Translations under genes and position numbers: made by a program
Notes under the pieces: model-generated
Told to the model about the DNA's origin: nothing
What the model saw: only the letters and a program-made list of their open reading frames with translations
The model's database searches: none
Part shown: piece after piece, positions 1 through 64,000 of the stretch
Layout of the letters: each line of letters begins with the position of its first letter
Numbering within the stretch: position 1 is the first letter of the stretch
Assembly: GCF_023256325.1 (NCBI RefSeq)
Contig: NZ_JAGDXI010000015.1
Span: forward strand, 20,305-84,304
DNA length: 64,000 bases
Reading direction: 5' to 3'
Source of the DNA: Caldisphaera sp.
GTDB taxonomy: Archaea; Thermoproteota; Thermoprotei_A; Sulfolobales; Acidilobaceae

Positions 1-78
<78 letters not shown>

Positions 79-171
79 TCCGCATATATTGCTATTTTAT
101 TTAGGATTAAAAACACTACTGTCAGTTTGAAAGAAGATATGGTTAAATATCCCTAACCAAAAAAGTTAGAT

Positions 172-621
172 TTATTGAGATTTCTTAGACCTGGCACAAG
201 CCCCTAGGCCTTTTGCAATATCGAGCAATATACCTAATCCTTGAGACACATCAGGATCTCCTAAGGCTCTCATTAATCCTAATAAACCTAATTTTCTTGG
301 CTTACTAACATCCACATTCCCTAACGCATTAAAGGCACAATTTGTTAAATCTTCAACAGCCATTTTTGCCTTTGCATATTGAGTTCCATCAACTTTTTCA
401 ATACCTCTGCCTAATGTTGCTAGTAAGCCTGCTAGTCTCATTAATACTGGATCATCCGCTACTGTCAAGAACGTATCATCAGATTTTTCAGCTAGATAAT
501 TTAAAAGACCTAGAAGACCGCTCTTTTTAAGAGCAGCAACAGAATTTAATAACTCTCCTAAAGTTTGAGCTTGAACTTCGGGTGAAACTTCCTCTACATT
601 TCCTTCTACCATCTTTCTCAC
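172..621 (-). CDS. DUF1641 family protein
   Basis: C-terminal LLGLMRALGDPDVSQGLGILLDIAKGLG is DUF1641-like; directly downstream of an SQR-like gene. Confidence 0.75.
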   Translation of the reverse strand: MRKMVEGNVEEVSPEVQAQTLGELLNSVAALKKSGLLGLLNYLAEKSDDTFLTVADDPVLMRLAGLLATLGRGIEKVDGTQYAKAKMAVEDLTNCAFNALGNVDVSKPRKLGLLGLMRALGDPDVSQGLGILLDIAKGLGACARSKKSQ

Positions 622-622
622 C

Positions 623-1813
623 TCAGAATTTTAAAGAGTCAATCCAACCTCCATAGAATCCTTGCTTCAATAACCTTCCAACAGTATATTTACCAACAAA
701 GTAACATTTTGGTACATACATCCCTTTTTGTTCATCAAATGGTACTTCGCAAGTTCCCATCCATCCTCTTTCTCCTGCGTATCCGACGCATGTAACTGGG
801 CTATAAGGCTGTGCGGGGGCGAATCCGGTTAAATCAGCTATTATATTACCTGATGCAGTAATTGCCATGGATTCAACAAATACTCCTGCTAAACCAATTC
901 CTATTGTTGGTAAACTATGTTCTCCAGCCATGTATACATCATCATATTGTGGATGCCTCATACTTCTAGGCATAGCTGGTGACCATCTTGGATCCTGCTT
1001 AAATACAAAGCCTTCACTATTTTCCAATGCTTTTGGTAATCTTGCAGGCGGAATCTTTACTAATAAATCATATTTAAATTCACCAGAACTTGTTACAACT
1101 GTTTTCTTTTGAACATCAACTTCTCTAAGTTTCGCATTTGGCACATATTCTACTCCAAACTCGTCCAAAGTTTCCTTTAAAAATCTTGATATTTCAGGCC
1201 CTAAACCTCCATTTGGAACTGGCATTATTGGAGCAGGTATTGGATCCAATAATGTAACTTTCGCTTTTCTACCCCTTTGCTTTGTGTATAAAGAAAGCAT
1301 CGGCGCGGCTTCGTATGGATAAATTCCGCATCTATAGGGGAATTCTGGAACTAGTAAAACAATATTAGAATTATCTTTAACTTGGCTTAATGCTTTTTTC
1401 ATCTCTAATGCTCCTTCTAATGTAAAGTTATGAACACCATCTTTATCTAATCCTGGATAGGCATTCCAACCTTGGTCTGTACCTAATGAAACCACTAGGT
1501 AATCATACTGATATTTGCCTTTAGCTCCGACAACAGTTCTATTAGCAGCATCTATTTTTTGAATTTCATCTACAGCTGTTTTAATGCCATATTTTTCCAT
1601 ATTCACAACAGGAGCCCTAGTATCTTCGGGCTCTCCATAACCGAAGGCTACATCAAAGAAGAGAGGAGGCATGTAATGAAAACCATCTTTGTTTACAACC
1701 AAAACCTCTGCATCTATATTTTTCTTTTTAATCTGTTCTTTTAGTCTTTTTGCTGAAATATAACCACCAATACCGCCACCTGCTATAACAATCTTTTTTG
1801 TCAAGCTAACCAC
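623..1813 (-). CDS. SQR-like NAD(P)/FAD-dependent oxidoreductase
   Basis: N-terminal Rossmann motif IVIAGGGIGGYISAKRL; Cys in FPYRCGIYPYEAAPM; late motif YMAGEHSLPTIGIGLAG. Confidence 0.8.
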   Translation of the reverse strand: MVSLTKKIVIAGGGIGGYISAKRLKEQIKKKNIDAEVLVVNKDGFHYMPPLFFDVAFGYGEPEDTRAPVVNMEKYGIKTAVDEIQKIDAANRTVVGAKGKYQYDYLVVSLGTDQGWNAYPGLDKDGVHNFTLEGALEMKKALSQVKDNSNIVLLVPEFPYRCGIYPYEAAPMLSLYTKQRGRKAKVTLLDPIPAPIMPVPNGGLGPEISRFLKETLDEFGVEYVPNAKLREVDVQKKTVVTSSGEFKYDLLVKIPPARLPKALENSEGFVFKQDPRWSPAMPRSMRHPQYDDVYMAGEHSLPTIGIGLAGVFVESMAITASGNIIADLTGFAPAQPYSPVTCVGYAGERGWMGTCEVPFDEQKGMYVPKCYFVGKYTVGRLLKQGFYGGWIDSLKF

Positions 1814-1907
1814 CTTTCCTTTTAAATTGTTAATACATCACTTTAAAAAGCCTTACTAATAAAAAATATTAAACGTTGAAAACAAATAAAAAATAAATAT
1901 TATAAAC

Positions 1908-2318
1908 TTATGAACCCAAGGCCTTTAATAAATTTAGCATAACATTTAATCCTTTTGAAACCTCTGGTTCTGATAATGTTGTGATCATCTTAGATATTGA
2001 CATTGGTTTGACTTTTTCTTCAGCCTTAATAGCTTTAAATGCATTACTTAATTTTTCAAGCATCTGTTTGTCTAAGGATTGTAATAAGCTTAACATTAAC
2101 TCAATTTTTTCTAAGTTTTCTTGTCTTGTTAGTTGCTCTATTAACTTAATTAGTTGAGGTAGCCTATCAATTATCAGAAAGGTCTCCTCACTCACAACTA
2201 ACTTAGATATCGCCTTTAAGAGTTCTTCATCTTTTAAAATATTATTTACCATTTCAACCAAATGAAGAAGCCTTTCGAGGCTTTCTGATTGGAGTTCTGC
2301 CTCATTTATTTCCTCCAT
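1908..2318 (-). CDS. DUF1641 family protein
   Basis: TTLSEPEVSKGLNVMLNLLKALGS C-terminus matches the DUF1641 pattern. Confidence 0.75.
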   Translation of the reverse strand: MEEINEAELQSESLERLLHLVEMVNNILKDEELLKAISKLVVSEETFLIIDRLPQLIKLIEQLTRQENLEKIELMLSLLQSLDKQMLEKLSNAFKAIKAEEKVKPMSISKMITTLSEPEVSKGLNVMLNLLKALGS

Positions 2319-2324
2319 ACCATA

Positions 2325-3521
2325 TCACCTAAACAACTTCCATAAAACCTCTGGTTGTGTATTTTCAAAATAAACATCAAATATAGGATCCCAGAATTCA
2401 GGATGTCTTATTATATCCCAATAAGCATCTGCAAACAATCTCTTCATTATAAAATTAATTGTATTAGCTGGAACCTTTGCTGCAGGATGATTATAATCGC
2501 TTATAACAAATGTTCCTTTTTCGAATCCTAATTCTGTTGGACAATTTGTTCTTCCTGTATTCCTAGCATCTAATCCTAAAACCCTTTTAGAAACAACTTT
2601 TGCTTGTAAATGAGCTGTAACTCCAGTCTTTGCATTAGCTGAAGTTGATGCATCTCCTATTGCAAATGCATCATCATATTTCAATATTTGATTTGTAAAC
2701 TTATCGGCATTTATAAAACCATCTTGGTTGATTGCGTCATCTGGTTTAATTTCAATTTTTGGTCCCTTGTGAACTGGGACTACAATAGCTGCATCGTAGC
2801 TTAATTCTTCTCCTTCTAGAGACGTTATCTTTTTATTTTCTGTATCAATTTTATCTGCTGTGAAGAAAGTCATTACATTAATGCCTCTTTCTTTTAGTAT
2901 AGGCTCTAGTACTTCATTAAACGTTTCTGCAGGATAAGCCCTAGGATATGGTACTGCTAATATCATATTAATATCATTTCTAACTCCTCTCAATCTAAAC
3001 ACTTCATCTGCTAACAAAATACCTTCATAAGGTGATGGCGGACATCTATGGTATGGATCTCCTACAGCTATTACAAATGTCCCTTTTTTCATATTACTAA
3101 CAACATCGAAAACCTTTGACGCATTTTGAGGTGTAGAATGAAAATCTCCATATTGCTCTACTAGCTTTTCATTTCCATCGATGCCTTTATGTTCTATTGT
3201 AACTCCTGGAGCAATTGCTACATAATCATAGTTCATAGTTTTATTATTGCTTAAAGTTACTATCCTGTCTTGTAAATCAACTTTTTTAACTCTATCTATA
3301 ACTAAATTTACACCCTTTACTAATAAAGAGCTTAATGATCTATATAAATTAGAATAATCATTTCTAAATGCTATTTGCAATAACTGAGGCCAATAATAGT
3401 GATATGGGCTATCATTTATAACGGTAACATCAAAATCTTTAACTAAAGAGTTAGCCAGAATAGCCCCTCCAGCCCCTCCCCCTACTATCAAAAATTTCTT
3501 TTTTTCTGCCATATTAATCAC
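2325..3521 (-). CDS. SQR-like FAD-dependent oxidoreductase
   Basis: FLIVGGGAGGAILANSL Rossmann motif; conserved Cys region DPYHRCPPSPYEG; FAIGDAS motif. Confidence 0.8.
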   Translation of the reverse strand: MINMAEKKKFLIVGGGAGGAILANSLVKDFDVTVINDSPYHYYWPQLLQIAFRNDYSNLYRSLSSLLVKGVNLVIDRVKKVDLQDRIVTLSNNKTMNYDYVAIAPGVTIEHKGIDGNEKLVEQYGDFHSTPQNASKVFDVVSNMKKGTFVIAVGDPYHRCPPSPYEGILLADEVFRLRGVRNDINMILAVPYPRAYPAETFNEVLEPILKERGINVMTFFTADKIDTENKKITSLEGEELSYDAAIVVPVHKGPKIEIKPDDAINQDGFINADKFTNQILKYDDAFAIGDASTSANAKTGVTAHLQAKVVSKRVLGLDARNTGRTNCPTELGFEKGTFVISDYNHPAAKVPANTINFIMKRLFADAYWDIIRHPEFWDPIFDVYFENTQPEVLWKLFR

Positions 3522-3532
3522 GCTTAAAAAAA

Positions 3533-3772
3533 TTATTTTTTAGCTGTAATTTTAATAATTGCTATAATTTTATCCTTTTCTTCCCTTAACTCGACTAATT
3601 CATTTTTCGTTCTCTCAATCCATGCTTTTATATCGCTCTTAAAACCAGGATCAGTAGCCCAAATTTCTAATACATCTCCATTTTTAGCATCTCTATAAGC
3701 TTTTGTTAAATTCGTGATAGGCCCAGGGCATGACAGACCTCTCGCGTCTACAACTTTTTTAGCTTCGCTCAT
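3533..3772 (-). CDS. tusA: TusA family sulfurtransferase (likely start at MSEAKK, shorter than the track ORF)
   Basis: VVDARGLSCPGPITNL is the TusA/SirA CPxP motif. Confidence 0.9.
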   Translation of the reverse strand: MSEAKKVVDARGLSCPGPITNLTKAYRDAKNGDVLEIWATDPGFKSDIKAWIERTKNELVELREEKDKIIAIIKITAKK

Positions 3773-3782
3773 ATTTCTCACC

Positions 3783-4187
3783 TTAAATAAACAATGTTTG
3801 ACCTCCTTCAGCTTGTTGTAAAAATGTTGCAACTCCAACAATATCATCAATCAATTCATTGAAATCTTCTTTCTTTAGCCCCATGACAGATGCCATTAAG
3901 CTGCACGCATATACTTTTGCCCCCATAGATTTAGCTTCTTTTACCATTTCTATCCATGAAGGTGCGTTGCTTTTCTTCATACCTTCCATTAGCATTGGAA
4001 CCATATTTTCAAATTCCTTCGGCCATACAGGATTTGATTGCTTTTTTGTGAATTTAGTTAATGCCCATCCTGTTACAAAAATTTGCACATCCATACCTAG
4101 GGCAGCTGCGCCCTGGGCTATAACCCCTACAGGAATTAATTTATCATCCGTACCCGAATAAACTATAATAGATAGCTTAGACAACAT
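3783..4187 (-). CDS. DsrE/DsrF (DsrE2-like) family protein
   Basis: IIVYSGTDDKLIPVGVIAQGAAALGMDVQIF...AKVYACSLMASVMGLKKEDF, with the Cys position typical of DsrE-like proteins. Confidence 0.8.
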   Translation of the reverse strand: MLSKLSIIVYSGTDDKLIPVGVIAQGAAALGMDVQIFVTGWALTKFTKKQSNPVWPKEFENMVPMLMEGMKKSNAPSWIEMVKEAKSMGAKVYACSLMASVMGLKKEDFNELIDDIVGVATFLQQAEGGQTLFI

Positions 4188-4359
4188 ACCACACCTCTCA
4201 CTTTAATATTTCCTTTGTAGAGAATCTTATATTTTAACATATACACTATCTATACAATAAAAATAGTATAATTTATATACTAGTCTCTATAAAGAAAATC
4301 AAAAACTATTTTAAATATAATATAAATTTAAATTCCCTAGAAAACAAAATTCATATTAG

Positions 4360-4806
4360 GTGCTGAATAGAGTTATGGAGCAATTCCCACTTGTTTATGT
4401 AGATCAGGTAATAGGTCTTGTAAAATATTTAAATTCGATAGGTGGTAGGGTAGACTCTTCTAGATTAGATGAAATGCTAGACGTGGACTTAGATATCTTG
4501 CCTCATGTAATTAAAGCAGCTGAGATGTTAGGCCTTATAAAACAGGAAAACGGAGATCTAGTATTAACTGAAGTAGGTAAAAAAATGGAGGATATGGAAA
4601 ACAAAGATTTAAGAATTATTTTGAAAAAGATAAATAAAAATATAGAACCATTTAAAGATATAATAGCTGAAGTTAAAAAGAATAAAATAACTCTAGAGCA
4701 ATTAAATAAAATTTTAGAAAAAAATGGTTATACTAATTTAGACGTTGCACTACCTGTAATAACGCAATGGTTGGCATTAATAGGAATAAGTGTCGTTTCA
4801 GATTGA
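4360..4806 (+). CDS. stand-alone AAA-associated C-terminal domain protein (winged-helix-like)
   Basis: LVYVDQVIGLVKYLNSIGGRVDSSRLDEMLDVDLDILPHVIKAAEMLGLI resembles the AAA_assoc_C domain. Confidence 0.6.
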   Translation: MLNRVMEQFPLVYVDQVIGLVKYLNSIGGRVDSSRLDEMLDVDLDILPHVIKAAEMLGLIKQENGDLVLTEVGKKMEDMENKDLRIILKKINKNIEPFKDIIAEVKKNKITLEQLNKILEKNGYTNLDVALPVITQWLALIGISVVSD

Positions 4807-4992
4807 ATTTTTTAATAATTATGATTTTAACTTTATTTAAGCTTATTACCTCTGCCATAAAAAGTTCTATTTAGAACTCTAATCTATAATAATCTCAATG
4901 ATCAAATATAATAAATTTAATAATAAGAAATAATTGAATTATAGTTGTTGTTTTTAGCACAAGATCTGTTTACTTTAAAGTGTTTTATATTT

Positions 4993-5352
4993 TTATATTA
5001 AATCCTTTTCTTGAGCTTCTTGTAACTTATCTGGAGCTATTACCATAACCATTTTATTTACCATCAACTCAACGATTTTTTTAATGCCTCTTTGACCAGG
5101 TGAATATTTTGACCTGACAATATCAACTTCTTCCAATCTCCTTATTTGGCTGCTTACATTAGCCTTGCTTTGGTTTACTAAATTTGCCAAATCTTCTAAG
5201 TCAGCAGGCCCTTTTTGCAGTATTGCTAATATTTTTGCTCTAGTATCGCTTGCCAATGCCGACGAAACCTTAGCGATTGCTTTGGGTCCAATTACATACA
5301 ATACCTTATCCCTTTCATAAATACCTTCCTTAGCAGGCACACTTTCTGTCAT
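4993..5352 (-). CDS. ArsR-like winged-helix transcriptional regulator
   Basis: SALASDTRAKILAILQKGPADLEDLANLVNQSKANVSSQIRRLEEVDIV. Confidence 0.8.
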   Translation of the reverse strand: MTESVPAKEGIYERDKVLYVIGPKAIAKVSSALASDTRAKILAILQKGPADLEDLANLVNQSKANVSSQIRRLEEVDIVRSKYSPGQRGIKKIVELMVNKMVMVIAPDKLQEAQEKDLI

Positions 5353-5643
5353 ATCATTTCACTCTCTGCTTCTAACTATCTCAGCGTTTAATATCTATGC
5401 AATACAGGGTTAATATTTTTTTGTATCCAATATAGTTATTAAAGTATTAATTTTATTATTTAAAAAACAGCTAATCTTTCATTTACAAATATATTTGTAA
5501 CATATTCCCACTTTAGTAAAAAATAAAATACATTCTATAATAAATTATAAAAATTTTAAATGCTGTATAAAAGCATTAAATACAGAAGAAATAATTACAG
5601 TGATAAAAAATTGGGGATATCATTAAAGGAGAAATACTACAAC

Positions 5644-6513
5644 ATGGATACAAATGATTTCAAAGTTTTAAGTTTAATTGAAAGGCTAATGAAAAAGTAC
5701 GGTTTTGTTCCTTTAGAATTAATTGAGAAGGCGTCTAAATTACCGTCGAGTTCCATTAAGCGCACGATACAAAAACTGCTTGACTTTCATCTAATAGTTT
5801 CTGAAACTTCCCCTTTTTATGGTTACCAATTAACTTTTGATGGATTAGACATGCTATCTGTAAGATTCTATTTTAATAAAAATATTATTTCGGATTTAGG
5901 GCATAAAATAAATACTGGTAAAGAAAGTGATATTTATATTGCTCAATTAGTTTCTGGAAAGGAATCGGTTATTAAATTTCATAGAGAAGGAAGAACATCA
6001 TTTAAAGCAATAAAAAGAAAAAGAGAATTTGATTTCAAGAAATGGATATCATGGATAGACTTATCAAAAAAAGTTGCTTTAAGAGAATTTAAAATTTTAA
6101 ATGAACTATGGAAAAATGGAGCTAACGTGCCAGAGCCTATTTATAACAACAGAAATTCTTTCATTATGGAAAAAATTGATGGGATAGAGCTATATAAACT
6201 TAAGTATTTAGATAAGGAAATAGCTAAAATTATATTAAATGATATAATAATAACATTAAGGATTGCCTATACGAAAATAGGTATAATACATGGAGATCTA
6301 AGCCCATATAATATAATAGTTAGTAATAATGAAAAGCCAAGAGGTTTTATAATAGATTGGCCGCAATATATAAGAATAAAGAACAAAAATTCAGATATAG
6401 TTTTAAAAAAAGAACTTGAATATTTAGCCTTTTATTTGCATAAAAAATCTGGAGTAGAGGTAAAAGTAGAAGAGCTAATAAATAATATTAAGGGGGGAAT
6501 TGATGGAAGATAA
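5644..6513 (+). CDS. rio2: RIO2-type atypical serine/threonine kinase (start likely at MDTNDF; track ORF begins 5560)
   Basis: N-terminal winged helix, GKESDIYIA loop, IIHGDLSPYNIIV catalytic loop, FIIDWPQY metal-binding loop. Confidence 0.85.
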   Translation: MDTNDFKVLSLIERLMKKYGFVPLELIEKASKLPSSSIKRTIQKLLDFHLIVSETSPFYGYQLTFDGLDMLSVRFYFNKNIISDLGHKINTGKESDIYIAQLVSGKESVIKFHREGRTSFKAIKRKREFDFKKWISWIDLSKKVALREFKILNELWKNGANVPEPIYNNRNSFIMEKIDGIELYKLKYLDKEIAKIILNDIIITLRIAYTKIGIIHGDLSPYNIIVSNNEKPRGFIIDWPQYIRIKNKNSDIVLKKELEYLAFYLHKKSGVEVKVEELINNIKGGIDGR

Positions 6514-8476
6514 AAAAGAATTTTTTATTGGCATTGATATAGAAAGTGGAAGCCCCCTCTCTAAAGAAAATCATAAATTTACTGCCATTATATTAGACAA
6601 AGATTTAAAAATGATTAACAAAATTAATGGAGTCTCTTTGTCTTCTCTAATTAGGCTTGCATGGGAATGGAGACCTAAATTAATTGCAACAGATAACATA
6701 TTTGAGATAGTTCCTGACGAAAAATCTTTGTCTAAATTTCTCTCTCTTCTTCCCCCTAATACTCAGCTAATCCAAGTAACAATAAATGAAGGCAAATTTG
6801 TTGAATTAAAAGATGTAGCAAAACAATTAAATTTAGAGATAGACCAAGCAAAGCTTTCACCAAGCAAAACAGCTTACTTAGCAGCAGTAATTGCAGCTAA
6901 AGGTAAAGGAGTAAAAATTGGTTTTAGCAATGAAAAAACACAAGTTATAGTATCTAAAGGTAGGTGGTCAAAAAGCGGTGGTATGAGCCAAGGTAGATAT
7001 CAAAGAAGAATAAGGGCATCTGTAAATATTGCTGCTAATAAAATTAAAGAATCTCTTGAAAAAGCAGGTATTGATTATGATATGTTTGTAAGAAAGGGAG
7101 AAGGTGGTATAGATTCTGCAGTTTTTACTGTGTATGCCCCAAGAGAGAAATTATTTGGTATAGTTAAACCTCATAAAGGAATAGATTACAGTATATCAAT
7201 TAAATCTGTTTATGATGGAAAAATCTTGTTTGGAAACAATACTGAAAAACCTGATAAACCAATAATAGTGGGTATTGATCCAGGTATTACTGCAGGAATA
7301 GCAATTATAGATCTAAATGGAAATATATTATATCTAGGAAGCAAGAAAGAAATGGATAGAGGAGATATAATATCTCTTATTTACTCCTATGGAAGACCTA
7401 TTTTGTTAGCCGTTGATGTTGATATAATACCTGACATGGTTAAAAAACTTGCTGGCCAGATAAATGCTGAAATTTATGTCCCTCCTGAAGACATGCTCGT
7501 TGTAGATAAAAGCAACCTTGCATTAAAAGCAACGGGCGGAGATAATCCTGATACAACACATGAAAGAGATGCCTTAGCAGCCGCCTATAAGGCTTACCTT
7601 AATTATAAATCAAAGTTATCACAAGTAGAATCTTATGTAGAAAAAATAGACATAGACCTTGATGTAGAAAAAATAAAAGCAGATGTGATAAAAGGTATAA
7701 CCATAGCTGAAGCTATAGAAAAACAAATCAATGAGATGCTGAACTTAAATGAAAACTACAAAGAGCAAATCAATAACAATTGCAACAATGATAATCAAAG
7801 TTTTAACGAATTAATTTACAAAATACAAAAATTAGAAGCAGAAAAAATTGTACTCGAAAATAAGCTCAATGAAATGAAAAAATCGCTTTCTATAGCTGAA
7901 AATGAAGTTAGAATTGCTAAACAAAACTTAAAAGCAGAGCTACTAAAAGATGAAGAAATAAAGAAGCTTAAAGGAGATGTTACTAGACTTAATTCACTTA
8001 TTAATGAAATTGAAATGAACTTAAACGTTGCAAATGAAAAAAACAATATATTTAAAAGCGTTTTAATAAAAATATTAAACAATGAGCTAATAATTTTAAA
8101 AAGATTACAATCTTTAAAAATAAACAATATTAAAAAAATTGAAGAAATTTATGGAAAAATAAAAGAAGGAGATGTTATATTAGTTGAAGATCAAGGATCA
8201 TTTGAAAACGAAGCATTAAATTATATAGAAAAAAGCAAAGTCTATGGGGTTTTATTAAATAGAGATGATACTACTCTTTCAGAACTCTTAACAAAAAAAG
8301 GAATTGTTGTTTTAAATAAAACCAAATATAATATTTTCGATATAGATATTTTCACTTTTGGTCCATCAACAATATTAAGTGATATAAAAAGAAAAGGAAA
8401 GGAAATCAGAAAAACTAATGAGGATAACATCAATTTGAAAAATATAATAGAGCAATATAGAAAAAATAAATTTTAA
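6503..8476 (+). CDS. DUF460 protein, RNase H/RuvC-like fold plus coiled coil
   Basis: Two acidic motifs, IGIDIESGSP and VGIDPGITAGIAIIDLNG, THERDALAAAYKAY, then a long coiled coil. Confidence 0.75.
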   Translation: MEDKKEFFIGIDIESGSPLSKENHKFTAIILDKDLKMINKINGVSLSSLIRLAWEWRPKLIATDNIFEIVPDEKSLSKFLSLLPPNTQLIQVTINEGKFVELKDVAKQLNLEIDQAKLSPSKTAYLAAVIAAKGKGVKIGFSNEKTQVIVSKGRWSKSGGMSQGRYQRRIRASVNIAANKIKESLEKAGIDYDMFVRKGEGGIDSAVFTVYAPREKLFGIVKPHKGIDYSISIKSVYDGKILFGNNTEKPDKPIIVGIDPGITAGIAIIDLNGNILYLGSKKEMDRGDIISLIYSYGRPILLAVDVDIIPDMVKKLAGQINAEIYVPPEDMLVVDKSNLALKATGGDNPDTTHERDALAAAYKAYLNYKSKLSQVESYVEKIDIDLDVEKIKADVIKGITIAEAIEKQINEMLNLNENYKEQINNNCNNDNQSFNELIYKIQKLEAEKIVLENKLNEMKKSLSIAENEVRIAKQNLKAELLKDEEIKKLKGDVTRLNSLINEIEMNLNVANEKNNIFKSVLIKILNNELIILKRLQSLKINNIKKIEEIYGKIKEGDVILVEDQGSFENEALNYIEKSKVYGVLLNRDDTTLSELLTKKGIVVLNKTKYNIFDIDIFTFGPSTILSDIKRKGKEIRKTNEDNINLKNIIEQYRKNKF

Positions 8477-8477
8477 A

Positions 8478-9707
8478 CTAGTATAGAGATGCTTCTCCTT
8501 TAAGTATTCTCATCGTTAGCGAAGGTAAATTCTCAAGATATTCCTCAACAATACTGTTTATCTCTTCTTTCATATTAGATGTTACCTTTGAATTATTTTC
8601 AGGTATTACAGCGACATCTGCTATCAAAGGATCATTTATTGGCCTTCCGATTTGGCCTAATAATCTCACTGTTACTTCCTTTACACCATTAACTTTAGAA
8701 TATATTTGTTCAGCTATTTCTTTTGATGCAACATTATAAATTTTACCTATATGAGTAACTGGGTTTTTACCAGCCGTTGCCTCAAGACTCATTGGTCTCA
8801 TTGGAGTTATCAAACCATTAACCCTATTTCCTCTACCTGTTGCACCGTCATCTCCATGTTCTGCACTTGTACCTGTTACTGTAAGATAAAATACTCCTTC
8901 GTCAGGCAAATCTCCATTATTTATATATACCCTTACATTATAATTTGATGCTAATCTTGATGAGATATCTAATACTTTTTCCTTGATTTCTTCCTTAATT
9001 TGTAAATACTCACTAGGATTAGTTACAAACCTTGATACTATCGCATTTGCAATTGTTATATCTATATTATTTCCATTCCTTAAACCCATTACCTTAACAT
9101 CTTCTCCTGATGCAGGAACTTTGCTCTTAAATTCTTTACTGTTCAAAGCTCTCTCAGTCTCATAAACTAATTTTTCAAGTGTAGTCATAGGAGCAAAACC
9201 AGCTCCAAAACTTGTATCGTTAGATCTATGAGATTGAGACTTTGAATCATATATACCTCTTAAATCTGCGCTTCCTTTTCCTATTTTATAATCAACTATA
9301 ACATGTTGTTCTGTGTCTAAAAACCTTAAATTGTTTGAAATCCAATCTTTAACAGCTTTAACTACAATCCTTCCCAGAGGAATCTCTTCAACTCCTTCCG
9401 AGGTTTTAACTTCAGTTGTTGCCCTGCCCGAAACTATTATGTATATAGGCTGAAGTACTTCTCCTCCGCCCCACTTTGGCATTGCCTGACCTCCAACTAG
9501 TAAAACCTTATCTAAATTATGATGCATTATAACCCCAAATCTTTGTAAGTAATAAAGGCTCAGCTGTCTACTAGCTTCTTCAGATACAGCATCACTTATA
9601 TAATCCGGATGGCCAAGGCCCTTCCTTTCAACAAGTTCAATCTGATTATCCTGAACAGAAGCGTTTACCAATTCCCTTATTACTACATTTTTCACCATTC
9701 TTCGCAC
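8478..9707 (-). CDS. mat: archaeal-type S-adenosylmethionine synthetase
   Basis: [67 protein letters not shown]. Confidence 0.95.
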
Positions 9708-9908
9708 CTTTTAAATAGTCTCTGCTCTTTTAAAATATAATACAAAGTTTTAAATTATTTTGCCCATACTTATTTATTATATAAATTACAAAATATTTTT
9801 ATTTCTTAATTAATTGTGTTATTAAGTTTATCGTATAACCTACTTTAGAGTTAATTGAAAAAAATCTAAAGATAAACATAAATACTTGATCATTTATAAT
9901 ATAAATGG

Positions 9909-10745
9909 GTGAGAAACCTGCAGAAATCCTTTTTGTATGAAATAGGTAACACAAAAATTATTTCCTTAATTGACAAGTCCAGACCCATTGGATATAGTGA
10001 TGACTCTGTAGCAACTTTAAGAAAAATTATAAGAACTACAGGAGCTAGAGCATTACCTATAATAGACAAGAATACCGGGAATTTCATAGGCATTATAGAT
10101 AGAGGAGATATATTAATAGTATCTTCTACAAAAACCAATGCAATAGCTAGTTCTATAGTTAAAGAATTACCAATAGAATTAAACCCAGATATTAAAATAA
10201 TAGATGCTTTAGAGCTCATGTTTAAATATGATAAATGGGAACTTCCAATAATTGAGAATAAAAAATATATTGGATTATTCAGTATTTCAGATATAGTAAG
10301 ATTTTTATTTAATAATGCAAAGGATTATTTAAAAAGTCTTAAAGCAGAAGACTACATGACCAAGGATCCAATAGTCGTAAGCCCTGATGATCCAATATCT
10401 AAAATTTGGAAAAAGATGGTAGAATTAAAATACGCAGGTCTTCCAGTTGCAAATGAAAAACAGAAACTGGTTGGAATTATAACTCAGTTTGATTTAATTA
10501 AAAAGGGTTATACTAGAGTTCATTTTGAAAGTGAATCTGGAATAGTTAAAACCACAAAGGTTAAAGATGCTATGACCTATACTGTTATTTACGGATATCC
10601 GTGGTCTACCCTTTATGAAATTTCCATACCAATGGTCAAAAAAGATTATGGCAGGATACCAATAGTATCTAGCGAAAACGATAAAAAAGTTATCGGTATA
10701 ATTGATAGAGAAGATTTAGCAAAGATAATAATTAGAGGTGATTGA
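9909..10745 (+). CDS. CBS-domain protein (multiple CBS repeats)
   Basis: Repeated ALPIIDKNTGNFIGIIDRGDIL / LPVANEKQKLVGIITQFDLI type motifs; GTG start. Confidence 0.9.
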   Translation: MRNLQKSFLYEIGNTKIISLIDKSRPIGYSDDSVATLRKIIRTTGARALPIIDKNTGNFIGIIDRGDILIVSSTKTNAIASSIVKELPIELNPDIKIIDALELMFKYDKWELPIIENKKYIGLFSISDIVRFLFNNAKDYLKSLKAEDYMTKDPIVVSPDDPISKIWKKMVELKYAGLPVANEKQKLVGIITQFDLIKKGYTRVHFESESGIVKTTKVKDAMTYTVIYGYPWSTLYEISIPMVKKDYGRIPIVSSENDKKVIGIIDREDLAKIIIRGD

Positions 10746-11736
10746 TATGAGCAGTTCTAGGAGGATGACGAACATTAAGGTATCTAAAGCAGTTAAACCT
10801 GTTACAAGCATATCATCAAAGTATTCTATTGGTTATAGATATGTAAGAGCTGATTCAGAGCCGAATTGGTCTCAAAAAATAAAAGAGAAACCAGGAGATG
10901 CTAGCATATTAGCATCAAAGCCAGCAATCACTATAAACTATAATTCAACTATTTTAGATGCATTAGAGAAAATGTCTCAATATAACGTAAGGGGTTTAGT
11001 TGTTGTCGACACGAAGCAACTATTAAGAGGCATACTCATGGCTACTGATTTAGTGAACTATCTTGGAGGAGGAGAGTTCTATAATATAATACAAAAGAGA
11101 TATGCAAAAAATCTATTTAATGCTATCCAAAATGAAAAAATATCAAGTATAATGAATTCTATGCCAGTATTTGTTAAAACATCAAACAAATTGACCGATA
11201 TAATTAAGATAATGGCTGTTAATAGCCTAGGCATGTTACCAGTTGTTGATGAGCAAAGCAAGGTTTTTGGAGTAATAACTGAGCATGATATTGTTAAACA
11301 CATAACATACAAAAACACAGGAAAGAAAGTTTCATCGATTATGACATCAAATATAGTTGCAGCCTATGATAACGATACATTAAAAAGAGCGGCCCAGTTA
11401 ATGTCTTTATATGGTTTTAGAAGGATTCCAGTAATTTCTATATCTCTACCTGAAATTATTGGAATAGTATCAGCAAAGGATTTCATTAATTATTTTGGCT
11501 CTCACGAAGCTTTCAAAAACCTTAGTTCATATGATATAGAAGAAATACTCTCCACACCTTTAACTCAAATAATGAAAAAGGAAATAAATACGATCAATGA
11601 AAATGCTGATATAGGAGATGCTGCAGCTGAAATGATAAACAATAACACAAATAGCTTAATAGTCACTAATGATAACAATGAGGCTGTTGGAATTATTACA
11701 GAGAGAGACGTACTTATGTCATTAGCTTTAAGGTGA
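10738..11736 (+). CDS. CBS-domain protein (multiple CBS repeats)
   Basis: MLPVVDEQSKVFGVITEHDIVKH; VTNDNNEAVGIITERDVLM. Confidence 0.9.
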   Translation: MIDMSSSRRMTNIKVSKAVKPVTSISSKYSIGYRYVRADSEPNWSQKIKEKPGDASILASKPAITINYNSTILDALEKMSQYNVRGLVVVDTKQLLRGILMATDLVNYLGGGEFYNIIQKRYAKNLFNAIQNEKISSIMNSMPVFVKTSNKLTDIIKIMAVNSLGMLPVVDEQSKVFGVITEHDIVKHITYKNTGKKVSSIMTSNIVAAYDNDTLKRAAQLMSLYGFRRIPVISISLPEIIGIVSAKDFINYFGSHEAFKNLSSYDIEEILSTPLTQIMKKEINTINENADIGDAAAEMINNNTNSLIVTNDNNEAVGIITERDVLMSLALR

Positions 11737-11742
11737 TATCAA

Positions 11743-12600
11743 ATGGCACCCAGAATATCATCATATATGAGAACCCCAGTATATGCTGTTTCTCCAAACG
11801 ATTCCTTAGCATATGCGAGAAATTTAATGCTAAAAAAAGAAATAAGCAGGCTAATAATAGTAAATGAAAAAGAGGTTCCGATAGGTATATTAACAACAAC
11901 TGATATAATTGGAGCTCTTTTTGGAAAAAATTATCATAAACCTCTCGATTCTATATTAGTAGGAGAAGTTATGACAAAAGATCCTATAATAATAGAAGAA
12001 TCAAAAAGTATAAAATCTGCATCCCAGCTAATGCTAAAGCATAGAATAGGAGGACTACCAGTTGTTAATTCTGATAAAAAGCTCGTCGGAATTATAACTA
12101 AAACAGATATAGTCAAAGCATACTATGATAAATTCAAAGGAAAATATAAGGTTAGCGATATAATGAGAAAGGATTTTTCAACTGCTTTACCAGGTCATAG
12201 CATATTTTATATAGCTAGGCTAATCGAAGCTGACCTTACTGGCAAGGTAATAGTAGTTGATGAAGCAAATAAACCTATTGGAGTTATAACGAAAAAAGAT
12301 ATTGCATATGCACAAATTCCTTTATCAGTTCTTATGTCTAGGGGTAAAGATAGGTATATTAAAAATAAAGTACCAGATTTATATAAAGAAAAAATAATTA
12401 GTTTGAGGATGTATTTGGTCCCAATAGCAGAAGATATAATGTCTCCTAATCCTTTGATAATAAAACCTGATGAAGATTCATCTAATGGAGCAAAAATTAT
12501 GATCGATGAAAATATAGGCGTTCTGCCAGTAGTTGACAATAACATGTTAATAGGAATAATAACAAAATTGGAATTCATGAACATTGTAGCCAGGGAATAA
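11743..12600 (+). CDS. CBS-domain protein (multiple CBS repeats)
   Basis: GGLPVVNSDKKLVGIITKTDIV; VLPVVDNNMLIGIITKLEFM. Confidence 0.9.
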   Translation: MAPRISSYMRTPVYAVSPNDSLAYARNLMLKKEISRLIIVNEKEVPIGILTTTDIIGALFGKNYHKPLDSILVGEVMTKDPIIIEESKSIKSASQLMLKHRIGGLPVVNSDKKLVGIITKTDIVKAYYDKFKGKYKVSDIMRKDFSTALPGHSIFYIARLIEADLTGKVIVVDEANKPIGVITKKDIAYAQIPLSVLMSRGKDRYIKNKVPDLYKEKIISLRMYLVPIAEDIMSPNPLIIKPDEDSSNGAKIMIDENIGVLPVVDNNMLIGIITKLEFMNIVARE

Positions 12601-12616
12601 AATACTGATTTTTTAA

Positions 12617-13531
12617 CTAACCGAATAAATTATTTACATATTCAATTGAATCAAATCTCTTAATATCATTGTAACTTTGCCCATACCCTATAAAAAGTAT
12701 TGGCTTGTTTGTCACATTAGAAACAGATATCGCTACACCTCCTTTAACATCAGCATCAATTTTGGTTATTATTATACCATCAATTCCTATATTCTCATTA
12801 AACATCTTAGCCTGCTCGACTGCATCATTACCGGTCAATGCGTCGACTACTAATATCTTCATATCGGGTTTAGTTACTTTAACAATCTTTTTTAATTCTC
12901 CCATCAGATCTACATCGCTGTGCATTCTTCCTGCTGTATCAACTAAAACAGTGCATAGACTTCTTGATTTTGCAAATAATATAGCGTTATATGCAACACT
13001 TGCGGGATCCGCTCCATACTGACCTTTTACTATAGGTACATCGATTTTCTTAGCATGAACATCAATTTGTTCTTGTGCACCTGCTCTAAATGTATCCGCA
13101 GCTGCAATAACTACAGAAATGCCGCTCTTTTTTAACATGTTTGCAAATTTTGCTATTGTTGTTGTTTTTCCTACTCCATTTATTCCAAGAAAAACTATAA
13201 CATAAGGCTCGCTTTTAGAGCATTTGCTTTTTATTTTATCTATTAAGTCAATATTATCATTACCAAACGATTTTATTATTGATTTCTTTATAGAATCCTT
13301 AACAACTTCTTCTACTTCTTCCCCTCTTTTAATTTTAAGTCCTATTAATTGTTTTTTTACATCATCGATAATATTATTGGCTATATCGTATGCCACATCA
13401 TTTTCTATCATATCTAATTTTAAGTCATCAAGTATTTCTTCAATATCATCTTCCTTTATTTCTTTATATTCAACCTTTTCCTTAAAAGTATTAGCTACTT
13501 TTTGAAAGGCCTTTTTTAGGCCTTCAAACAA
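12617..13531 (-). CDS. ftsY: Signal recognition particle receptor FtsY
   Basis: FLGINGVGKTTTIAKFA, DTFRAGAQEQ, LVDTAGRMHSD, ITKIDADVKGGVAISV. Confidence 0.95.
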   Translation of the reverse strand: MFEGLKKAFQKVANTFKEKVEYKEIKEDDIEEILDDLKLDMIENDVAYDIANNIIDDVKKQLIGLKIKRGEEVEEVVKDSIKKSIIKSFGNDNIDLIDKIKSKCSKSEPYVIVFLGINGVGKTTTIAKFANMLKKSGISVVIAAADTFRAGAQEQIDVHAKKIDVPIVKGQYGADPASVAYNAILFAKSRSLCTVLVDTAGRMHSDVDLMGELKKIVKVTKPDMKILVVDALTGNDAVEQAKMFNENIGIDGIIITKIDADVKGGVAISVSNVTNKPILFIGYGQSYNDIKRFDSIEYVNNLFG

Positions 13532-13535
13532 AACA

Positions 13536-13973
13536 TTACACCTTTTGTTGCTGTACCTGCTCTGCTATTTGTTGTAAAATCGCTTCATATTGATCTTCGA
13601 GCTTTTCTAGTTGAGAAAGCCTTTGACTAACATCATTTATAGCTTGGTTTAGCTCCCCTTCTCTTTCAGTCAAAATTTTCATAGCTTCACTAGTATCTAG
13701 CTTTGCAAATATATCTGCACCTAAATATATAATAAAATGGTTTTTATCGCTTGGCTTTGCTAAAGTCATTGCAACGTAACCTGGATCTAAAGGAAAAACC
13801 ACATCTCCTTCTGGGCCATTGCTTATAGAATCTATACTAGATTTTGCCTTCGTAACTCCATCTTTTTGAAGTAGTAGTTGAGATATCAATGTTCTTAATT
13901 GCGATATTTCTGATCTTATAGCTTCAAGTTGTGCAATCAACGCATTTGGATCTATTGTTTGAGATCTCGACAT
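13536..13973 (-). CDS. pfdA: Prefoldin alpha subunit
   Basis: Coiled coil flanking VVFPLDPGYVAMTLAKPSDKNHFIIYLGADIFAK; between ftsY and LX gene. Confidence 0.85.
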   Translation of the reverse strand: MSRSQTIDPNALIAQLEAIRSEISQLRTLISQLLLQKDGVTKAKSSIDSISNGPEGDVVFPLDPGYVAMTLAKPSDKNHFIIYLGADIFAKLDTSEAMKILTEREGELNQAINDVSQRLSQLEKLEDQYEAILQQIAEQVQQQKV

Positions 13974-14239
13974 TAGTGCTTCACCACTCCATTAATTTCC
14001 AACAACTTTAATAGCGACGGGTCAGACACATATTCTAATGGAATTTCTTCAACAGATTCTATTTTTATATGCTCCCTTTTCATTTTATGCCTGCTACCTA
14101 ATTCTGAATATACTCTTTCTATAGCATGCTCTTTTTTCATACCTCTTACATATACTTCAAACTTACTCCATGTTGGGAATTTATCATGAGCAACCATCAT
14201 TTTTCCTTTTACTAAATATACCTTTATTTCGCTTGCCAT
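13973..14239 (-). CDS. rplX: 50S ribosomal protein LX (L18a/L20a)
   Basis: EHAIERVYSELGSRHKMKREHIKIESVEEI; archaeal LX neighbourhood. Confidence 0.9.
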   Translation of the reverse strand: MASEIKVYLVKGKMMVAHDKFPTWSKFEVYVRGMKKEHAIERVYSELGSRHKMKREHIKIESVEEIPLEYVSDPSLLKLLEINGVVKH

Positions 14240-14372
14240 TCTGAATCCTCCTTCTATTTTTAACTCCCATTAGCTAAATAATATTATGTAACATTTTAAA
14301 TGTTTTTAAATACATAAGGTCATTTAAAAAAAGCTCCATTTTAACTTATAAATTCTAGGAAATGGTAAAGAT

Positions 14373-14672
14373 ATGGTGCTAAAGTTGCCAAAAAAGAGAG
14401 AAAGCAGGGGTAGAAGAAAAGGGGATAAAGGCAAATCAAGATTAATTCAGTGCGACAATTGCGGTAGACTAGTCCCAGAAGACAAAGCAATATGCGTAAC
14501 TAGAGATTACATGCCAGTAGATCCACAACTAGCTGAAGAGCTAACAAAAAAAGGAGCAATAATACCAAAATATCCAGTTACAAAGTGCTACTGCATAAGC
14601 TGTGCGATACACTTTGGATTAGTAAAAATAAGAGCAGAAGATTCAAGAAAACCAAGAACAAACCTTTTGTAG
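14373..14672 (+). CDS. rps26e: 30S ribosomal protein S26e
   Basis: IQCDNCGRLVPEDKAICVTRDYMPVDPQ...CYCISCAIHFGLVKIRAEDSRK. Confidence 0.95.
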   Translation: MVLKLPKKRESRGRRKGDKGKSRLIQCDNCGRLVPEDKAICVTRDYMPVDPQLAEELTKKGAIIPKYPVTKCYCISCAIHFGLVKIRAEDSRKPRTNLL

Positions 14673-14679
14673 GTAGTTC

Positions 14680-15639
14680 TTGGGGATATTAATGAAAAAA
14701 GAAGTTTTGATTTCTGCGCCCAGTCATGTTCATATTGGAAATATAGATCTTAACGGTAATTTAGGAAGAAAGTATGGAACGCTAGGATTCGCATTAGAAA
14801 ATCCAAGATTTGTATTAAAATTAAGTTTATCAGAAACTGATTATGCAAAAAATGAAGATATTATTAATTATATAACAATTTATAAGCAATATTTGAATTG
14901 TAATAAATCTTTTGAGGCCGAAATAATTGAAGATATACCAAAAAACGTTGGCCTTGGAAGAACTACATCATTAATATTGTCTATAGGATTTGGTATTACC
15001 TACTTATGCAATAAAAAAGCAAGCATAGATGAACTAGCAAAACTAACAAATAGAGGTAATCAAAACTCAGGATTAGGTGTAAATGCTTTCAAATATGGCG
15101 GATTTATTATAGACGGAGGAGTTAAAGATAATAATGTGGCCCCACTAATATTTAGAGGCATCGTTCCTGACGACCTTAGAATTATTGTTGCATTACCTGA
15201 AAAACCTATTAAAAAAATATTGGAATTGAAAGAACATGAAGAAGAGATTTTATCAAACTTACCCGTAATGGAAGAATCATTTTCCTCCTATTTATCAAGA
15301 TTAGTCTTAATGAAAATAATGCCGAGTTTTGAAGAAGGAGATTTTAAATCTTTTGGTGAAGGGCTTACAGAGTTTAATTCTTCCTTGGGGAGATATTGGA
15401 AAAAATATCAAGACAGTATATACTGTTGCAAAGAGGTGGAAGAGATAATAAATGAGCTAAAAAGCTTAGGCGCATATTGTGCATGCCAATCAAGCTGGGG
15501 TCCTACAACTTATGGGCTATTTGATTATAAAAAATCAGACAAAGCATTAGAAGTAATAAATGAGCTAGTTAAAAAACTTGGTGGAGGAAAAGTTTGGGTT
15601 ACAAAAGTAGATAATACTGGTGCTTTTTTAAAAGCATAA
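14680..15639 (+). CDS. GHMP-type beta-ribofuranosylaminobenzene 5'-phosphate synthase-like protein
   Basis: APSHVHIGNIDLNG; PKNVGLGRTTSLILSIG; SSWGPTTYGLF. Confidence 0.7.
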   Translation: MGILMKKEVLISAPSHVHIGNIDLNGNLGRKYGTLGFALENPRFVLKLSLSETDYAKNEDIINYITIYKQYLNCNKSFEAEIIEDIPKNVGLGRTTSLILSIGFGITYLCNKKASIDELAKLTNRGNQNSGLGVNAFKYGGFIIDGGVKDNNVAPLIFRGIVPDDLRIIVALPEKPIKKILELKEHEEEILSNLPVMEESFSSYLSRLVLMKIMPSFEEGDFKSFGEGLTEFNSSLGRYWKKYQDSIYCCKEVEEIINELKSLGAYCACQSSWGPTTYGLFDYKKSDKALEVINELVKKLGGGKVWVTKVDNTGAFLKA

Positions 15640-15711
15640 ATTTATTATAAACATAAATAGGAAAAAAGATTTATGAATCCTTGTTAAACAAAATTAAGAG
15701 AGTAGATAAAG

Positions 15712-16365
15712 ATGCTAGAGAAAAAAAGGAAGCTGGAAGACGCAATTAAATCAATTGAATTATATTTAAAAAATTTAGACTCTATCAGAGAAGAAGTAGT
15801 AAAAATGTCTAGAGATGTTATTAGGCTTAGTGGATGGAGCATAACTGAAGCTCATAAAGGTAATATAAATAATGCTTTAAACTACCTAGATGAATGCGAA
15901 AGAAAAAGTAATGAATTGATGAAATTAGCTATAAGTGTACCAGAGCTTACCTATTCTGGTTTACTATATAACGCTATAAGCGAATATGTTGAGGCAAAAA
16001 TCTTCTTAAACATAATAACCAACAAAGAAATACCTATATATAAAGAAATTAATGTACCTCCAATACCTTATCTTCAAGGATTGGGAGATGTTGTTGGAGA
16101 ACTAAGAAGATATGCATTAGAATCTGTAAGAAAAGGAGATTTTAATTCAGCATGGGAATCTTTAGAAATAATGGAATCAATATATTTAGAACTTAGGGGC
16201 TTAGATTATCCTGATGCTATTTTACCTGGTGTAAGGCATAAAGCTGATGTAGCGAGAAACCTAGTTGATGAAACTAAGGCTTTGTTAGTTGATCTGCAAT
16301 CAAGAGAAAACCTAAAAAATGTTATAAGCAATCTCATGGAGAGGAAAAAAGATGAGCGACGTTGA
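15712..16365 (+). CDS. Translin-family protein
   Basis: All-helical, REEVVKMSRDVIRLSGWSITEAHKG...YVEAKIFLN...PYLQGLGDVVGELRRYALESVRKGD. Confidence 0.7.
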   Translation: MLEKKRKLEDAIKSIELYLKNLDSIREEVVKMSRDVIRLSGWSITEAHKGNINNALNYLDECERKSNELMKLAISVPELTYSGLLYNAISEYVEAKIFLNIITNKEIPIYKEINVPPIPYLQGLGDVVGELRRYALESVRKGDFNSAWESLEIMESIYLELRGLDYPDAILPGVRHKADVARNLVDETKALLVDLQSRENLKNVISNLMERKKDERR

Positions 16366-16897
16366 TCCAATAGATCAAGCATTTAGAAATATAATGGAGA
16401 AAGTCTATTGGATAGAAGATCTAAATGAAGCAGAAGTCGAGCTAGTAAAATGGCTAAATAAAATGGATGATGATTTAAAGCAATTACTTATAGAAAGGAG
16501 GAAAAAATATTGCGGGAACCCAATGTCAGTTTTTGAAATAATTGGACTTCAAAATTACTTAGAACAAAATGAAGAAAATAAAAAAGATATAGAATACAGA
16601 ATTGCTATGGCTAAAGAATTAATAGATATGGGATTGCTTCTTCAATGCTTGCCTATATGGAATAGCATTGAAATTAAGGTTAAAGCGAAAGTGCTTGCGC
16701 CATTATATAAAGCATCTTACGCTTATGAACTTGCATTGAAAAATGGTATTGAAGATATAGATGAAACTCATCTAAATAAATCTATAGAAATGGCAGAGAC
16801 AGCATTAGAGAAAGCTGATGATTTAGGATTATTAAGCGAATTGAGAAGCTTTGTGGAAAATTCTTTGGGAAAATTTGTATCAAGTTCATTTAATTAG
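16352..16897 (+). CDS. uncharacterised helical protein, overlaps the translin-like gene
   Basis: Full-length ORF overlapping the upstream stop region; no family recognised. Confidence 0.6.
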   Translation: MSDVDPIDQAFRNIMEKVYWIEDLNEAEVELVKWLNKMDDDLKQLLIERRKKYCGNPMSVFEIIGLQNYLEQNEENKKDIEYRIAMAKELIDMGLLLQCLPIWNSIEIKVKAKVLAPLYKASYAYELALKNGIEDIDETHLNKSIEMAETALEKADDLGLLSELRSFVENSLGKFVSSSFN

Positions 16898-16949
16898 GTA
16901 TTAAAATAAAAGAACTTTAATAAATATTTCTCATACAAATCATAAAAAT

Positions 16950-18152
16950 TTAATGATCCATTTTAAATCTAATATCATTTTCTTCATAACTAAATATATC
17001 CTTTAAAAAATAATAAGTTGGCAATGATAATAGGAACATTAAAATAGAATTCATAAAAATAACGTTTGTTAACGGAAAAAATTTTGCTAAAAAACCATAA
17101 ATTAGTGCCATTATTGGAGAAGAACTTGCTAAAAAAATAGTTGCAAGTGAGTTAACCCTGCCTAAAATCTCATTTGGAATTATTTTTATTAATTTTGATG
17201 TTAATGGTATGTTAGTAAATGCGCTAAATAAACCAAGTATAGTAACAATTCCTATATCTATAATAGGTACCTTGCTTAACGATATTATAAGAAAGCATAA
17301 ACCGAAAAAAGCTATAGAAAGTGATATAAAATAAACATTTTCAAGATACCGACTTATCTTAATTCCTATTAAACCTCCAAGAAATGAACCCAAAGAAAAT
17401 CCAAGTAGAAATAAAGTATAATAAACAGAATTTGTATGCAATACAATATGAAATAAGCCAGCAGCATAAACATCCAAAGATATAAATAGGCCATTTATAA
17501 TCATACCTATTAATAAGAAACCTAATATGATTCTTATAACTTTTATAATAATTTTATAGCCATATTTATTCGTTTTATTCATTGTAACTATTTTCTTAGG
17601 AATGCTTAGAATTATGGATACAAAGGACAAAAAGGCAATTAAAGTAACAAAATATTGCGATAAAAAACTTATAGAAATACCTCCTAAGACTATACCTATA
17701 ATTTCTGAAAAACCTCTACCAGCTTCAACAAGTGAGATAGCCTTGCTCATATTATTATAACTTACTAATTCTTTAATTAATGTTGAAAATATGTCGGATG
17801 AAATATTTGAAAGTAAAGAGGATAAGCAGGCAACAATATAAATCCAAAATAAATAATGAAAAATAAATAATGAAAAATAAACTAAACTCATAAAAACAGA
17901 GCTATAAAACATAACTTTTTCTCTTGGGAATCTATCAAGAATATACCCCTCAGGGAAGAGAATTATTAAATACCCTAATAAAGATGTAGTTGGTATCAAG
18001 CTTACCAAGAATATTGAGTTATATTTTACCATTAATATCCACATATAATATATATAGAACATTATTGAGGTTAATCTTAAAAGATTCCTGCTCATAAAGT
18101 ATCTTAAAAAAGTTAATCCAATAATATCAGTTGAACGCATAAGTAACGCCAC
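16950..18152 (-). CDS. MFS-type transporter
   Basis: About 12 hydrophobic segments; EGYILDRFPREKVMFYSS loop. Confidence 0.75.
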   Translation of the reverse strand: MALLMRSTDIIGLTFLRYFMSRNLLRLTSIMFYIYYMWILMVKYNSIFLVSLIPTTSLLGYLIILFPEGYILDRFPREKVMFYSSVFMSLVYFSLFIFHYLFWIYIVACLSSLLSNISSDIFSTLIKELVSYNNMSKAISLVEAGRGFSEIIGIVLGGISISFLSQYFVTLIAFLSFVSIILSIPKKIVTMNKTNKYGYKIIIKVIRIILGFLLIGMIINGLFISLDVYAAGLFHIVLHTNSVYYTLFLLGFSLGSFLGGLIGIKISRYLENVYFISLSIAFFGLCFLIISLSKVPIIDIGIVTILGLFSAFTNIPLTSKLIKIIPNEILGRVNSLATIFLASSSPIMALIYGFLAKFFPLTNVIFMNSILMFLLSLPTYYFLKDIFSYEENDIRFKMDH

Positions 18153-18154
18153 CT

Positions 18155-18195
18155 CGTATAAAAGTTTCTTATACGTAATTTTATATATTTATACG
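18155..18195. promoter_or_regulatory. putative operator: inverted repeat CGTATAA-N7-TTATACG plus a third TTATACG
   Basis: CGTATAA 18155-18161, TTATACG 18169-18175, TTATACG 18189-18195, between divergent MFS and regulator genes. Confidence 0.55.
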
Positions 18196-18219
18196 ACAAC
18201 AAATACCAAGGGAGGAAAT

Positions 18220-18807
18220 ATGGATGAAACAAATTTAGCCGATTCCTTGCTAAAAGCATTTAAAAATCCGACAAAGCTTTCAATAATAGCATTATTATTT
18301 AAAAACAAAGAAATGACAGTAACTCAAATATCAAAAATACTTAAAACAACTAGATCTAACCTTTATCAATCAATTAAAGATCTTTTAAAAGAAAAAATAA
18401 TACTAATATCAAGAGTTCAAATAACAAAGAATTATGTTGAAAAATACTATAAAATTAACGAGGAACTATTCAACAAAGTAAAAAGAATAAACTTGATGGA
18501 AAAAATTAAAGAGACTAATGAGAATGATTTTAGAGAGTTAATGATATCCTTTTTAGTTATGAACTCTTTCATATCAAATGTTTTCATACAAGAATTAAAA
18601 ATTGCTTCTTCTGAAGAACTTAATTCATATAAAGAAAAGTTTCTAAATGGATTAATTACTGTTTATTTTTCTACACTTAATGAAGAAGAAGCAAAAGATT
18701 TTAATAAAATCTTTTACACATTCATGGACAAGATTGAAAAAGAAGAAAATTTAAAAGATGAAACGAATTTATTATTAACTATTGTTTTACCATGGAAGCT
18801 AGCGTAA
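18220..18807 (+). CDS. winged-helix transcriptional regulator
   Basis: LLKAFKNPTKLSIIALLFKNKEMTVTQISKILKTTRSNLYQSIKDLLKEKII. Confidence 0.75.
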   Translation: MDETNLADSLLKAFKNPTKLSIIALLFKNKEMTVTQISKILKTTRSNLYQSIKDLLKEKIILISRVQITKNYVEKYYKINEELFNKVKRINLMEKIKETNENDFRELMISFLVMNSFISNVFIQELKIASSEELNSYKEKFLNGLITVYFSTLNEEEAKDFNKIFYTFMDKIEKEENLKDETNLLLTIVLPWKLA

Positions 18808-18861
18808 AAACTATAAAGTTATGTTTTAACCATAAACATAAAAAATAAGGGGGTAAACCTC

Positions 18862-19992
18862 ATGGTAAGAGCAATAGGTATTGATTCAGGTACAATGAGT
18901 ATGGATATTTTGGGTTTTGATGATCTTGATAATAGAGTTTTCCTAGATGTAGCAATTCCAAGAGATGTTATAACAAATAATCCAGAAAAACCCATAGAAA
19001 TAATTAAGTCGATTGGTAATGTAGATTCCATAGCTGTTTCTAGCGGATATGGCATACCTTTCAAAAAAGCCCAAGAAACCTCAGAAAAAGAAATAGAATT
19101 AGCAACATTTATAAATAGTGATGATCTTCAGAGAAAATTAAAGATCGTAGGACTCAGAAATTTGATGAAAATCTTTAAATTATCCGATTTACCTGCATAT
19201 TTTATTCCTGGAGTAATTCACCTTAAAAGTGTACCAGAATTTAGAAAAATTAATAAAATTGATTTAGGAACATCAGATAAGTTATTCAGCGTTGCTGAAG
19301 CCTTAAGAAATGAAAAGGATTATTATAAAAATGATCCGAAAGAATCTAACATAATTTTAATAGAAATAGGATATGCTTATACAGCGGCTATTTCAGTTTT
19401 AAATGGAAAAATTGTTGACGGGATTGGAGGTACAAGTGGATTTCCCGGATATAAAGGTATGGGCGCTATTGATGGAGAATTAGCATACGCCATGGCTAGT
19501 GCTGAACCCTATTTCACAAAACTTAGGCTATTTCAAGGAGGAATATCTGATTATTTAGGGTATGATAATATAGAAAGACTAAATGATATACATTTAAGAG
19601 ATGAAAAAAGCAATAGAGCATTAAAGCTATTTGTTGAATCAATTTTGAAAGATCTAAGCATTATGATGGTTTCAAATAATAATCCAGAAAGAATATATAT
19701 TAGCGGTAGGTTTACTAGATATGATTCAATATATACATATATTAAAGAAAATATAGAAAATTACCTAAAAGGATTTTCAATAAAAGCAGAAGTAGTTAGA
19801 CTTAATGGTTTAGGTAAAATAAGTAAAGAGGCAGCATCCGGAGCAGCTGTATTAGCAAATGGGATAGCTAATGGTATCTATAGGGATATATTTGAAACGT
19901 TGAATATCAAAGAATCTGAAGGATCAATTTTTGATCATATATTGCCAAACGATTTAAGGAACAAAATAATGGATTATTTTGCAAAACAATAA
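18862..19992 (+). CDS. DUF1464 (ASKHA-fold) protein
   Basis: AIGIDSGTMSMDILGFDD; GGTSGFPGYKGMGAIDGELAYAMA; archaeal DUF1464 pattern. Confidence 0.7.
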   Translation: MVRAIGIDSGTMSMDILGFDDLDNRVFLDVAIPRDVITNNPEKPIEIIKSIGNVDSIAVSSGYGIPFKKAQETSEKEIELATFINSDDLQRKLKIVGLRNLMKIFKLSDLPAYFIPGVIHLKSVPEFRKINKIDLGTSDKLFSVAEALRNEKDYYKNDPKESNIILIEIGYAYTAAISVLNGKIVDGIGGTSGFPGYKGMGAIDGELAYAMASAEPYFTKLRLFQGGISDYLGYDNIERLNDIHLRDEKSNRALKLFVESILKDLSIMMVSNNNPERIYISGRFTRYDSIYTYIKENIENYLKGFSIKAEVVRLNGLGKISKEAASGAAVLANGIANGIYRDIFETLNIKESEGSIFDHILPNDLRNKIMDYFAKQ

Positions 19993-20017
19993 TTCCAAAA
20001 ATTAATCTAATATTAGC

Positions 20018-20191
20018 TTACTGAGCTTTAAATTTAGCTAATTCTTTCTTCTTTGGCCTCAAATCAGTGCTTTTACATCTTCTACATTTCTTAGCTCCTA
20101 ATGGATTTCGTGCCCCGCACTTTCTACATATAGATACCTCAAATACTCTTTTTTCAACTATCTTTATCAGCTCTGGATCTGTTATAGGCAT
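20018..20191 (-). CDS. rpl40e: 50S ribosomal protein L40e (57 aa, missing from ORF track)
   Basis: Hand translation [57 protein letters not shown], with L40e C4 zinc finger; GAGGAG-type RBS upstream. Confidence 0.95.
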
Positions 20192-20298
20192 TTTTATCTC
20201 CTCCTATCTTTGTTAGAGGAAGGGATTTAAATAAATTATTATTCTATACCATTTTATATATAAAGATTTATATGTTACTAACTAGAAAATATTTCTAG

Positions 20299-20928
20299 GT
20301 GAAAAGAGTGTCTGCAACTGCTGGTAAACTCTCTTTAGGCGAAGAAGTTTATCTTAGAGGTCTAACTGGAAGGCTTGTTGGAATATACCTCTTCAAAGGC
20401 TTCAATAAAATTGCAATACTTACATATCCTGATAGGATTTGTGAATCTATATCTTCTGCTGCGAGCGTTTCTTATTTAGATAACTATGGCTATGCGGAGA
20501 ACAAAATAAAAATATTTGATTATGATAAAAATGTAAAAGAAGTTATTAAAAAAATAGTTGAATGGAACCCAGATGCAATTTATTTAGCTTTTGGCGGAGA
20601 ACAAAAAATGGTTGATGTAAATAATATTACTATAGATGTTATAAAAGCATTAAAAGAAGAAGGATATAAAGGAAACATATTAATTCATGTAAGAACCTGG
20701 CTTGCTACAAAACAGCTATCAACAATTTTATCTAACAATGAACTAAGAGATTATTTAAAATCTGTATCCGGAATTAGGGTATTTACTGCAGACGCGAATT
20801 CAAGAAAGTTTGCATTCCATTTAATAACAATATCTGAAGATGGAAAGGCTAGTATTAACAAATACGCTGAGACTGATATAACGCAAGAACATGCTGATCT
20901 GCTTAAACAATCTATACCCCCTTCATAA
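20299..20928 (+). CDS. uncharacterised protein, possible Rossmann-like fold
   Basis: Coding-like ORF, GTG start (20299 or the following in-frame GTG); no family recognised. Confidence 0.6.
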   Translation: MKRVSATAGKLSLGEEVYLRGLTGRLVGIYLFKGFNKIAILTYPDRICESISSAASVSYLDNYGYAENKIKIFDYDKNVKEVIKKIVEWNPDAIYLAFGGEQKMVDVNNITIDVIKALKEEGYKGNILIHVRTWLATKQLSTILSNNELRDYLKSVSGIRVFTADANSRKFAFHLITISEDGKASINKYAETDITQEHADLLKQSIPPS

Positions 20929-21018
20929 TTATTTCATAGTATTTTTCTTTTTTTCTCTCTATATAGATAGTTATTAAAAAATATTTAAAAATTTAGATAA
21001 TAGATATATAGCCAGGAG

Positions 21019-21975
21019 ATGAATAACCTATTGGCTAAAGGAATTACAACAATAAATCTAACCAGAGAGTTTAAGAACAAAGGACTAACAATTAAGGCAT
21101 TAGATAATATTAATATAGAAATACCAAAGGGAGTTGTTGCATCATTAGTTGGGCCAAATGGTGCAGGAAAGACTACATTGATAAAGATCTTATCAACATT
21201 AATGCTACCAACAAGAGGAACAGCCTATATAAATGGTTATGATATAATTAAGGACGTAAAAAATGTTAGAGCATCCATAGGCTTAGCAACTGGAGGTGAA
21301 AGGACTTTTTATTTTAGATTAACAGGATATGAAAATTTAGTATTTTTTGCGTCACTTTATGGTTTATCGTTAAGAGAAGCTAAATCGAGAAGCAAAGAAT
21401 TACTAGATTTAGTTGGCCTTTCAAATTTTGCCAATTATCCATACATGAAATATAGCCTAGGAATGCAAAGAAGACTTTCACTAGCAAGAGCACTAATAAA
21501 TGACCCGCCAATTTTATTATTAGACGAACCAACGCTAGGCGTAGATCCTATATCAGCTAGAGAGTTTAGAAGACTTATCAAAACAATTTCATCTAAAAAG
21601 ACAATTCTATTAACAAGCCATTACATGGGAGAAGTAGAGGAGTTATCTGATATAATTTTCCTTATAAAAGATGGGAAGATCATCTTAAATGGCACATCGC
21701 AAGAACTCAAGTATAAATTAGGTAAAATAGTTGAAGCAATTGTACCAGTCGATCAAGTTTCAGAAAATATATCAAGATTTGTTGTAGGAATTAGAGCAAA
21801 TAGAGCATATTTAAGAGTTCCAAAAACTTTAATTAATTTAATTGATGGCAATTCAGAAATTATTGGAGAATCAGAGCCTACTTTAGAAGATGTTTACGCA
21901 GCAATTATCGGCAGTTCGCCAATAGATAAAGGAAATAGAGTTAAGCCTATGAGGATGGGAAGATGGCAAGCCTAA
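21019..21975 (+). CDS. ABC transporter ATP-binding protein
   Basis: LVGPNGAGKTTLIKILSTL; YSLGMQRRLSLARALINDPPILLLDEPTLGVDP. Confidence 0.95.
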   Translation: MNNLLAKGITTINLTREFKNKGLTIKALDNINIEIPKGVVASLVGPNGAGKTTLIKILSTLMLPTRGTAYINGYDIIKDVKNVRASIGLATGGERTFYFRLTGYENLVFFASLYGLSLREAKSRSKELLDLVGLSNFANYPYMKYSLGMQRRLSLARALINDPPILLLDEPTLGVDPISAREFRRLIKTISSKKTILLTSHYMGEVEELSDIIFLIKDGKIILNGTSQELKYKLGKIVEAIVPVDQVSENISRFVVGIRANRAYLRVPKTLINLIDGNSEIIGESEPTLEDVYAAIIGSSPIDKGNRVKPMRMGRWQA

Positions 21976-22781
21976 GTTCTTTTATTTCTAGGATTTACTC
22001 TTTCGTGTATTTAAGAGGATTTAAAATTTGGATTAGCTATAAGACTCAAGTCGTGTTAAATGTATTGAGCTGGGTTCTCCCAGTTTTTACATACTATTTT
22101 GTCGGTACCTCATTAGGTCAAAGGTTTATATCATCAATTAACACGCCAAATTATACTGCATTTGTAGTAATAGGGCTTGCCTTTCAAGGATATGTATCTT
22201 CTGTTATAACAACTATAAGCGGTAGGATGAGAAATGAGCAACTTTTTGGAACTATAGAATATTACATGCTATCTCCAACAGGTGTTTTTGGTATGTTATT
22301 TTATTCGGCTGCATGGGGATTTGTTTTAAATACTATAAATGCAATTGTAATAATTTTAGTAGGTATGGGACTAGGTGTTTCTTTCATTAATGCAAACATA
22401 TTGGGAGCCTTTATTATAATTATTGAACTTTTAATTTCCACATTAGGCCTCTCAATGATGGCAGGAGGTATAGTCATGATAACAAAACAAGGCAATCCAA
22501 TTTCGTTCTTCTTTTCTACTATTACTACATTATTGTCCGGTACCGTGTTTCCTGTTAGCGTTTTGCCAAAATATATTAAATTGCTAAGCTATGCAATACC
22601 GCTAACTCCGGCTCTTAATGGTTTAAGATTAGCACTTCTAGATGGGGCCTCATTATCACAATTGTCATATTACTTCATTGTTCTTCTAATATTTGATATA
22701 TTATTGTTACCACTAGGAGCTTATATATACAAGATAGGTTTTGATATAGCTAGAAAAGATGGAACTTTAAGCGAGTATTAG
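21963..22781 (+). CDS. ABC-2 type transporter permease
   Basis: Overlaps the ATPase gene; six hydrophobic segments; SGTVFPVSVLPKYIKLLSYAIPLTPALNGLR. Confidence 0.85.
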   Translation: MASLSSFISRIYSFVYLRGFKIWISYKTQVVLNVLSWVLPVFTYYFVGTSLGQRFISSINTPNYTAFVVIGLAFQGYVSSVITTISGRMRNEQLFGTIEYYMLSPTGVFGMLFYSAAWGFVLNTINAIVIILVGMGLGVSFINANILGAFIIIIELLISTLGLSMMAGGIVMITKQGNPISFFFSTITTLLSGTVFPVSVLPKYIKLLSYAIPLTPALNGLRLALLDGASLSQLSYYFIVLLIFDILLLPLGAYIYKIGFDIARKDGTLSEY

Positions 22782-24020
22782 CTATAAAAACATTGTGAAT
22801 AATAAGGCTATTACTAATACTAAAGATAAAATTAATGTCATGAATCTTGTGTTTTTATCTTTAGATAAAAATGCTAAAAAACTCTTTTCTATAATTCCTG
22901 CAATTAATGAGAGTTGTATTAAAAATGCAGCATACCTTGCACTAATCTCTCCATGTAAATAAAGCAATGAAACTGAAAAAACTACGCTAGCTACATTTGC
23001 AAATGCTGATGCAAACATAGCTATAGGCAATAGATAAGATGCTACTATAGCAACAAACTTTGAAATCATCATTATAGCAAAAAACATTAATGCAAATTCT
23101 ATTACTTTTCCTATAGGTAAAGGAGTTTCTGGAGGGCTTATGTTGCTTATCTCCAAATACTTATATCCAACTAAACCTATTATTAATAAAACTATGACTA
23201 AGACTAAGACTGAAGGGGCAAGATAATAAATTATTCTATTTGAATAAGTTGAAAAATATGAGAAAGCCAATACTTGTACTAAAACTAATGGTATATTAGA
23301 CAATATTATATTATATGCTATTGCTTTTCCTACGTTTTTTTCCTTATTACCCAAATCTATCAGACTTATAGTTACAGTAGTGCTAGATACTAGCCCTCCT
23401 ATAATAGAAAAAGCAATTAAGCCTTTTTTGTATATCTTTAAAACTAAATATTGAACAACAAATATAATTCCAATTACTACTACAATTAGCCAGAATTGGA
23501 AAGGATTAAATAATCCATACGGACCTATTCCTTTATTTGGCAGCAAAGGTAAAATAACTAATGATATGACCATTAGGTTCAATATAGCTAATAGTTCTTC
23601 TTTCTTAATTTTAGATATGGCATCTAATAGTTGAGTCTTATAAATTCCTAAAGTTGCAACAAGTACCGATATTATAACTCCCAATATGTAAAACCCCATT
23701 CCTTCTAACATGCCTGAAAAGAATACTAAAAAAATGCTTACAAACGTTGTACCTCCAGGTGACCCAGTTGCTTTTACCTTTTCAATATATATAGCCGTTG
23801 ATATTGATGTTATTGTAATAATAGAACTAATCAATACAACATCTTTTGGAAACAATAAATTAAAAACTGAAAAAACATAACCAAGTAAAGAAATAAATAT
23901 TGCTGTTCTTAAACCAAGAAACAATCTAGCTCCAGAAATTTTTCTATATTCATTAATAAATCCTACTATTCCTCCTACAGCTATTGCCATCAGCAAATTT
24001 GTTAAGTTTAAACTAACCAT
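22782..24020 (-). CDS. MgtC/DUF4010-type membrane protein
   Basis: AVGGIVGFINEYRK...GARLFLGLRTAIFISLLGY plus DUF4010-like C-terminal half. Confidence 0.7.
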   Translation of the reverse strand: MVSLNLTNLLMAIAVGGIVGFINEYRKISGARLFLGLRTAIFISLLGYVFSVFNLLFPKDVVLISSIITITSISTAIYIEKVKATGSPGGTTFVSIFLVFFSGMLEGMGFYILGVIISVLVATLGIYKTQLLDAISKIKKEELLAILNLMVISLVILPLLPNKGIGPYGLFNPFQFWLIVVVIGIIFVVQYLVLKIYKKGLIAFSIIGGLVSSTTVTISLIDLGNKEKNVGKAIAYNIILSNIPLVLVQVLAFSYFSTYSNRIIYYLAPSVLVLVIVLLIIGLVGYKYLEISNISPPETPLPIGKVIEFALMFFAIMMISKFVAIVASYLLPIAMFASAFANVASVVFSVSLLYLHGEISARYAAFLIQLSLIAGIIEKSFLAFLSKDKNTRFMTLILSLVLVIALLFTMFL

Positions 24021-24158
24021 AGTTTCATCCTTTCTTCATATTAAAAGTTAAAGATCGCTTTAAAAATCTTTTTAACTTTTAACTATTGCTATTTTTTTAA
24101 TATTTTATTCCCATAAAAAACATATCTTAATAAATCCAAAGTGCATAAAGAAAAGTGA

Positions 24159-24232
24159 GGGCCCGTAGCTCAGCCTGGTGGAGCGCTCGGCTGATAACCG
24201 AGAAGTCGGGGGTTCGAATCCCCCCGGGCCCA
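24159..24232 (+). tRNA. tRNA-Ile (GAU), no intron
   Basis: Complete cloverleaf GGGCCCG...CTGATAA...GGGGGTTCGAATCCCCC-CGGGCCC-A. Confidence 0.97.
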
Positions 24233-24320
24233 TTAACTAAATTTTAAAATAACTTTAATTATAAATAATTTTTAACACTTTTAATCTTTAACCGCAATAC
24301 AAATATATGTGGCATAATAA

Positions 24321-25457
24321 ATGTGTGCCAACTATGCTGATCTTCCATTGCATAACGGACATGTGCCTAAATATATGCTAAAAATAATGAGAAATCTTAC
24401 AGATATAATAACAAAGTTTATAATAGATGAAAGAGGTCCAGATAATTTTATTAAAGCCCTATCAGATCCTTTATGGTTTCAGGCCTTCAATAATGTGATA
24501 GGTATGGATTGGGATAGCAGTGGAAGTACTACAGTTTTATTATCTTTGCTAAAGAATATCTCGCAAATAAATGATTTGGGATTTCTAGTCTTAGGAGGCA
24601 AAGGAAAGCATATGCTTAACATTAGGGAAGAAGCCGATTATTTTTCAAAAAAATTTGATTTAGACTCTAATAACATAATAAAATTTAGTAAAGTTGCTGC
24701 TAGGGCAGATTCATCATTCTTGTTAGACGGATATGAAATTTATATTCATTCAGTAATAATATCAACTAACAACAAAAATATATTGGTCATTCAGCAAGGT
24801 ATGAATAAAGAAAATCTGATGGCTAGAAGATATCATGTAGATAAATTTTCCTTAGAAGCACCTAATAGTGGAATTACGGGAATTAAAACCGAAAATATAG
24901 TTGACGTAACATCAGAAAAAAGCAGAAATGCCAGGAAGTTATTTATTGATTTATTATCAGAAGGAGGAGAAAAATTTAGAAACAATTTAATACAAGCAAA
25001 TAATCTCTTAGGCAAAAAATCTTTAGATTATTTTATGGAAGAACAACAAATGAAAAGAATCGAAATAAACAAATATTATTATCCAATTATCCCCTCAAAA
25101 AAATTACTGGAAGCAGTTAATGAAATTGCAAAAAATCCCCCAATTAATGATATCGAGTTAGCATTAACACCTAAAATTGGACCACAATTGGTTAGAGCGT
25201 TATCTTTAATATCTGATGTAATATATTCTGTCCCAGTATCTCATAAAGATCCTGTTAACTTAACTTTGGATCCATTCAGTTACTCATTCGCAATTGGTGG
25301 TAAAGATGGCATTCCATATCCATTTGATGCAAAAACAGCCAAAGAAGCGATAGAATTTTTAAGAAATGCATTAGAAGAAGCAAAAATAAATAATAATGTA
25401 AGAAAAATGGCAATGCAAAGGTTGAGCAGCTTTATAAAAAGAGTTAGATTTGAATAA
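24321..25457 (+). CDS. DUF763 family protein
   Basis: ADLPLHNGHVPKYMLKIMRNL; FSKKFDLDSNNIIKFSKVAARADSSFLLDGYEIYIHS; RRYHVD. Confidence 0.85.
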   Translation: MCANYADLPLHNGHVPKYMLKIMRNLTDIITKFIIDERGPDNFIKALSDPLWFQAFNNVIGMDWDSSGSTTVLLSLLKNISQINDLGFLVLGGKGKHMLNIREEADYFSKKFDLDSNNIIKFSKVAARADSSFLLDGYEIYIHSVIISTNNKNILVIQQGMNKENLMARRYHVDKFSLEAPNSGITGIKTENIVDVTSEKSRNARKLFIDLLSEGGEKFRNNLIQANNLLGKKSLDYFMEEQQMKRIEINKYYYPIIPSKKLLEAVNEIAKNPPINDIELALTPKIGPQLVRALSLISDVIYSVPVSHKDPVNLTLDPFSYSFAIGGKDGIPYPFDAKTAKEAIEFLRNALEEAKINNNVRKMAMQRLSSFIKRVRFE

Positions 25458-25530
25458 CTTTATTATTAATTGTTTCTACTTGCAAATAAATTTTTTATTA
25501 TCAATAATTATAATTATAAAGGGGTAAAAA

Positions 25531-26130
25531 TTGCAAATAAATATAATTCATATCAGCGATATACATTGCAACAACGAAATGCTAAACAAAATAATAAAAC
25601 TAAATTATGATATACTTATTTCTTCAGGAGATTTTGAATGCTTAGAAAGTGCTGAATTATTTTCAAACGCTAACAACACCTTCGCAGTATCGGGGAACAT
25701 GGATGACGTTTCTATAATGAAACTTCTATCAAAAAATGGTATATTATTAGATGGAAAAATTAAAAGAATTAATAATATAACTATTGCAGGCATAGGAGGT
25801 ATAGACCCAAGGACTAATATTACATCTTTAAGAAATGAGCTGACAAAATCAAATTATAAAATTGATATACTTATTTCTCATAATCCACCTTATGGAATAC
25901 TAGATATGACCTATTTTAAAATAAGGGCAGGATTAAAAGAATTAAAAGAATTATCTGAATTTATAAAACCTAAGCTACACCTTTTCGGCCATATACATGA
26001 AAGTCAGGGCATTAAAGAAATAAACAAAACAACTTATATAAATCCTGGACCTTTGTATTTAGGAAGTTATGCTGAAATAATTTTAAATCAAAATGTTATT
26101 GCAAAAATTAAAAATATAGCTAATCTTTAA
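25531..26130 (+). CDS. metallophosphoesterase
   Basis: ISDIHCN, SSGDFE, VSGNMDD, ISHNPP, LFGHIHES motifs; TTG start. Confidence 0.9.
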   Translation: MQINIIHISDIHCNNEMLNKIIKLNYDILISSGDFECLESAELFSNANNTFAVSGNMDDVSIMKLLSKNGILLDGKIKRINNITIAGIGGIDPRTNITSLRNELTKSNYKIDILISHNPPYGILDMTYFKIRAGLKELKELSEFIKPKLHLFGHIHESQGIKEINKTTYINPGPLYLGSYAEIILNQNVIAKIKNIANL

Positions 26131-27967
26131 GAAAATTAACTACTTCTGGCATAACCTCATTAAACTCATCAATATTTTTAGTTACCTTATTGTATTTTAA
26201 TCTTAATAGTTTCTTTATCTCTCCATATAAATACCTATAATCAAGCAAAAAGTAGACTCCTTTATCATCTGGAAATCTTATTGCCCTTCCTAAAGCCTGT
26301 TTTATTCTAACGTATGCAGCAACCTTATATAAGTAATATTTAGTTTTACTTAGTCCAAGCCTTTTAGATAGAATTTCTTCATGTGCTGTTAAATAGGCAT
26401 CTCTTTGAGGATATGGAATTCCTATTATAGTCACCACCTTTATTTTGCTTCTTCCATTATTAGTAATTTCTATTCCTTCAGTTATCTTGCCTCCAGCAAC
26501 TGCATTAATTATGAGTCCATCATTTTTCGAAGCCTGATCTATTACTTCTTCTAACGATGTATTTTTACCTTCATTTATATAATTAAATTGATCGCTTAAC
26601 CCCTTACTTATTTTATCCATCAATTCATAGCTCGGATAGACAAATAGTTTTATACCTTCTAGTTTACCTATTTGGTTTAAGTAATATGAAATCCTCTTAT
26701 ACATGCTTTCTCCTCTAGTTTTATACAGAGTAGAGACATCTCCTGATACTATAGTTAAGCTTTTCCCTATTCTACCTTTAATGCCTAGCATTATTTCAGC
26801 ATCAAAAAATACTCTTTCTTTATTAATGTTTAACATTTCACCAACAAAATCCCCTGGAGGTATAGTACCACTTATCAAAATTGCAGATTTTACTTTCTGC
26901 AATGGCTTATTAACTACTTCAGAAGGGTCAAGAGGAGTTGATATCAATCTATAAATATTATCTTCTGTTGATACAAATAAATAAGAATAATCATTTTTAA
27001 GGCTCAATAGCCATGAGAGCAAATGAGTTAAATAAACCTTTATACTATAATTTAAATTATAAAATTTTTGAAATTTTTTATCTCTTATTTCTTCCGCTAC
27101 ATCTGAAATTATGTCTATATAATTCAAAGACTCATTAAACTTTTCCTTTTCAACTCTTCTTACTGCATTGTCTAATTTTGGTTTCAAGTCCTTAGCTGTA
27201 TTATATAGATTAGATATTATCTTTTCTATTTCTGTATTTGAATATCCGTATTCCTTAATTTCACTTAGCGATTGCTCTATATCTCTTAAAGTTATGCTTG
27301 TTTCCAATATGCTATGGGCATTCATAAGACTATGAGCTTCATCAACGACAACAACAGATTTTTCTAAATCTAAAAAATCTAAAACTCTTTCAAATATTTC
27401 ATCTTTAAAGTAGTATGGATATGTTGCTATTATAAATCTAGTATCTTTTGATAACTCAGCTAATGAAAAAAATGGGCACGATTTTATTTTATTTGATATA
27501 GCATTTGCTTGTTCAATACTACTAAATGTTTCCATTTTTTCAATTACTTCCCAAATCTCCTTGTTATCTATTTCAATACTTTTTGTATAATAATTACATA
27601 AGCCCTTTATTCTTGCAAGCCTGCAGTTTTCCCAGAAATCTTCTGAAGAAATAGTATTGTCATTTTGATTTTTAAATAAGGGACAAGTTCTTTTTGCACT
27701 AAATAAAAATGAATAATCTAAATTAAACCTTTTCAACTCTCTTATTATAGAGTCTATTTCATTTACAGTTCTTACTAACCATAACACCTTTTCTGCTTTA
27801 CTTTCAATGATTCCTTTTATAACTGCTGCTGTTTTACCAAAACCTGTAGGCGCATTTATTATAGCTATGCTATTCTTCTCTACAGCATCTTTTACTAAAT
27901 CAGAAATTTCTTTTTGACCTGGTCTCAGTTCATCATAAGGAAAGCCCTTATTCTCCCATGTAGACAA
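26120..27967 (-). CDS. xpd: XPD/Rad3-type DNA helicase
   Basis: NAPTGFGKTAAV Walker A, VVVDEAHSL Walker B, Cys residues between motifs I and II, GRAIRFPDDKG motif VI. Confidence 0.9.
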   Translation of the reverse strand: MSTWENKGFPYDELRPGQKEISDLVKDAVEKNSIAIINAPTGFGKTAAVIKGIIESKAEKVLWLVRTVNEIDSIIRELKRFNLDYSFLFSAKRTCPLFKNQNDNTISSEDFWENCRLARIKGLCNYYTKSIEIDNKEIWEVIEKMETFSSIEQANAISNKIKSCPFFSLAELSKDTRFIIATYPYYFKDEIFERVLDFLDLEKSVVVVDEAHSLMNAHSILETSITLRDIEQSLSEIKEYGYSNTEIEKIISNLYNTAKDLKPKLDNAVRRVEKEKFNESLNYIDIISDVAEEIRDKKFQKFYNLNYSIKVYLTHLLSWLLSLKNDYSYLFVSTEDNIYRLISTPLDPSEVVNKPLQKVKSAILISGTIPPGDFVGEMLNINKERVFFDAEIMLGIKGRIGKSLTIVSGDVSTLYKTRGESMYKRISYYLNQIGKLEGIKLFVYPSYELMDKISKGLSDQFNYINEGKNTSLEEVIDQASKNDGLIINAVAGGKITEGIEITNNGRSKIKVVTIIGIPYPQRDAYLTAHEEILSKRLGLSKTKYYLYKVAAYVRIKQALGRAIRFPDDKGVYFLLDYRYLYGEIKKLLRLKYNKVTKNIDEFNEVMPEVVNFLKD

Positions 27968-28409
27968 TTTTTATCATCCTCTTTCTAGGCCCATCAAGCT
28001 CTATAAATAATATCCTCTGCCATGTACCCAAAACAATTCTATTTGAATCTATAAATAATACTCTAGAGTTTCCTATGAAACTAGAAGCAAGATGAGCGTG
28101 AGCGTTGTTGTCTATTTCGTTATGATGCCAATTTCCTCCAGGCTTGAATATATCGATTATTATTTTCTTTAAATCATCAACTAAATTTGGTTCATATTCA
28201 TTTATGGTTATAGCAGATGTCGTGTGTTCAACGTATAGCAATAAAATTCCTTTACTATAACTACTTTCCTTGACAATATTTTCTATTCTATCAGTTATAT
28301 CTATGATTTCTATTCTATCATTGGTTTTTATTTCTACTTCTTTTACTTCAATTTTCAAAATCTTCTCCCTACTATTAATTATAGGGAAATCTATTATTTT
28401 TAGCTTCAT
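27948..28409 (-). CDS. YjbQ (UPF0047) family protein
   Basis: GILLLYVEHTTSAITINEYEP...NWHHNEIDNNAHAHLASSFIGNS...LGTWQRILFIELDGPRKR. Confidence 0.9.
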   Translation of the reverse strand: MKLKIIDFPIINSREKILKIEVKEVEIKTNDRIEIIDITDRIENIVKESSYSKGILLLYVEHTTSAITINEYEPNLVDDLKKIIIDIFKPGGNWHHNEIDNNAHAHLASSFIGNSRVLFIDSNRIVLGTWQRILFIELDGPRKRMIKIVYMGE

Positions 28410-28548
28410 AAATTCCTTTCTATAGCTTGTCCAGAATTAATTTTTTTATCAAAAATAAATTCTATTAAAACTAAATTTAAATATAATCTTTTTCATTATT
28501 ATATAAATTAGTTAATGAATCTAATAGTTAAATTTATATATTAAAATA

Positions 28549-29895
28549 ATGAAAAATCTATTGGTGAAATTCTTAATGGTTGAGAATAGGTCGAAGCTGA
28601 TAGAGGAAATACCTTGGACTAAAACTCATACAATAACATTTGCAGCGTTTGCTGTCGGTTTATTGCTTGAGGGATACATTTTTTCACTTGCATTTATTGC
28701 CTCTTATTGGTATCAGGTTCCTCTCTATTTAGAAAAATTACTGTTTTCATGGCCATATTTATGGCTTGTTATAGGAATTTCTATCGGGGGATATATATCA
28801 GATAAAGTGGGTAGAAAAAAGACGTTTATTTATTCTATGGCCATGTATGCAATTGGAGGTATATTATTAACTTTAAGCGTTAACTATGCTTTAGTCTTAA
28901 TATCTCTCGCATTATTATTAGCAGCTGCTGGATCTGAAATGAACAACATTATGACTATGGCCCACGAAATTTTCCCAAGAAAGCATAGAAGCAAAGCCAT
29001 GATGATGCTAATGGACTTTGTAGCATTAGCAAGTGTAATTACAGCTGCTGTAAGTTTCATAAGCATATCTACAACAATATTTTTTGGAAGACTTATGGCA
29101 GGTACAGCTGTTTTATTGGCTCTTATCGTGTTAATTTTTCTTAGAATGAAGATGCCAGAATCGGTTAGATGGCTAGAAAAAGTTGGTAAAAAAGATGATG
29201 CTATTAAAGAAAGTCAAAAAATTTTGGTCAATGCCTCCGTAACAAATATTGATCCTAAAGATCCTAAAATTGAAGATAACAATAAATCAGATAAAAAACT
29301 TCCATTATGGTTTAAAGAAGTTATAGTAACATTAATTGCTTTTTCGAATGCAGTAGGTTACGGATTTATGGCTTATACTTTAGCACCTTTATTCTTCCCT
29401 TCTCTTTTCCCTTATATAGTCTTAATAGCTGGAGTTGCAGGCTTTGCCGCAGGTTTTCTTGGTTTAACTGGAGACAAATACAGTAGAAAAATGTTTTTAA
29501 CTATATCAAGCGTCGCAGTAGCTTTACTTATGTTAATAATAGCATTAACATTAAACATTTGGAGTAAAAATTTAATAATTTTCTGGTTTTTATTGATTGC
29601 TTTTTATGCGTTCGTTCAAATAGACTATATGACTGAAGACACATTAAAAGGAGAACTTTGGCCCACAGAACATAGAGGGAAACTAACAGCATTAGCAAGA
29701 GCAGTATCTATTGGTGCATATATTCCCCTAATTTATTTAATTCCAAATCCAAGTTCTCCAAATGCTCTTTCAGAATTTCTTATGATAGCAGTAATAATAT
29801 GGGGTATTGGAGCTGTTGCTGCAATTATATGGCATATTTTCGGTATAGAAACTGGCAAGGGAGTTAGCATATCTATAGCATCTGGTGAAATTTAA
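28549..29895 (+). CDS. MFS (sugar-porter-like) transporter
   Basis: GGYISDKVGRKKTFIYSM; PRKHRSKAMMMLMDF; GDKYSRKMFLT. Confidence 0.85.
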   Translation: MKNLLVKFLMVENRSKLIEEIPWTKTHTITFAAFAVGLLLEGYIFSLAFIASYWYQVPLYLEKLLFSWPYLWLVIGISIGGYISDKVGRKKTFIYSMAMYAIGGILLTLSVNYALVLISLALLLAAAGSEMNNIMTMAHEIFPRKHRSKAMMMLMDFVALASVITAAVSFISISTTIFFGRLMAGTAVLLALIVLIFLRMKMPESVRWLEKVGKKDDAIKESQKILVNASVTNIDPKDPKIEDNNKSDKKLPLWFKEVIVTLIAFSNAVGYGFMAYTLAPLFFPSLFPYIVLIAGVAGFAAGFLGLTGDKYSRKMFLTISSVAVALLMLIIALTLNIWSKNLIIFWFLLIAFYAFVQIDYMTEDTLKGELWPTEHRGKLTALARAVSIGAYIPLIYLIPNPSSPNALSEFLMIAVIIWGIGAVAAIIWHIFGIETGKGVSISIASGEI

Positions 29896-29982
29896 TAATT
29901 TAGATTCTGAATTATAAAAAATTCTTTTTGCAGTATTTCAGTTTATAGGCATAGAATTACATAATAATAAAAGGGGATAAAT

Positions 29983-31818
29983 ATGAGCAAACAAGTTCAA
30001 AAAGATCTTCCTTTTAGTAAGGTGGCAGAAACTTTTGATAACATGGAAAAAATAACATCAAGAATAGCATTAACTCAACTACTTGTTAATTTAATAAAGG
30101 ATTCTCCACCTGAAGTTATTGGAAAGGTAGTATATTTAATCCAAGGTAGGCTTGGTCCTGATTGGAAAGATATACCAGAACTTGGTATAGGAGAAAAACT
30201 CATAGTCCAGGCATTATCTTTAGCTTTTGGAAAATCTGAACAAGAAATTAACAAATTATATAATACCGTAGGCGATTTAGGAAAACTAGCAGAAAATTTT
30301 TCTCAAGGAAAGCAAAAGAAAGGCAGTCTTATAGCATATATTGGAGGCGAACAAAACTACTTAACGGTTAGCAGGGTTTTTGATACTTTTTTAAAAATTG
30401 CTTATTCTCAAGGAGAAGGCAGTAGGGATTTAAAGCTTAGGCTTATAGCTGGATTATTAAAGGATGCCCAACCAATTGAGGCAAGATATATTGTGAGATT
30501 CTTAGAAGGCAGATTAAGATTAGGTGTAGGTGATGCAACAATCTTAGATGCTCTTTCAATTTCTTATGGGGGTAGCAATTCATATAGAGATGTAGTGGAA
30601 AGAGCCTATAATCTAAGAGCTGATCTAGGCGAAATAGCAACAATAATTGCAAAACAAGGGATTGATTCAATTAAAGAGCTAAAGCCTGAAATAGGAACAC
30701 CTATAAGACCTATGCTAGCTGAGAGATTAAGCGACCCAGAAGAAATATTGCAAAAGGTTAATGGAAAAGCCTTTGTTGAATATAAGTATGATGGAGAAAG
30801 AGGCCAATTTCATAAGGATGGAGATAAGGTAAAAATTTTTTCTAGGAGACTTGAGGATATAACTGACATGTATCCTGATGTTGTAGAAGCTATTAAAAAA
30901 AGCGTAAAGGCTAATAAAGCCATATTAGAAGGTGAAATTGTTGCTTATGATCCCGATACTGGAGAGCTAAGAACATTCCAGGAATTAATGCACAGAAGAA
31001 GAAAATATGATATACAGAAAATGGTTGAAGAGATCCCTGTTAAGACGTTTTTATTCGATGCTTTGCTTAACGAAGATGAAGACCTAACCAAAAGAGTTTT
31101 ACCATATAGAAGAAAAGCTTTAGAAAGTGTTGTTGAAGAAAATGAAAAAGTCAACATAGCAAAATATATTGAGGCTAGTGATTCAAAAACCTTATGGAAC
31201 TTCTTTTTAACTGCCATATCAGAAGGTGCTGAAGGTGTTATGGTAAAGGCCGTTCATGATGAAAGCATCTATAGAGCTGGAGTTAGGGGTTGGCTTTGGA
31301 TAAAACTGAAGAGAGATTACAAGAGCGAAATGACGGATACTGTTGATCTGGTTGCTGTAGGAGGATTTTACGGTAGAGGAAGAAGAGGAGGAAAGATTGG
31401 CACACTACTTTTCGCAGCCTATGATCCAGATAAAGATGTTTTTAGAACAGTTTGTAAAGTAGGGAGCGGTTATACTGATGATGATCTAAACAAGATGTAT
31501 GATTTGTTTAAGCCTTATATAATTGATCATAAGCATCCAAGGGTTGATTCTAGTATAGAACCAGATCTTTGGTTTGAACCAGTAAAAGTTGCGGAAATAA
31601 TTGGAGCAGAACTTACGTTATCTCCATTGCATACATGCTGCTATAATAAATTAAAAGAAGGCGCTGGATTATCTATTAGATTCCCAAGATTTTTAAATTG
31701 GAGAGAAGATAAAGGTCCTGAGGATGCTACAACAGAACAGGAATTAATAGAAATGTACAATAGGCAGTTGAAGAAAATTGAAGAAAAGCAAGTTAAAGAA
31801 GGGATCCAAGAAAGCTAA
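29983..31818 (+). CDS. lig: ATP-dependent DNA ligase
   Basis: Adenylation motif EYKYDGERGQFHKDG; EGEIVAYD; EGVMVKAV; WLWIKLKRDY. Confidence 0.97.
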   Translation: MSKQVQKDLPFSKVAETFDNMEKITSRIALTQLLVNLIKDSPPEVIGKVVYLIQGRLGPDWKDIPELGIGEKLIVQALSLAFGKSEQEINKLYNTVGDLGKLAENFSQGKQKKGSLIAYIGGEQNYLTVSRVFDTFLKIAYSQGEGSRDLKLRLIAGLLKDAQPIEARYIVRFLEGRLRLGVGDATILDALSISYGGSNSYRDVVERAYNLRADLGEIATIIAKQGIDSIKELKPEIGTPIRPMLAERLSDPEEILQKVNGKAFVEYKYDGERGQFHKDGDKVKIFSRRLEDITDMYPDVVEAIKKSVKANKAILEGEIVAYDPDTGELRTFQELMHRRRKYDIQKMVEEIPVKTFLFDALLNEDEDLTKRVLPYRRKALESVVEENEKVNIAKYIEASDSKTLWNFFLTAISEGAEGVMVKAVHDESIYRAGVRGWLWIKLKRDYKSEMTDTVDLVAVGGFYGRGRRGGKIGTLLFAAYDPDKDVFRTVCKVGSGYTDDDLNKMYDLFKPYIIDHKHPRVDSSIEPDLWFEPVKVAEIIGAELTLSPLHTCCYNKLKEGAGLSIRFPRFLNWREDKGPEDATTEQELIEMYNRQLKKIEEKQVKEGIQES

Positions 31819-32158
31819 ACTTGAGGAACTTGTACATGAAAGAATAGAAATTTTGTACAACATATCAAGCCAGGAAACTATCAAAGGAAATATTGATTAT
31901 GCTAGAGAATTAAATGAATTAATTTTTAGAATATCTTTAAAAAACAAAGTCAAAATACCTTTAAATATCAAGAGAAGTATCTGTAAAAATTGCCATGTAA
32001 CATTAGTGCCTGGCATTACATCAAGCGTAAGAATTAAATCCCAAGGAAAAATGCACTACTTAACCATTAGATGTGTTAAATGCGGTTACATAAAAAGGAT
32101 ACCATTTAGGAAGTACATTAATAAAAACAATTCATTGCAAAACTTGAGAGCGAATTAG
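31778..32158 (+). CDS. rnp4: RNase P protein component 4 (Rpr2/Rpp21 family)
   Basis: CKNCHVTLVPGITSSVRI...IRCVKCGYIKRIPF zinc site; 41-nt overlap with lig. Confidence 0.85.
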   Translation: MKKSKLKKGSKKAKLEELVHERIEILYNISSQETIKGNIDYARELNELIFRISLKNKVKIPLNIKRSICKNCHVTLVPGITSSVRIKSQGKMHYLTIRCVKCGYIKRIPFRKYINKNNSLQNLRAN

Positions 32159-32184
32159 TATTGAGAGTTAAAAAGGGGTTTTGA

Positions 32185-32530
32185 TTGAACTGACCTCTCC
32201 CTGCCCTAAAGGGCGAGGGTTCCCTCAGAGCGGATCATGGGTTTGTGGTTTACCGCCTTCATTTTCATCACTTCATAGCTAGTTGGTAGATTTAACACCC
32301 ACATCGCTCTACTCGTTTAACGGTAGACCAATGGCTAGGTCTTCAGCCCATTACCCCTATCCCTCACCACGGAGAACCATCTACTCCTAGATTCTAGGGA
32401 CTCGGGGATATGTAGAGCCCTTATCAAGCATCCCCCTATGGGGACACATTTTTCTATACTTTAAAACGTTTTAGAATTTACAATTTTTATTTTGCCCCTG
32501 GAAGGGGGAGGCTTGTCGTTTTTTGTCAAA
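32185..32530 (-). mobile_element. ORF-less IS200/IS605-type relic/MITE with TnpB 3' end and omegaRNA-like right end
   Basis: Minus strand GAGGGAACCCTCGCCCTTTAGGGCAGGGAGAGGTCAG matches the IS605-family right-end hairpin. The preceding frame reads YEVMKMKAVNHKPMIRSEGTLAL*. The other end has the hairpin GCCTCCCCCTTCCAGGGGC. Interior GC is much higher than its flanks. Confidence 0.7.
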
Positions 32531-32760
32531 AGATCTGATTATAGGAAAGTAAACGTCCATATAGTTTTCATAAAAATTAAGAGAGCGTGAATATAGTACA
32601 CTAAAATAATCTTAAAGTTTCGAAAGCATAGGAACAAACAATAACCCTTTACTATTAAAGAAAAAAGGCTCAAGATCTCCAAGACTCTTATCTTTTAAGA
32701 CAGCATATTAACAATAAAGACATTAAACTTAATAGAAACAAAATTTTATTATCAGGAGTC

Positions 32761-34464
32761 CTATCCCGTGCAACTAGAGTAATTCCAGTCCGGATAATTA
32801 CTACCTGAAGATACTCCTGAGACATATGAATTTGGCCATTGTGAAGACAGAAACAGACCTGTAACACCTGTAAAGTTTGCCAGGCTGGACGATTGCGGTA
32901 CAATAACTAGGTACCAGTTGACGTTAGTCCATATAGACTCGTATGTGAAAAGAGGAGTGGTGCGTGCTCTTGGTATATAACAAGTCAATGCATAATTAGA
33001 GAAGTCAACATTAAATGTAACAGAGTAATTTTTTATTGAATAGCTAGTAGGTGAAAAGTTAGGAAGAATTATAGTCGGAGGAGTATTATCTAAGAATTCG
33101 TTGCTAAAGGCCTTACCGGAAACACTAGAGCCTTCAAAATTAAAAACCCAAGTAATGTTGTCTATATAAACCATTGTTCCGCCTACATTAATTGTTTTCA
33201 TTGGATTGGCTGAACCACCTATATACTCAGAACCAATTGGTACCGTTATTCCTACATTTACTGTTGGAAGGCTTGATCCAAGGGCTATTGATATACTATA
33301 ACCAGAGATCTCTGACGTAGGTGCTGGGAACCAGCTTGTACCATATAGGTTGCCACCAGGTTCTATTATAAAGGCGTTATTGTTTCCTTTCTCATACATC
33401 TGATAGCCATAATAGTAGTCAATAGCACTAGTCTGCCGTTCTTCCCTTCCGTTATTATTATACATTGTAGGACTTTCTAAATAGCTTTCATACCCTATCA
33501 CATTATTTATAACCATCGAAGAAACGCTCAAGCTCGTATATATACCATGAGGAACTTCGATACATGTGTCCCAATAAAATGTTCCATTACCATCACTATA
33601 TCCTGGGATTCCATATTGTGGAAAGGTAGAACCAAACTCTGGGGCCGCCCAAAAGAATGTATAGTTTTCTTTTGTTGCAGTTGCTGTGGGACTATTACCT
33701 GATGTAAAGTTCTCATATGCCGCATAACATGGATCCAAGGGATCATTGCCTGATATTCCAGCATTACCTTGTTGTCCTAGGCCAAGTAAAAGATTTATAT
33801 AGAACTCTGGGAATTGAGATAGATAAACCGGTCCTATTATAAACCCCCCAGGTCTTACCCACTTAGCAACAAAAAGTACTGCCTCTTGGGAATTTAAAGG
33901 TACAAGAGGTATGCTGAAAAAATAAGGATTTGAGTCAGGAAAGTCAATCATAGCAACTTCATTAGAAGCCTTAGCCCAAGCATAACCCAATAAAAATTCC
34001 GCAACTTTACTATATGTAGCATTTGCAAAAATTGTTACCAAGTCTCCTCTTCTTATAAGCATGCTGAGTTCATTTACAGTGAAGCTTGAAAGGTTTAATA
34101 TAATGATATTGCTTGGATCACTTTTAACAATGCTTGAGTTTACATAATTCCAGTCAACTATAATGATACTATCGTTAGGTGTTTGCTGCAACTGCTGAAT
34201 AGATATACTCATAACAGGAGGACTAAGACCAACGCTGCTAAAAGCATTATTAATGGATTTTAGCAACTGTTGAGATCCCACCACATATACAGGTAAGCTA
34301 CTGTTAGCCGATATATTACTCACTAGTATTGTACTATTGCTTTTTCCTTGACTAACTACTTCTTGAGTAACTTTCCTATAAGAAATATTAGTAAGCACAA
34401 TAATGGTAATCAGTATTATTAGAAATAAGGGCGCTAAAAACTTTACGGTCTTTACATTGGCCAA
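32761..34464 (-). CDS. secreted/membrane-anchored surface protein, uncharacterised
   Basis: One N-terminal hydrophobic helix (FLAPLFLIILITIIVLT), many N-x-S/T sequons, Ser/Thr/Asn/Tyr-rich, GC-richer than neighbours. Confidence 0.65.
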   Translation of the reverse strand: MANVKTVKFLAPLFLIILITIIVLTNISYRKVTQEVVSQGKSNSTILVSNISANSSLPVYVVGSQQLLKSINNAFSSVGLSPPVMSISIQQLQQTPNDSIIIVDWNYVNSSIVKSDPSNIIILNLSSFTVNELSMLIRRGDLVTIFANATYSKVAEFLLGYAWAKASNEVAMIDFPDSNPYFFSIPLVPLNSQEAVLFVAKWVRPGGFIIGPVYLSQFPEFYINLLLGLGQQGNAGISGNDPLDPCYAAYENFTSGNSPTATATKENYTFFWAAPEFGSTFPQYGIPGYSDGNGTFYWDTCIEVPHGIYTSLSVSSMVINNVIGYESYLESPTMYNNNGREERQTSAIDYYYGYQMYEKGNNNAFIIEPGGNLYGTSWFPAPTSEISGYSISIALGSSLPTVNVGITVPIGSEYIGGSANPMKTINVGGTMVYIDNITWVFNFEGSSVSGKAFSNEFLDNTPPTIILPNFSPTSYSIKNYSVTFNVDFSNYALTCYIPRARTTPLFTYESIWTNVNWYLVIVPQSSSLANFTGVTGLFLSSQWPNSYVSGVSSGSNYPDWNYSSCTG

Positions 34465-34652
34465 AATACTTCACCTTTCTATAATAATTTATTTCATTCC
34501 GAATTTATATATAGATAGATGAAACCAAAATACATTATGCAGTGTTTAACTTAAGTTCTCTGTTACCCATTATCTGATATGTTAAATTAAAGAAGTAATT
34601 ATGCTAGACCAGTTTTCCTTTAAATGTAAAATATAACTTCCACTATAAATGA

Positions 34653-34746
34653 AGCCGCCGGCGGGACTTGAACCCGCGACCACTGGCTTACAAGGCCAGC
34701 GCTATCGGTTCCCACGCAGGGATCTACCGGTCTGAGCTACGGCGGC
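34653..34746 (-). tRNA. tRNA-Thr (UGU) with 20-nt non-canonical D-arm intron at about 34704..34723
   Basis: Cloverleaf complete only after removal of ATCCCTGCGTGGGAACCGAT; anticodon loop CTTGTAA; U73. Confidence 0.93.
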
Positions 34747-34815
34747 ACCACAATTTCTTATATAATTAGGGTTTATAGTTTTTTTCTGTGGAGAAGAAGA
34801 GTTTAAAGTTAAAAG

Positions 34816-35835
34816 GTGTTAAAGTTGGGAAAATACTACGCATTGCTCTCAGGAATTCATCCGACACTTCCATTGGCTGAACTTGAGTCATTAATAGAAA
34901 TAACTTCTAATGCAAAAATTGTCTACAATTTTGATGGCGTTTCCATAATGGAAGGCTCACTAGATACAAACATTGTTAATAGATCGGGGTATATTAAAGA
35001 AATTGGTTATTTAATAGATTTGTACGATATCAATAATATCGATTATTATGACATAGCAAAGAAATTAAAGGAATTCGAAATAAAAGAGGCTAGAGTTAAA
35101 GGATATAGATATAGGGGGTTATCTTTTGATGTAAACATCCCAGATTTAGAAATAAATCTTTCTAGAGCACTTGATAAAATAGGAATTAATGCAAATCCCA
35201 GATCGAATAATGTTGTTAGAATAATAATCACAGAAGGTATAATCTTAGTTGGTTTACTCATTTCAAGTCAGGATAATTCATATAAGAGCAGAATTGAAAA
35301 CAGAGTTTTCAGCAGACCTGGACAAATAGATCAACAGTTATCGAGAGTTATGGTTAATTTATCAAGACTTAGTAATTCCATATTTTTAGACCCATTTTGT
35401 GGAACAGGCAGTTTAGCATTAGAGGCATGCTCATTAAATGCTTCTCATTCAATATGCATGGATTTAGATGCAAACATGGTTAATGGTTCCATAATGAATA
35501 TGAAAAGCATTAAATGCTGCAAATCTTTTCTAGTTGCAAGACATGATGCCTCAAAAATGCCTTTAAAAGATGAGAGTATTGATTCCATAGCAACAGATCC
35601 TCCTTACGGTAGAGCTACATCAACAAAGAAGAGAGGATATTACAATTTAACAAAATTATTCCTAGAAGAAAGCTTAAGAATACTTAAGAGAAATTCATAC
35701 TTAGTTTATGCTGGTCCTTCAAGTGAAAAACCATATATAATCGCAAAGGATTTAGGATATAAAATAGTTGGAATCCATGATATGTTTGTCCATAATGGAT
35801 TAAACAGAGAAATAGTTATTATTAGAAAAGTTTAA
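34816..35835 (+). CDS. THUMP-containing tRNA (guanine-N2) methyltransferase, Trm-G10/Trm11-like
   Basis: LDPFCGTGSLALEACSL; ATDPPYGRATSTKKRG. Confidence 0.85.
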   Translation: MLKLGKYYALLSGIHPTLPLAELESLIEITSNAKIVYNFDGVSIMEGSLDTNIVNRSGYIKEIGYLIDLYDINNIDYYDIAKKLKEFEIKEARVKGYRYRGLSFDVNIPDLEINLSRALDKIGINANPRSNNVVRIIITEGIILVGLLISSQDNSYKSRIENRVFSRPGQIDQQLSRVMVNLSRLSNSIFLDPFCGTGSLALEACSLNASHSICMDLDANMVNGSIMNMKSIKCCKSFLVARHDASKMPLKDESIDSIATDPPYGRATSTKKRGYYNLTKLFLEESLRILKRNSYLVYAGPSSEKPYIIAKDLGYKIVGIHDMFVHNGLNREIVIIRKV

Positions 35836-35868
35836 ATTCTTTAAAAAATTAATAATTTTGGTGGTATA

Positions 35869-36261
35869 TTGATATTAACATATAAATCAAAATATGAATT
35901 TAATGAATTAAAAATTAAACTTGAAAGTATTATAATAAAAAAGGGTATGAAGATTTTTGCCATTATAGATCACACGAAAAATGCTAGCAGCGTTGGAATG
36001 AAAATAAATAGATCAATACTATATATTTTTGGAAATCCTAGGAATGGCACCCTATTAATGAATCAAGATATGAGGATTGGTGTTATTTTACCTTTAAAGC
36101 TCTTAATATGGGAGAATGAAAACAAAGAATTACTTATAACTTATTATACCATATATGACATATTAAAGGATTTTAAATTAAACAATGAAAGTTTAGCCAT
36201 AGCAAAAAACATTGATAACAATGTAATAGAAATTCTAAAAGAATTAGGAATAGAACATTAA
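35869..36261 (+). CDS. DUF302 family protein
   Basis: GMKIFAIIDHTKNASSVGMKI...LYIFGNPRNGTLLMNQDMRIGVILPLKLLIWE. Confidence 0.8.
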   Translation: MILTYKSKYEFNELKIKLESIIIKKGMKIFAIIDHTKNASSVGMKINRSILYIFGNPRNGTLLMNQDMRIGVILPLKLLIWENENKELLITYYTIYDILKDFKLNNESLAIAKNIDNNVIEILKELGIEH

Positions 36262-36891
36262 CTATTTTAAAACATTCTTAGACTTTATTATCAATTTATA
36301 ACTTTTATCATCCCAATAAACATCGTATATTATGGGTAAACCCGTTGGTATTTCTAGGTGAGGTATGTCATCTTCGGATATATTTTCAAGATACATGACT
36401 ATTGATCTTAAACTATTACCATGAGCAACAACTAAAACATTTTTACCATTCCTTAAATCTAACATTATTGTGTTTTTAAAAAATGGTACCGTTCTTTTTT
36501 GTGTATCCTCTAAGCTCTCTCCATTAGGAGGTCTTACTTTATAGCTTCTTCTCCATAATTTTACTTGATCGTCTCCATATATCCTAGCTGTTTCCTCTTT
36601 ATTTAAACCTTGCAAATCTCCATAATGCCTTTCATTTAAATGTTCATCTTTAATAACTGGAATTTTATAACCCAGCGTAAGCAAAACTAAGTCTAAAGTT
36701 TCTATGGCCCTTTCTAATTTACTTGTATAAGCGACATCAAACCTATAATTTTTTAAAAGAAGTCCCGCTCTAATTGCTTCTTCCCTGCCCTTATCTGTTA
36801 ATGGAACATCAACCCATCCTGTAAATCTATTTTCTTTATTCCATAATGATTCGCCATGCCTTAGCAAACACAATATAGGCATTTTGTTCAC
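36262..36891 (-). CDS. gpmA: 2,3-bisphosphoglycerate-dependent phosphoglycerate mutase-type enzyme
   Basis: LLRHGESLWNKENRFTGWVDVPLTDKG; ERHYGDLQGLNKEETA; RRSYKVRPPNGESLEDT; VVAHGNSLR. Confidence 0.9.
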   Translation of the reverse strand: MNKMPILCLLRHGESLWNKENRFTGWVDVPLTDKGREEAIRAGLLLKNYRFDVAYTSKLERAIETLDLVLLTLGYKIPVIKDEHLNERHYGDLQGLNKEETARIYGDDQVKLWRRSYKVRPPNGESLEDTQKRTVPFFKNTIMLDLRNGKNVLVVAHGNSLRSIVMYLENISEDDIPHLEIPTGLPIIYDVYWDDKSYKLIIKSKNVLK

Positions 36892-37158
36892 CCATATTTT
36901 TTATCTCTTTTAACTTATTATCCTTTTTTAGTATTATTCATAAATCAAACTTGCAATCTTTTTATGTATTGATTATTACAATTTCCTTATACAATAAGGA
37001 ATTGCCTTAATCCACAAATTAAAAGAGTGGGCACCTACTAAATTATTTTATGATTATATAAATTTGTATAATAAAATTTAATAAATCCTTTTAATGATAA
37101 GTTTTAAATTATATCCATAGCATAAGAATTTTTAGCTATAATTTGACTATATCTTTAA

Positions 37159-37300
37159 TTATTTGTTTAATGTAGTTGTTTTGACAATATTAATATCCCA
37201 CCAAGCTACATAACAAAACAATGCTCCCATAAAGGCTCTTCTAACATGTAATGGTATTTTGACAAAACACTTTCTTAATTACATCTACGATAATTTTTAG
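37159..37300 (-). pseudogene. possible degraded transposase fragment
   Basis: Minus strand encodes LKIIVDVIKKVFC, then after a frameshift FVKIPLHVRRAFMGALFCYVAWWDINIVKTTTLNK*; no start codon. Confidence 0.3.
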
Positions 37301-37453
37301 CTATAACAAATACTTAACAAAAATCAGTGATTCAACACTATTAGCACAACTATCTATTCGTCATATAAAATTTCGTATTTTAGCGAAAAAATAGTATTCC
37401 AAACCTCTAGCTTATCTTAAATTGAATTTGCACATAAATTATGTTATTTGTAA

Positions 37454-38335
37454 TTATGATTGATCTCTTTGCTCTCTTGCCGACCTGGGAACTGAAGGAT
37501 ATGGCAAGTATTCAATACCAGGCCTATTCGTTCTTGCCTGTGGATAAAGCGTCATTAAATTATAAACTTCTAAGGGAACTTCTGTTGATACTTTAAGGCC
37601 CATTTCTCTTATTTGCTCAACAGTTATTGGATAATCATGAGTATAATAACCGCTAACTAATCTATCTGCTATAAACTTTGCTTTTTCTTCACCAACTTTA
37701 TCTTTTATTAACTCAACAACTAGCCCTTTAACCTGATTAATAGCTTTCTCTGCCATATCGGCAAGTATTAAAGTTTGATCTTCAACCTTATCCTTACCTT
37801 TAGTTTCTACTGCTTTCAAAATTGATGGAGCTGGTAAATAGACTCCATTTGAAACACCTAATTGAGGGTCAAGAGGTCCCAGTATGGCATTAGGATCCAT
37901 TATTATCTCATCAGCGGCCAAAGCAATTAATGTACCACCAGACATTGCATAATGCGGTACCACTACCACCTTTTTTCCAGGATGCATTTTAAGTGATCTT
38001 GCTATTTGAGAAGCAGCTAAAACCAAACCACCTGGAGTATGCAAGATAAGCATTATTGGCATATTTGGCGGTGTAGATCTTATAGCCCTTATTATTGCTT
38101 CAGAATCTTCTATATCTATATACCTATAAATCGGTATGCCCAGCAACCCAATTTTTTCTTGCCTGTGTATCATAGTTATGACTCTATGCTTGTATTTATT
38201 TTCAATCAATGATATAAGCCTTAGTCTTGCCTGTTCTAAGCTTTTCATAGATAACCAAGGTGTTAACATAGATACAAAGAGCAGGATCCAAAAAAGATAA
38301 CCCAATATATAAGTTAAAATACTTAATGACACCAT
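37454..38335 (-). CDS. SDH-family Clp-fold (SppA-like) membrane-anchored serine protease
   Basis: LILHTPGGLVLAASQIARSL; VPHYAMSGGTLIALAADEIIMDPNAILGPLDPQLG. Confidence 0.9.
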   Translation of the reverse strand: MVSLSILTYILGYLFWILLFVSMLTPWLSMKSLEQARLRLISLIENKYKHRVITMIHRQEKIGLLGIPIYRYIDIEDSEAIIRAIRSTPPNMPIMLILHTPGGLVLAASQIARSLKMHPGKKVVVVPHYAMSGGTLIALAADEIIMDPNAILGPLDPQLGVSNGVYLPAPSILKAVETKGKDKVEDQTLILADMAEKAINQVKGLVVELIKDKVGEEKAKFIADRLVSGYYTHDYPITVEQIREMGLKVSTEVPLEVYNLMTLYPQARTNRPGIEYLPYPSVPRSAREQRDQS

Positions 38336-38472
38336 AATTTTTGTCCTCCAATATAATATAGTAATAGGTTATTTATAAATTTTACCATAAAGTAATTTTA
38401 TAAAATAAATAATTATACTTTATTTTAACGTTTAACAAACACAATTAAACCTGCATTTTCCGCTCTGTAAAA

Positions 38473-38568
38473 TTACTGATTTAATGTAAAACCTTTTTTA
38501 GCATATTCTTGCAGTGTGCGATAAGATATACCCAAGCGATGGCAAACTTCCTTAGGTCTTAGCATCAT
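38473..38568 (-). pseudogene. N-terminal fragment of an IS607-type serine recombinase (MerR-like HTH)
   Basis: Hand translation MMLRPKEVCHRLGISYRTLQEYAKKGFTLNQ*; resembles the start of IS607 TnpA, truncated after the HTH. Confidence 0.7.
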
Positions 38569-38632
38569 GATAAATATTATATTCAAGATATATAAGCTCC
38601 AAAGCTTATTGGAAACTGTTATCAACGGCGGA

Positions 38633-38707
38633 TGCCGCGGCCGGGATTTGAACCCGGGTCACGGGCTCGAAAGGCCCGCATACTGGGCCGGGCTATACTA
38701 CCGCGGC
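38633..38707 (-). tRNA. tRNA-Glu (UUC), no intron
   Basis: GCCGCGG TAGTATAGCCCGG...CTTTCGA...CCGGGTTCAAATCCCGG CCGCGGC. Confidence 0.96.
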
Positions 38708-38853
38708 GTCCATCCAAAAAGAGTAATGAGAAAAGGTTCTAAAATCTTTCTATTCTAAACTCAATGAGAAAATTTTAATTTTTATTATAACTACTGTAGT
38801 TTTATATTATTTAAACAATAGTAACCCTCAAAACACAAATATTTATGAAAAAT

Positions 38854-39588
38854 CTATAAAAATCCTTCTAGATTTTTAATGAATATTATTTTTGTTATAC
38901 TTTTAACTAATGGAATTGCAACATTATATATTGGTATGTTTTGCAGTAAAGCATACGCTGTACCTCTATGAGCATGACCATGTATTGCAACATCAGGTCT
39001 TGTTTCAACTATTATTTTCTCCATCTTTGAGCTGTATAATTCCCCATAGGAATATGGATTTTCTCCCTTTAAAGTAAGCTTAGAAAGGGCATAATGAGAT
39101 AACAATATTGTTTTTTGAGAAATTTTTTTAGCTTTAATTAATAATTCCCTAATTTTTGTAATCCTATTATTATAAATCTCTTGTATATTAGGGATGTTTT
39201 TAATTTGCCATCTTGTAGGTTTATCTAAAGCGCCTGGTGTTCCTATTACAGAAATTGAAATATTATTGCATGAATAGATCTTGTAATCATCAACAATCCA
39301 ATCTATATTAGAGTACTCCTCCTTTAACTTATCCCATAACTCGTTCCATTCATCGTTTCCAAATGTTGCAACTATTTTAGAGTTAGGAAATTTATTAAAA
39401 ATAGATTCAAAAACAGGCTTTGCCCCATCAATTTTTCCCTTATCTATTATATCTCCTGCAAGCAAGAATAAACACGGTTCCTCTGATATATTATTCAATG
39501 ATTTTTTAAACAAATCAAAATAATGCGGATAATGTATATCAGAAGCTGCATATATTACAGGTAAATTATTGGACCTCGGTACTGCAAT
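38854..39588 (-). CDS. metallophosphoesterase; frame extends upstream of the track ORF (39513), start codon unclear
   Basis: Upstream in-frame codons give AVPRSNNLPVIYAASDIHYPHYFDL, including the metal-binding D-x-H; then LAGDIID, TFGNDE, LSHYA, IHGHAHRG. Confidence 0.75.
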   Translation of the reverse strand: MAVPRSNNLPVIYAASDIHYPHYFDLFKKSLNNISEEPCLFLLAGDIIDKGKIDGAKPVFESIFNKFPNSKIVATFGNDEWNELWDKLKEEYSNIDWIVDDYKIYSCNNISISVIGTPGALDKPTRWQIKNIPNIQEIYNNRITKIRELLIKAKKISQKTILLSHYALSKLTLKGENPYSYGELYSSKMEKIIVETRPDVAIHGHAHRGTAYALLQNIPIYNVAIPLVKSITKIIFIKNLEGFL

Positions 39589-39630
39589 ATTTCACCACCT
39601 ATCAGACTGCCCATCGGCCCTCATCGGTCC
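39571..39630 (-). ncRNA. candidate C/D-box sRNA
   Basis: 60-nt GGACC-[cGATGA]-guide-[CTGA]-TAGG-[TGGTGA]-guide-[CCGA]-GGTCC, with perfect terminal stem GGACC/GGTCC. Confidence 0.45.
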
Positions 39631-39664
39631 AAATATTTATTATAATTTTAGGTTAATAGCTTAT

Positions 39665-40411
39665 TTATTGAGTAGAGGTTTTGGCTTCTTCTTTTACTTC
39701 CTCTTCTTTTTTCTCTTCTTTTTCTTCTTTAAATTCAACTTTTATGTTTAAGTTAACTTCTTTTGGCTTTATGTATTGATATAAGTCCTTTGTTAACAAC
39801 TGCATTTTTGATTCTAAATCATTAATTGCCAAAGTTTCTGATGGCAGATTTATATTTATTGTATTCTGGTCTCCGCTTATCTCAACCTTGTTGTTTGGTA
39901 TACCAAGCCACCTTTCAACTAAATATTTTACCTTATCAGTAAAATCATCTATTTTCTTTACTACCTCCAAATCTATTAAAAGTTCCCTACCTGCTAATGG
40001 ATGGTTAAAGTCTATATAAGCGAATCTTTCTGCAATCCTTTCTATTACACCAACTCTTCCTCCAATTTCAACTTGTTGGCCTATTCTCAATGGTATGTTG
40101 TACCTTTTTAATTGCTTTACGGGTATTCTTAATACCAAATCATCTCTTCTTTCCCCATAGGCCTTTGAAGGTTCAGCCTTAATTTCCTTCTTCTCTCCTA
40201 TCTCCATTTCTTTTATTGTTTCATTAACAGCTTCTATCAGCTGGCTTTTCCCTATAACTATTAAATATGGACCATATTTTTTATTAGCATCAAATATACC
40301 TGATTGCTTTGCTACGTCTTCATAAGTTGTCTCTTGAACTAAATATGTATCACCGTTCTTTACCTTAATTGTATAGTTTATTAGCACGAAATCTCCATCA
40401 TTAAATACCAA
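39665..40411 (-). CDS. FKBP-type peptidyl-prolyl isomerase (SlyD-like, long archaeal form)
   Basis: DFVLINYTIKVKNGDTYLVQETTYEDVAKQSG...GPYLIVIGKSQLIEAVNETIKEMEIGEKKEIKAEPSKAYGERR. Confidence 0.85.
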   Translation of the reverse strand: MVFNDGDFVLINYTIKVKNGDTYLVQETTYEDVAKQSGIFDANKKYGPYLIVIGKSQLIEAVNETIKEMEIGEKKEIKAEPSKAYGERRDDLVLRIPVKQLKRYNIPLRIGQQVEIGGRVGVIERIAERFAYIDFNHPLAGRELLIDLEVVKKIDDFTDKVKYLVERWLGIPNNKVEISGDQNTININLPSETLAINDLESKMQLLTKDLYQYIKPKEVNLNIKVEFKEEKEEKKEEEVKEEAKTSTQ

Positions 40412-40414
40412 TAT

Positions 40415-40933
40415 TCATCCACCTCTTCTTAAATACCAGCCCAAATCTTTTACTGGCTCGACTATTTTAATTTCTTTTTTCCGATTAATAACTTTACCTA
40501 TACCCCATCCTATAGGTTCATCGTTCTCATTTAAAATCACACGCAAACCTTCCTTAAATGATATAATGTTATTTTTAACTATTTTTCCATATAGGAATTG
40601 CTTTTCGCCTTTTTTATTTAATTTTATGCAATTTATCTCATTACACAGCCTTGAAATCCTTCTTAATAATGTTAATCCTGGATAGAATTTATTATTTTTT
40701 ATATACCCTAAATAAAAGCCTGTTGTATAAATTGATTCTAGGCTGTTAACTATTATTTCTAATTGAATTGGTATATCGAATATATCATTATATTTCCCAT
40801 TTTCTATTTCCAACTTTTTTAGATTTGTTGCTATACTTGAAATATTTATTCCTAGCTGGGAAACAAAATTTTCTAATGCTTTTAAATCTGATTTTGACAA
40901 GTTTACTAATTTTCCTCCTTTCTCAGCTTGCAT
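40415..40933 (-). CDS. NIP7-like PUA-domain RNA-binding protein
   Basis: TGFYLGYIKNNKFYPGLTLLRRI...KKGEKQFLYGKIV...GWGIGKV; upstream of an RNA m5C methyltransferase. Confidence 0.6.
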   Translation of the reverse strand: MQAEKGGKLVNLSKSDLKALENFVSQLGINISSIATNLKKLEIENGKYNDIFDIPIQLEIIVNSLESIYTTGFYLGYIKNNKFYPGLTLLRRISRLCNEINCIKLNKKGEKQFLYGKIVKNNIISFKEGLRVILNENDEPIGWGIGKVINRKKEIKIVEPVKDLGWYLRRGG

Positions 40934-41907
40934 ATAAAGAACCCCTCAGTTCCATGCTTATGAGGCCATAGTCTAATGCAATTCTTTACTCTATCATCAA
41001 ACACGATACCATTAAATTCTTCATAAGCTTTGTCACCAATAGGTGAATCAACTTTTATAGTATCGACATTCCTTTTATTTAAAACTCTATCGATAACAAA
41101 TTCCCCTTCCTCTATAGCAGTGCTACATGCAGCATACGTTATTTCTCCACCAGGCTTAACTATATCTATTGCTTTGTTCAAAAGCTGATATTGTAATAAA
41201 TGTATTTTTCTCATATCACTTCTTGGTCTGCTACTTTTCCTTTTAGGATCCTTCCTAATTATCCCTTCCCCTGATGAAGGAGAATCGAGCAAAATCATAT
41301 CAGAATTTTTTAAAGAGAGTTTTCTTGCATCTGTTTCTAAAATTATGTAGCTTGAAAAACCCATCCTTTGCAAATTAGACCTTAAAGCCTTTATTCTCGC
41401 TTTTTTTAATTCTACAGAAACTAACTTAACGCTATCTTTTGTTAATTGCAGTATTTGACTTGCTTTTCCACCAGGAGCAGAAGCCATATCTATTATAAAA
41501 GAATTTTTTAAAGGGTTCATTAAATAAACAACAAGCATAGAGCCAGGATCTTGCAAGTAGTAATAGCCCATCAAATACTCATGTGTAGCACCAACATTAT
41601 AAGGAGATTCTATTATCTCATATCCGTGAGGTAAAAAAGGTATTTTTTGTATTTTAATTCCTTTGTTTTTTAACCTCTTTTCTAGTTCATCACATGAAAC
41701 TAGGAAATCGTTACATCTTATAGTTTGAGGCATAGGTATTTCGTTAAATTCTAAAAGATCTATAACTTCTTCTCCCAATAATTTTATATATCTCTCTACT
41801 ATATAATCAGAATAACCGTATTTCTCCGCAAGAGATTTAGCTTCATTACTAATTTCATAACTAAATATTTTATTTTCTTTTTCAGATTCGTTCAAATTAA
41901 TACCCAA
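40906..41907 (-). CDS. RsmB/NOP2-type RNA (cytosine-C5) methyltransferase
   Basis: YLQDPGSMLVVYLMNPLKNSFIIDMASAPGGKASQI; LLDSPSSGEGIIRKDP; ITYAACSTAIEEGE. Confidence 0.9.
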   Translation of the reverse strand: MGINLNESEKENKIFSYEISNEAKSLAEKYGYSDYIVERYIKLLGEEVIDLLEFNEIPMPQTIRCNDFLVSCDELEKRLKNKGIKIQKIPFLPHGYEIIESPYNVGATHEYLMGYYYLQDPGSMLVVYLMNPLKNSFIIDMASAPGGKASQILQLTKDSVKLVSVELKKARIKALRSNLQRMGFSSYIILETDARKLSLKNSDMILLDSPSSGEGIIRKDPKRKSSRPRSDMRKIHLLQYQLLNKAIDIVKPGGEITYAACSTAIEEGEFVIDRVLNKRNVDTIKVDSPIGDKAYEEFNGIVFDDRVKNCIRLWPHKHGTEGFFICKLRKEEN

Positions 41908-41939
41908 TTAATGCTTATAGTCTTGAGAGTTTTTTTATA

Positions 41940-42491
41940 TTGTGGGGATATTTAGTGCAAGAAAATTACAATAGGTTAATATTTCCAGGTAGATTCCAAC
42001 CATTACACATAGGGCATATAAAGGCTATAGAATATGCATTAAACCTTTCTAAAGAGCTAATAATAGTTGTAGGCTCAGCTCAAGAAAGCTATACAATAAA
42101 AAATCCTTTAACTGCAGGAGAAAGAATTGAAATCATAAAAAGCGTATTAGCAAGAGAATTTGGCTATGACTATTGCCAAAGAATTTACATTGTACCTATA
42201 ATGGATATAGAGATGAACAAAGTATGGGTTCAATATCTTAAAATGTTATTGCCTGAGTTCGATGGCGTTGTTTCAGGAAATTCTTTAGTTTTGAACTTAT
42301 TCAAAGATATGGGCCTTAAAGCAATCATGCAACCGATGTTTAACAGAAATTTATGTAGTGGAACTAATATAAGAAATAGTATAATTGAAGGCAACGATGA
42401 TTGGAGAAAATGTATTCCAGATTATCTTTATGAGATCTTAGAAAAATATAATTTTATAGAAAGGTTAAAGTCACTATCAAGAGGAGATTGA
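41940..42491 (+). CDS. nadM: nicotinamide-nucleotide adenylyltransferase
   Basis: IFPGRFQPLHIGHIKAIEYAL; NPLTAGERIEII; SGTNIRNSI. Confidence 0.92.
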   Translation: MWGYLVQENYNRLIFPGRFQPLHIGHIKAIEYALNLSKELIIVVGSAQESYTIKNPLTAGERIEIIKSVLAREFGYDYCQRIYIVPIMDIEMNKVWVQYLKMLLPEFDGVVSGNSLVLNLFKDMGLKAIMQPMFNRNLCSGTNIRNSIIEGNDDWRKCIPDYLYEILEKYNFIERLKSLSRGD

Positions 42492-42552
42492 AATAAACAA
42501 AAAAGAATAAAAATTTAAGTCCAGTATTTTTATAATATTTTGGTGAAAAGTT

Positions 42553-43035
42553 ATGGAATTTCAAGTTTTAGACATACCTGTTCCTGAGGGAACAAACGTA
42601 ATAATAGGCAGAAGCCATTTTATAAAAACAGTTGAAGATCTCTATGAAACCATGGTTACAAGCTGCCCATCAGCGAAATTTGGAATAGCTTTTTGTGAAG
42701 CTTCAGGAAAAAGATTAATAAGATATGAAGGTAATGATAAAGATTTAACAAAACAGGCAATAGAAACCTGCAACATAATTTCCTCAGGTCATGTCTTCGT
42801 TATATATCTAAAAGACTCATGGCCAATAAATGTATTAAACGCAATAAAATCAGTTCAAGAAGTTACGTCAATTTATGTAGCAACTTCAAATCCAGTTAAA
42901 ATAGCGATTGCTGATATGGGTGAAAGTAGATTAGTTTTGGGATTTTCAGATGGGTTCAAGCCTCTAGGAGTAGAAAAAGAAGAGGATAAAAAAGAAAGAA
43001 AAGAATTGCTTAGAAGGTTTGGTTACAAGCTTTAA
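42553..43035 (+). CDS. adenosine-specific kinase family (DUF355)
   Basis: [35 protein letters not shown]...[14 protein letters not shown]. Confidence 0.85.
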
Positions 43036-43103
43036 ATTATTACTGAAAACGATAAAATCTAGAATCTTATTACTTTACTTAGAACATTAATTGGGTACAA
43101 AAA

Positions 43104-43700
43104 ATGAAAAGATTAGCAATTGCTATAACTGGAATGCCTGGAAGCGGAAAAAGTGTTGTAGCAGAAAAGATTGCGGAAAAACTTAATGCTGAACTATTTA
43201 TTATGGGCGATATAGTAAGAGACGAAGCTAGGCGTAGAGGCATAGAATTAACAATTGAAAATATTGAAAATCTAGCAACACAACTAAGGCAAGAATATGG
43301 AAGGAATGCAATTGCTAAACTACTTTTAAAAAGGATTGAAAATAAAAAAGATAAATTCATAGTAATCGATGGTATAAGAGCTATAGAAGAATTGAAAGAA
43401 TTGAAAATAAAAAATAATTTAGATATTTGCCTTGTTTCTATACATGCCTCGCCCTTGACTAGGTTTAACAGATTAAAAAACAGGAAAAGAGAGGGAAAAG
43501 ATATATCATGGGAAGAATTTTCTTTTAGAGATAAAAAAAATTTAGAATATGGTATAGGTAATGTTATAGCTGTATCGGATTTTATAATAATAAATGAAGG
43601 TAGTTTAAAAGAGTTAGAAGATAAAATAAACAAAGTAGTAGAGGTCATAGAAAATGAAGAATGGGAGAATTATTGTAGAGGCGGAGCTGAGGCCTACTGA
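43104..43700 (+). CDS. UPF0200 P-loop kinase-like protein
   Basis: ITGMPGSGKSVVAEKIAEKLNAELFIMGDIVRDEARRRG. Confidence 0.85.
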   Translation: MKRLAIAITGMPGSGKSVVAEKIAEKLNAELFIMGDIVRDEARRRGIELTIENIENLATQLRQEYGRNAIAKLLLKRIENKKDKFIVIDGIRAIEELKELKIKNNLDICLVSIHASPLTRFNRLKNRKREGKDISWEEFSFRDKKNLEYGIGNVIAVSDFIIINEGSLKELEDKINKVVEVIENEEWENYCRGGAEAY

Positions 43701-44091
43701 AGATGAAGAAAAGGTAATTAAGGCAATAAACAACGTATTTACATATAAAGATATGGAAATAATAGATCAAGGAGAATATAAAGTTATAAGGTGTTTTTCA
43801 GATTCTTATGATTCTTTAAGAAAGTTTCATGACCTGCTAAGAAAGCAAGCTATATTAGATGCAGCTAGATCTTATTTTTTAAAAAGAATAAGAGGCAATG
43901 TTTTACAAATTCTTTTACACAAACAAGCATTATATCAGGGAAAAATTAGTTTAATTTCATGGGATGAAGAATCCCCATTAGGACCAATAAAAATAACAAT
44001 CGAATCTGATAATATCAATGCAGTTATAGATTGGTTATCTCCTCAAACAGTTAGAGGAAGGCCTTTATGGGAAAGAGATATACCTGAATAA
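43654..44091 (+). CDS. UPF0201 RNA-binding-domain protein
   Basis: VEAELRPTEDEEKVIKAINNVF...LDAARSYFLKRIRGN; coupled to the UPF0200 gene. Confidence 0.85.
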   Translation: MKNGRIIVEAELRPTEDEEKVIKAINNVFTYKDMEIIDQGEYKVIRCFSDSYDSLRKFHDLLRKQAILDAARSYFLKRIRGNVLQILLHKQALYQGKISLISWDEESPLGPIKITIESDNINAVIDWLSPQTVRGRPLWERDIPE

Positions 44092-44265
44092 TAAAATAGA
44101 TGAGAATTCCTAACTCAGGTTCATTAATTATAAGTTTTATAATAGTATAACTATAATAAAAAAATATTTATAACTACTAAAACAATTTTTATTTAAAGAA
44201 GGTTAAGCGAAATACAATCTTCTAATATTTATAATACATTGTTGGGAATATCTAAAGAATTAAAA

Positions 44266-45234
44266 TTATAGAACAAACCTATATTTAGCTAAATCCCATG
44301 TTAATATAGTATTTTTAAATTCCTCCTTTGCCTGTTTTTCAATTTCAATAGCTTCAAATCCCTCATATCTAGAGCTTATATGAGTTAATATCAATAAAGA
44401 TGCCTTAGATTTTTTTGCTGATAATGCAGCTCCTCTCCCTGTGCTGTGATAAAACTTTTCTGCTTCGCTTTGATGATCATCAGAAAAAGTAGACTCGTGA
44501 ATTATTACATTAGATTCTTTTACACAAGAAACTATATTATCGCAGGGCTTAGTATCCCCTGTATAGCTTATTTTAAAAGGATTAATCCTAATTAACATTC
44601 GATTATCTTCTAATTCAAAGTACTTCTCTATATCGGGTCCTGGATAAATGCCTTGTTTTTTCATTTCTTCGATATTTATTCTTGGCCTTAAATTCCATTC
44701 CAAAGTATAACAGTAAGATTCCCTAGAATGACATGATGGATACCAATATATGTTTAGTCTGTCTCCTTTTTGGTTAAAAATCTCTAGCATGCCATTAGCA
44801 CTTATTTCATAAAGATTTATATTAAAGCCTAGATGATTTCCCTCAACTTCAAGGGCATCTTTAATAAACTTTATTACATCTTTTGGCGCGATGATGTTTA
44901 ATGGTATATTTCTTGTATTTAAATACATAGATTGAAGAAGACCAGGCAATCCATTAATATGGTCTCCATGACCATGAGTTATTGCTATGGTGTTTATTCT
45001 AGTTAAAGGTATATCAGCCTGTCTTAACCTATGTTGGGTTCCTTCTCCAACATCTAAAAGTATTATATTGCCTAGCCAATCCCTTATTGCATAGGATGCA
45101 GTAAATCTATTTTCACCTGGGTATGCCCCACCTGTACCTAGAGTTGTAAGTTCAATCCACCTTGACATGGTTCTAGCCTCCTTTAATTTAGGAGTTAAAT
45201 TCTCATATTTACTTCTATTAAATATGATAGGCAA
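44266..45234 (-). CDS. rnz: Ribonuclease Z (start likely at MSRWIELTTLGTGG)
   Basis: ITHGHGDHINGLPGLLQSM metallo-beta-lactamase motif; SYTGDTKPC; HESTFSDD. Confidence 0.93.
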   Translation of the reverse strand: MPIIFNRSKYENLTPKLKEARTMSRWIELTTLGTGGAYPGENRFTASYAIRDWLGNIILLDVGEGTQHRLRQADIPLTRINTIAITHGHGDHINGLPGLLQSMYLNTRNIPLNIIAPKDVIKFIKDALEVEGNHLGFNINLYEISANGMLEIFNQKGDRLNIYWYPSCHSRESYCYTLEWNLRPRINIEEMKKQGIYPGPDIEKYFELEDNRMLIRINPFKISYTGDTKPCDNIVSCVKESNVIIHESTFSDDHQSEAEKFYHSTGRGAALSAKKSKASLLILTHISSRYEGFEAIEIEKQAKEEFKNTILTWDLAKYRFVL

Positions 45235-45247
45235 TGATTTTAAAACC

Positions 45248-45862
45248 TTAACTAATATTTTCTTTTTTCTTAATTATAACATCCTTTGCTTTATAATATT
45301 GCTTTTCCCAATCTATCTTAAAGCCTGCGATACCTATTGCTATAAAAACTACAGTTAAAATTATAGCTATATCTGGTTTTGATATGGATAGCAAATATGA
45401 TGCCAAGGTAATTACCTTTAACTCGATATATATTTCAATTATTGTTTTAGAAAATTTTGCAATTAAAGTTATTAAGGCCATTTTAAGCAATGATATTTTC
45501 GCAGCTCCTCCAGCTAAGTATAGATAATCATCAAATGGCAAAACAGGTATAATGGATAAAATGAAAAGTATTAATAAAATATATTTATTCGGTAAGCTTG
45601 ATAACATCTTAACATTTTTATTTTTTAATAAAGGTTTTTTGAACAAGCTTCCAAACAAATAGATAATTATTTTTGATAAAATTGCTCCTAATGAAGCTAA
45701 TATTATTAATTCCCAGAAGTAATTGTAATTAAGCTGAATTATGGCAGTTGCAGTGATTATCGTGTAAGGAGGACCACCAAAAGGAATTGCATTTGATATG
45801 AATGATATCCAAAAAACTAACAATAAATAATAAAAAGCATCATTCATAATCCAACTACTCAC
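45248..45862 (-). CDS. VTT/DedA-like membrane protein
   Basis: FISNAIPFGGPPYTI...SIIPVLPFDDYLYLAGGAAKISLLKMALITLIAKFSKT. Confidence 0.6.
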   Translation of the reverse strand: MSSWIMNDAFYYLLLVFWISFISNAIPFGGPPYTIITATAIIQLNYNYFWELIILASLGAILSKIIIYLFGSLFKKPLLKNKNVKMLSSLPNKYILLILFILSIIPVLPFDDYLYLAGGAAKISLLKMALITLIAKFSKTIIEIYIELKVITLASYLLSISKPDIAIILTVVFIAIGIAGFKIDWEKQYYKAKDVIIKKKENIS

Positions 45863-46130
45863 TCAATCTGCTGACTGTTTCAACTTCTACGTCTTCTACC
45901 CCTTCTACTCCTCTAATTAATGATTCGAGATCTTCCGTGCCTCCTTCTGTATTTTCAGGCATAGAAACCAATAGTATTAGAGCTTTTAACCCAAATGCAA
46001 CTGGTTCTTCTTTGCTGTCTATTATTTGATAACCTGTAGGAAGTGATTTTTGTATTTCGTTTTTAAGGCTATCTAGCTTAATATCTAGAGAATTTGGCAT
46101 TACTTTCAACAATACAGCAACTTTTGCCAT
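45855..46130 (-). CDS. Elongation factor 1-beta
   Basis: VLLKVMPNSLDIKLDSLKNEI...EPVAFGLKALILLVSMPENTEGGTEDLESLIRGVEGVEDVEVETVSRL. Confidence 0.95.
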   Translation of the reverse strand: MAKVAVLLKVMPNSLDIKLDSLKNEIQKSLPTGYQIIDSKEEPVAFGLKALILLVSMPENTEGGTEDLESLIRGVEGVEDVEVETVSRLSE

Positions 46131-46140
46131 ATAATATCAC

Positions 46141-46362
46141 CTAAGGTCCAATAAATCCACAATTTGGACATTTATATTTCATACCTTGCTTTCTACATTT
46201 GCTACATCTCCAAATCAATGCTTTTCCACAGTTAGGACAATAAAATGATACTGCTTTTTCTCTCGGATGAATTATTTTTCCGCAACTAGTACATATTGGA
46301 GGCTGAACTGTATCGAGCATATCCAATCTCTTTATTGCTGTGACTGACACTTCTAATAGCAC
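46141..46362 (-). CDS. zinc-ribbon RNA-binding protein (DUF1610-like)
   Basis: [50 protein letters not shown]. Confidence 0.9.
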
Positions 46363-46622
46363 CTCATTATATTTTGGACACAGAGTTTTAAAATCTTGTT
46401 ATCTTTAAAATCTTCATGCAGTCTAATCTTTTTATTCTCTAACGATGAATTAAAAGATTATTTTTATTTTCTAGTATAAAATAAAATTGTTCAGTAAATA
46501 AGTATAGAAAGAGAAATAACTAAATTAAAGCTCTAAAAATTTTTTAATTTATATCAAACAAGACCTAGGCTTCTTAAATAAACTATTTTAAATATATTAA
46601 TTAAAATTTATTATTGAAAAAA

Positions 46623-48578
46623 TTAAGATGAATCCGAAAGATCATATTTCAAGTTTATTGTACTTTTATTTAATCCTTTTTTAACGAAAATTATTCTAGA
46701 TTTACCTGGAATTTTTTGCATGATCTCATTTTCATTTAACGCAAGCATGTATATTCTTTCCTTATCATTAAACAACTTAGAAAATTCTATTTTTAATTCT
46801 TCTGCAATTTCTTTTTGCCCTTTTTCACCTGGAATAATCTTTGAATATACTATAGATTTTAGCTTGACGTTTTCTTCACTACCAGATATTATAATCGGTA
46901 TTTCCTCTCTAAAGGTAACGCCAATATAAAGTTCAACATTAAAGGGCTTTAAGAAATTCTTTTTACCATATATCATAAATGATCCCTTTGATAAGTATTC
47001 TCCCGAAGGTGGAGACTTTGAAACTTGATTGCCATATACCCAATATACTCCAACGCTCCCCATGCCAGCTTTCCAAGCTTTGCTATATGCAACAGCTATT
47101 ATTGCTGCATCATTTATATCATCTTCCTTAACTTCTTTATTTCCAGTGAATAAAACTACTGATGGAGAACCATGAATGTCTGCATGAATATAAACATCTT
47201 TATCTTTTAAATATTTCTTTACAATACTTTCATTCTGATCAGCATCTTTACCACCAATAGCTAAAAAATCGTTTCTTGTTATAACCCAATGATATTTTTC
47301 GTACCACTCCTTTCTTCTATTTTTTATCAAATTTTTAACTTTTTCTACCTCAATTTTTTCTTCAAGCTCGTTTAACCTTTTCATCATGTCATTAATGGAA
47401 CTGATAGCTTTTTTAGATTTTGATCTAAGTTCTCCTGCTTCCTTATATAACCTAATAATAGTCTTATCTAAACTTTCATTAAAGTATACTTTAATCAGTT
47501 CCCCATTAAAATCAATAATTGCATACTTTTCTTTGTTATCAATTTTTACAACATTTTTACAATTCCCATTATTTTTATTAATGCAATTAACTATTTCTTC
47601 TATAGCTGAATAATTCTGTGCAATTAATTGCGCATCTCTTTCTAATTTTTGTGACTCTTCAATATATTTTGCTGATAAAATTTTATTCTCTTCAATACTG
47701 TGCATTATCTTTGATTTTTCTTCTTCAATTTTAGTATTAACTACTTCAGATATCATGTTAAAGTAATCATCTAAAGCAATATCAAAACTTTCATATTCGA
47801 TCATTCTCCCTCCATTCTCCAAAATGTTTTTTGATATAAATGGTGTTGCTTGCACGGGGTTTTCATTAATAAAATATATGTAACCCTTACCCTCTAAGCT
47901 GTTGTCTATTAATTTTTTTAAATTTATTAAGATTTGTTCTATACTATTCTTGTCAATATTTGATGGATTAGTTTCTTTTGGTATACCTAACAAATAAAGA
48001 ACTTCTTCAGCGACCTCTCCTGGAATATTCAAACCCATGACCAATCCTCTAGCTATATCTTTATATTTAGATATATTACTTATAATTTCCTCTAATTTTA
48101 ATTCCCAGGGCTTTGTCTCAATAATTTTTGGAAAAATGTAATTTACTTTTGTCTTTATTTCTCTATCCTTAAACTTTAGATACTTTGTTGACCCCAGAAT
48201 TTGGTTCTCTTCATTGGTTAAAACTACAACCCCCTTGGGAAGAATCTCAGCAAATAATTTTTCGTTAGAAAAAACGATTTTAACAATTCTATCAAATCCT
48301 ATTTGCTCAACTAAATTAATTTTCTGATTCCTTATATATTTTCTCAACAGCATAGCAAAGGGTTTGCTCACAAATTCGCTAGATGGCCTAACTCTTTTAG
48401 TAAAGTGAATCCTTATTGAAGGTTCTATTAACAGAAAATCACTTATTTTAGTTTTTATTTTTAATAAAACAAATTTTCCCTCATAGTATGCATTGTCTAC
48501 TCTTTGTCCTAAAATTAATTTTCCCGATGTGTTAACCCATGAATAAATATCAAATGAAGACATTGATTTTCTTGCCAT
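46623..48578 (-). CDS. NFACT/Rqc2 (RqcH) family protein
   Basis: N-terminal NFACT-N region; WYEKYHWVITRNDFLAIGGKDADQNE...VYIHADIHGSPSVVLF. Confidence 0.93.
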   Translation of the reverse strand: MARKSMSSFDIYSWVNTSGKLILGQRVDNAYYEGKFVLLKIKTKISDFLLIEPSIRIHFTKRVRPSSEFVSKPFAMLLRKYIRNQKINLVEQIGFDRIVKIVFSNEKLFAEILPKGVVVLTNEENQILGSTKYLKFKDREIKTKVNYIFPKIIETKPWELKLEEIISNISKYKDIARGLVMGLNIPGEVAEEVLYLLGIPKETNPSNIDKNSIEQILINLKKLIDNSLEGKGYIYFINENPVQATPFISKNILENGGRMIEYESFDIALDDYFNMISEVVNTKIEEEKSKIMHSIEENKILSAKYIEESQKLERDAQLIAQNYSAIEEIVNCINKNNGNCKNVVKIDNKEKYAIIDFNGELIKVYFNESLDKTIIRLYKEAGELRSKSKKAISSINDMMKRLNELEEKIEVEKVKNLIKNRRKEWYEKYHWVITRNDFLAIGGKDADQNESIVKKYLKDKDVYIHADIHGSPSVVLFTGNKEVKEDDINDAAIIAVAYSKAWKAGMGSVGVYWVYGNQVSKSPPSGEYLSKGSFMIYGKKNFLKPFNVELYIGVTFREEIPIIISGSEENVKLKSIVYSKIIPGEKGQKEIAEELKIEFSKLFNDKERIYMLALNENEIMQKIPGKSRIIFVKKGLNKSTINLKYDLSDSS

Positions 48579-48593
48579 AATTTTTCCCCATAA

Positions 48594-49007
48594 TTACCAA
48601 GTTCTTTCCGTTTTTCTATCCTTAAATATCCACTTAAATTTATCATAAATAAAGCAATCAATTATAACGTTTTTACCATCTCTAATTATTGAAAGACCAT
48701 CTAATGGATTATCTGGAGGCGAAGGTAATATCTTTGGTTTTGTTATGCCAGAATATATCATTTTTTTACCAACTTTCTTCCACCAATATCTTCCATAATA
48801 TTCATAAATTACTTTATTTTTACCATTTTTTACTTTATATACTTTATGCACGGGTTTTAAATAATAACCTTTTAATGATATATCAGCATTATATATATAA
48901 ATCTTTTCTTTTATTTCATTAAGCAGATTAACTATATCCAAATAGCCATCATAAACTATTATTTTACATTCATGGGGCTCATTCGGCTTTTCCAGATCAT
49001 TCCCCAA
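48594..49007 (-). CDS. uncharacterised protein downstream of tRNA-Cys and upstream of NFACT gene
   Basis: Intact ORF in tandem with the NFACT gene; family not recognised. Confidence 0.6.
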   Translation of the reverse strand: MGNDLEKPNEPHECKIIVYDGYLDIVNLLNEIKEKIYIYNADISLKGYYLKPVHKVYKVKNGKNKVIYEYYGRYWWKKVGKKMIYSGITKPKILPSPPDNPLDGLSIIRDGKNVIIDCFIYDKFKWIFKDRKTERTW

Positions 49008-49095
49008 ATAAGGTCACCTCGTCGCAAGGCATTTCATAGCCCTATTATATAATTCTATTATGCGTATTAAAGTTATACATTGATATAGAGCTATG

Positions 49096-49201
49096 AGCCG
49101 GGGCCGGGATTCGAACCCGGGAATAACGGGTCTCAGCAAACGATGGGCTTGGCCACATTATTACTGCAGCCCGCCGCCTTAGACCGCTCGGCCACCCCGG
49201 C
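49096..49201 (-). tRNA. tRNA-Cys (GCA) with 32-nt anticodon-loop intron at about 49132..49163
   Basis: GCCGGGG...GCGGG-CTGCAG|intron|A-CCCGT-TATTC-CCGGGTTCGAATCCCGG-CCCCGGC-U. Confidence 0.9.
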
Positions 49202-49229
49202 CCATAAATTGAAAGGATTACAAAAATAT

Positions 49230-50255
49230 TTAAATTTCATTTGCAGATCTTACAATTTTTATCTTATTAGCATCAAAGCATAAATACACTTTATTGTTCT
49301 CTTCAAATTTATCTTCAGAAAATATATTAAAAGTTTTATCGTTAACTTTTACAGTATACAAAAAACCACGAGAAGTTAAGCCGACATCTGTTATTTTTCC
49401 TTCAAAACTATAGTCGCAACATCTATTACCACATATTTTTGCATCTTCTGGCCTAAAAACTGCATAAACTTTACCATCATAATTCAGTCCTTTTAAATCA
49501 TGAAAAATATTTTCTAATATTTCAAAAGAATTGGTATCGATCATATTAGAATAACCTAAATATTCAGAAAATTCCAGCGTTTTTGGATTATTGATTATCT
49601 CTACAGGATTACCAGCTTCAATTATCTTACCTTTATACATAAAGAAAAGCTTTGTAGACAATTCAAAAGCATCCTCAATAAAATGGCTTACATGTATTAT
49701 GGTTGTTGTTTTTAATTTGGTAATTTTTTTCAAGATATTTCTCAAATTCTTTTTAACGTTTGGATCTAAGTTGGAAAGAGGTTCATCTAGCAATAAAATT
49801 TTGGGTTCAATAACTAATGCCCTAGCTATTGAAATTAATTGCTGCTGACCCCCACTTAATTCTTTTGGCTTTTTATTCAAAAGATTCTCTATATTTAACA
49901 TAACTGATATGTCTTTAATTCTTTTTTCTCTTTCACTTTTATTCAATTTCATTAATTTGAGGCCATATTCTATATTAGATTTTGCATCCATATTATTAAA
50001 AAGAGAGTAGCTTTGTGTAACATAACCTATTTTCCTTTTTTCTATGGGTAAGTTTGTTATATCTTTTCCATATAATATAATTTTCCCATATAAAGGCCTG
50101 TAAAACCCTAATATTGATCTGAGGAGTGTTGTTTTTCCACTCCCATTGGGACCAGCTATAACATAATATCCGTGTTCCTCTAACTCTAAATTTATTGGCC
50201 CTAATACAAAATTTTTTAGTTTTACAGTTAAATTTTGTATAGTTAGAGCTTCCAA
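49230..50255 (-). CDS. wtpC: tungstate/molybdate-type ABC transporter ATPase
   Basis: IAGPNGSGKTTLLRSIL; LSGGQQQLISIARALVIEPKILLLDEPLSNLDP; followed by permease and binding-protein genes. Confidence 0.8.
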   Translation of the reverse strand: MEALTIQNLTVKLKNFVLGPINLELEEHGYYVIAGPNGSGKTTLLRSILGFYRPLYGKIILYGKDITNLPIEKRKIGYVTQSYSLFNNMDAKSNIEYGLKLMKLNKSEREKRIKDISVMLNIENLLNKKPKELSGGQQQLISIARALVIEPKILLLDEPLSNLDPNVKKNLRNILKKITKLKTTTIIHVSHFIEDAFELSTKLFFMYKGKIIEAGNPVEIINNPKTLEFSEYLGYSNMIDTNSFEILENIFHDLKGLNYDGKVYAVFRPEDAKICGNRCCDYSFEGKITDVGLTSRGFLYTVKVNDKTFNIFSEDKFEENNKVYLCFDANKIKIVRSANEI

Positions 50256-50259
50256 CTCT

Positions 50260-51054
50260 TTATCTCCTCAAGTTTAGGAACAATCTGAATAAGATAAATA
50301 TGCCAATTACTATTACTAATAATGCAGCAGAAAACTTAACTGCATCTATCAGTCCTAAACCTACATAACTCTCATAGATATATACGGATGATGGATAAAC
50401 AGTTGTTTTTCCAAATAAAACATAATATGCTACAATAAATAAAGCCCCTGCCTCGGATGTTGCTCTGGCCCATGTCAAAAGAGCACCATTAGCAACAGAC
50501 TTCCATATATTTGGCAGAATGACATTAAAGAAAGTCCTCATTTGTGATGCCCCTAAACTCCTAGATATTAGTTCCATTTCGGGATCTATCATTTTTATTG
50601 AAGATTCTATAATTCTAATTGTGTATGTTGAAGAAAGATAAGAAACGGCAAGAGTTGCTCCTAATATTGTATCTATAACGTTAATTCCAAACCTATGTAA
50701 GAAAGGCCCTAAACCATATTGAGAAGAGAATGCCAATACTATCATTATTCCTACTACCACATGGGGTATTACTATCGGTATATCTATAATGGTCTCTATT
50801 ACGCTCTTAAATTTAAATTCATATCTAGCTATTATATAGCCTAGTGGTAAACCAAATATTACTGCGAAGATTGCGGCTGTAGTAGATATAATCAAAGTAA
50901 CATAGACCGCAGCCAGAAATGATTCATTTTTTAATGATGATATAATGCCTTTGCTACCTACTAATAGGAGAACAGTTATTGGATAAACAAAAAATATTAA
51001 AAATATTAAAGAAAAAATTAGAGAAAAAATAAAAAATATTTGTACCCTCTTCAA
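50260..51054 (-). CDS. wtpB: tungstate/molybdate-type ABC transporter permease
   Basis: EAA-like loop ISRSLGASQMRTFFNVILPNIWKSVANGALLTWARATSEAGALF. Confidence 0.85.
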   Translation of the reverse strand: MKRVQIFFIFSLIFSLIFLIFFVYPITVLLLVGSKGIISSLKNESFLAAVYVTLIISTTAAIFAVIFGLPLGYIIARYEFKFKSVIETIIDIPIVIPHVVVGIMIVLAFSSQYGLGPFLHRFGINVIDTILGATLAVSYLSSTYTIRIIESSIKMIDPEMELISRSLGASQMRTFFNVILPNIWKSVANGALLTWARATSEAGALFIVAYYVLFGKTTVYPSSVYIYESYVGLGLIDAVKFSAALLVIVIGIFILFRLFLNLRR

Positions 51055-51064
51055 AATTTTTCAC

Positions 51065-52210
51065 TCATGGGAATATGCTCATCAAATTGGTCTCATTAAC
51101 CGGTATTACAAAGGGCTTAATTACTGATGGAACGCTTGAGTAATTTCCATAAACTATTCCTGGTACTATTGGTTGTATACCATAACTCTTTAATACCTGT
51201 TGTCCTTGAGGACTGTATAGCAATAAAATGAAGTTTATTGCAGCTTGTGGATTAGGTGCATACTTAGGAATAGTTATCGTATATACTACTGGATTACATG
51301 TAAAAGTTTTTGTTTGGCCTAGTTCTGACCAAGTCACGTTAACATTATGATAATAGTTTACGTAAGATAAGTTACCCAAATTTACTAAAGGCGGTAAAGT
51401 TATGTATGTTATATTATATCCTTCGCTTTGATAGCTCTTAGTTTGAGGTAAAGCATTAGACATATAAGCTGATAATATGAATGAAACCGAATTATTTGTT
51501 GCCATTAATGTAAGTAAATCCGTTTCAGTATTTCTCATCTGATATTTTGAAGGATTATTATAAACGGAATTATATAAATATGATGCATTATTAAAGAATG
51601 ATAAGCCTGCCAGTTTTAAGACACATTGAGCTTGATACCCACTAGGATCAGTAAAGGGATTAGATACTCCAATCACTGTTGATGGATTAGATGCAATTAT
51701 CGAAAATATTTCCTTCCATGTTTGGTTCCATTGGCTTGATAAAGGTTGCATATTCTGAGTTTCTTTCCATAGACTATATACCTGTTTTCCTGCTGCAGTT
51801 TGTAAATCAACAATTATTACCATTTGAGTTATTCCAAAAGCTATTTCATAGTTAGCTATATTAGGGAACAAAACTGATGGAATTGTCGTTGTATCTGCAG
51901 AAGCAACTATACTAAATTCTTTAGTTGTATTCTCGGTTTGCGCTACTTCTCCACTACCTTTAAACATTGGTGTTCCAACACCAAGTCCTGGATAATAAGT
52001 GCTAGTCAAATTAATTAATTTGCCAAACGAAAACTTTAGAGTTCCAGCAGCCCCAACCGTAAATACGCTTGTTTGTTGCGAAGTTGTAGTTGTAGGAGGT
52101 GTAGTTGTAACTGTTTTAGTAGTTTTTGGAACAACTGCATAACCTATACCGGCACCTATTACTAATCCTACTATTAATCCTACTATTAAATAAGTCCAAA
52201 TATTTGCCAT
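51065..52210 (-). CDS. wtpA: tungstate/molybdate-type substrate-binding protein
   Basis: Signal anchor, Thr-rich linker, then VGAAGTLKFSFGKL...FKGSGEVAQTE...IVASADTTTIP...YEIAFGITQMVIIVDLQT. Confidence 0.8.
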   Translation of the reverse strand: MANIWTYLIVGLIVGLVIGAGIGYAVVPKTTKTVTTTPPTTTTSQQTSVFTVGAAGTLKFSFGKLINLTSTYYPGLGVGTPMFKGSGEVAQTENTTKEFSIVASADTTTIPSVLFPNIANYEIAFGITQMVIIVDLQTAAGKQVYSLWKETQNMQPLSSQWNQTWKEIFSIIASNPSTVIGVSNPFTDPSGYQAQCVLKLAGLSFFNNASYLYNSVYNNPSKYQMRNTETDLLTLMATNNSVSFILSAYMSNALPQTKSYQSEGYNITYITLPPLVNLGNLSYVNYYHNVNVTWSELGQTKTFTCNPVVYTITIPKYAPNPQAAINFILLLYSPQGQQVLKSYGIQPIVPGIVYGNYSSVPSVIKPFVIPVNETNLMSIFP

Positions 52211-52279
52211 TTTTTATCCCTATATTTATGAAGATGTTCTTTCATAAATGATTTATTGTATCGACTATCTATATAAAAA

Positions 52280-52444
52280 TTATTTAATTTCATTTTTTAA
52301 GTATTGCTCTATAGCCTTTCTTATAACTTCACTTCTATTACTTTTTGTTTTTAAAGTTATTTTATCCAACTTAAATAAAGTATCAGTATCTATTCTAAAA
52401 CTAACTATCCTCAATTCGTCTACCTTTTTATTAAATTCGCTCAT
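52280..52444 (-). CDS. ribbon-helix-helix DNA-binding protein (54 aa, missing from ORF track)
   Basis: Hand translation MSEFNKKVDELRIVSFRIDTDTLFKLDKITLKTKSNRSEVIRKAIEQYLKNEIK*. Confidence 0.9.
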   Translation of the reverse strand: MSEFNKKVDELRIVSFRIDTDTLFKLDKITLKTKSNRSEVIRKAIEQYLKNEIK

Positions 52445-52593
52445 TATCTCACCGATCATAAGTATTACCTATGAAACTTTTTAGCAACCCGAGTATAAAC
52501 ATAACTATACAATTAATTGAAAATAATAAAATTTTACCGAAAGTATTCTAAAGAAAAGGTTAAATTTCAAACAAGCTTCTCATTTAACAATGG

Positions 52594-52700
52594 GCCGCCG
52601 TAGCTCAGGAGGTTAGAGCGCCGGACTCATACGGCGTTTAACCGAAATCGATAAAGCCTGAGTAATCCGGAGGTCCCGGGTTCGAATCCCGGCGGCGGCA
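52594..52700 (+). tRNA. tRNA-Met (CAU; elongator, Ile2 not excluded) with 33-nt intron at 52632..52664
   Basis: Anticodon loop CTCATA|A. BHB motif: GGA-CTCA-TA^C-GGC...GCC-TGAG-TA^A-TCC, with a 4-bp central helix and two 3-nt bulges. Confidence 0.93.
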
Positions 52701-52718
52701 TTTTCAAAAAAAAAAAAA

Positions 52719-54170
52719 TTAATAATAAATGTTTACTATAGATTTTAATAAAAACGGTGCATATAAACCAATAATAATTAATGCTAAGGCTGAAATAATT
52801 AAAGCAGCAGTGTAACCTTTTCCAACTGTTATCTTATTTTCACCTTTAGATAATATTTCTCTTGATGCAATAATATAATAAACCGCACTTATTCCACTGT
52901 TAATCAATGCCAACAGCACAAGCCATATACTATATCCTGAGGCAGATAAAAACAAGTAAAGTTTCCCCCAGAAACCTAATAATGGTGGTATACCTAAAAG
53001 GCTGAAAAGTAATATTGAAGCAGAAATTGCAGCTGCAGGATTTGATGAAAGCAATCCATGTAAATCACTTAATTCTCTTTTTGTCTTTCCAACAAATGCA
53101 AATAAAGGTGTTTTTGCAATGCCATATGCTATCGATTGCAACGCAACTGCAAATAGAGCTAGTCTTAAAAGACTTATTTCAGAGTTTCCTGAAAAATATG
53201 CTGCAGCAGCTATAGCCGCAAAAATATAACCAACTTGAGCCATACTGCTATAAGATAATATTACCTGGAAATCCCTTGATGTTAAAGCAGCTATATTGCC
53301 ATAGACCATACTTGCCACAGATAAAAAGGCTATTAAAAGGGCTGCATAACTTGCTATGGGACTTATACCGTTTATTGAAGATGCCATAATAACTATTGAT
53401 CTAGTTATTATTGCTATAAATCCTAACTTAATTATACCAGCAACAAATGATATACCCCTACCATCGCCTCTTCCATAGACACTTGGTAACCACCAATGGA
53501 ATGGGAATAAACCTACCTTAAACCCTAAAGCTGCTATTAGTAACAAAACTGTTAACCCAACTATACTAAAACCTGATTTTGTTGTTGGGATTAATGATGT
53601 TAATAGAAAACTACTTGAATCTGGTCTAGGAGAAATTGCAAATGATGCTACCCAGAAAGCTAGTATCAATGTACCTATCATTCCTACCATTATATACCTA
53701 ATAGAAGCCTCCTTGCTTTCTTTTCCATCTGGTAATGAAACAAACACATAGCTTGCAACAGATACTAGAAGCCATGACGCCAGTATCATTAATGCATCAG
53801 TTGCCCCTGATAAGAAGAACAAACCAAATAATACTAAAGGTATTAAGCTATATAGAGCAGGTCTGCTTGACCATTTAAGTCCATCTTTACCTACTGCAAT
53901 GATGTAAATTATTGATGCTATGGATGAACCCAATAGGATTAAAGAAGTGAATGAATCTTGAATCACTAATCCATTGTAAAATATAAGTATATTTTGGAAG
54001 CTGGCATATAATGATAATAAAGATACAACAAAAAAGGTACCTATTCCAACAATTCCCATCACAACAGGCCAATCGCTTTTATCGTTTCTTATCCCTAATA
54101 TAGGTGAAATTAACCCCATAGCCAATGTCAGATATAAGAAAAATTCAATAATTCCTACTTCCCACATCAT
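52719..54170 (-). CDS. nuoN: complex I-like subunit N
   Basis: Antiporter-like membrane subunit; FPFHWWLPSVYGRGDG; last gene of nuo operon. Confidence 0.85.
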   Translation of the reverse strand: MMWEVGIIEFFLYLTLAMGLISPILGIRNDKSDWPVVMGIVGIGTFFVVSLLSLYASFQNILIFYNGLVIQDSFTSLILLGSSIASIIYIIAVGKDGLKWSSRPALYSLIPLVLFGLFFLSGATDALMILASWLLVSVASYVFVSLPDGKESKEASIRYIMVGMIGTLILAFWVASFAISPRPDSSSFLLTSLIPTTKSGFSIVGLTVLLLIAALGFKVGLFPFHWWLPSVYGRGDGRGISFVAGIIKLGFIAIITRSIVIMASSINGISPIASYAALLIAFLSVASMVYGNIAALTSRDFQVILSYSSMAQVGYIFAAIAAAAYFSGNSEISLLRLALFAVALQSIAYGIAKTPLFAFVGKTKRELSDLHGLLSSNPAAAISASILLFSLLGIPPLLGFWGKLYLFLSASGYSIWLVLLALINSGISAVYYIIASREILSKGENKITVGKGYTAALIISALALIIIGLYAPFLLKSIVNIYY

Positions 54171-54173
54171 TTA

Positions 54174-56216
54174 TCACCATCCAAAGAATACAATTAATAT
54201 AACGATACTTGCCATAATTATGTAAAGGGCTATCAAATAATCTGTCCTGCCTCTGAAAAATGCCCTTAATCCTTTTGATGCCAATTCTCCAGCTTTAGGT
54301 ATTACATAGTGATAGAATAAATCTATAGCGGTATTGATAACTCCCATTAGCCATGATAATCCCATGAATGAGTATAAGAACAAATAGTATAGAGCTGAAT
54401 TTATGAACCATCTATCGTATAAGAAAGTATGCAGTGATTTGAGAACAGAGCTCCTATCAAGCATTGCCATAAAGTTATATCTTCTTATATAAAGATAAGC
54501 TATTATTGCGAAGTCAATTACAATTAAAGTGGTTATAATAATAGTTGATGCATCAACAACTACGTTAAATGCTGGAGATGCCTGTATACCTAAAGTTTCA
54601 AATATCCCTATTTCCAATCCTTTACCTGTATAGAACCATAATATACCTAAAACGAGGGCTGCTAAAGCTAATATTGTATATGGAGCAAGCATTAATATAG
54701 GAGCTTCATGCAAATGATGTTCTTTTGATTCTTGATATGGTGGGGAATGGAATACTCTTATGATTAGCCTAGATATGTAGGCAGCTGTGAAAAATACTGC
54801 TAAAACCGCAAATATGTAAATTCCTAAATATCCTGTCTTTGCAACATTTTCTAACACTAATTCTTTTGCAAAGAAACCACTAAACGGAGGTATTGCTGCT
54901 AAGCTTAGACCAGCTAACCACATAGATATCGTTGTCACTTTCATATATTTTGAGAAATTACCCATATAATCGATAAATCTGCTATCAGTTGCATGCAATG
55001 CATATCCAGCTATTAAAAATAAAGCTGCTTTAAATATTGCATGAGCTAAAAGCATTGCTATACCAGCTAATTCAGCATCCGCCATAGCTGTATAATTATG
55101 AGTTACAACAAATAGTCCTCCTGCCGCAACAGCTAATATCATATAACCTAAGTATTCGGCAGTTGAATATGCTAATATTAATTTAAATTCATTGCTTACT
55201 ATGGCCATAGTTGCCATAATAAATACTGTCGTGACTGCTAATCCTGCTACAATGTAAAAATATTCCTGTGTTTGCGATACTGCTAAAGAACTTGCAGCTA
55301 TTGCTCCTATAAAGAATATAGGGGCAAAACGCAATATATAGTAAACACCTGCCTTAACCATTGTTGCAGCATGTATTAATGCAGAAACAGGTGTTGGACC
55401 TGTCATAGCTGTTACTAACCACTCGTGGAATGGGAATTGTGCGCTCTTTGCTAATGCGCCTAGCGTAAATATAAGCAAAAAAGCAGTTAACATTCCTTTA
55501 GATGCTAAGAGACCCATCCAAGTTCCTGCAGTAGAGGCTATAGTAGGGATACTAAAGCTATTTGCAATGAAAAATAATGAAGTAAATCCCACTAGAAAGC
55601 CTACATCTCCAACTCTCGTAAATAGAATAGCTCTTATACCGCTAGTGCTTGGTTCAAAATACATTGGTAATCCTAACGCTTTTCTTCCTGGAACCCCTAC
55701 CCAATATTCTTCCTCATCAGTATACCAATGGCCTATTAGAGCATAGCTTGCAAGACCTGTTCCTTCCCATCCTATAAACATTAATATCATATTGCTTGCA
55801 GTTACAAGCAATAGCATGCTACCTACAAAGAATGATATAAAGAAGAAATATCTTTGAACTCCCCAATCTTTCTTCATATATTCTACGCTATACACGGCTA
55901 TTAAAAAGCTAAGCCATGAAACTATTGTAGACATTATAGCCCCAAGACCATCTAAATATGTGCCCACTTTAATTTTAAGTAAACTTACCCAATACGTTGA
56001 AGTCTCAGCAACTATTATCTCATGTTTTATCAAAACATCATACAATGCTACAGAAGATACTATTGACGATATAAATATGCTTAAGACGCTTATTATGTTA
56101 TATACTTTTTCATTTCTCACATTGAATAGCCATAATAAGGCTAAAATACCTGCACCTATAAAAGGAGACAACCATATTGAACTCCATTCAAACCAATTTG
56201 AATATACAGTAATCAT
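54174..56216 (-). CDS. nuoL: complex I-like subunit L
   Basis: FIGWEGTGLASYALIGHW; KSAQFPFHEWLVTAMTGPTPVSALIHAATMVKAGVY. Confidence 0.95.
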   Translation of the reverse strand: MITVYSNWFEWSSIWLSPFIGAGILALLWLFNVRNEKVYNIISVLSIFISSIVSSVALYDVLIKHEIIVAETSTYWVSLLKIKVGTYLDGLGAIMSTIVSWLSFLIAVYSVEYMKKDWGVQRYFFFISFFVGSMLLLVTASNMILMFIGWEGTGLASYALIGHWYTDEEEYWVGVPGRKALGLPMYFEPSTSGIRAILFTRVGDVGFLVGFTSLFFIANSFSIPTIASTAGTWMGLLASKGMLTAFLLIFTLGALAKSAQFPFHEWLVTAMTGPTPVSALIHAATMVKAGVYYILRFAPIFFIGAIAASSLAVSQTQEYFYIVAGLAVTTVFIMATMAIVSNEFKLILAYSTAEYLGYMILAVAAGGLFVVTHNYTAMADAELAGIAMLLAHAIFKAALFLIAGYALHATDSRFIDYMGNFSKYMKVTTISMWLAGLSLAAIPPFSGFFAKELVLENVAKTGYLGIYIFAVLAVFFTAAYISRLIIRVFHSPPYQESKEHHLHEAPILMLAPYTILALAALVLGILWFYTGKGLEIGIFETLGIQASPAFNVVVDASTIIITTLIVIDFAIIAYLYIRRYNFMAMLDRSSVLKSLHTFLYDRWFINSALYYLFLYSFMGLSWLMGVINTAIDLFYHYVIPKAGELASKGLRAFFRGRTDYLIALYIIMASIVILIVFFGW

Positions 56217-56222
56217 TTATAA

Positions 56223-57791
56223 TCACCTACCCAAAGATGATATTATAAAAGTTATTACTGATGTATTTAGACTTGATATAAGAGGATTTATGACTAAGAA
56301 AAACACAAAACCAAATATAGCAACTCCTAATATAGATAATTTAAATACATCGATTTTTTCGCTTCCTTCTATTTTACTTCTAGAATGTCCATAGAATATT
56401 CTTCTCATCATTATAAATGAATATGCACCAGTTAATGTTAGAGAAACTATAAGCAAAGCAGTAAAACCTATAAGAGAAGCTAGATTTCTAAGCATATAAG
56501 ATTGGACTAATCCCATAACAACTAATATTTCACTCCACATGCCAACACTTGGCGGTAATCCTGTTAAATTCATAAATCCAAACAAAGCGAGAGCTGCAGT
56601 TAAAGGATATTTCTTAGCAAGCCCTCCCATTTTAGTTATATCCCTAAGATTTTTAAGTTCTGTAATAAAGACACCTGCTGACATGAATAATATTGCCTTA
56701 CCGATTGCGTGAGATAAATATATAAGCATTGCTCCAATAATGCCATATGATGTTAAAGTTGCTAATCCTAATAACATATAACCCATCTGGCTAATGCTTG
56801 AATATGCTAAAAATCTCTTAAAATCTTTTTGTCTTAAAGCAACTAATCCTCCATAAATTATTGTTACAAATGCAAGGGTTAACAAATATGGTCTCCAAGT
56901 TAACATAGTTGTTGGGAAAAATTGGAAAACAAATCTAGCAATAGCGTATCCCGCAAGTCCTATCAGGTTTGGTGATAACAAAGCAGAAATAGGCGTTGGT
57001 GCTTCTGCATGAGCATATGGTAACCACATATGAACTCCAAATACTGCCATCTTAACAAAGAGACCTATAAGCATTAAGAGTGCTATAATTGTTGTTGCAC
57101 CACCTAATATTGCTTCTTCTGAACCTATAGGTGTTAAGGAGCCATTTAATAATGTCATATAGTTAAAAGATCCTACAAGATATCCAAAGTACAAAATCCC
57201 GGTTAATAACAATACTGCTCCTATATGAGTCCAAACAAAATAAAGCAATGATATCTTTTTCCTATCGCCATAACCATAGTATGCAATTAATAAAAATGAC
57301 GAAATTAATGTACCTTCTAAAAATATGTAAAATTCAATTAAGTTGCTTGAATATGCTATTCCAAGCATTGTAACTGCAAATATATTATATAAAAATGCAT
57401 AAACGCCCAAATTAGGAACCTTTTCATTTTCTTCTTTCATTTCTTCGATCCTTTTAGTCATATATTTGATGCCATAAAATGAAACAAAAGCTGTAACTAT
57501 AGATATCCCAATCACTATAGGAGCTGATAGACCATCTATGCCGAGATAAAAGGTTCCAATTCTATATGATACTAGGTTTATATAAATAGGGTCGACTATA
57601 CTTTTAGATATTTCACCAGATGCGTAATAAGATAATACTAACGCTAGTGGGACTAATAATACAAATCCTGACAAGTATATTAAAGCTTTAACTGCACTTT
57701 CATATTTACCTAGAAGCCACGCCAATACGCCAAGTAATATAGGTAGCAAAATAGTTAACCACAAAGCGGGAAATGATAACAACACTATCAA
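56223..57791 (-). CDS. nuoM: complex I-like subunit M
   Basis: VKMAVFGVHMWLPYAHAEAPTPISALLSPNLIGLAGYAIAR; AYSSISQMGYMLLG. Confidence 0.92.
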   Translation of the reverse strand: MIVLLSFPALWLTILLPILLGVLAWLLGKYESAVKALIYLSGFVLLVPLALVLSYYASGEISKSIVDPIYINLVSYRIGTFYLGIDGLSAPIVIGISIVTAFVSFYGIKYMTKRIEEMKEENEKVPNLGVYAFLYNIFAVTMLGIAYSSNLIEFYIFLEGTLISSFLLIAYYGYGDRKKISLLYFVWTHIGAVLLLTGILYFGYLVGSFNYMTLLNGSLTPIGSEEAILGGATTIIALLMLIGLFVKMAVFGVHMWLPYAHAEAPTPISALLSPNLIGLAGYAIARFVFQFFPTTMLTWRPYLLTLAFVTIIYGGLVALRQKDFKRFLAYSSISQMGYMLLGLATLTSYGIIGAMLIYLSHAIGKAILFMSAGVFITELKNLRDITKMGGLAKKYPLTAALALFGFMNLTGLPPSVGMWSEILVVMGLVQSYMLRNLASLIGFTALLIVSLTLTGAYSFIMMRRIFYGHSRSKIEGSEKIDVFKLSILGVAIFGFVFFLVINPLISSLNTSVITFIISSLGR

Positions 57792-58102
57792 ACACCCCCT
57801 TCTTCAAGATCTTCAGAGCTAACTGACTTAGATTCCCTCATATATGCAACCAAAATAGAAACAACTACTATAACTTCTGCCGAAACGACACTTATTATAA
57901 CTATACCAAAATAAGTTGCTATTATGGCATTAAATGATAATAAAGACAAAACTAAAACTAATAACCCATTAAATATAACCTCTATAGATAGCAGTTGCCT
58001 AAACAAACTTCTTGATGATGTAACGCCATAAGCTCCAATTCCAATTATTATGGCAGATATTACCATAACTATTGCTCCAGTTAACTGATCTATAATTATC
58101 AT
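57788..58102 (-). CDS. nuoK: complex I-like subunit K
   Basis: Three helices, VTSSRSLFRQLLSIEVIFNGLLVL...VVSAEVIVVVSILVAY. Confidence 0.9.
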   Translation of the reverse strand: MIIIDQLTGAIVMVISAIIIGIGAYGVTSSRSLFRQLLSIEVIFNGLLVLVLSLLSFNAIIATYFGIVIISVVSAEVIVVVSILVAYMRESKSVSSEDLEEGGV

Positions 58103-58593
58103 TCTTTTTCACCCCTTCTTGCTATGCTTATAGCTTCAACCAATGTAGCAGCTTGAGCTATTATTATTAATGCTATTACTGGCAAGTAATGTGATAAAAG
58201 GCCAGAAGCGGCTTGTGTAACTGAAACATATTCTGGATATGAATATAAATTATAGAGTTTTCCAGCTAATACTATTATGCCTATTGTAACAGCTATAGAA
58301 GAAGCAGCTGCAAAGCCTAAAAAAGGTTCTTTAGATTCTCTTCCCCTAACTCCTACCATTGAAATAGCAATTATTATAAACATAACAGCTGCCCCCACAT
58401 AAACTAAGACTAGATATGCTGATACTATTCCAAATCCTAAAAGCGCTATCAGTGCAGCTATCAGAGAAGCTAAAACTGCTAACATTGAGCTTGCATAAAC
58501 CAAGTCTTTAACTTTTATAACATAATATGCTGCTATTATAGCTGCAACCCCTAATAATAACGCGAACAAAGGTAAAGATAGTATGGGGTTCAT
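58099..58593 (-). CDS. nuoJ: complex I-like subunit J
   Basis: VKDLVYASSMLAVLASLIAALIALLGFGIVSAYLVLVYVGAAVMFIIIAISM. Confidence 0.85.
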   Translation of the reverse strand: MNPILSLPLFALLLGVAAIIAAYYVIKVKDLVYASSMLAVLASLIAALIALLGFGIVSAYLVLVYVGAAVMFIIIAISMVGVRGRESKEPFLGFAAASSIAVTIGIIVLAGKLYNLYSYPEYVSVTQAASGLLSHYLPVIALIIIAQAATLVEAISIARRGEKE

Positions 58594-59240
58594 TGATTAA
58601 CACCTCCTTTATTAACTGATTTTGGTTCTGGATTGTTTGTTTGTTGTTTTGTGCTTTCTTGTTGTTTTGTTTGTTCTACAGGTTGTGAAATCTCTTTTTT
58701 CTCTTCTTCCTGTTTAATTTTTACTAAACCTCTTTTCTCATCAAACACATATCTAACTGGTATGCCCTCTTTTGCTGAAACATTTTCTGGTTCTTTTTGG
58801 AAATCCTCTAAAGATAATATCATATCTTGCATGTTCATATACACTAAATCATGATATGGAACATGATACAAAGCTTCTGTCGGGCATACATCTACACAAT
58901 AACCACAAAATATACATCTATTATAATTTATAACAGGGAATTTTTTGACCATTTCCTTCTTTAACCTTTTATCAAAAACTTTAACAGATAACATTTTCAT
59001 TGCTCTTGCTGGACATATCCTAGCACATGAAGAACAACTAATACATTTGTCTTGAATTAAAACTATAAAGCCTCTATAACCTTGTCTTAATTTTATATAC
59101 TCATGAGGGTATAACAAGGTAATCCTATTTGGATCCAAAAAATACTTCAAACCTATAGCCAAAGCTCCTATGTTACCTACAAAAACCCTACCTAATGGAT
59201 TCTTTTTGGGATTCCTCTTTAATGCAACTTTTGCTGGCAT
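58590..59240 (-). CDS. nuoI: complex I-like subunit I, 2x[4Fe-4S] ferredoxin-like
   Basis: CISCSSCARICPARAM and CIFCGYCVDVCPTEAL. Confidence 0.95.
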   Translation of the reverse strand: MPAKVALKRNPKKNPLGRVFVGNIGALAIGLKYFLDPNRITLLYPHEYIKLRQGYRGFIVLIQDKCISCSSCARICPARAMKMLSVKVFDKRLKKEMVKKFPVINYNRCIFCGYCVDVCPTEALYHVPYHDLVYMNMQDMILSLEDFQKEPENVSAKEGIPVRYVFDEKRGLVKIKQEEEKKEISQPVEQTKQQESTKQQTNNPEPKSVNKGGVNQ

Positions 59241-59250
59241 TTATTTCACC

Positions 59251-60303
59251 TCATATTATACCAAAATATGCCTCAGCTAAGCCTAAACCAAATGCGGCTA
59301 AAGTTAAAGGTATTAGGATTTCCCACGCGATTCCTAAAGCCTGATCAACTCTATACCTTCCATAAACGCTTCTCAAGAAACTCATTATTGCCATAACTAT
59401 TAATGCTTTTATCGATACGATAAGACTTGGTATAAAGTAACCAGTAATTATACCAGGCACTGGCTTATATGGCGCCCAACCTCCTAAAAATACTAAAGCT
59501 ATCAAGATGCTAAAGACCCATCTTTTTATGTAACCTCCTCCCATATTAAGCCCGTATAATAGCCCCGTATATTCAGTATATGGGCCAGCAACTAATTCAC
59601 TTTCTGAATCAGGTATTTCAAATGGAAATCCACTAGTAGACATCAATACTGCTATAAAAACAGCCAATAAAGCTATTGGGTTTAATAGACCTAACCATTT
59701 TCCAGACATCTGTATATTTACTATATTAACTATATTAAAAGATTGGGTCATAGCTGCAGCTGACAAAAAGCCTAAAACCGCAATTAATTCATAAGCTGTT
59801 ATTATAAAAGATTCTCTTATTCCTCCAACAACAGCAAATTTATTATTACTTGCCCATGACATTAAAACTACAAACAGTGGAGATAAAGTGCTCAAAGCAA
59901 CTGCTATTAATAAGCTATAATCAGGCGGTATTGGGAAATAAGTTCTAATTGATGTTAAAGGAACTGCTTCCAATGGCAACAATGCAAGAATTATCATGAT
60001 TATTGGTGACAATATGTAAGGCAAAACATCTACAGTCTCAGGAATAATAATTTCTTGCAATGCATACCTAGTTAGATCAGCTACTAGCTGTATTGCCCCT
60101 CCAATCCTTGGTGCGATTTCCCTTGGCCCATATCTCATTTGCACAAAAGCTGCAGCTTTTCTTTCAAACCATATTATAAATAAAGCAACTAATAGAGCCG
60201 CAATTAATCCAGGTATTATTAAAAATTGATATATTGGAGGGTAAAATATTATATCATCAACTATTATCCTATAAACCAAATACCATGTAATCATAAAGAT
60301 CAC
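59251..60303 (-). CDS. nuoH: complex I-like subunit H
   Basis: FERKAAAFVQMRYGPREIAPRIGGAIQLVADLTRY; FPFEIPDSESELVAGPYTEYTGLLYGL. Confidence 0.95.
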   Translation of the reverse strand: MIFMITWYLVYRIIVDDIIFYPPIYQFLIIPGLIAALLVALFIIWFERKAAAFVQMRYGPREIAPRIGGAIQLVADLTRYALQEIIIPETVDVLPYILSPIIMIILALLPLEAVPLTSIRTYFPIPPDYSLLIAVALSTLSPLFVVLMSWASNNKFAVVGGIRESFIITAYELIAVLGFLSAAAMTQSFNIVNIVNIQMSGKWLGLLNPIALLAVFIAVLMSTSGFPFEIPDSESELVAGPYTEYTGLLYGLNMGGGYIKRWVFSILIALVFLGGWAPYKPVPGIITGYFIPSLIVSIKALIVMAIMSFLRSVYGRYRVDQALGIAWEILIPLTLAAFGLGLAEAYFGII

Positions 60304-61550
60304 CTATCCCATTCAGGCGGGAAATAATCAAAGCTACCATATATAGCTGGTAAGTCCATTAATCTATGGCCGGGCATTAAATATTTGAATGCTATTACAT
60401 TCCTAAATGAAGGCGATACAACTCTTACCCTATATGGAACATCTTTACCATCGCTTTCTACATAATAAACCATTTCTCCTCTTCCTGCTTCGACTCTTGC
60501 GAACGCTTTTCCTGGAGGAACCTTAAGAGATGCAAACAGCGGCATTAATTTTACCCTATATTTACCGGCATAATCTATTTGACCTGTATAAACATCTTTA
60601 TATAACTTAGGAGCCGTCTTCCAGAATTTCTCGTGCATAAAATTTTCTCTAGGATGCTTCTCAAGCCAGTCAACCACCTTATCAATTATGTTTAAGCTTT
60701 GCCTAATTTCTTCTACTCTTGCCCATGCCCTTGCTAAAGAATCTCCTTCTTCAAATACAGGTATTTCGAATTCTAATTCTCCATATGCCTCGTATGGCTC
60801 GTTAAGTCTTACATCATATCTTACACCGCTAGCCCTTAAATTAGGACCAACAATGCCTAATTCAGTAGCTAAATTCTTTGACATCACTCCGACATTTTCT
60901 AACCTACTTCTAATATTTGGATTGTTTAAGAAAATCTTTGCATATTCATTAAGTCTGTTCCTCATATATCTAGTTGCTTTCCTTGCTCCTTCCGGAAAAT
61001 CATCTGGTATATCTCTCCTAACACCACCAAATACAGGATATGAATGAGTTAACCTAGCTCCAGACATCTGCTCTGCTAAATCTATGAAAACCTCTCTATC
61101 TCCGAACGCCCACATATAAAGAGTAGAATGCCCTAAAAATACTCCAAATATACCCATACCATATAAATGGCTAGCTATTCTGTTTATTTCACAGAGTAAT
61201 GTTCTCAAATATCTTGCTCTTTCGGGAGGTTCTGTGCCTAACAGCTTTTCCACAGCCTCAACGTATGGAAGAGTTATATTGCATGCATCTAATATTGCCA
61301 TCCTCTCAAACAAAGGAATATTCTTTATCCAATCTCTTCCTTCTGCTAACTTTTCCATTGTTCTATGAACAAAGCCTATATCAGGGTCTACTCTTACCAT
61401 TATATCTCCATCAACTTCTACTATAATTCTCATATGTCCTGATCCAGGATGCGCAGGTCCTATATACACTTCATAGGTATTTTTGGACAACTCACTTACT
61501 TCCATACCAGGTAAATGAGGGACTACACTACCTGAAGTACTTGATTCCAT
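60300..61550 (-). CDS. nuoD: complex I-like subunit D (49 kDa)
   Basis: YIGPAHPGSGHMRIIVEVDGD...DIGFVHRTMEKLAEGRDW...LRTLLCEINRIASHLYGMG. Confidence 0.95.
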   Translation of the reverse strand: MESSTSGSVVPHLPGMEVSELSKNTYEVYIGPAHPGSGHMRIIVEVDGDIMVRVDPDIGFVHRTMEKLAEGRDWIKNIPLFERMAILDACNITLPYVEAVEKLLGTEPPERARYLRTLLCEINRIASHLYGMGIFGVFLGHSTLYMWAFGDREVFIDLAEQMSGARLTHSYPVFGGVRRDIPDDFPEGARKATRYMRNRLNEYAKIFLNNPNIRSRLENVGVMSKNLATELGIVGPNLRASGVRYDVRLNEPYEAYGELEFEIPVFEEGDSLARAWARVEEIRQSLNIIDKVVDWLEKHPRENFMHEKFWKTAPKLYKDVYTGQIDYAGKYRVKLMPLFASLKVPPGKAFARVEAGRGEMVYYVESDGKDVPYRVRVVSPSFRNVIAFKYLMPGHRLMDLPAIYGSFDYFPPEWDR

Positions 61551-61554
61551 AATT

Positions 61555-62082
61555 TCACCACCATTTATTTGTGTTGTATGCTACATAGTCTACCTCTATA
61601 TCATCGCTCTCCTCTTTAACAACGTAATCTTTTCTTAATGGTTTCAATGCTGCTATTACTGGAGTTAATAGCAATAAACGTAAATCTGGATGATCATCAA
61701 ATGTTATTCCAAAGAATTCATAGACTTCTCTTTCTTGGAATTCTGCGCTCACCCATATTCTAGATAGGCTTGGTAAATGAGGATTATCTCTATTAATTAT
61801 AGTTGACAATCCTATAATATACTTAGATAGTTCCTCATTTAAATAACTTGATATATGATATGTTATTTTAAATTGTTTCTTTGCAATATAGTCAATAGCT
61901 GTGACAGATTTTACATGATCAAAACCAGAATCCTTTAATTTCTTAGCAGATTCGACTAGTTTCTCTGTTGGTACTAATACATCTAAATAACCTTTGTTTT
62001 GTTCAATGCTAATAACATTATCTTTTAATACATTTTTAAGTAAATCTTGTATTGAGATCAACTTTTTCACCTCTCCAACCAC
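61555..62082 (-). CDS. nuoC: complex I-like subunit C
   Basis: LPSLSRIWVSAEFQEREVYEFFGITFDDHPDLRLLLL. Confidence 0.92.
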   Translation of the reverse strand: MVGEVKKLISIQDLLKNVLKDNVISIEQNKGYLDVLVPTEKLVESAKKLKDSGFDHVKSVTAIDYIAKKQFKITYHISSYLNEELSKYIIGLSTIINRDNPHLPSLSRIWVSAEFQEREVYEFFGITFDDHPDLRLLLLTPVIAALKPLRKDYVVKEESDDIEVDYVAYNTNKWW

Positions 62083-62674
62083 ATAAATCTTCCTTAGGTA
62101 TAATATTTTTCATATCTTCACGCTTTGCTTCTTTTATCCAATTAGCTGCTATAGATTTATTTCTTAGCAATTTTTGCAATTCTACAATAGCCCTAGATAC
62201 TGCTTCTGGTCTTGGCGGACAACCTGGTATATAAACATCGATAGGTATCACTTGCCATGGTCTAACTATGTTATAACTATTATAGAATATTCCTCCATCA
62301 AGTGAACAAGCTCCCATAGCAATAGCAAACTTTGGATAAGGCATTTGATCCCATGTAATCCTAACAGAACAAGCCATTTTCTTTGTAACGGTTCCTTCCA
62401 CTATAATTAAGTTAGTTTGCCTTGGTGAAACCCATGGAAGTGATCCATATCTTTCGTTATCAAATCTAGGTCCCCATGCAGCCCCTATTTCACAGCCGCA
62501 ACAACTAGTCATTAAGTGAACAGGCCATAGACTAAAGGCGTTAGCCCAATCAACCATCTTCCCAATAGTCCCTTTTAAAAGAGCATTCTTGGCCATTTCA
62601 GCTGCTGTATCTAAATCTCCTATAAAAAACCTACCTTTTTCCTCTCCATTTCCTTTCTCTTCATTTTTACTCAT
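62036..62674 (-). CDS. nuoB: complex I-like subunit B
   Basis: WPVHLMTSCCGCEIGAAWGPRFDNERYGSLPWVSPRQTNLIIVEGTVTKK...VYIPGCPPRPEAV. Confidence 0.96.
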   Translation of the reverse strand: MSKNEEKGNGEEKGRFFIGDLDTAAEMAKNALLKGTIGKMVDWANAFSLWPVHLMTSCCGCEIGAAWGPRFDNERYGSLPWVSPRQTNLIIVEGTVTKKMACSVRITWDQMPYPKFAIAMGACSLDGGIFYNSYNIVRPWQVIPIDVYIPGCPPRPEAVSRAIVELQKLLRNKSIAANWIKEAKREDMKNIIPKEDLCGWRGEKVDLNTRFT

Positions 62675-62688
62675 ATCTACAAATCACC

Positions 62689-63111
62689 TCAATCCAAAAT
62701 CCATTTTCTAATTTTCTTAGCCTCATATGCAGCATATGCCAACAAAGGGGCAAATACTAAAACTAATACTAAATATAATAGAAGGGCATGAAATATTAGT
62801 GTTTTAGGAACAATAGTTATAAATGTTAGAAGCACAACAGCCGGTTCCATGGCTAAAAACATAACTAAATAACCAAAATATTGAAATGAAACTTTCCCTT
62901 TACCTACTCCTTTTGGTGGGTTGGCAGATTCAAATGGTAATTTTTTATATGGCTCTGTTTTTTCTACATCTTCACTAGCCTTTAATAGCCATTTCAAAAG
63001 ATATATTACTGCAACTAATAATAGGAAAACTACTATTGGTACTATTACCATCGAATTCGCAGTTATTACAAATGTATTATAGGCTATTGACAAATTAAAT
63101 TCACCCTTCAC
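62689..63111 (-). CDS. nuoA: complex I-like subunit A
   Basis: Three helices, KLPFESANPPKGVGKGKVSFQYFGYLVMFLAMEPAVVLL. Confidence 0.88.
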   Translation of the reverse strand: MKGEFNLSIAYNTFVITANSMVIVPIVVFLLLVAVIYLLKWLLKASEDVEKTEPYKKLPFESANPPKGVGKGKVSFQYFGYLVMFLAMEPAVVLLTFITIVPKTLIFHALLLYLVLVLVFAPLLAYAAYEAKKIRKWILD

Positions 63112-63549
63112 GTATCAAATAAGTATTAGGAGTTTTATTTATTTTTTTACCTTTGTATTGTATAGTTATTTCTAATAAATATTTTTATACCGGTTTTGAT
63201 AAACTAAACTATTAATTACTTCTTAAGGAATGCATTTATAACTTTATCATTAATCTAAAGCTTTCAAATTTTATTTTTAATTAAAATAGTTAAGAATCCT
63301 TGCTAACATTATTGTCAAAAAAGATAAATAATCTCTACTTATACAATAACAAGGTTATGCAATACCAAGAAGCTGTATAGAATACGAATAAAAAACTAGA
63401 ATATAATCCATAATGGGTTAAATCCTTAGATCCTATAGGAGTCTTCATTTGATTATAAAATGGGAAATAGAAAATATTTTATGTCATCGAAGTAAAACCT
63501 TTAAATCTACACAAACGTAAAAATAAAAGGAAGAGCTATAACAAAAACT

Positions 63550-63951
63550 ATGGGGAGAAAATTGGTAGAAAGAGTTCCACCTGAAGCTGAGGCAAAATAT
63601 AATAAATATTTGCAGTTAAGAGACTCATATAATGTTATAGTCCAAGAAAGAATGAATGCCGAGTCATCATTAGGAGAAATTGAAAAGGTATTAGAGAAAT
63701 TAAAAGTATTGGGGCCTGATGCCGAACTGTATAAAATGACCGGTTTTGTTTTAGTAAAAAGCAAGAAAGAGGATTTGGAAAAAGAACTTGAAACCAAGAA
63801 AGAGGATTTGGAACTAAGAATAAAAGCACTTAAAAATCAAGAATCAATGGTAAAGGAACAAATAGATAAAATTGCAGTAGAATTAAAACAATTGTTATCA
63901 GGTATCGGAGGTCCTGTAACTAAAGGAGGAATTGGAGGGGCAGGAAGTTAA
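63550..63951 (+). CDS. pfdB: Prefoldin beta subunit
   Basis: RVPPEAEAKYNKYLQLRDSYNVIVQERMNAESSLGEIEKVLEKLKVLGPDAELYKMTGFVLVKSKKEDLE. Confidence 0.92.
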   Translation: MGRKLVERVPPEAEAKYNKYLQLRDSYNVIVQERMNAESSLGEIEKVLEKLKVLGPDAELYKMTGFVLVKSKKEDLEKELETKKEDLELRIKALKNQESMVKEQIDKIAVELKQLLSGIGGPVTKGGIGGAGS

Positions 63952-64000
63952 AAATAGGTAATTATTTTGATAAAAACTAATTCACAAAATTTTTTATTAG

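Follow-up and report, generated by a model that had tools for sequence, protein, structure and literature searches.

A short, protein-free IS200/IS605 element with a predicted TnpB guide-RNA scaffold beside rpr2 in Caldisphaera, and its relatives in other archaea

The window, a stretch of 64,000 nucleotides from a Caldisphaera contig, carries an ATP-dependent DNA ligase gene followed by the gene for the RNase P subunit Rpr2/Rpp21. Beyond the stop codon of rpr2, at a distance of 31 bp, lies a 335-bp non-autonomous IS200/IS605 element, which occupies positions 32190-32524 of the minus strand and is located 3' of a TTGAC target. The limits of the element were set by alignment with 16 further copies of the same design (type I) and with full IS605 elements. 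In it, a tnpA-type left end is joined to the 3'-terminal ~260 nt of a tnpB gene and to the right end. Along the minus strand, TTGAC (32529-32525) was followed by the left end and its hairpin, an A+T-rich segment, the GTGTCCCCATAGGGGGATGCTTGATAAGGGC hairpin pair and a scaffold of 226 nt, which started with CTACATATCCCC and finished in the right end (...CCCTCGCCCTTTAGGGCAGGGAGAGGTCAG), beyond which the flank TTCAATCAAAACCCC began. An adjoining gene (32761-34464, minus strand) encodes a 567-aa protein with no Pfam match, and in a congener (G003, locus L078; genomes, contigs and loci are given by G, C and L numbers) the interval from rpr2 to the methyltransferase gene showed no counterpart of it.

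The hairpin GCCTCCCCCTTCCAGGGGC, the right end GGAACCCTCGCCCTTTAGGGCAGGGAGAGGTCAG and the TnpB-like codons ...KMKAVNHKPMIRSEGTLAL with their stop, to which the original prediction had drawn attention, were all present on the minus strand, on which all the following features lie. The target and presumed TAM (32525-32529) is shared in the form (T)TGAC by almost all copies, and the outer flanks differ. The left-end subterminal hairpin GCCTCCCCCTTCCAGGGGC (32494-32512) showed partial erosion of the 3' arm relative to other copies (TCGCCCCTTCCAGGGGCGGGG). A TATA-like box in the left end, TTTTAAA (32460-32466), may act as a promoter; across copies, the GTGTCC hairpin was preceded by an AT-rich box at 15-21 nt and in most of them by a second box at 31-38 nt. 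The type I junction (32415-32447) consisted of the hairpin GTGTCCCC-ATAG-GGGGAT and a second small hairpin, GCTTGATAAGGGC, started at the second zinc-finger Cys codon region of tnpB and was common to all type I copies across genera. The predicted reRNA/omegaRNA scaffold (32190-32415) overlapped both the 3' end of tnpB and the right end, and within it the TnpB C-terminal coding tail (32206-32412) was a remnant with two nonsense codons, reading HIPESLESRSRWFSVVRDRGNGLKT-stop-PLVYR-stop-TSRAMWVLNLPTSYEVMKMKAVNHKPMIRSEGTLAL-stop. This tail was homologous to the C-terminus of intact TnpB in other archaea, as the proposal of a TnpB C-terminus with a broken frame had implied. The right end GGAACCCTCGCCCTTTAGGGCAGGGAGAGGTCAG (32190-32223) contained a subterminal hairpin and was about one G shorter than the consensus GGGGAGGAGGTCAG. 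The first 16 nt of the flank, TTCAATCAAAACCCCT (32174-32189), form a potential guide, as the original prediction had proposed, and are placed after GGTCAG as in known reRNAs. The eroded left hairpin and the slightly shortened right end were counted against the explanation preferred below.

Subterminal hairpins at both ends, the left one partly eroded in the window copy, together with a fixed short target that is not duplicated (judged from four related insertions), are features of IS200/IS605. The length of 335 bp, too short for a transposase, the near-terminal palindromes, the lack of terminal inverted repeats and the IS605-related ends are those of PATEs. The element was not an autonomous IS200/IS605 element and was filed only as a non-autonomous derivative, because no Y1 TnpA was found in cis or in the assembled genome. 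A strict MITE, with terminal inverted repeats and target duplication, was rejected as well, since the empty sites lack a duplication; with that restriction on the term, the suggestion of a MITE moved in trans was the option supported. The presence of both IS200/IS605 ends without a transposase was borne out by alignment with related copies and full elements, and we regard the assignment as a non-autonomous, PATE-like type I element as highly probable.

Fourteen places in the Caldisphaera genome (G000), the window copy included, matched the element, and the best of the other 13 had an E value of 7e-64, so the window element is not due to chance. Short copies with both ends fell into two main designs. 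In type I, the second zinc-finger Cys codon region of tnpB is fused to the tnpA-type left end and followed by another small deletion; 17 copies were found in seven genomes of three families (f1, f11 and f3), namely two in G000 (the window and contig C41), eight in G079, at least two in G138, two in G208, and others in G013, G132 and G045. The right end was damaged or unrecognised in four of them (L041, L189, L190 and L191). Type II, which retains a long stem, begins at the first zinc-finger Cys codons; it is multi-copy in G094 and also occurs in G000. The copies were gathered by scaffold-based searches, so that the share of short both-ended elements without a scaffold is biased; at least two loci (L032 and L155) were shorter and had lost part of it. 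Full elements of ~1.74-1.79 kb, with Y1 TnpA followed by TnpB, were present in Marsarchaeota (L105), in G094 (L161) and at L162, L169 and L170, and shared ends, target and tail with the short copies; L171 contained both genes with an unrecognised left end. TnpB relatives that share this tail and right end were found in Methanomethylicota, Marsarchaeota, Caldivirga, Thermocladium, Desulfurococcaceae and Archaeoglobi, and related ends, on whose occurrence elsewhere the original prediction depended, were common in archaeal genomes. The term "solo relic" was therefore too weak for a multi-copy, multi-genus non-autonomous family with related insertions whose sites are empty in relatives.

Several further loci were recorded. 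Downstream of rpr2 in a sister species (G004), a degenerate related scaffold (L077:1950-2108, plus strand) lay on the opposite strand relative to rpr2 and seems to have inserted near this gene independently. A minimal fused element of ~50 bp in all, with the left hairpin running straight into GGGGAGGAGGTTAG, was seen at about 2820-2871 of L101, and a tandem pair of scaffold copies with a run of N between them at G000:C10:44631-45129 (L039). A shorter scaffold relative of ~140 nt occurred on an IMG/VR viral contig (L224:2040-2183) and at many loci of G101, G089 and G054.

To search for empty sites, the joined flanks of short copies were compared with sister genomes. The site of the type I copy L137 was empty in G013, with 62 of 62 bases identical through the junction. 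The sites of L157 and L205 were empty in G143, and that of L160, a more diverged site, was empty in G132, with an exact match at the junction, and with greater divergence in G143, where the target reads TTGGC. In these four related insertions, which include one of type I, the target (TTGAC) of the empty site joined the flank directly without duplication, which is a signature of IS200/IS605. For L158, neither G143 nor G132 had an empty site; the two flanks matched ~545 bp apart, and the insertion may thus predate the split of these genomes. For the window copy itself the comparison with relatives gave no empty site, the nearest ones (L077 and L078) being too different around rpr2 and L077 consisting partly of N. 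Judging from its ends, the element was probably moved in trans by TnpA.

The structure of the scaffold was evaluated with a 226-nt model built from 18 copies and containing 66 pairs; the consensus fold was RIBOSUM-scored, and the default RNAalifold consensus on alignment A3 was poor. The window scaffold scored 218 bits with the covariance model R1, within the range of intact elements. In the 17 type I copies, 89.3% of cells were paired compared with 38-48% for slid partners, and 58 two-sided changes were counted against 26.7 ± 4.6 in shuffles. The 19 intact or near-intact elements gave 93.8% of cells paired and 46 two-sided changes against 13.5 in shuffles. Kinship of the copies inflates these shuffle tests, and the alignments used to count pairs had been fitted to the structure. 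In the eight G079 copies alone, 92.6% of cells were paired, but pairs with a two-sided change did not exceed the shuffles (206 of 500), which was counted against the preferred explanation. The tnpB tail contained stops or frameshifts in seven of 11 readable type I copies, and the pairing stayed. A conserved structured scaffold from the 3' end of tnpB and the right end, as defines reRNA/omegaRNA, was thus found, and the covariance model, the covariation and a match to Rfam sot0042 all agree with the predicted scaffold. By this comparison, the protein-free copies keep what is predicted to be a complete TnpB guide-RNA scaffold.

An Rfam scan of the window at the gathering threshold returned tRNAs only. 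Against the window scaffold, sot0042 (RF02656) gave an E value of 3.2e-8 with 37.7 bits, below its gathering score of 88, and HgcC (RF00062) an E value of 0.0017 with 24.5 bits, below its gathering score of 50. Both were full-length though sub-threshold matches to scaffold and right end, were stronger for the intact element L105 and lend the RNA independent support. A structured RNA of some other kind does not account for the region, since these two best-matching families carry the same right-end sequence. The Rfam orphan family HgcC ends in this right end (...CGCCCUUUAGGGCGGGGAGGAGGUCAG), and its scaffold matches lay at L105:3342-3511, at 32177-32298 of the window and at L137, L138 and L157. 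HgcC RNAs are probably TnpB reRNAs.

The main alternative is that the short copies are passive deletion derivatives, moved in trans by TnpA, whose RNA has no role and whose scaffold is kept only through recent descent from intact elements or through repeated gene conversion. This is a distinct possibility that we hold at less than an even chance. It agrees with tnpB tails that are still open in the type I copies L137, L138, L141 and L156 and with the divergence among the eight G079 copies, in which left hairpin, spacer and scaffold showed mean pairwise differences of 14.5-18.7% and the scaffold (14.5%) evolved hardly more slowly than the spacer (16.0%). However, the junction hairpins of the same copies were nearly invariant (2.1%), frame-broken copies still showed pairing and two-sided changes, the 3' sequence kept exceeds the end hairpins alone, and the whole scaffold was kept in two different short designs.

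The scaffold tree places solo copies with TnpB or full elements resident in the same host, and this was counted both for the alternative and for the explanation preferred below. Solo copies of G079 and G013 grouped with TnpB elements from these two genomes (100/98), those of G094 grouped with the full elements found in that genome (93/84), and the window copy was placed with type II copies of G000 (95/96); the bootstrap had not settled, so these groupings are suggestive only. The 5' part, unlike the scaffold, followed the type across genera, and the TnpB-only elements of G079 and G013 had a different left end. This mosaic pattern might suggest that recombination keeps scaffolds local or that similar deletions arose repeatedly; the former is favoured because the junction is shared.

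Intact TnpB elements with the same right end, for which the original prediction had proposed a search of the genome, were found in other archaea. No TnpA or TnpB of the family was found in the assembled 1.518-Mb Caldisphaera genome, whose contig ends may hide some, and this was counted against the explanation preferred below. Two contigs, C3 (13594-13648) and C50 (1-55), terminate in the same 55-nt right end but differ in their flanks, so recent multi-copy, possibly full, elements may be missing from the assembly; the end of C45 and C26, also of G000, are contig ends inside or close to elements. G079, a single contig with eight type I copies, encodes a full-length TnpB of this family (L140), but no matching TnpA was found there, so these copies may no longer be able to move, which was likewise counted against that explanation. 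The RuvC pattern was read in 24 loci (including L105, L140, L162 and L170), and in all of them the TnpB kept the RuvC Asp (DLG), a Glu at an alternative position (ExxxxxxCxxC) and the last Asp. A TnpB lacking the RuvC-II glutamate was considered and rejected, as this residue sits at the alternative position, a placement reported for Fanzor-like TnpBs (PMC10711439). One archaeal TnpB is functional when its reRNA is supplied from a separate plasmid (PMC11043419). For the potential guide, an 18-nt form had no other exact match in the own genome or IMG/VR, and no second target within one mismatch was found in the own genome; off-site matches did not exceed chance.

These results suggested an explanation that combines movement of a PATE-like type I element in trans with use of its RNA by TnpB in trans, and as a whole we consider it likely. 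An internal deletion in an ancestral TnpA-TnpB element would have removed tnpA together with the greater part of tnpB. What remained would be the left end and its promoter-like region, a pair of small hairpins, the complete scaffold that overlaps tnpB, and the right end. The element would be moved in trans as single-stranded DNA by a Y1 TnpA belonging to its family and inserted 3' of (T)TGAC without target duplication, the pattern displayed for the family by empty sites. A transcript might start in the left end, cross the right end and continue into the flank, and a TnpB of the family present in the host might take up the RNA in trans and cut the vacated donor site (TTGAC and flank), whose repair would restore the element. 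Use of the guide RNA in trans by TnpB is given close to an even chance, slightly on the lower side. A spreading family is indicated that may borrow proteins from its full-length relatives. The broader notion that type I and type II are transposable stand-alone guide-RNA genes, parasites of TnpA for movement and of TnpB for retention through cleavage of the vacated site, with scaffolds that stay matched to the TnpB of each new host, is plausible yet unlikely.

In-place internal decay of one full IS605 copy into a single dead relic would fit the two nonsense codons, the eroded left hairpin and the lack of a transposase nearby, but is very improbable given the same fusion at a second site of the own genome (L041) and in six other genomes; an origin from a single copy at the window site was rejected, the junction being shared among copies. 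Least probable of all is a domesticated host regulator, in which a nuclease-dead TnpB-like protein is brought to its host target by a fixed guide RNA: guide-RNA regulators derived from TnpB exist (TldR, PMC13418256), but here the guide lacks a second genomic target within one mismatch, flanks differ at every copy, the TnpB of the family keeps its D-E(alt)-D residues and the congener G003 (L078) has no element at rpr2.

If the trans-use explanation is true, a TnpB guide RNA can itself serve as the cargo by which elements without proteins are maintained, which would be a natural equivalent, acting in trans, of the TnpB homing model. Filled sites and closely related empty ones occur in the G079/G013 and G094/G143/G132 groups, which opens the idea to direct testing. 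The results also suggest a possible explanation for HgcC as an old archaeal RNA family. Short PATEs with tnpB tails are already known, and no description of the cross-genus, structured, protein-free form was found in the searchable literature, outside which most subscription papers lie. Like the PATEs of Haloquadratum and Halanaerobium (e.g., HqIRS71 and a 271-nt PATE-like element), the present elements have near-terminal palindromes and a relation to IS605-type elements, and lack terminal inverted repeats and target duplication; unlike them, one fused design recurs across several genera with a complete covarying reRNA scaffold. Left end, target, scaffold and right end are shared with the full IS605 elements of the family (L105, L161, L162, L169 and L170), which differ in their greater length and in having tnpA and tnpB. 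The whole-length matches to HgcC and sot0042 in scaffold and right end differ from true family members in falling below both gathering scores. As in the reRNA/omegaRNA of ISDra2 and of S. islandicus TnpB7, whose target adjoins a TTGAT/TTTAA-type motif (PMC8612924, PMC11043419), and as in archaeal sotRNAs, the 3' end of tnpB and the right end are combined with a guide from the flank; in contrast to known reRNAs, the RNA predicted here has no tnpB in cis.
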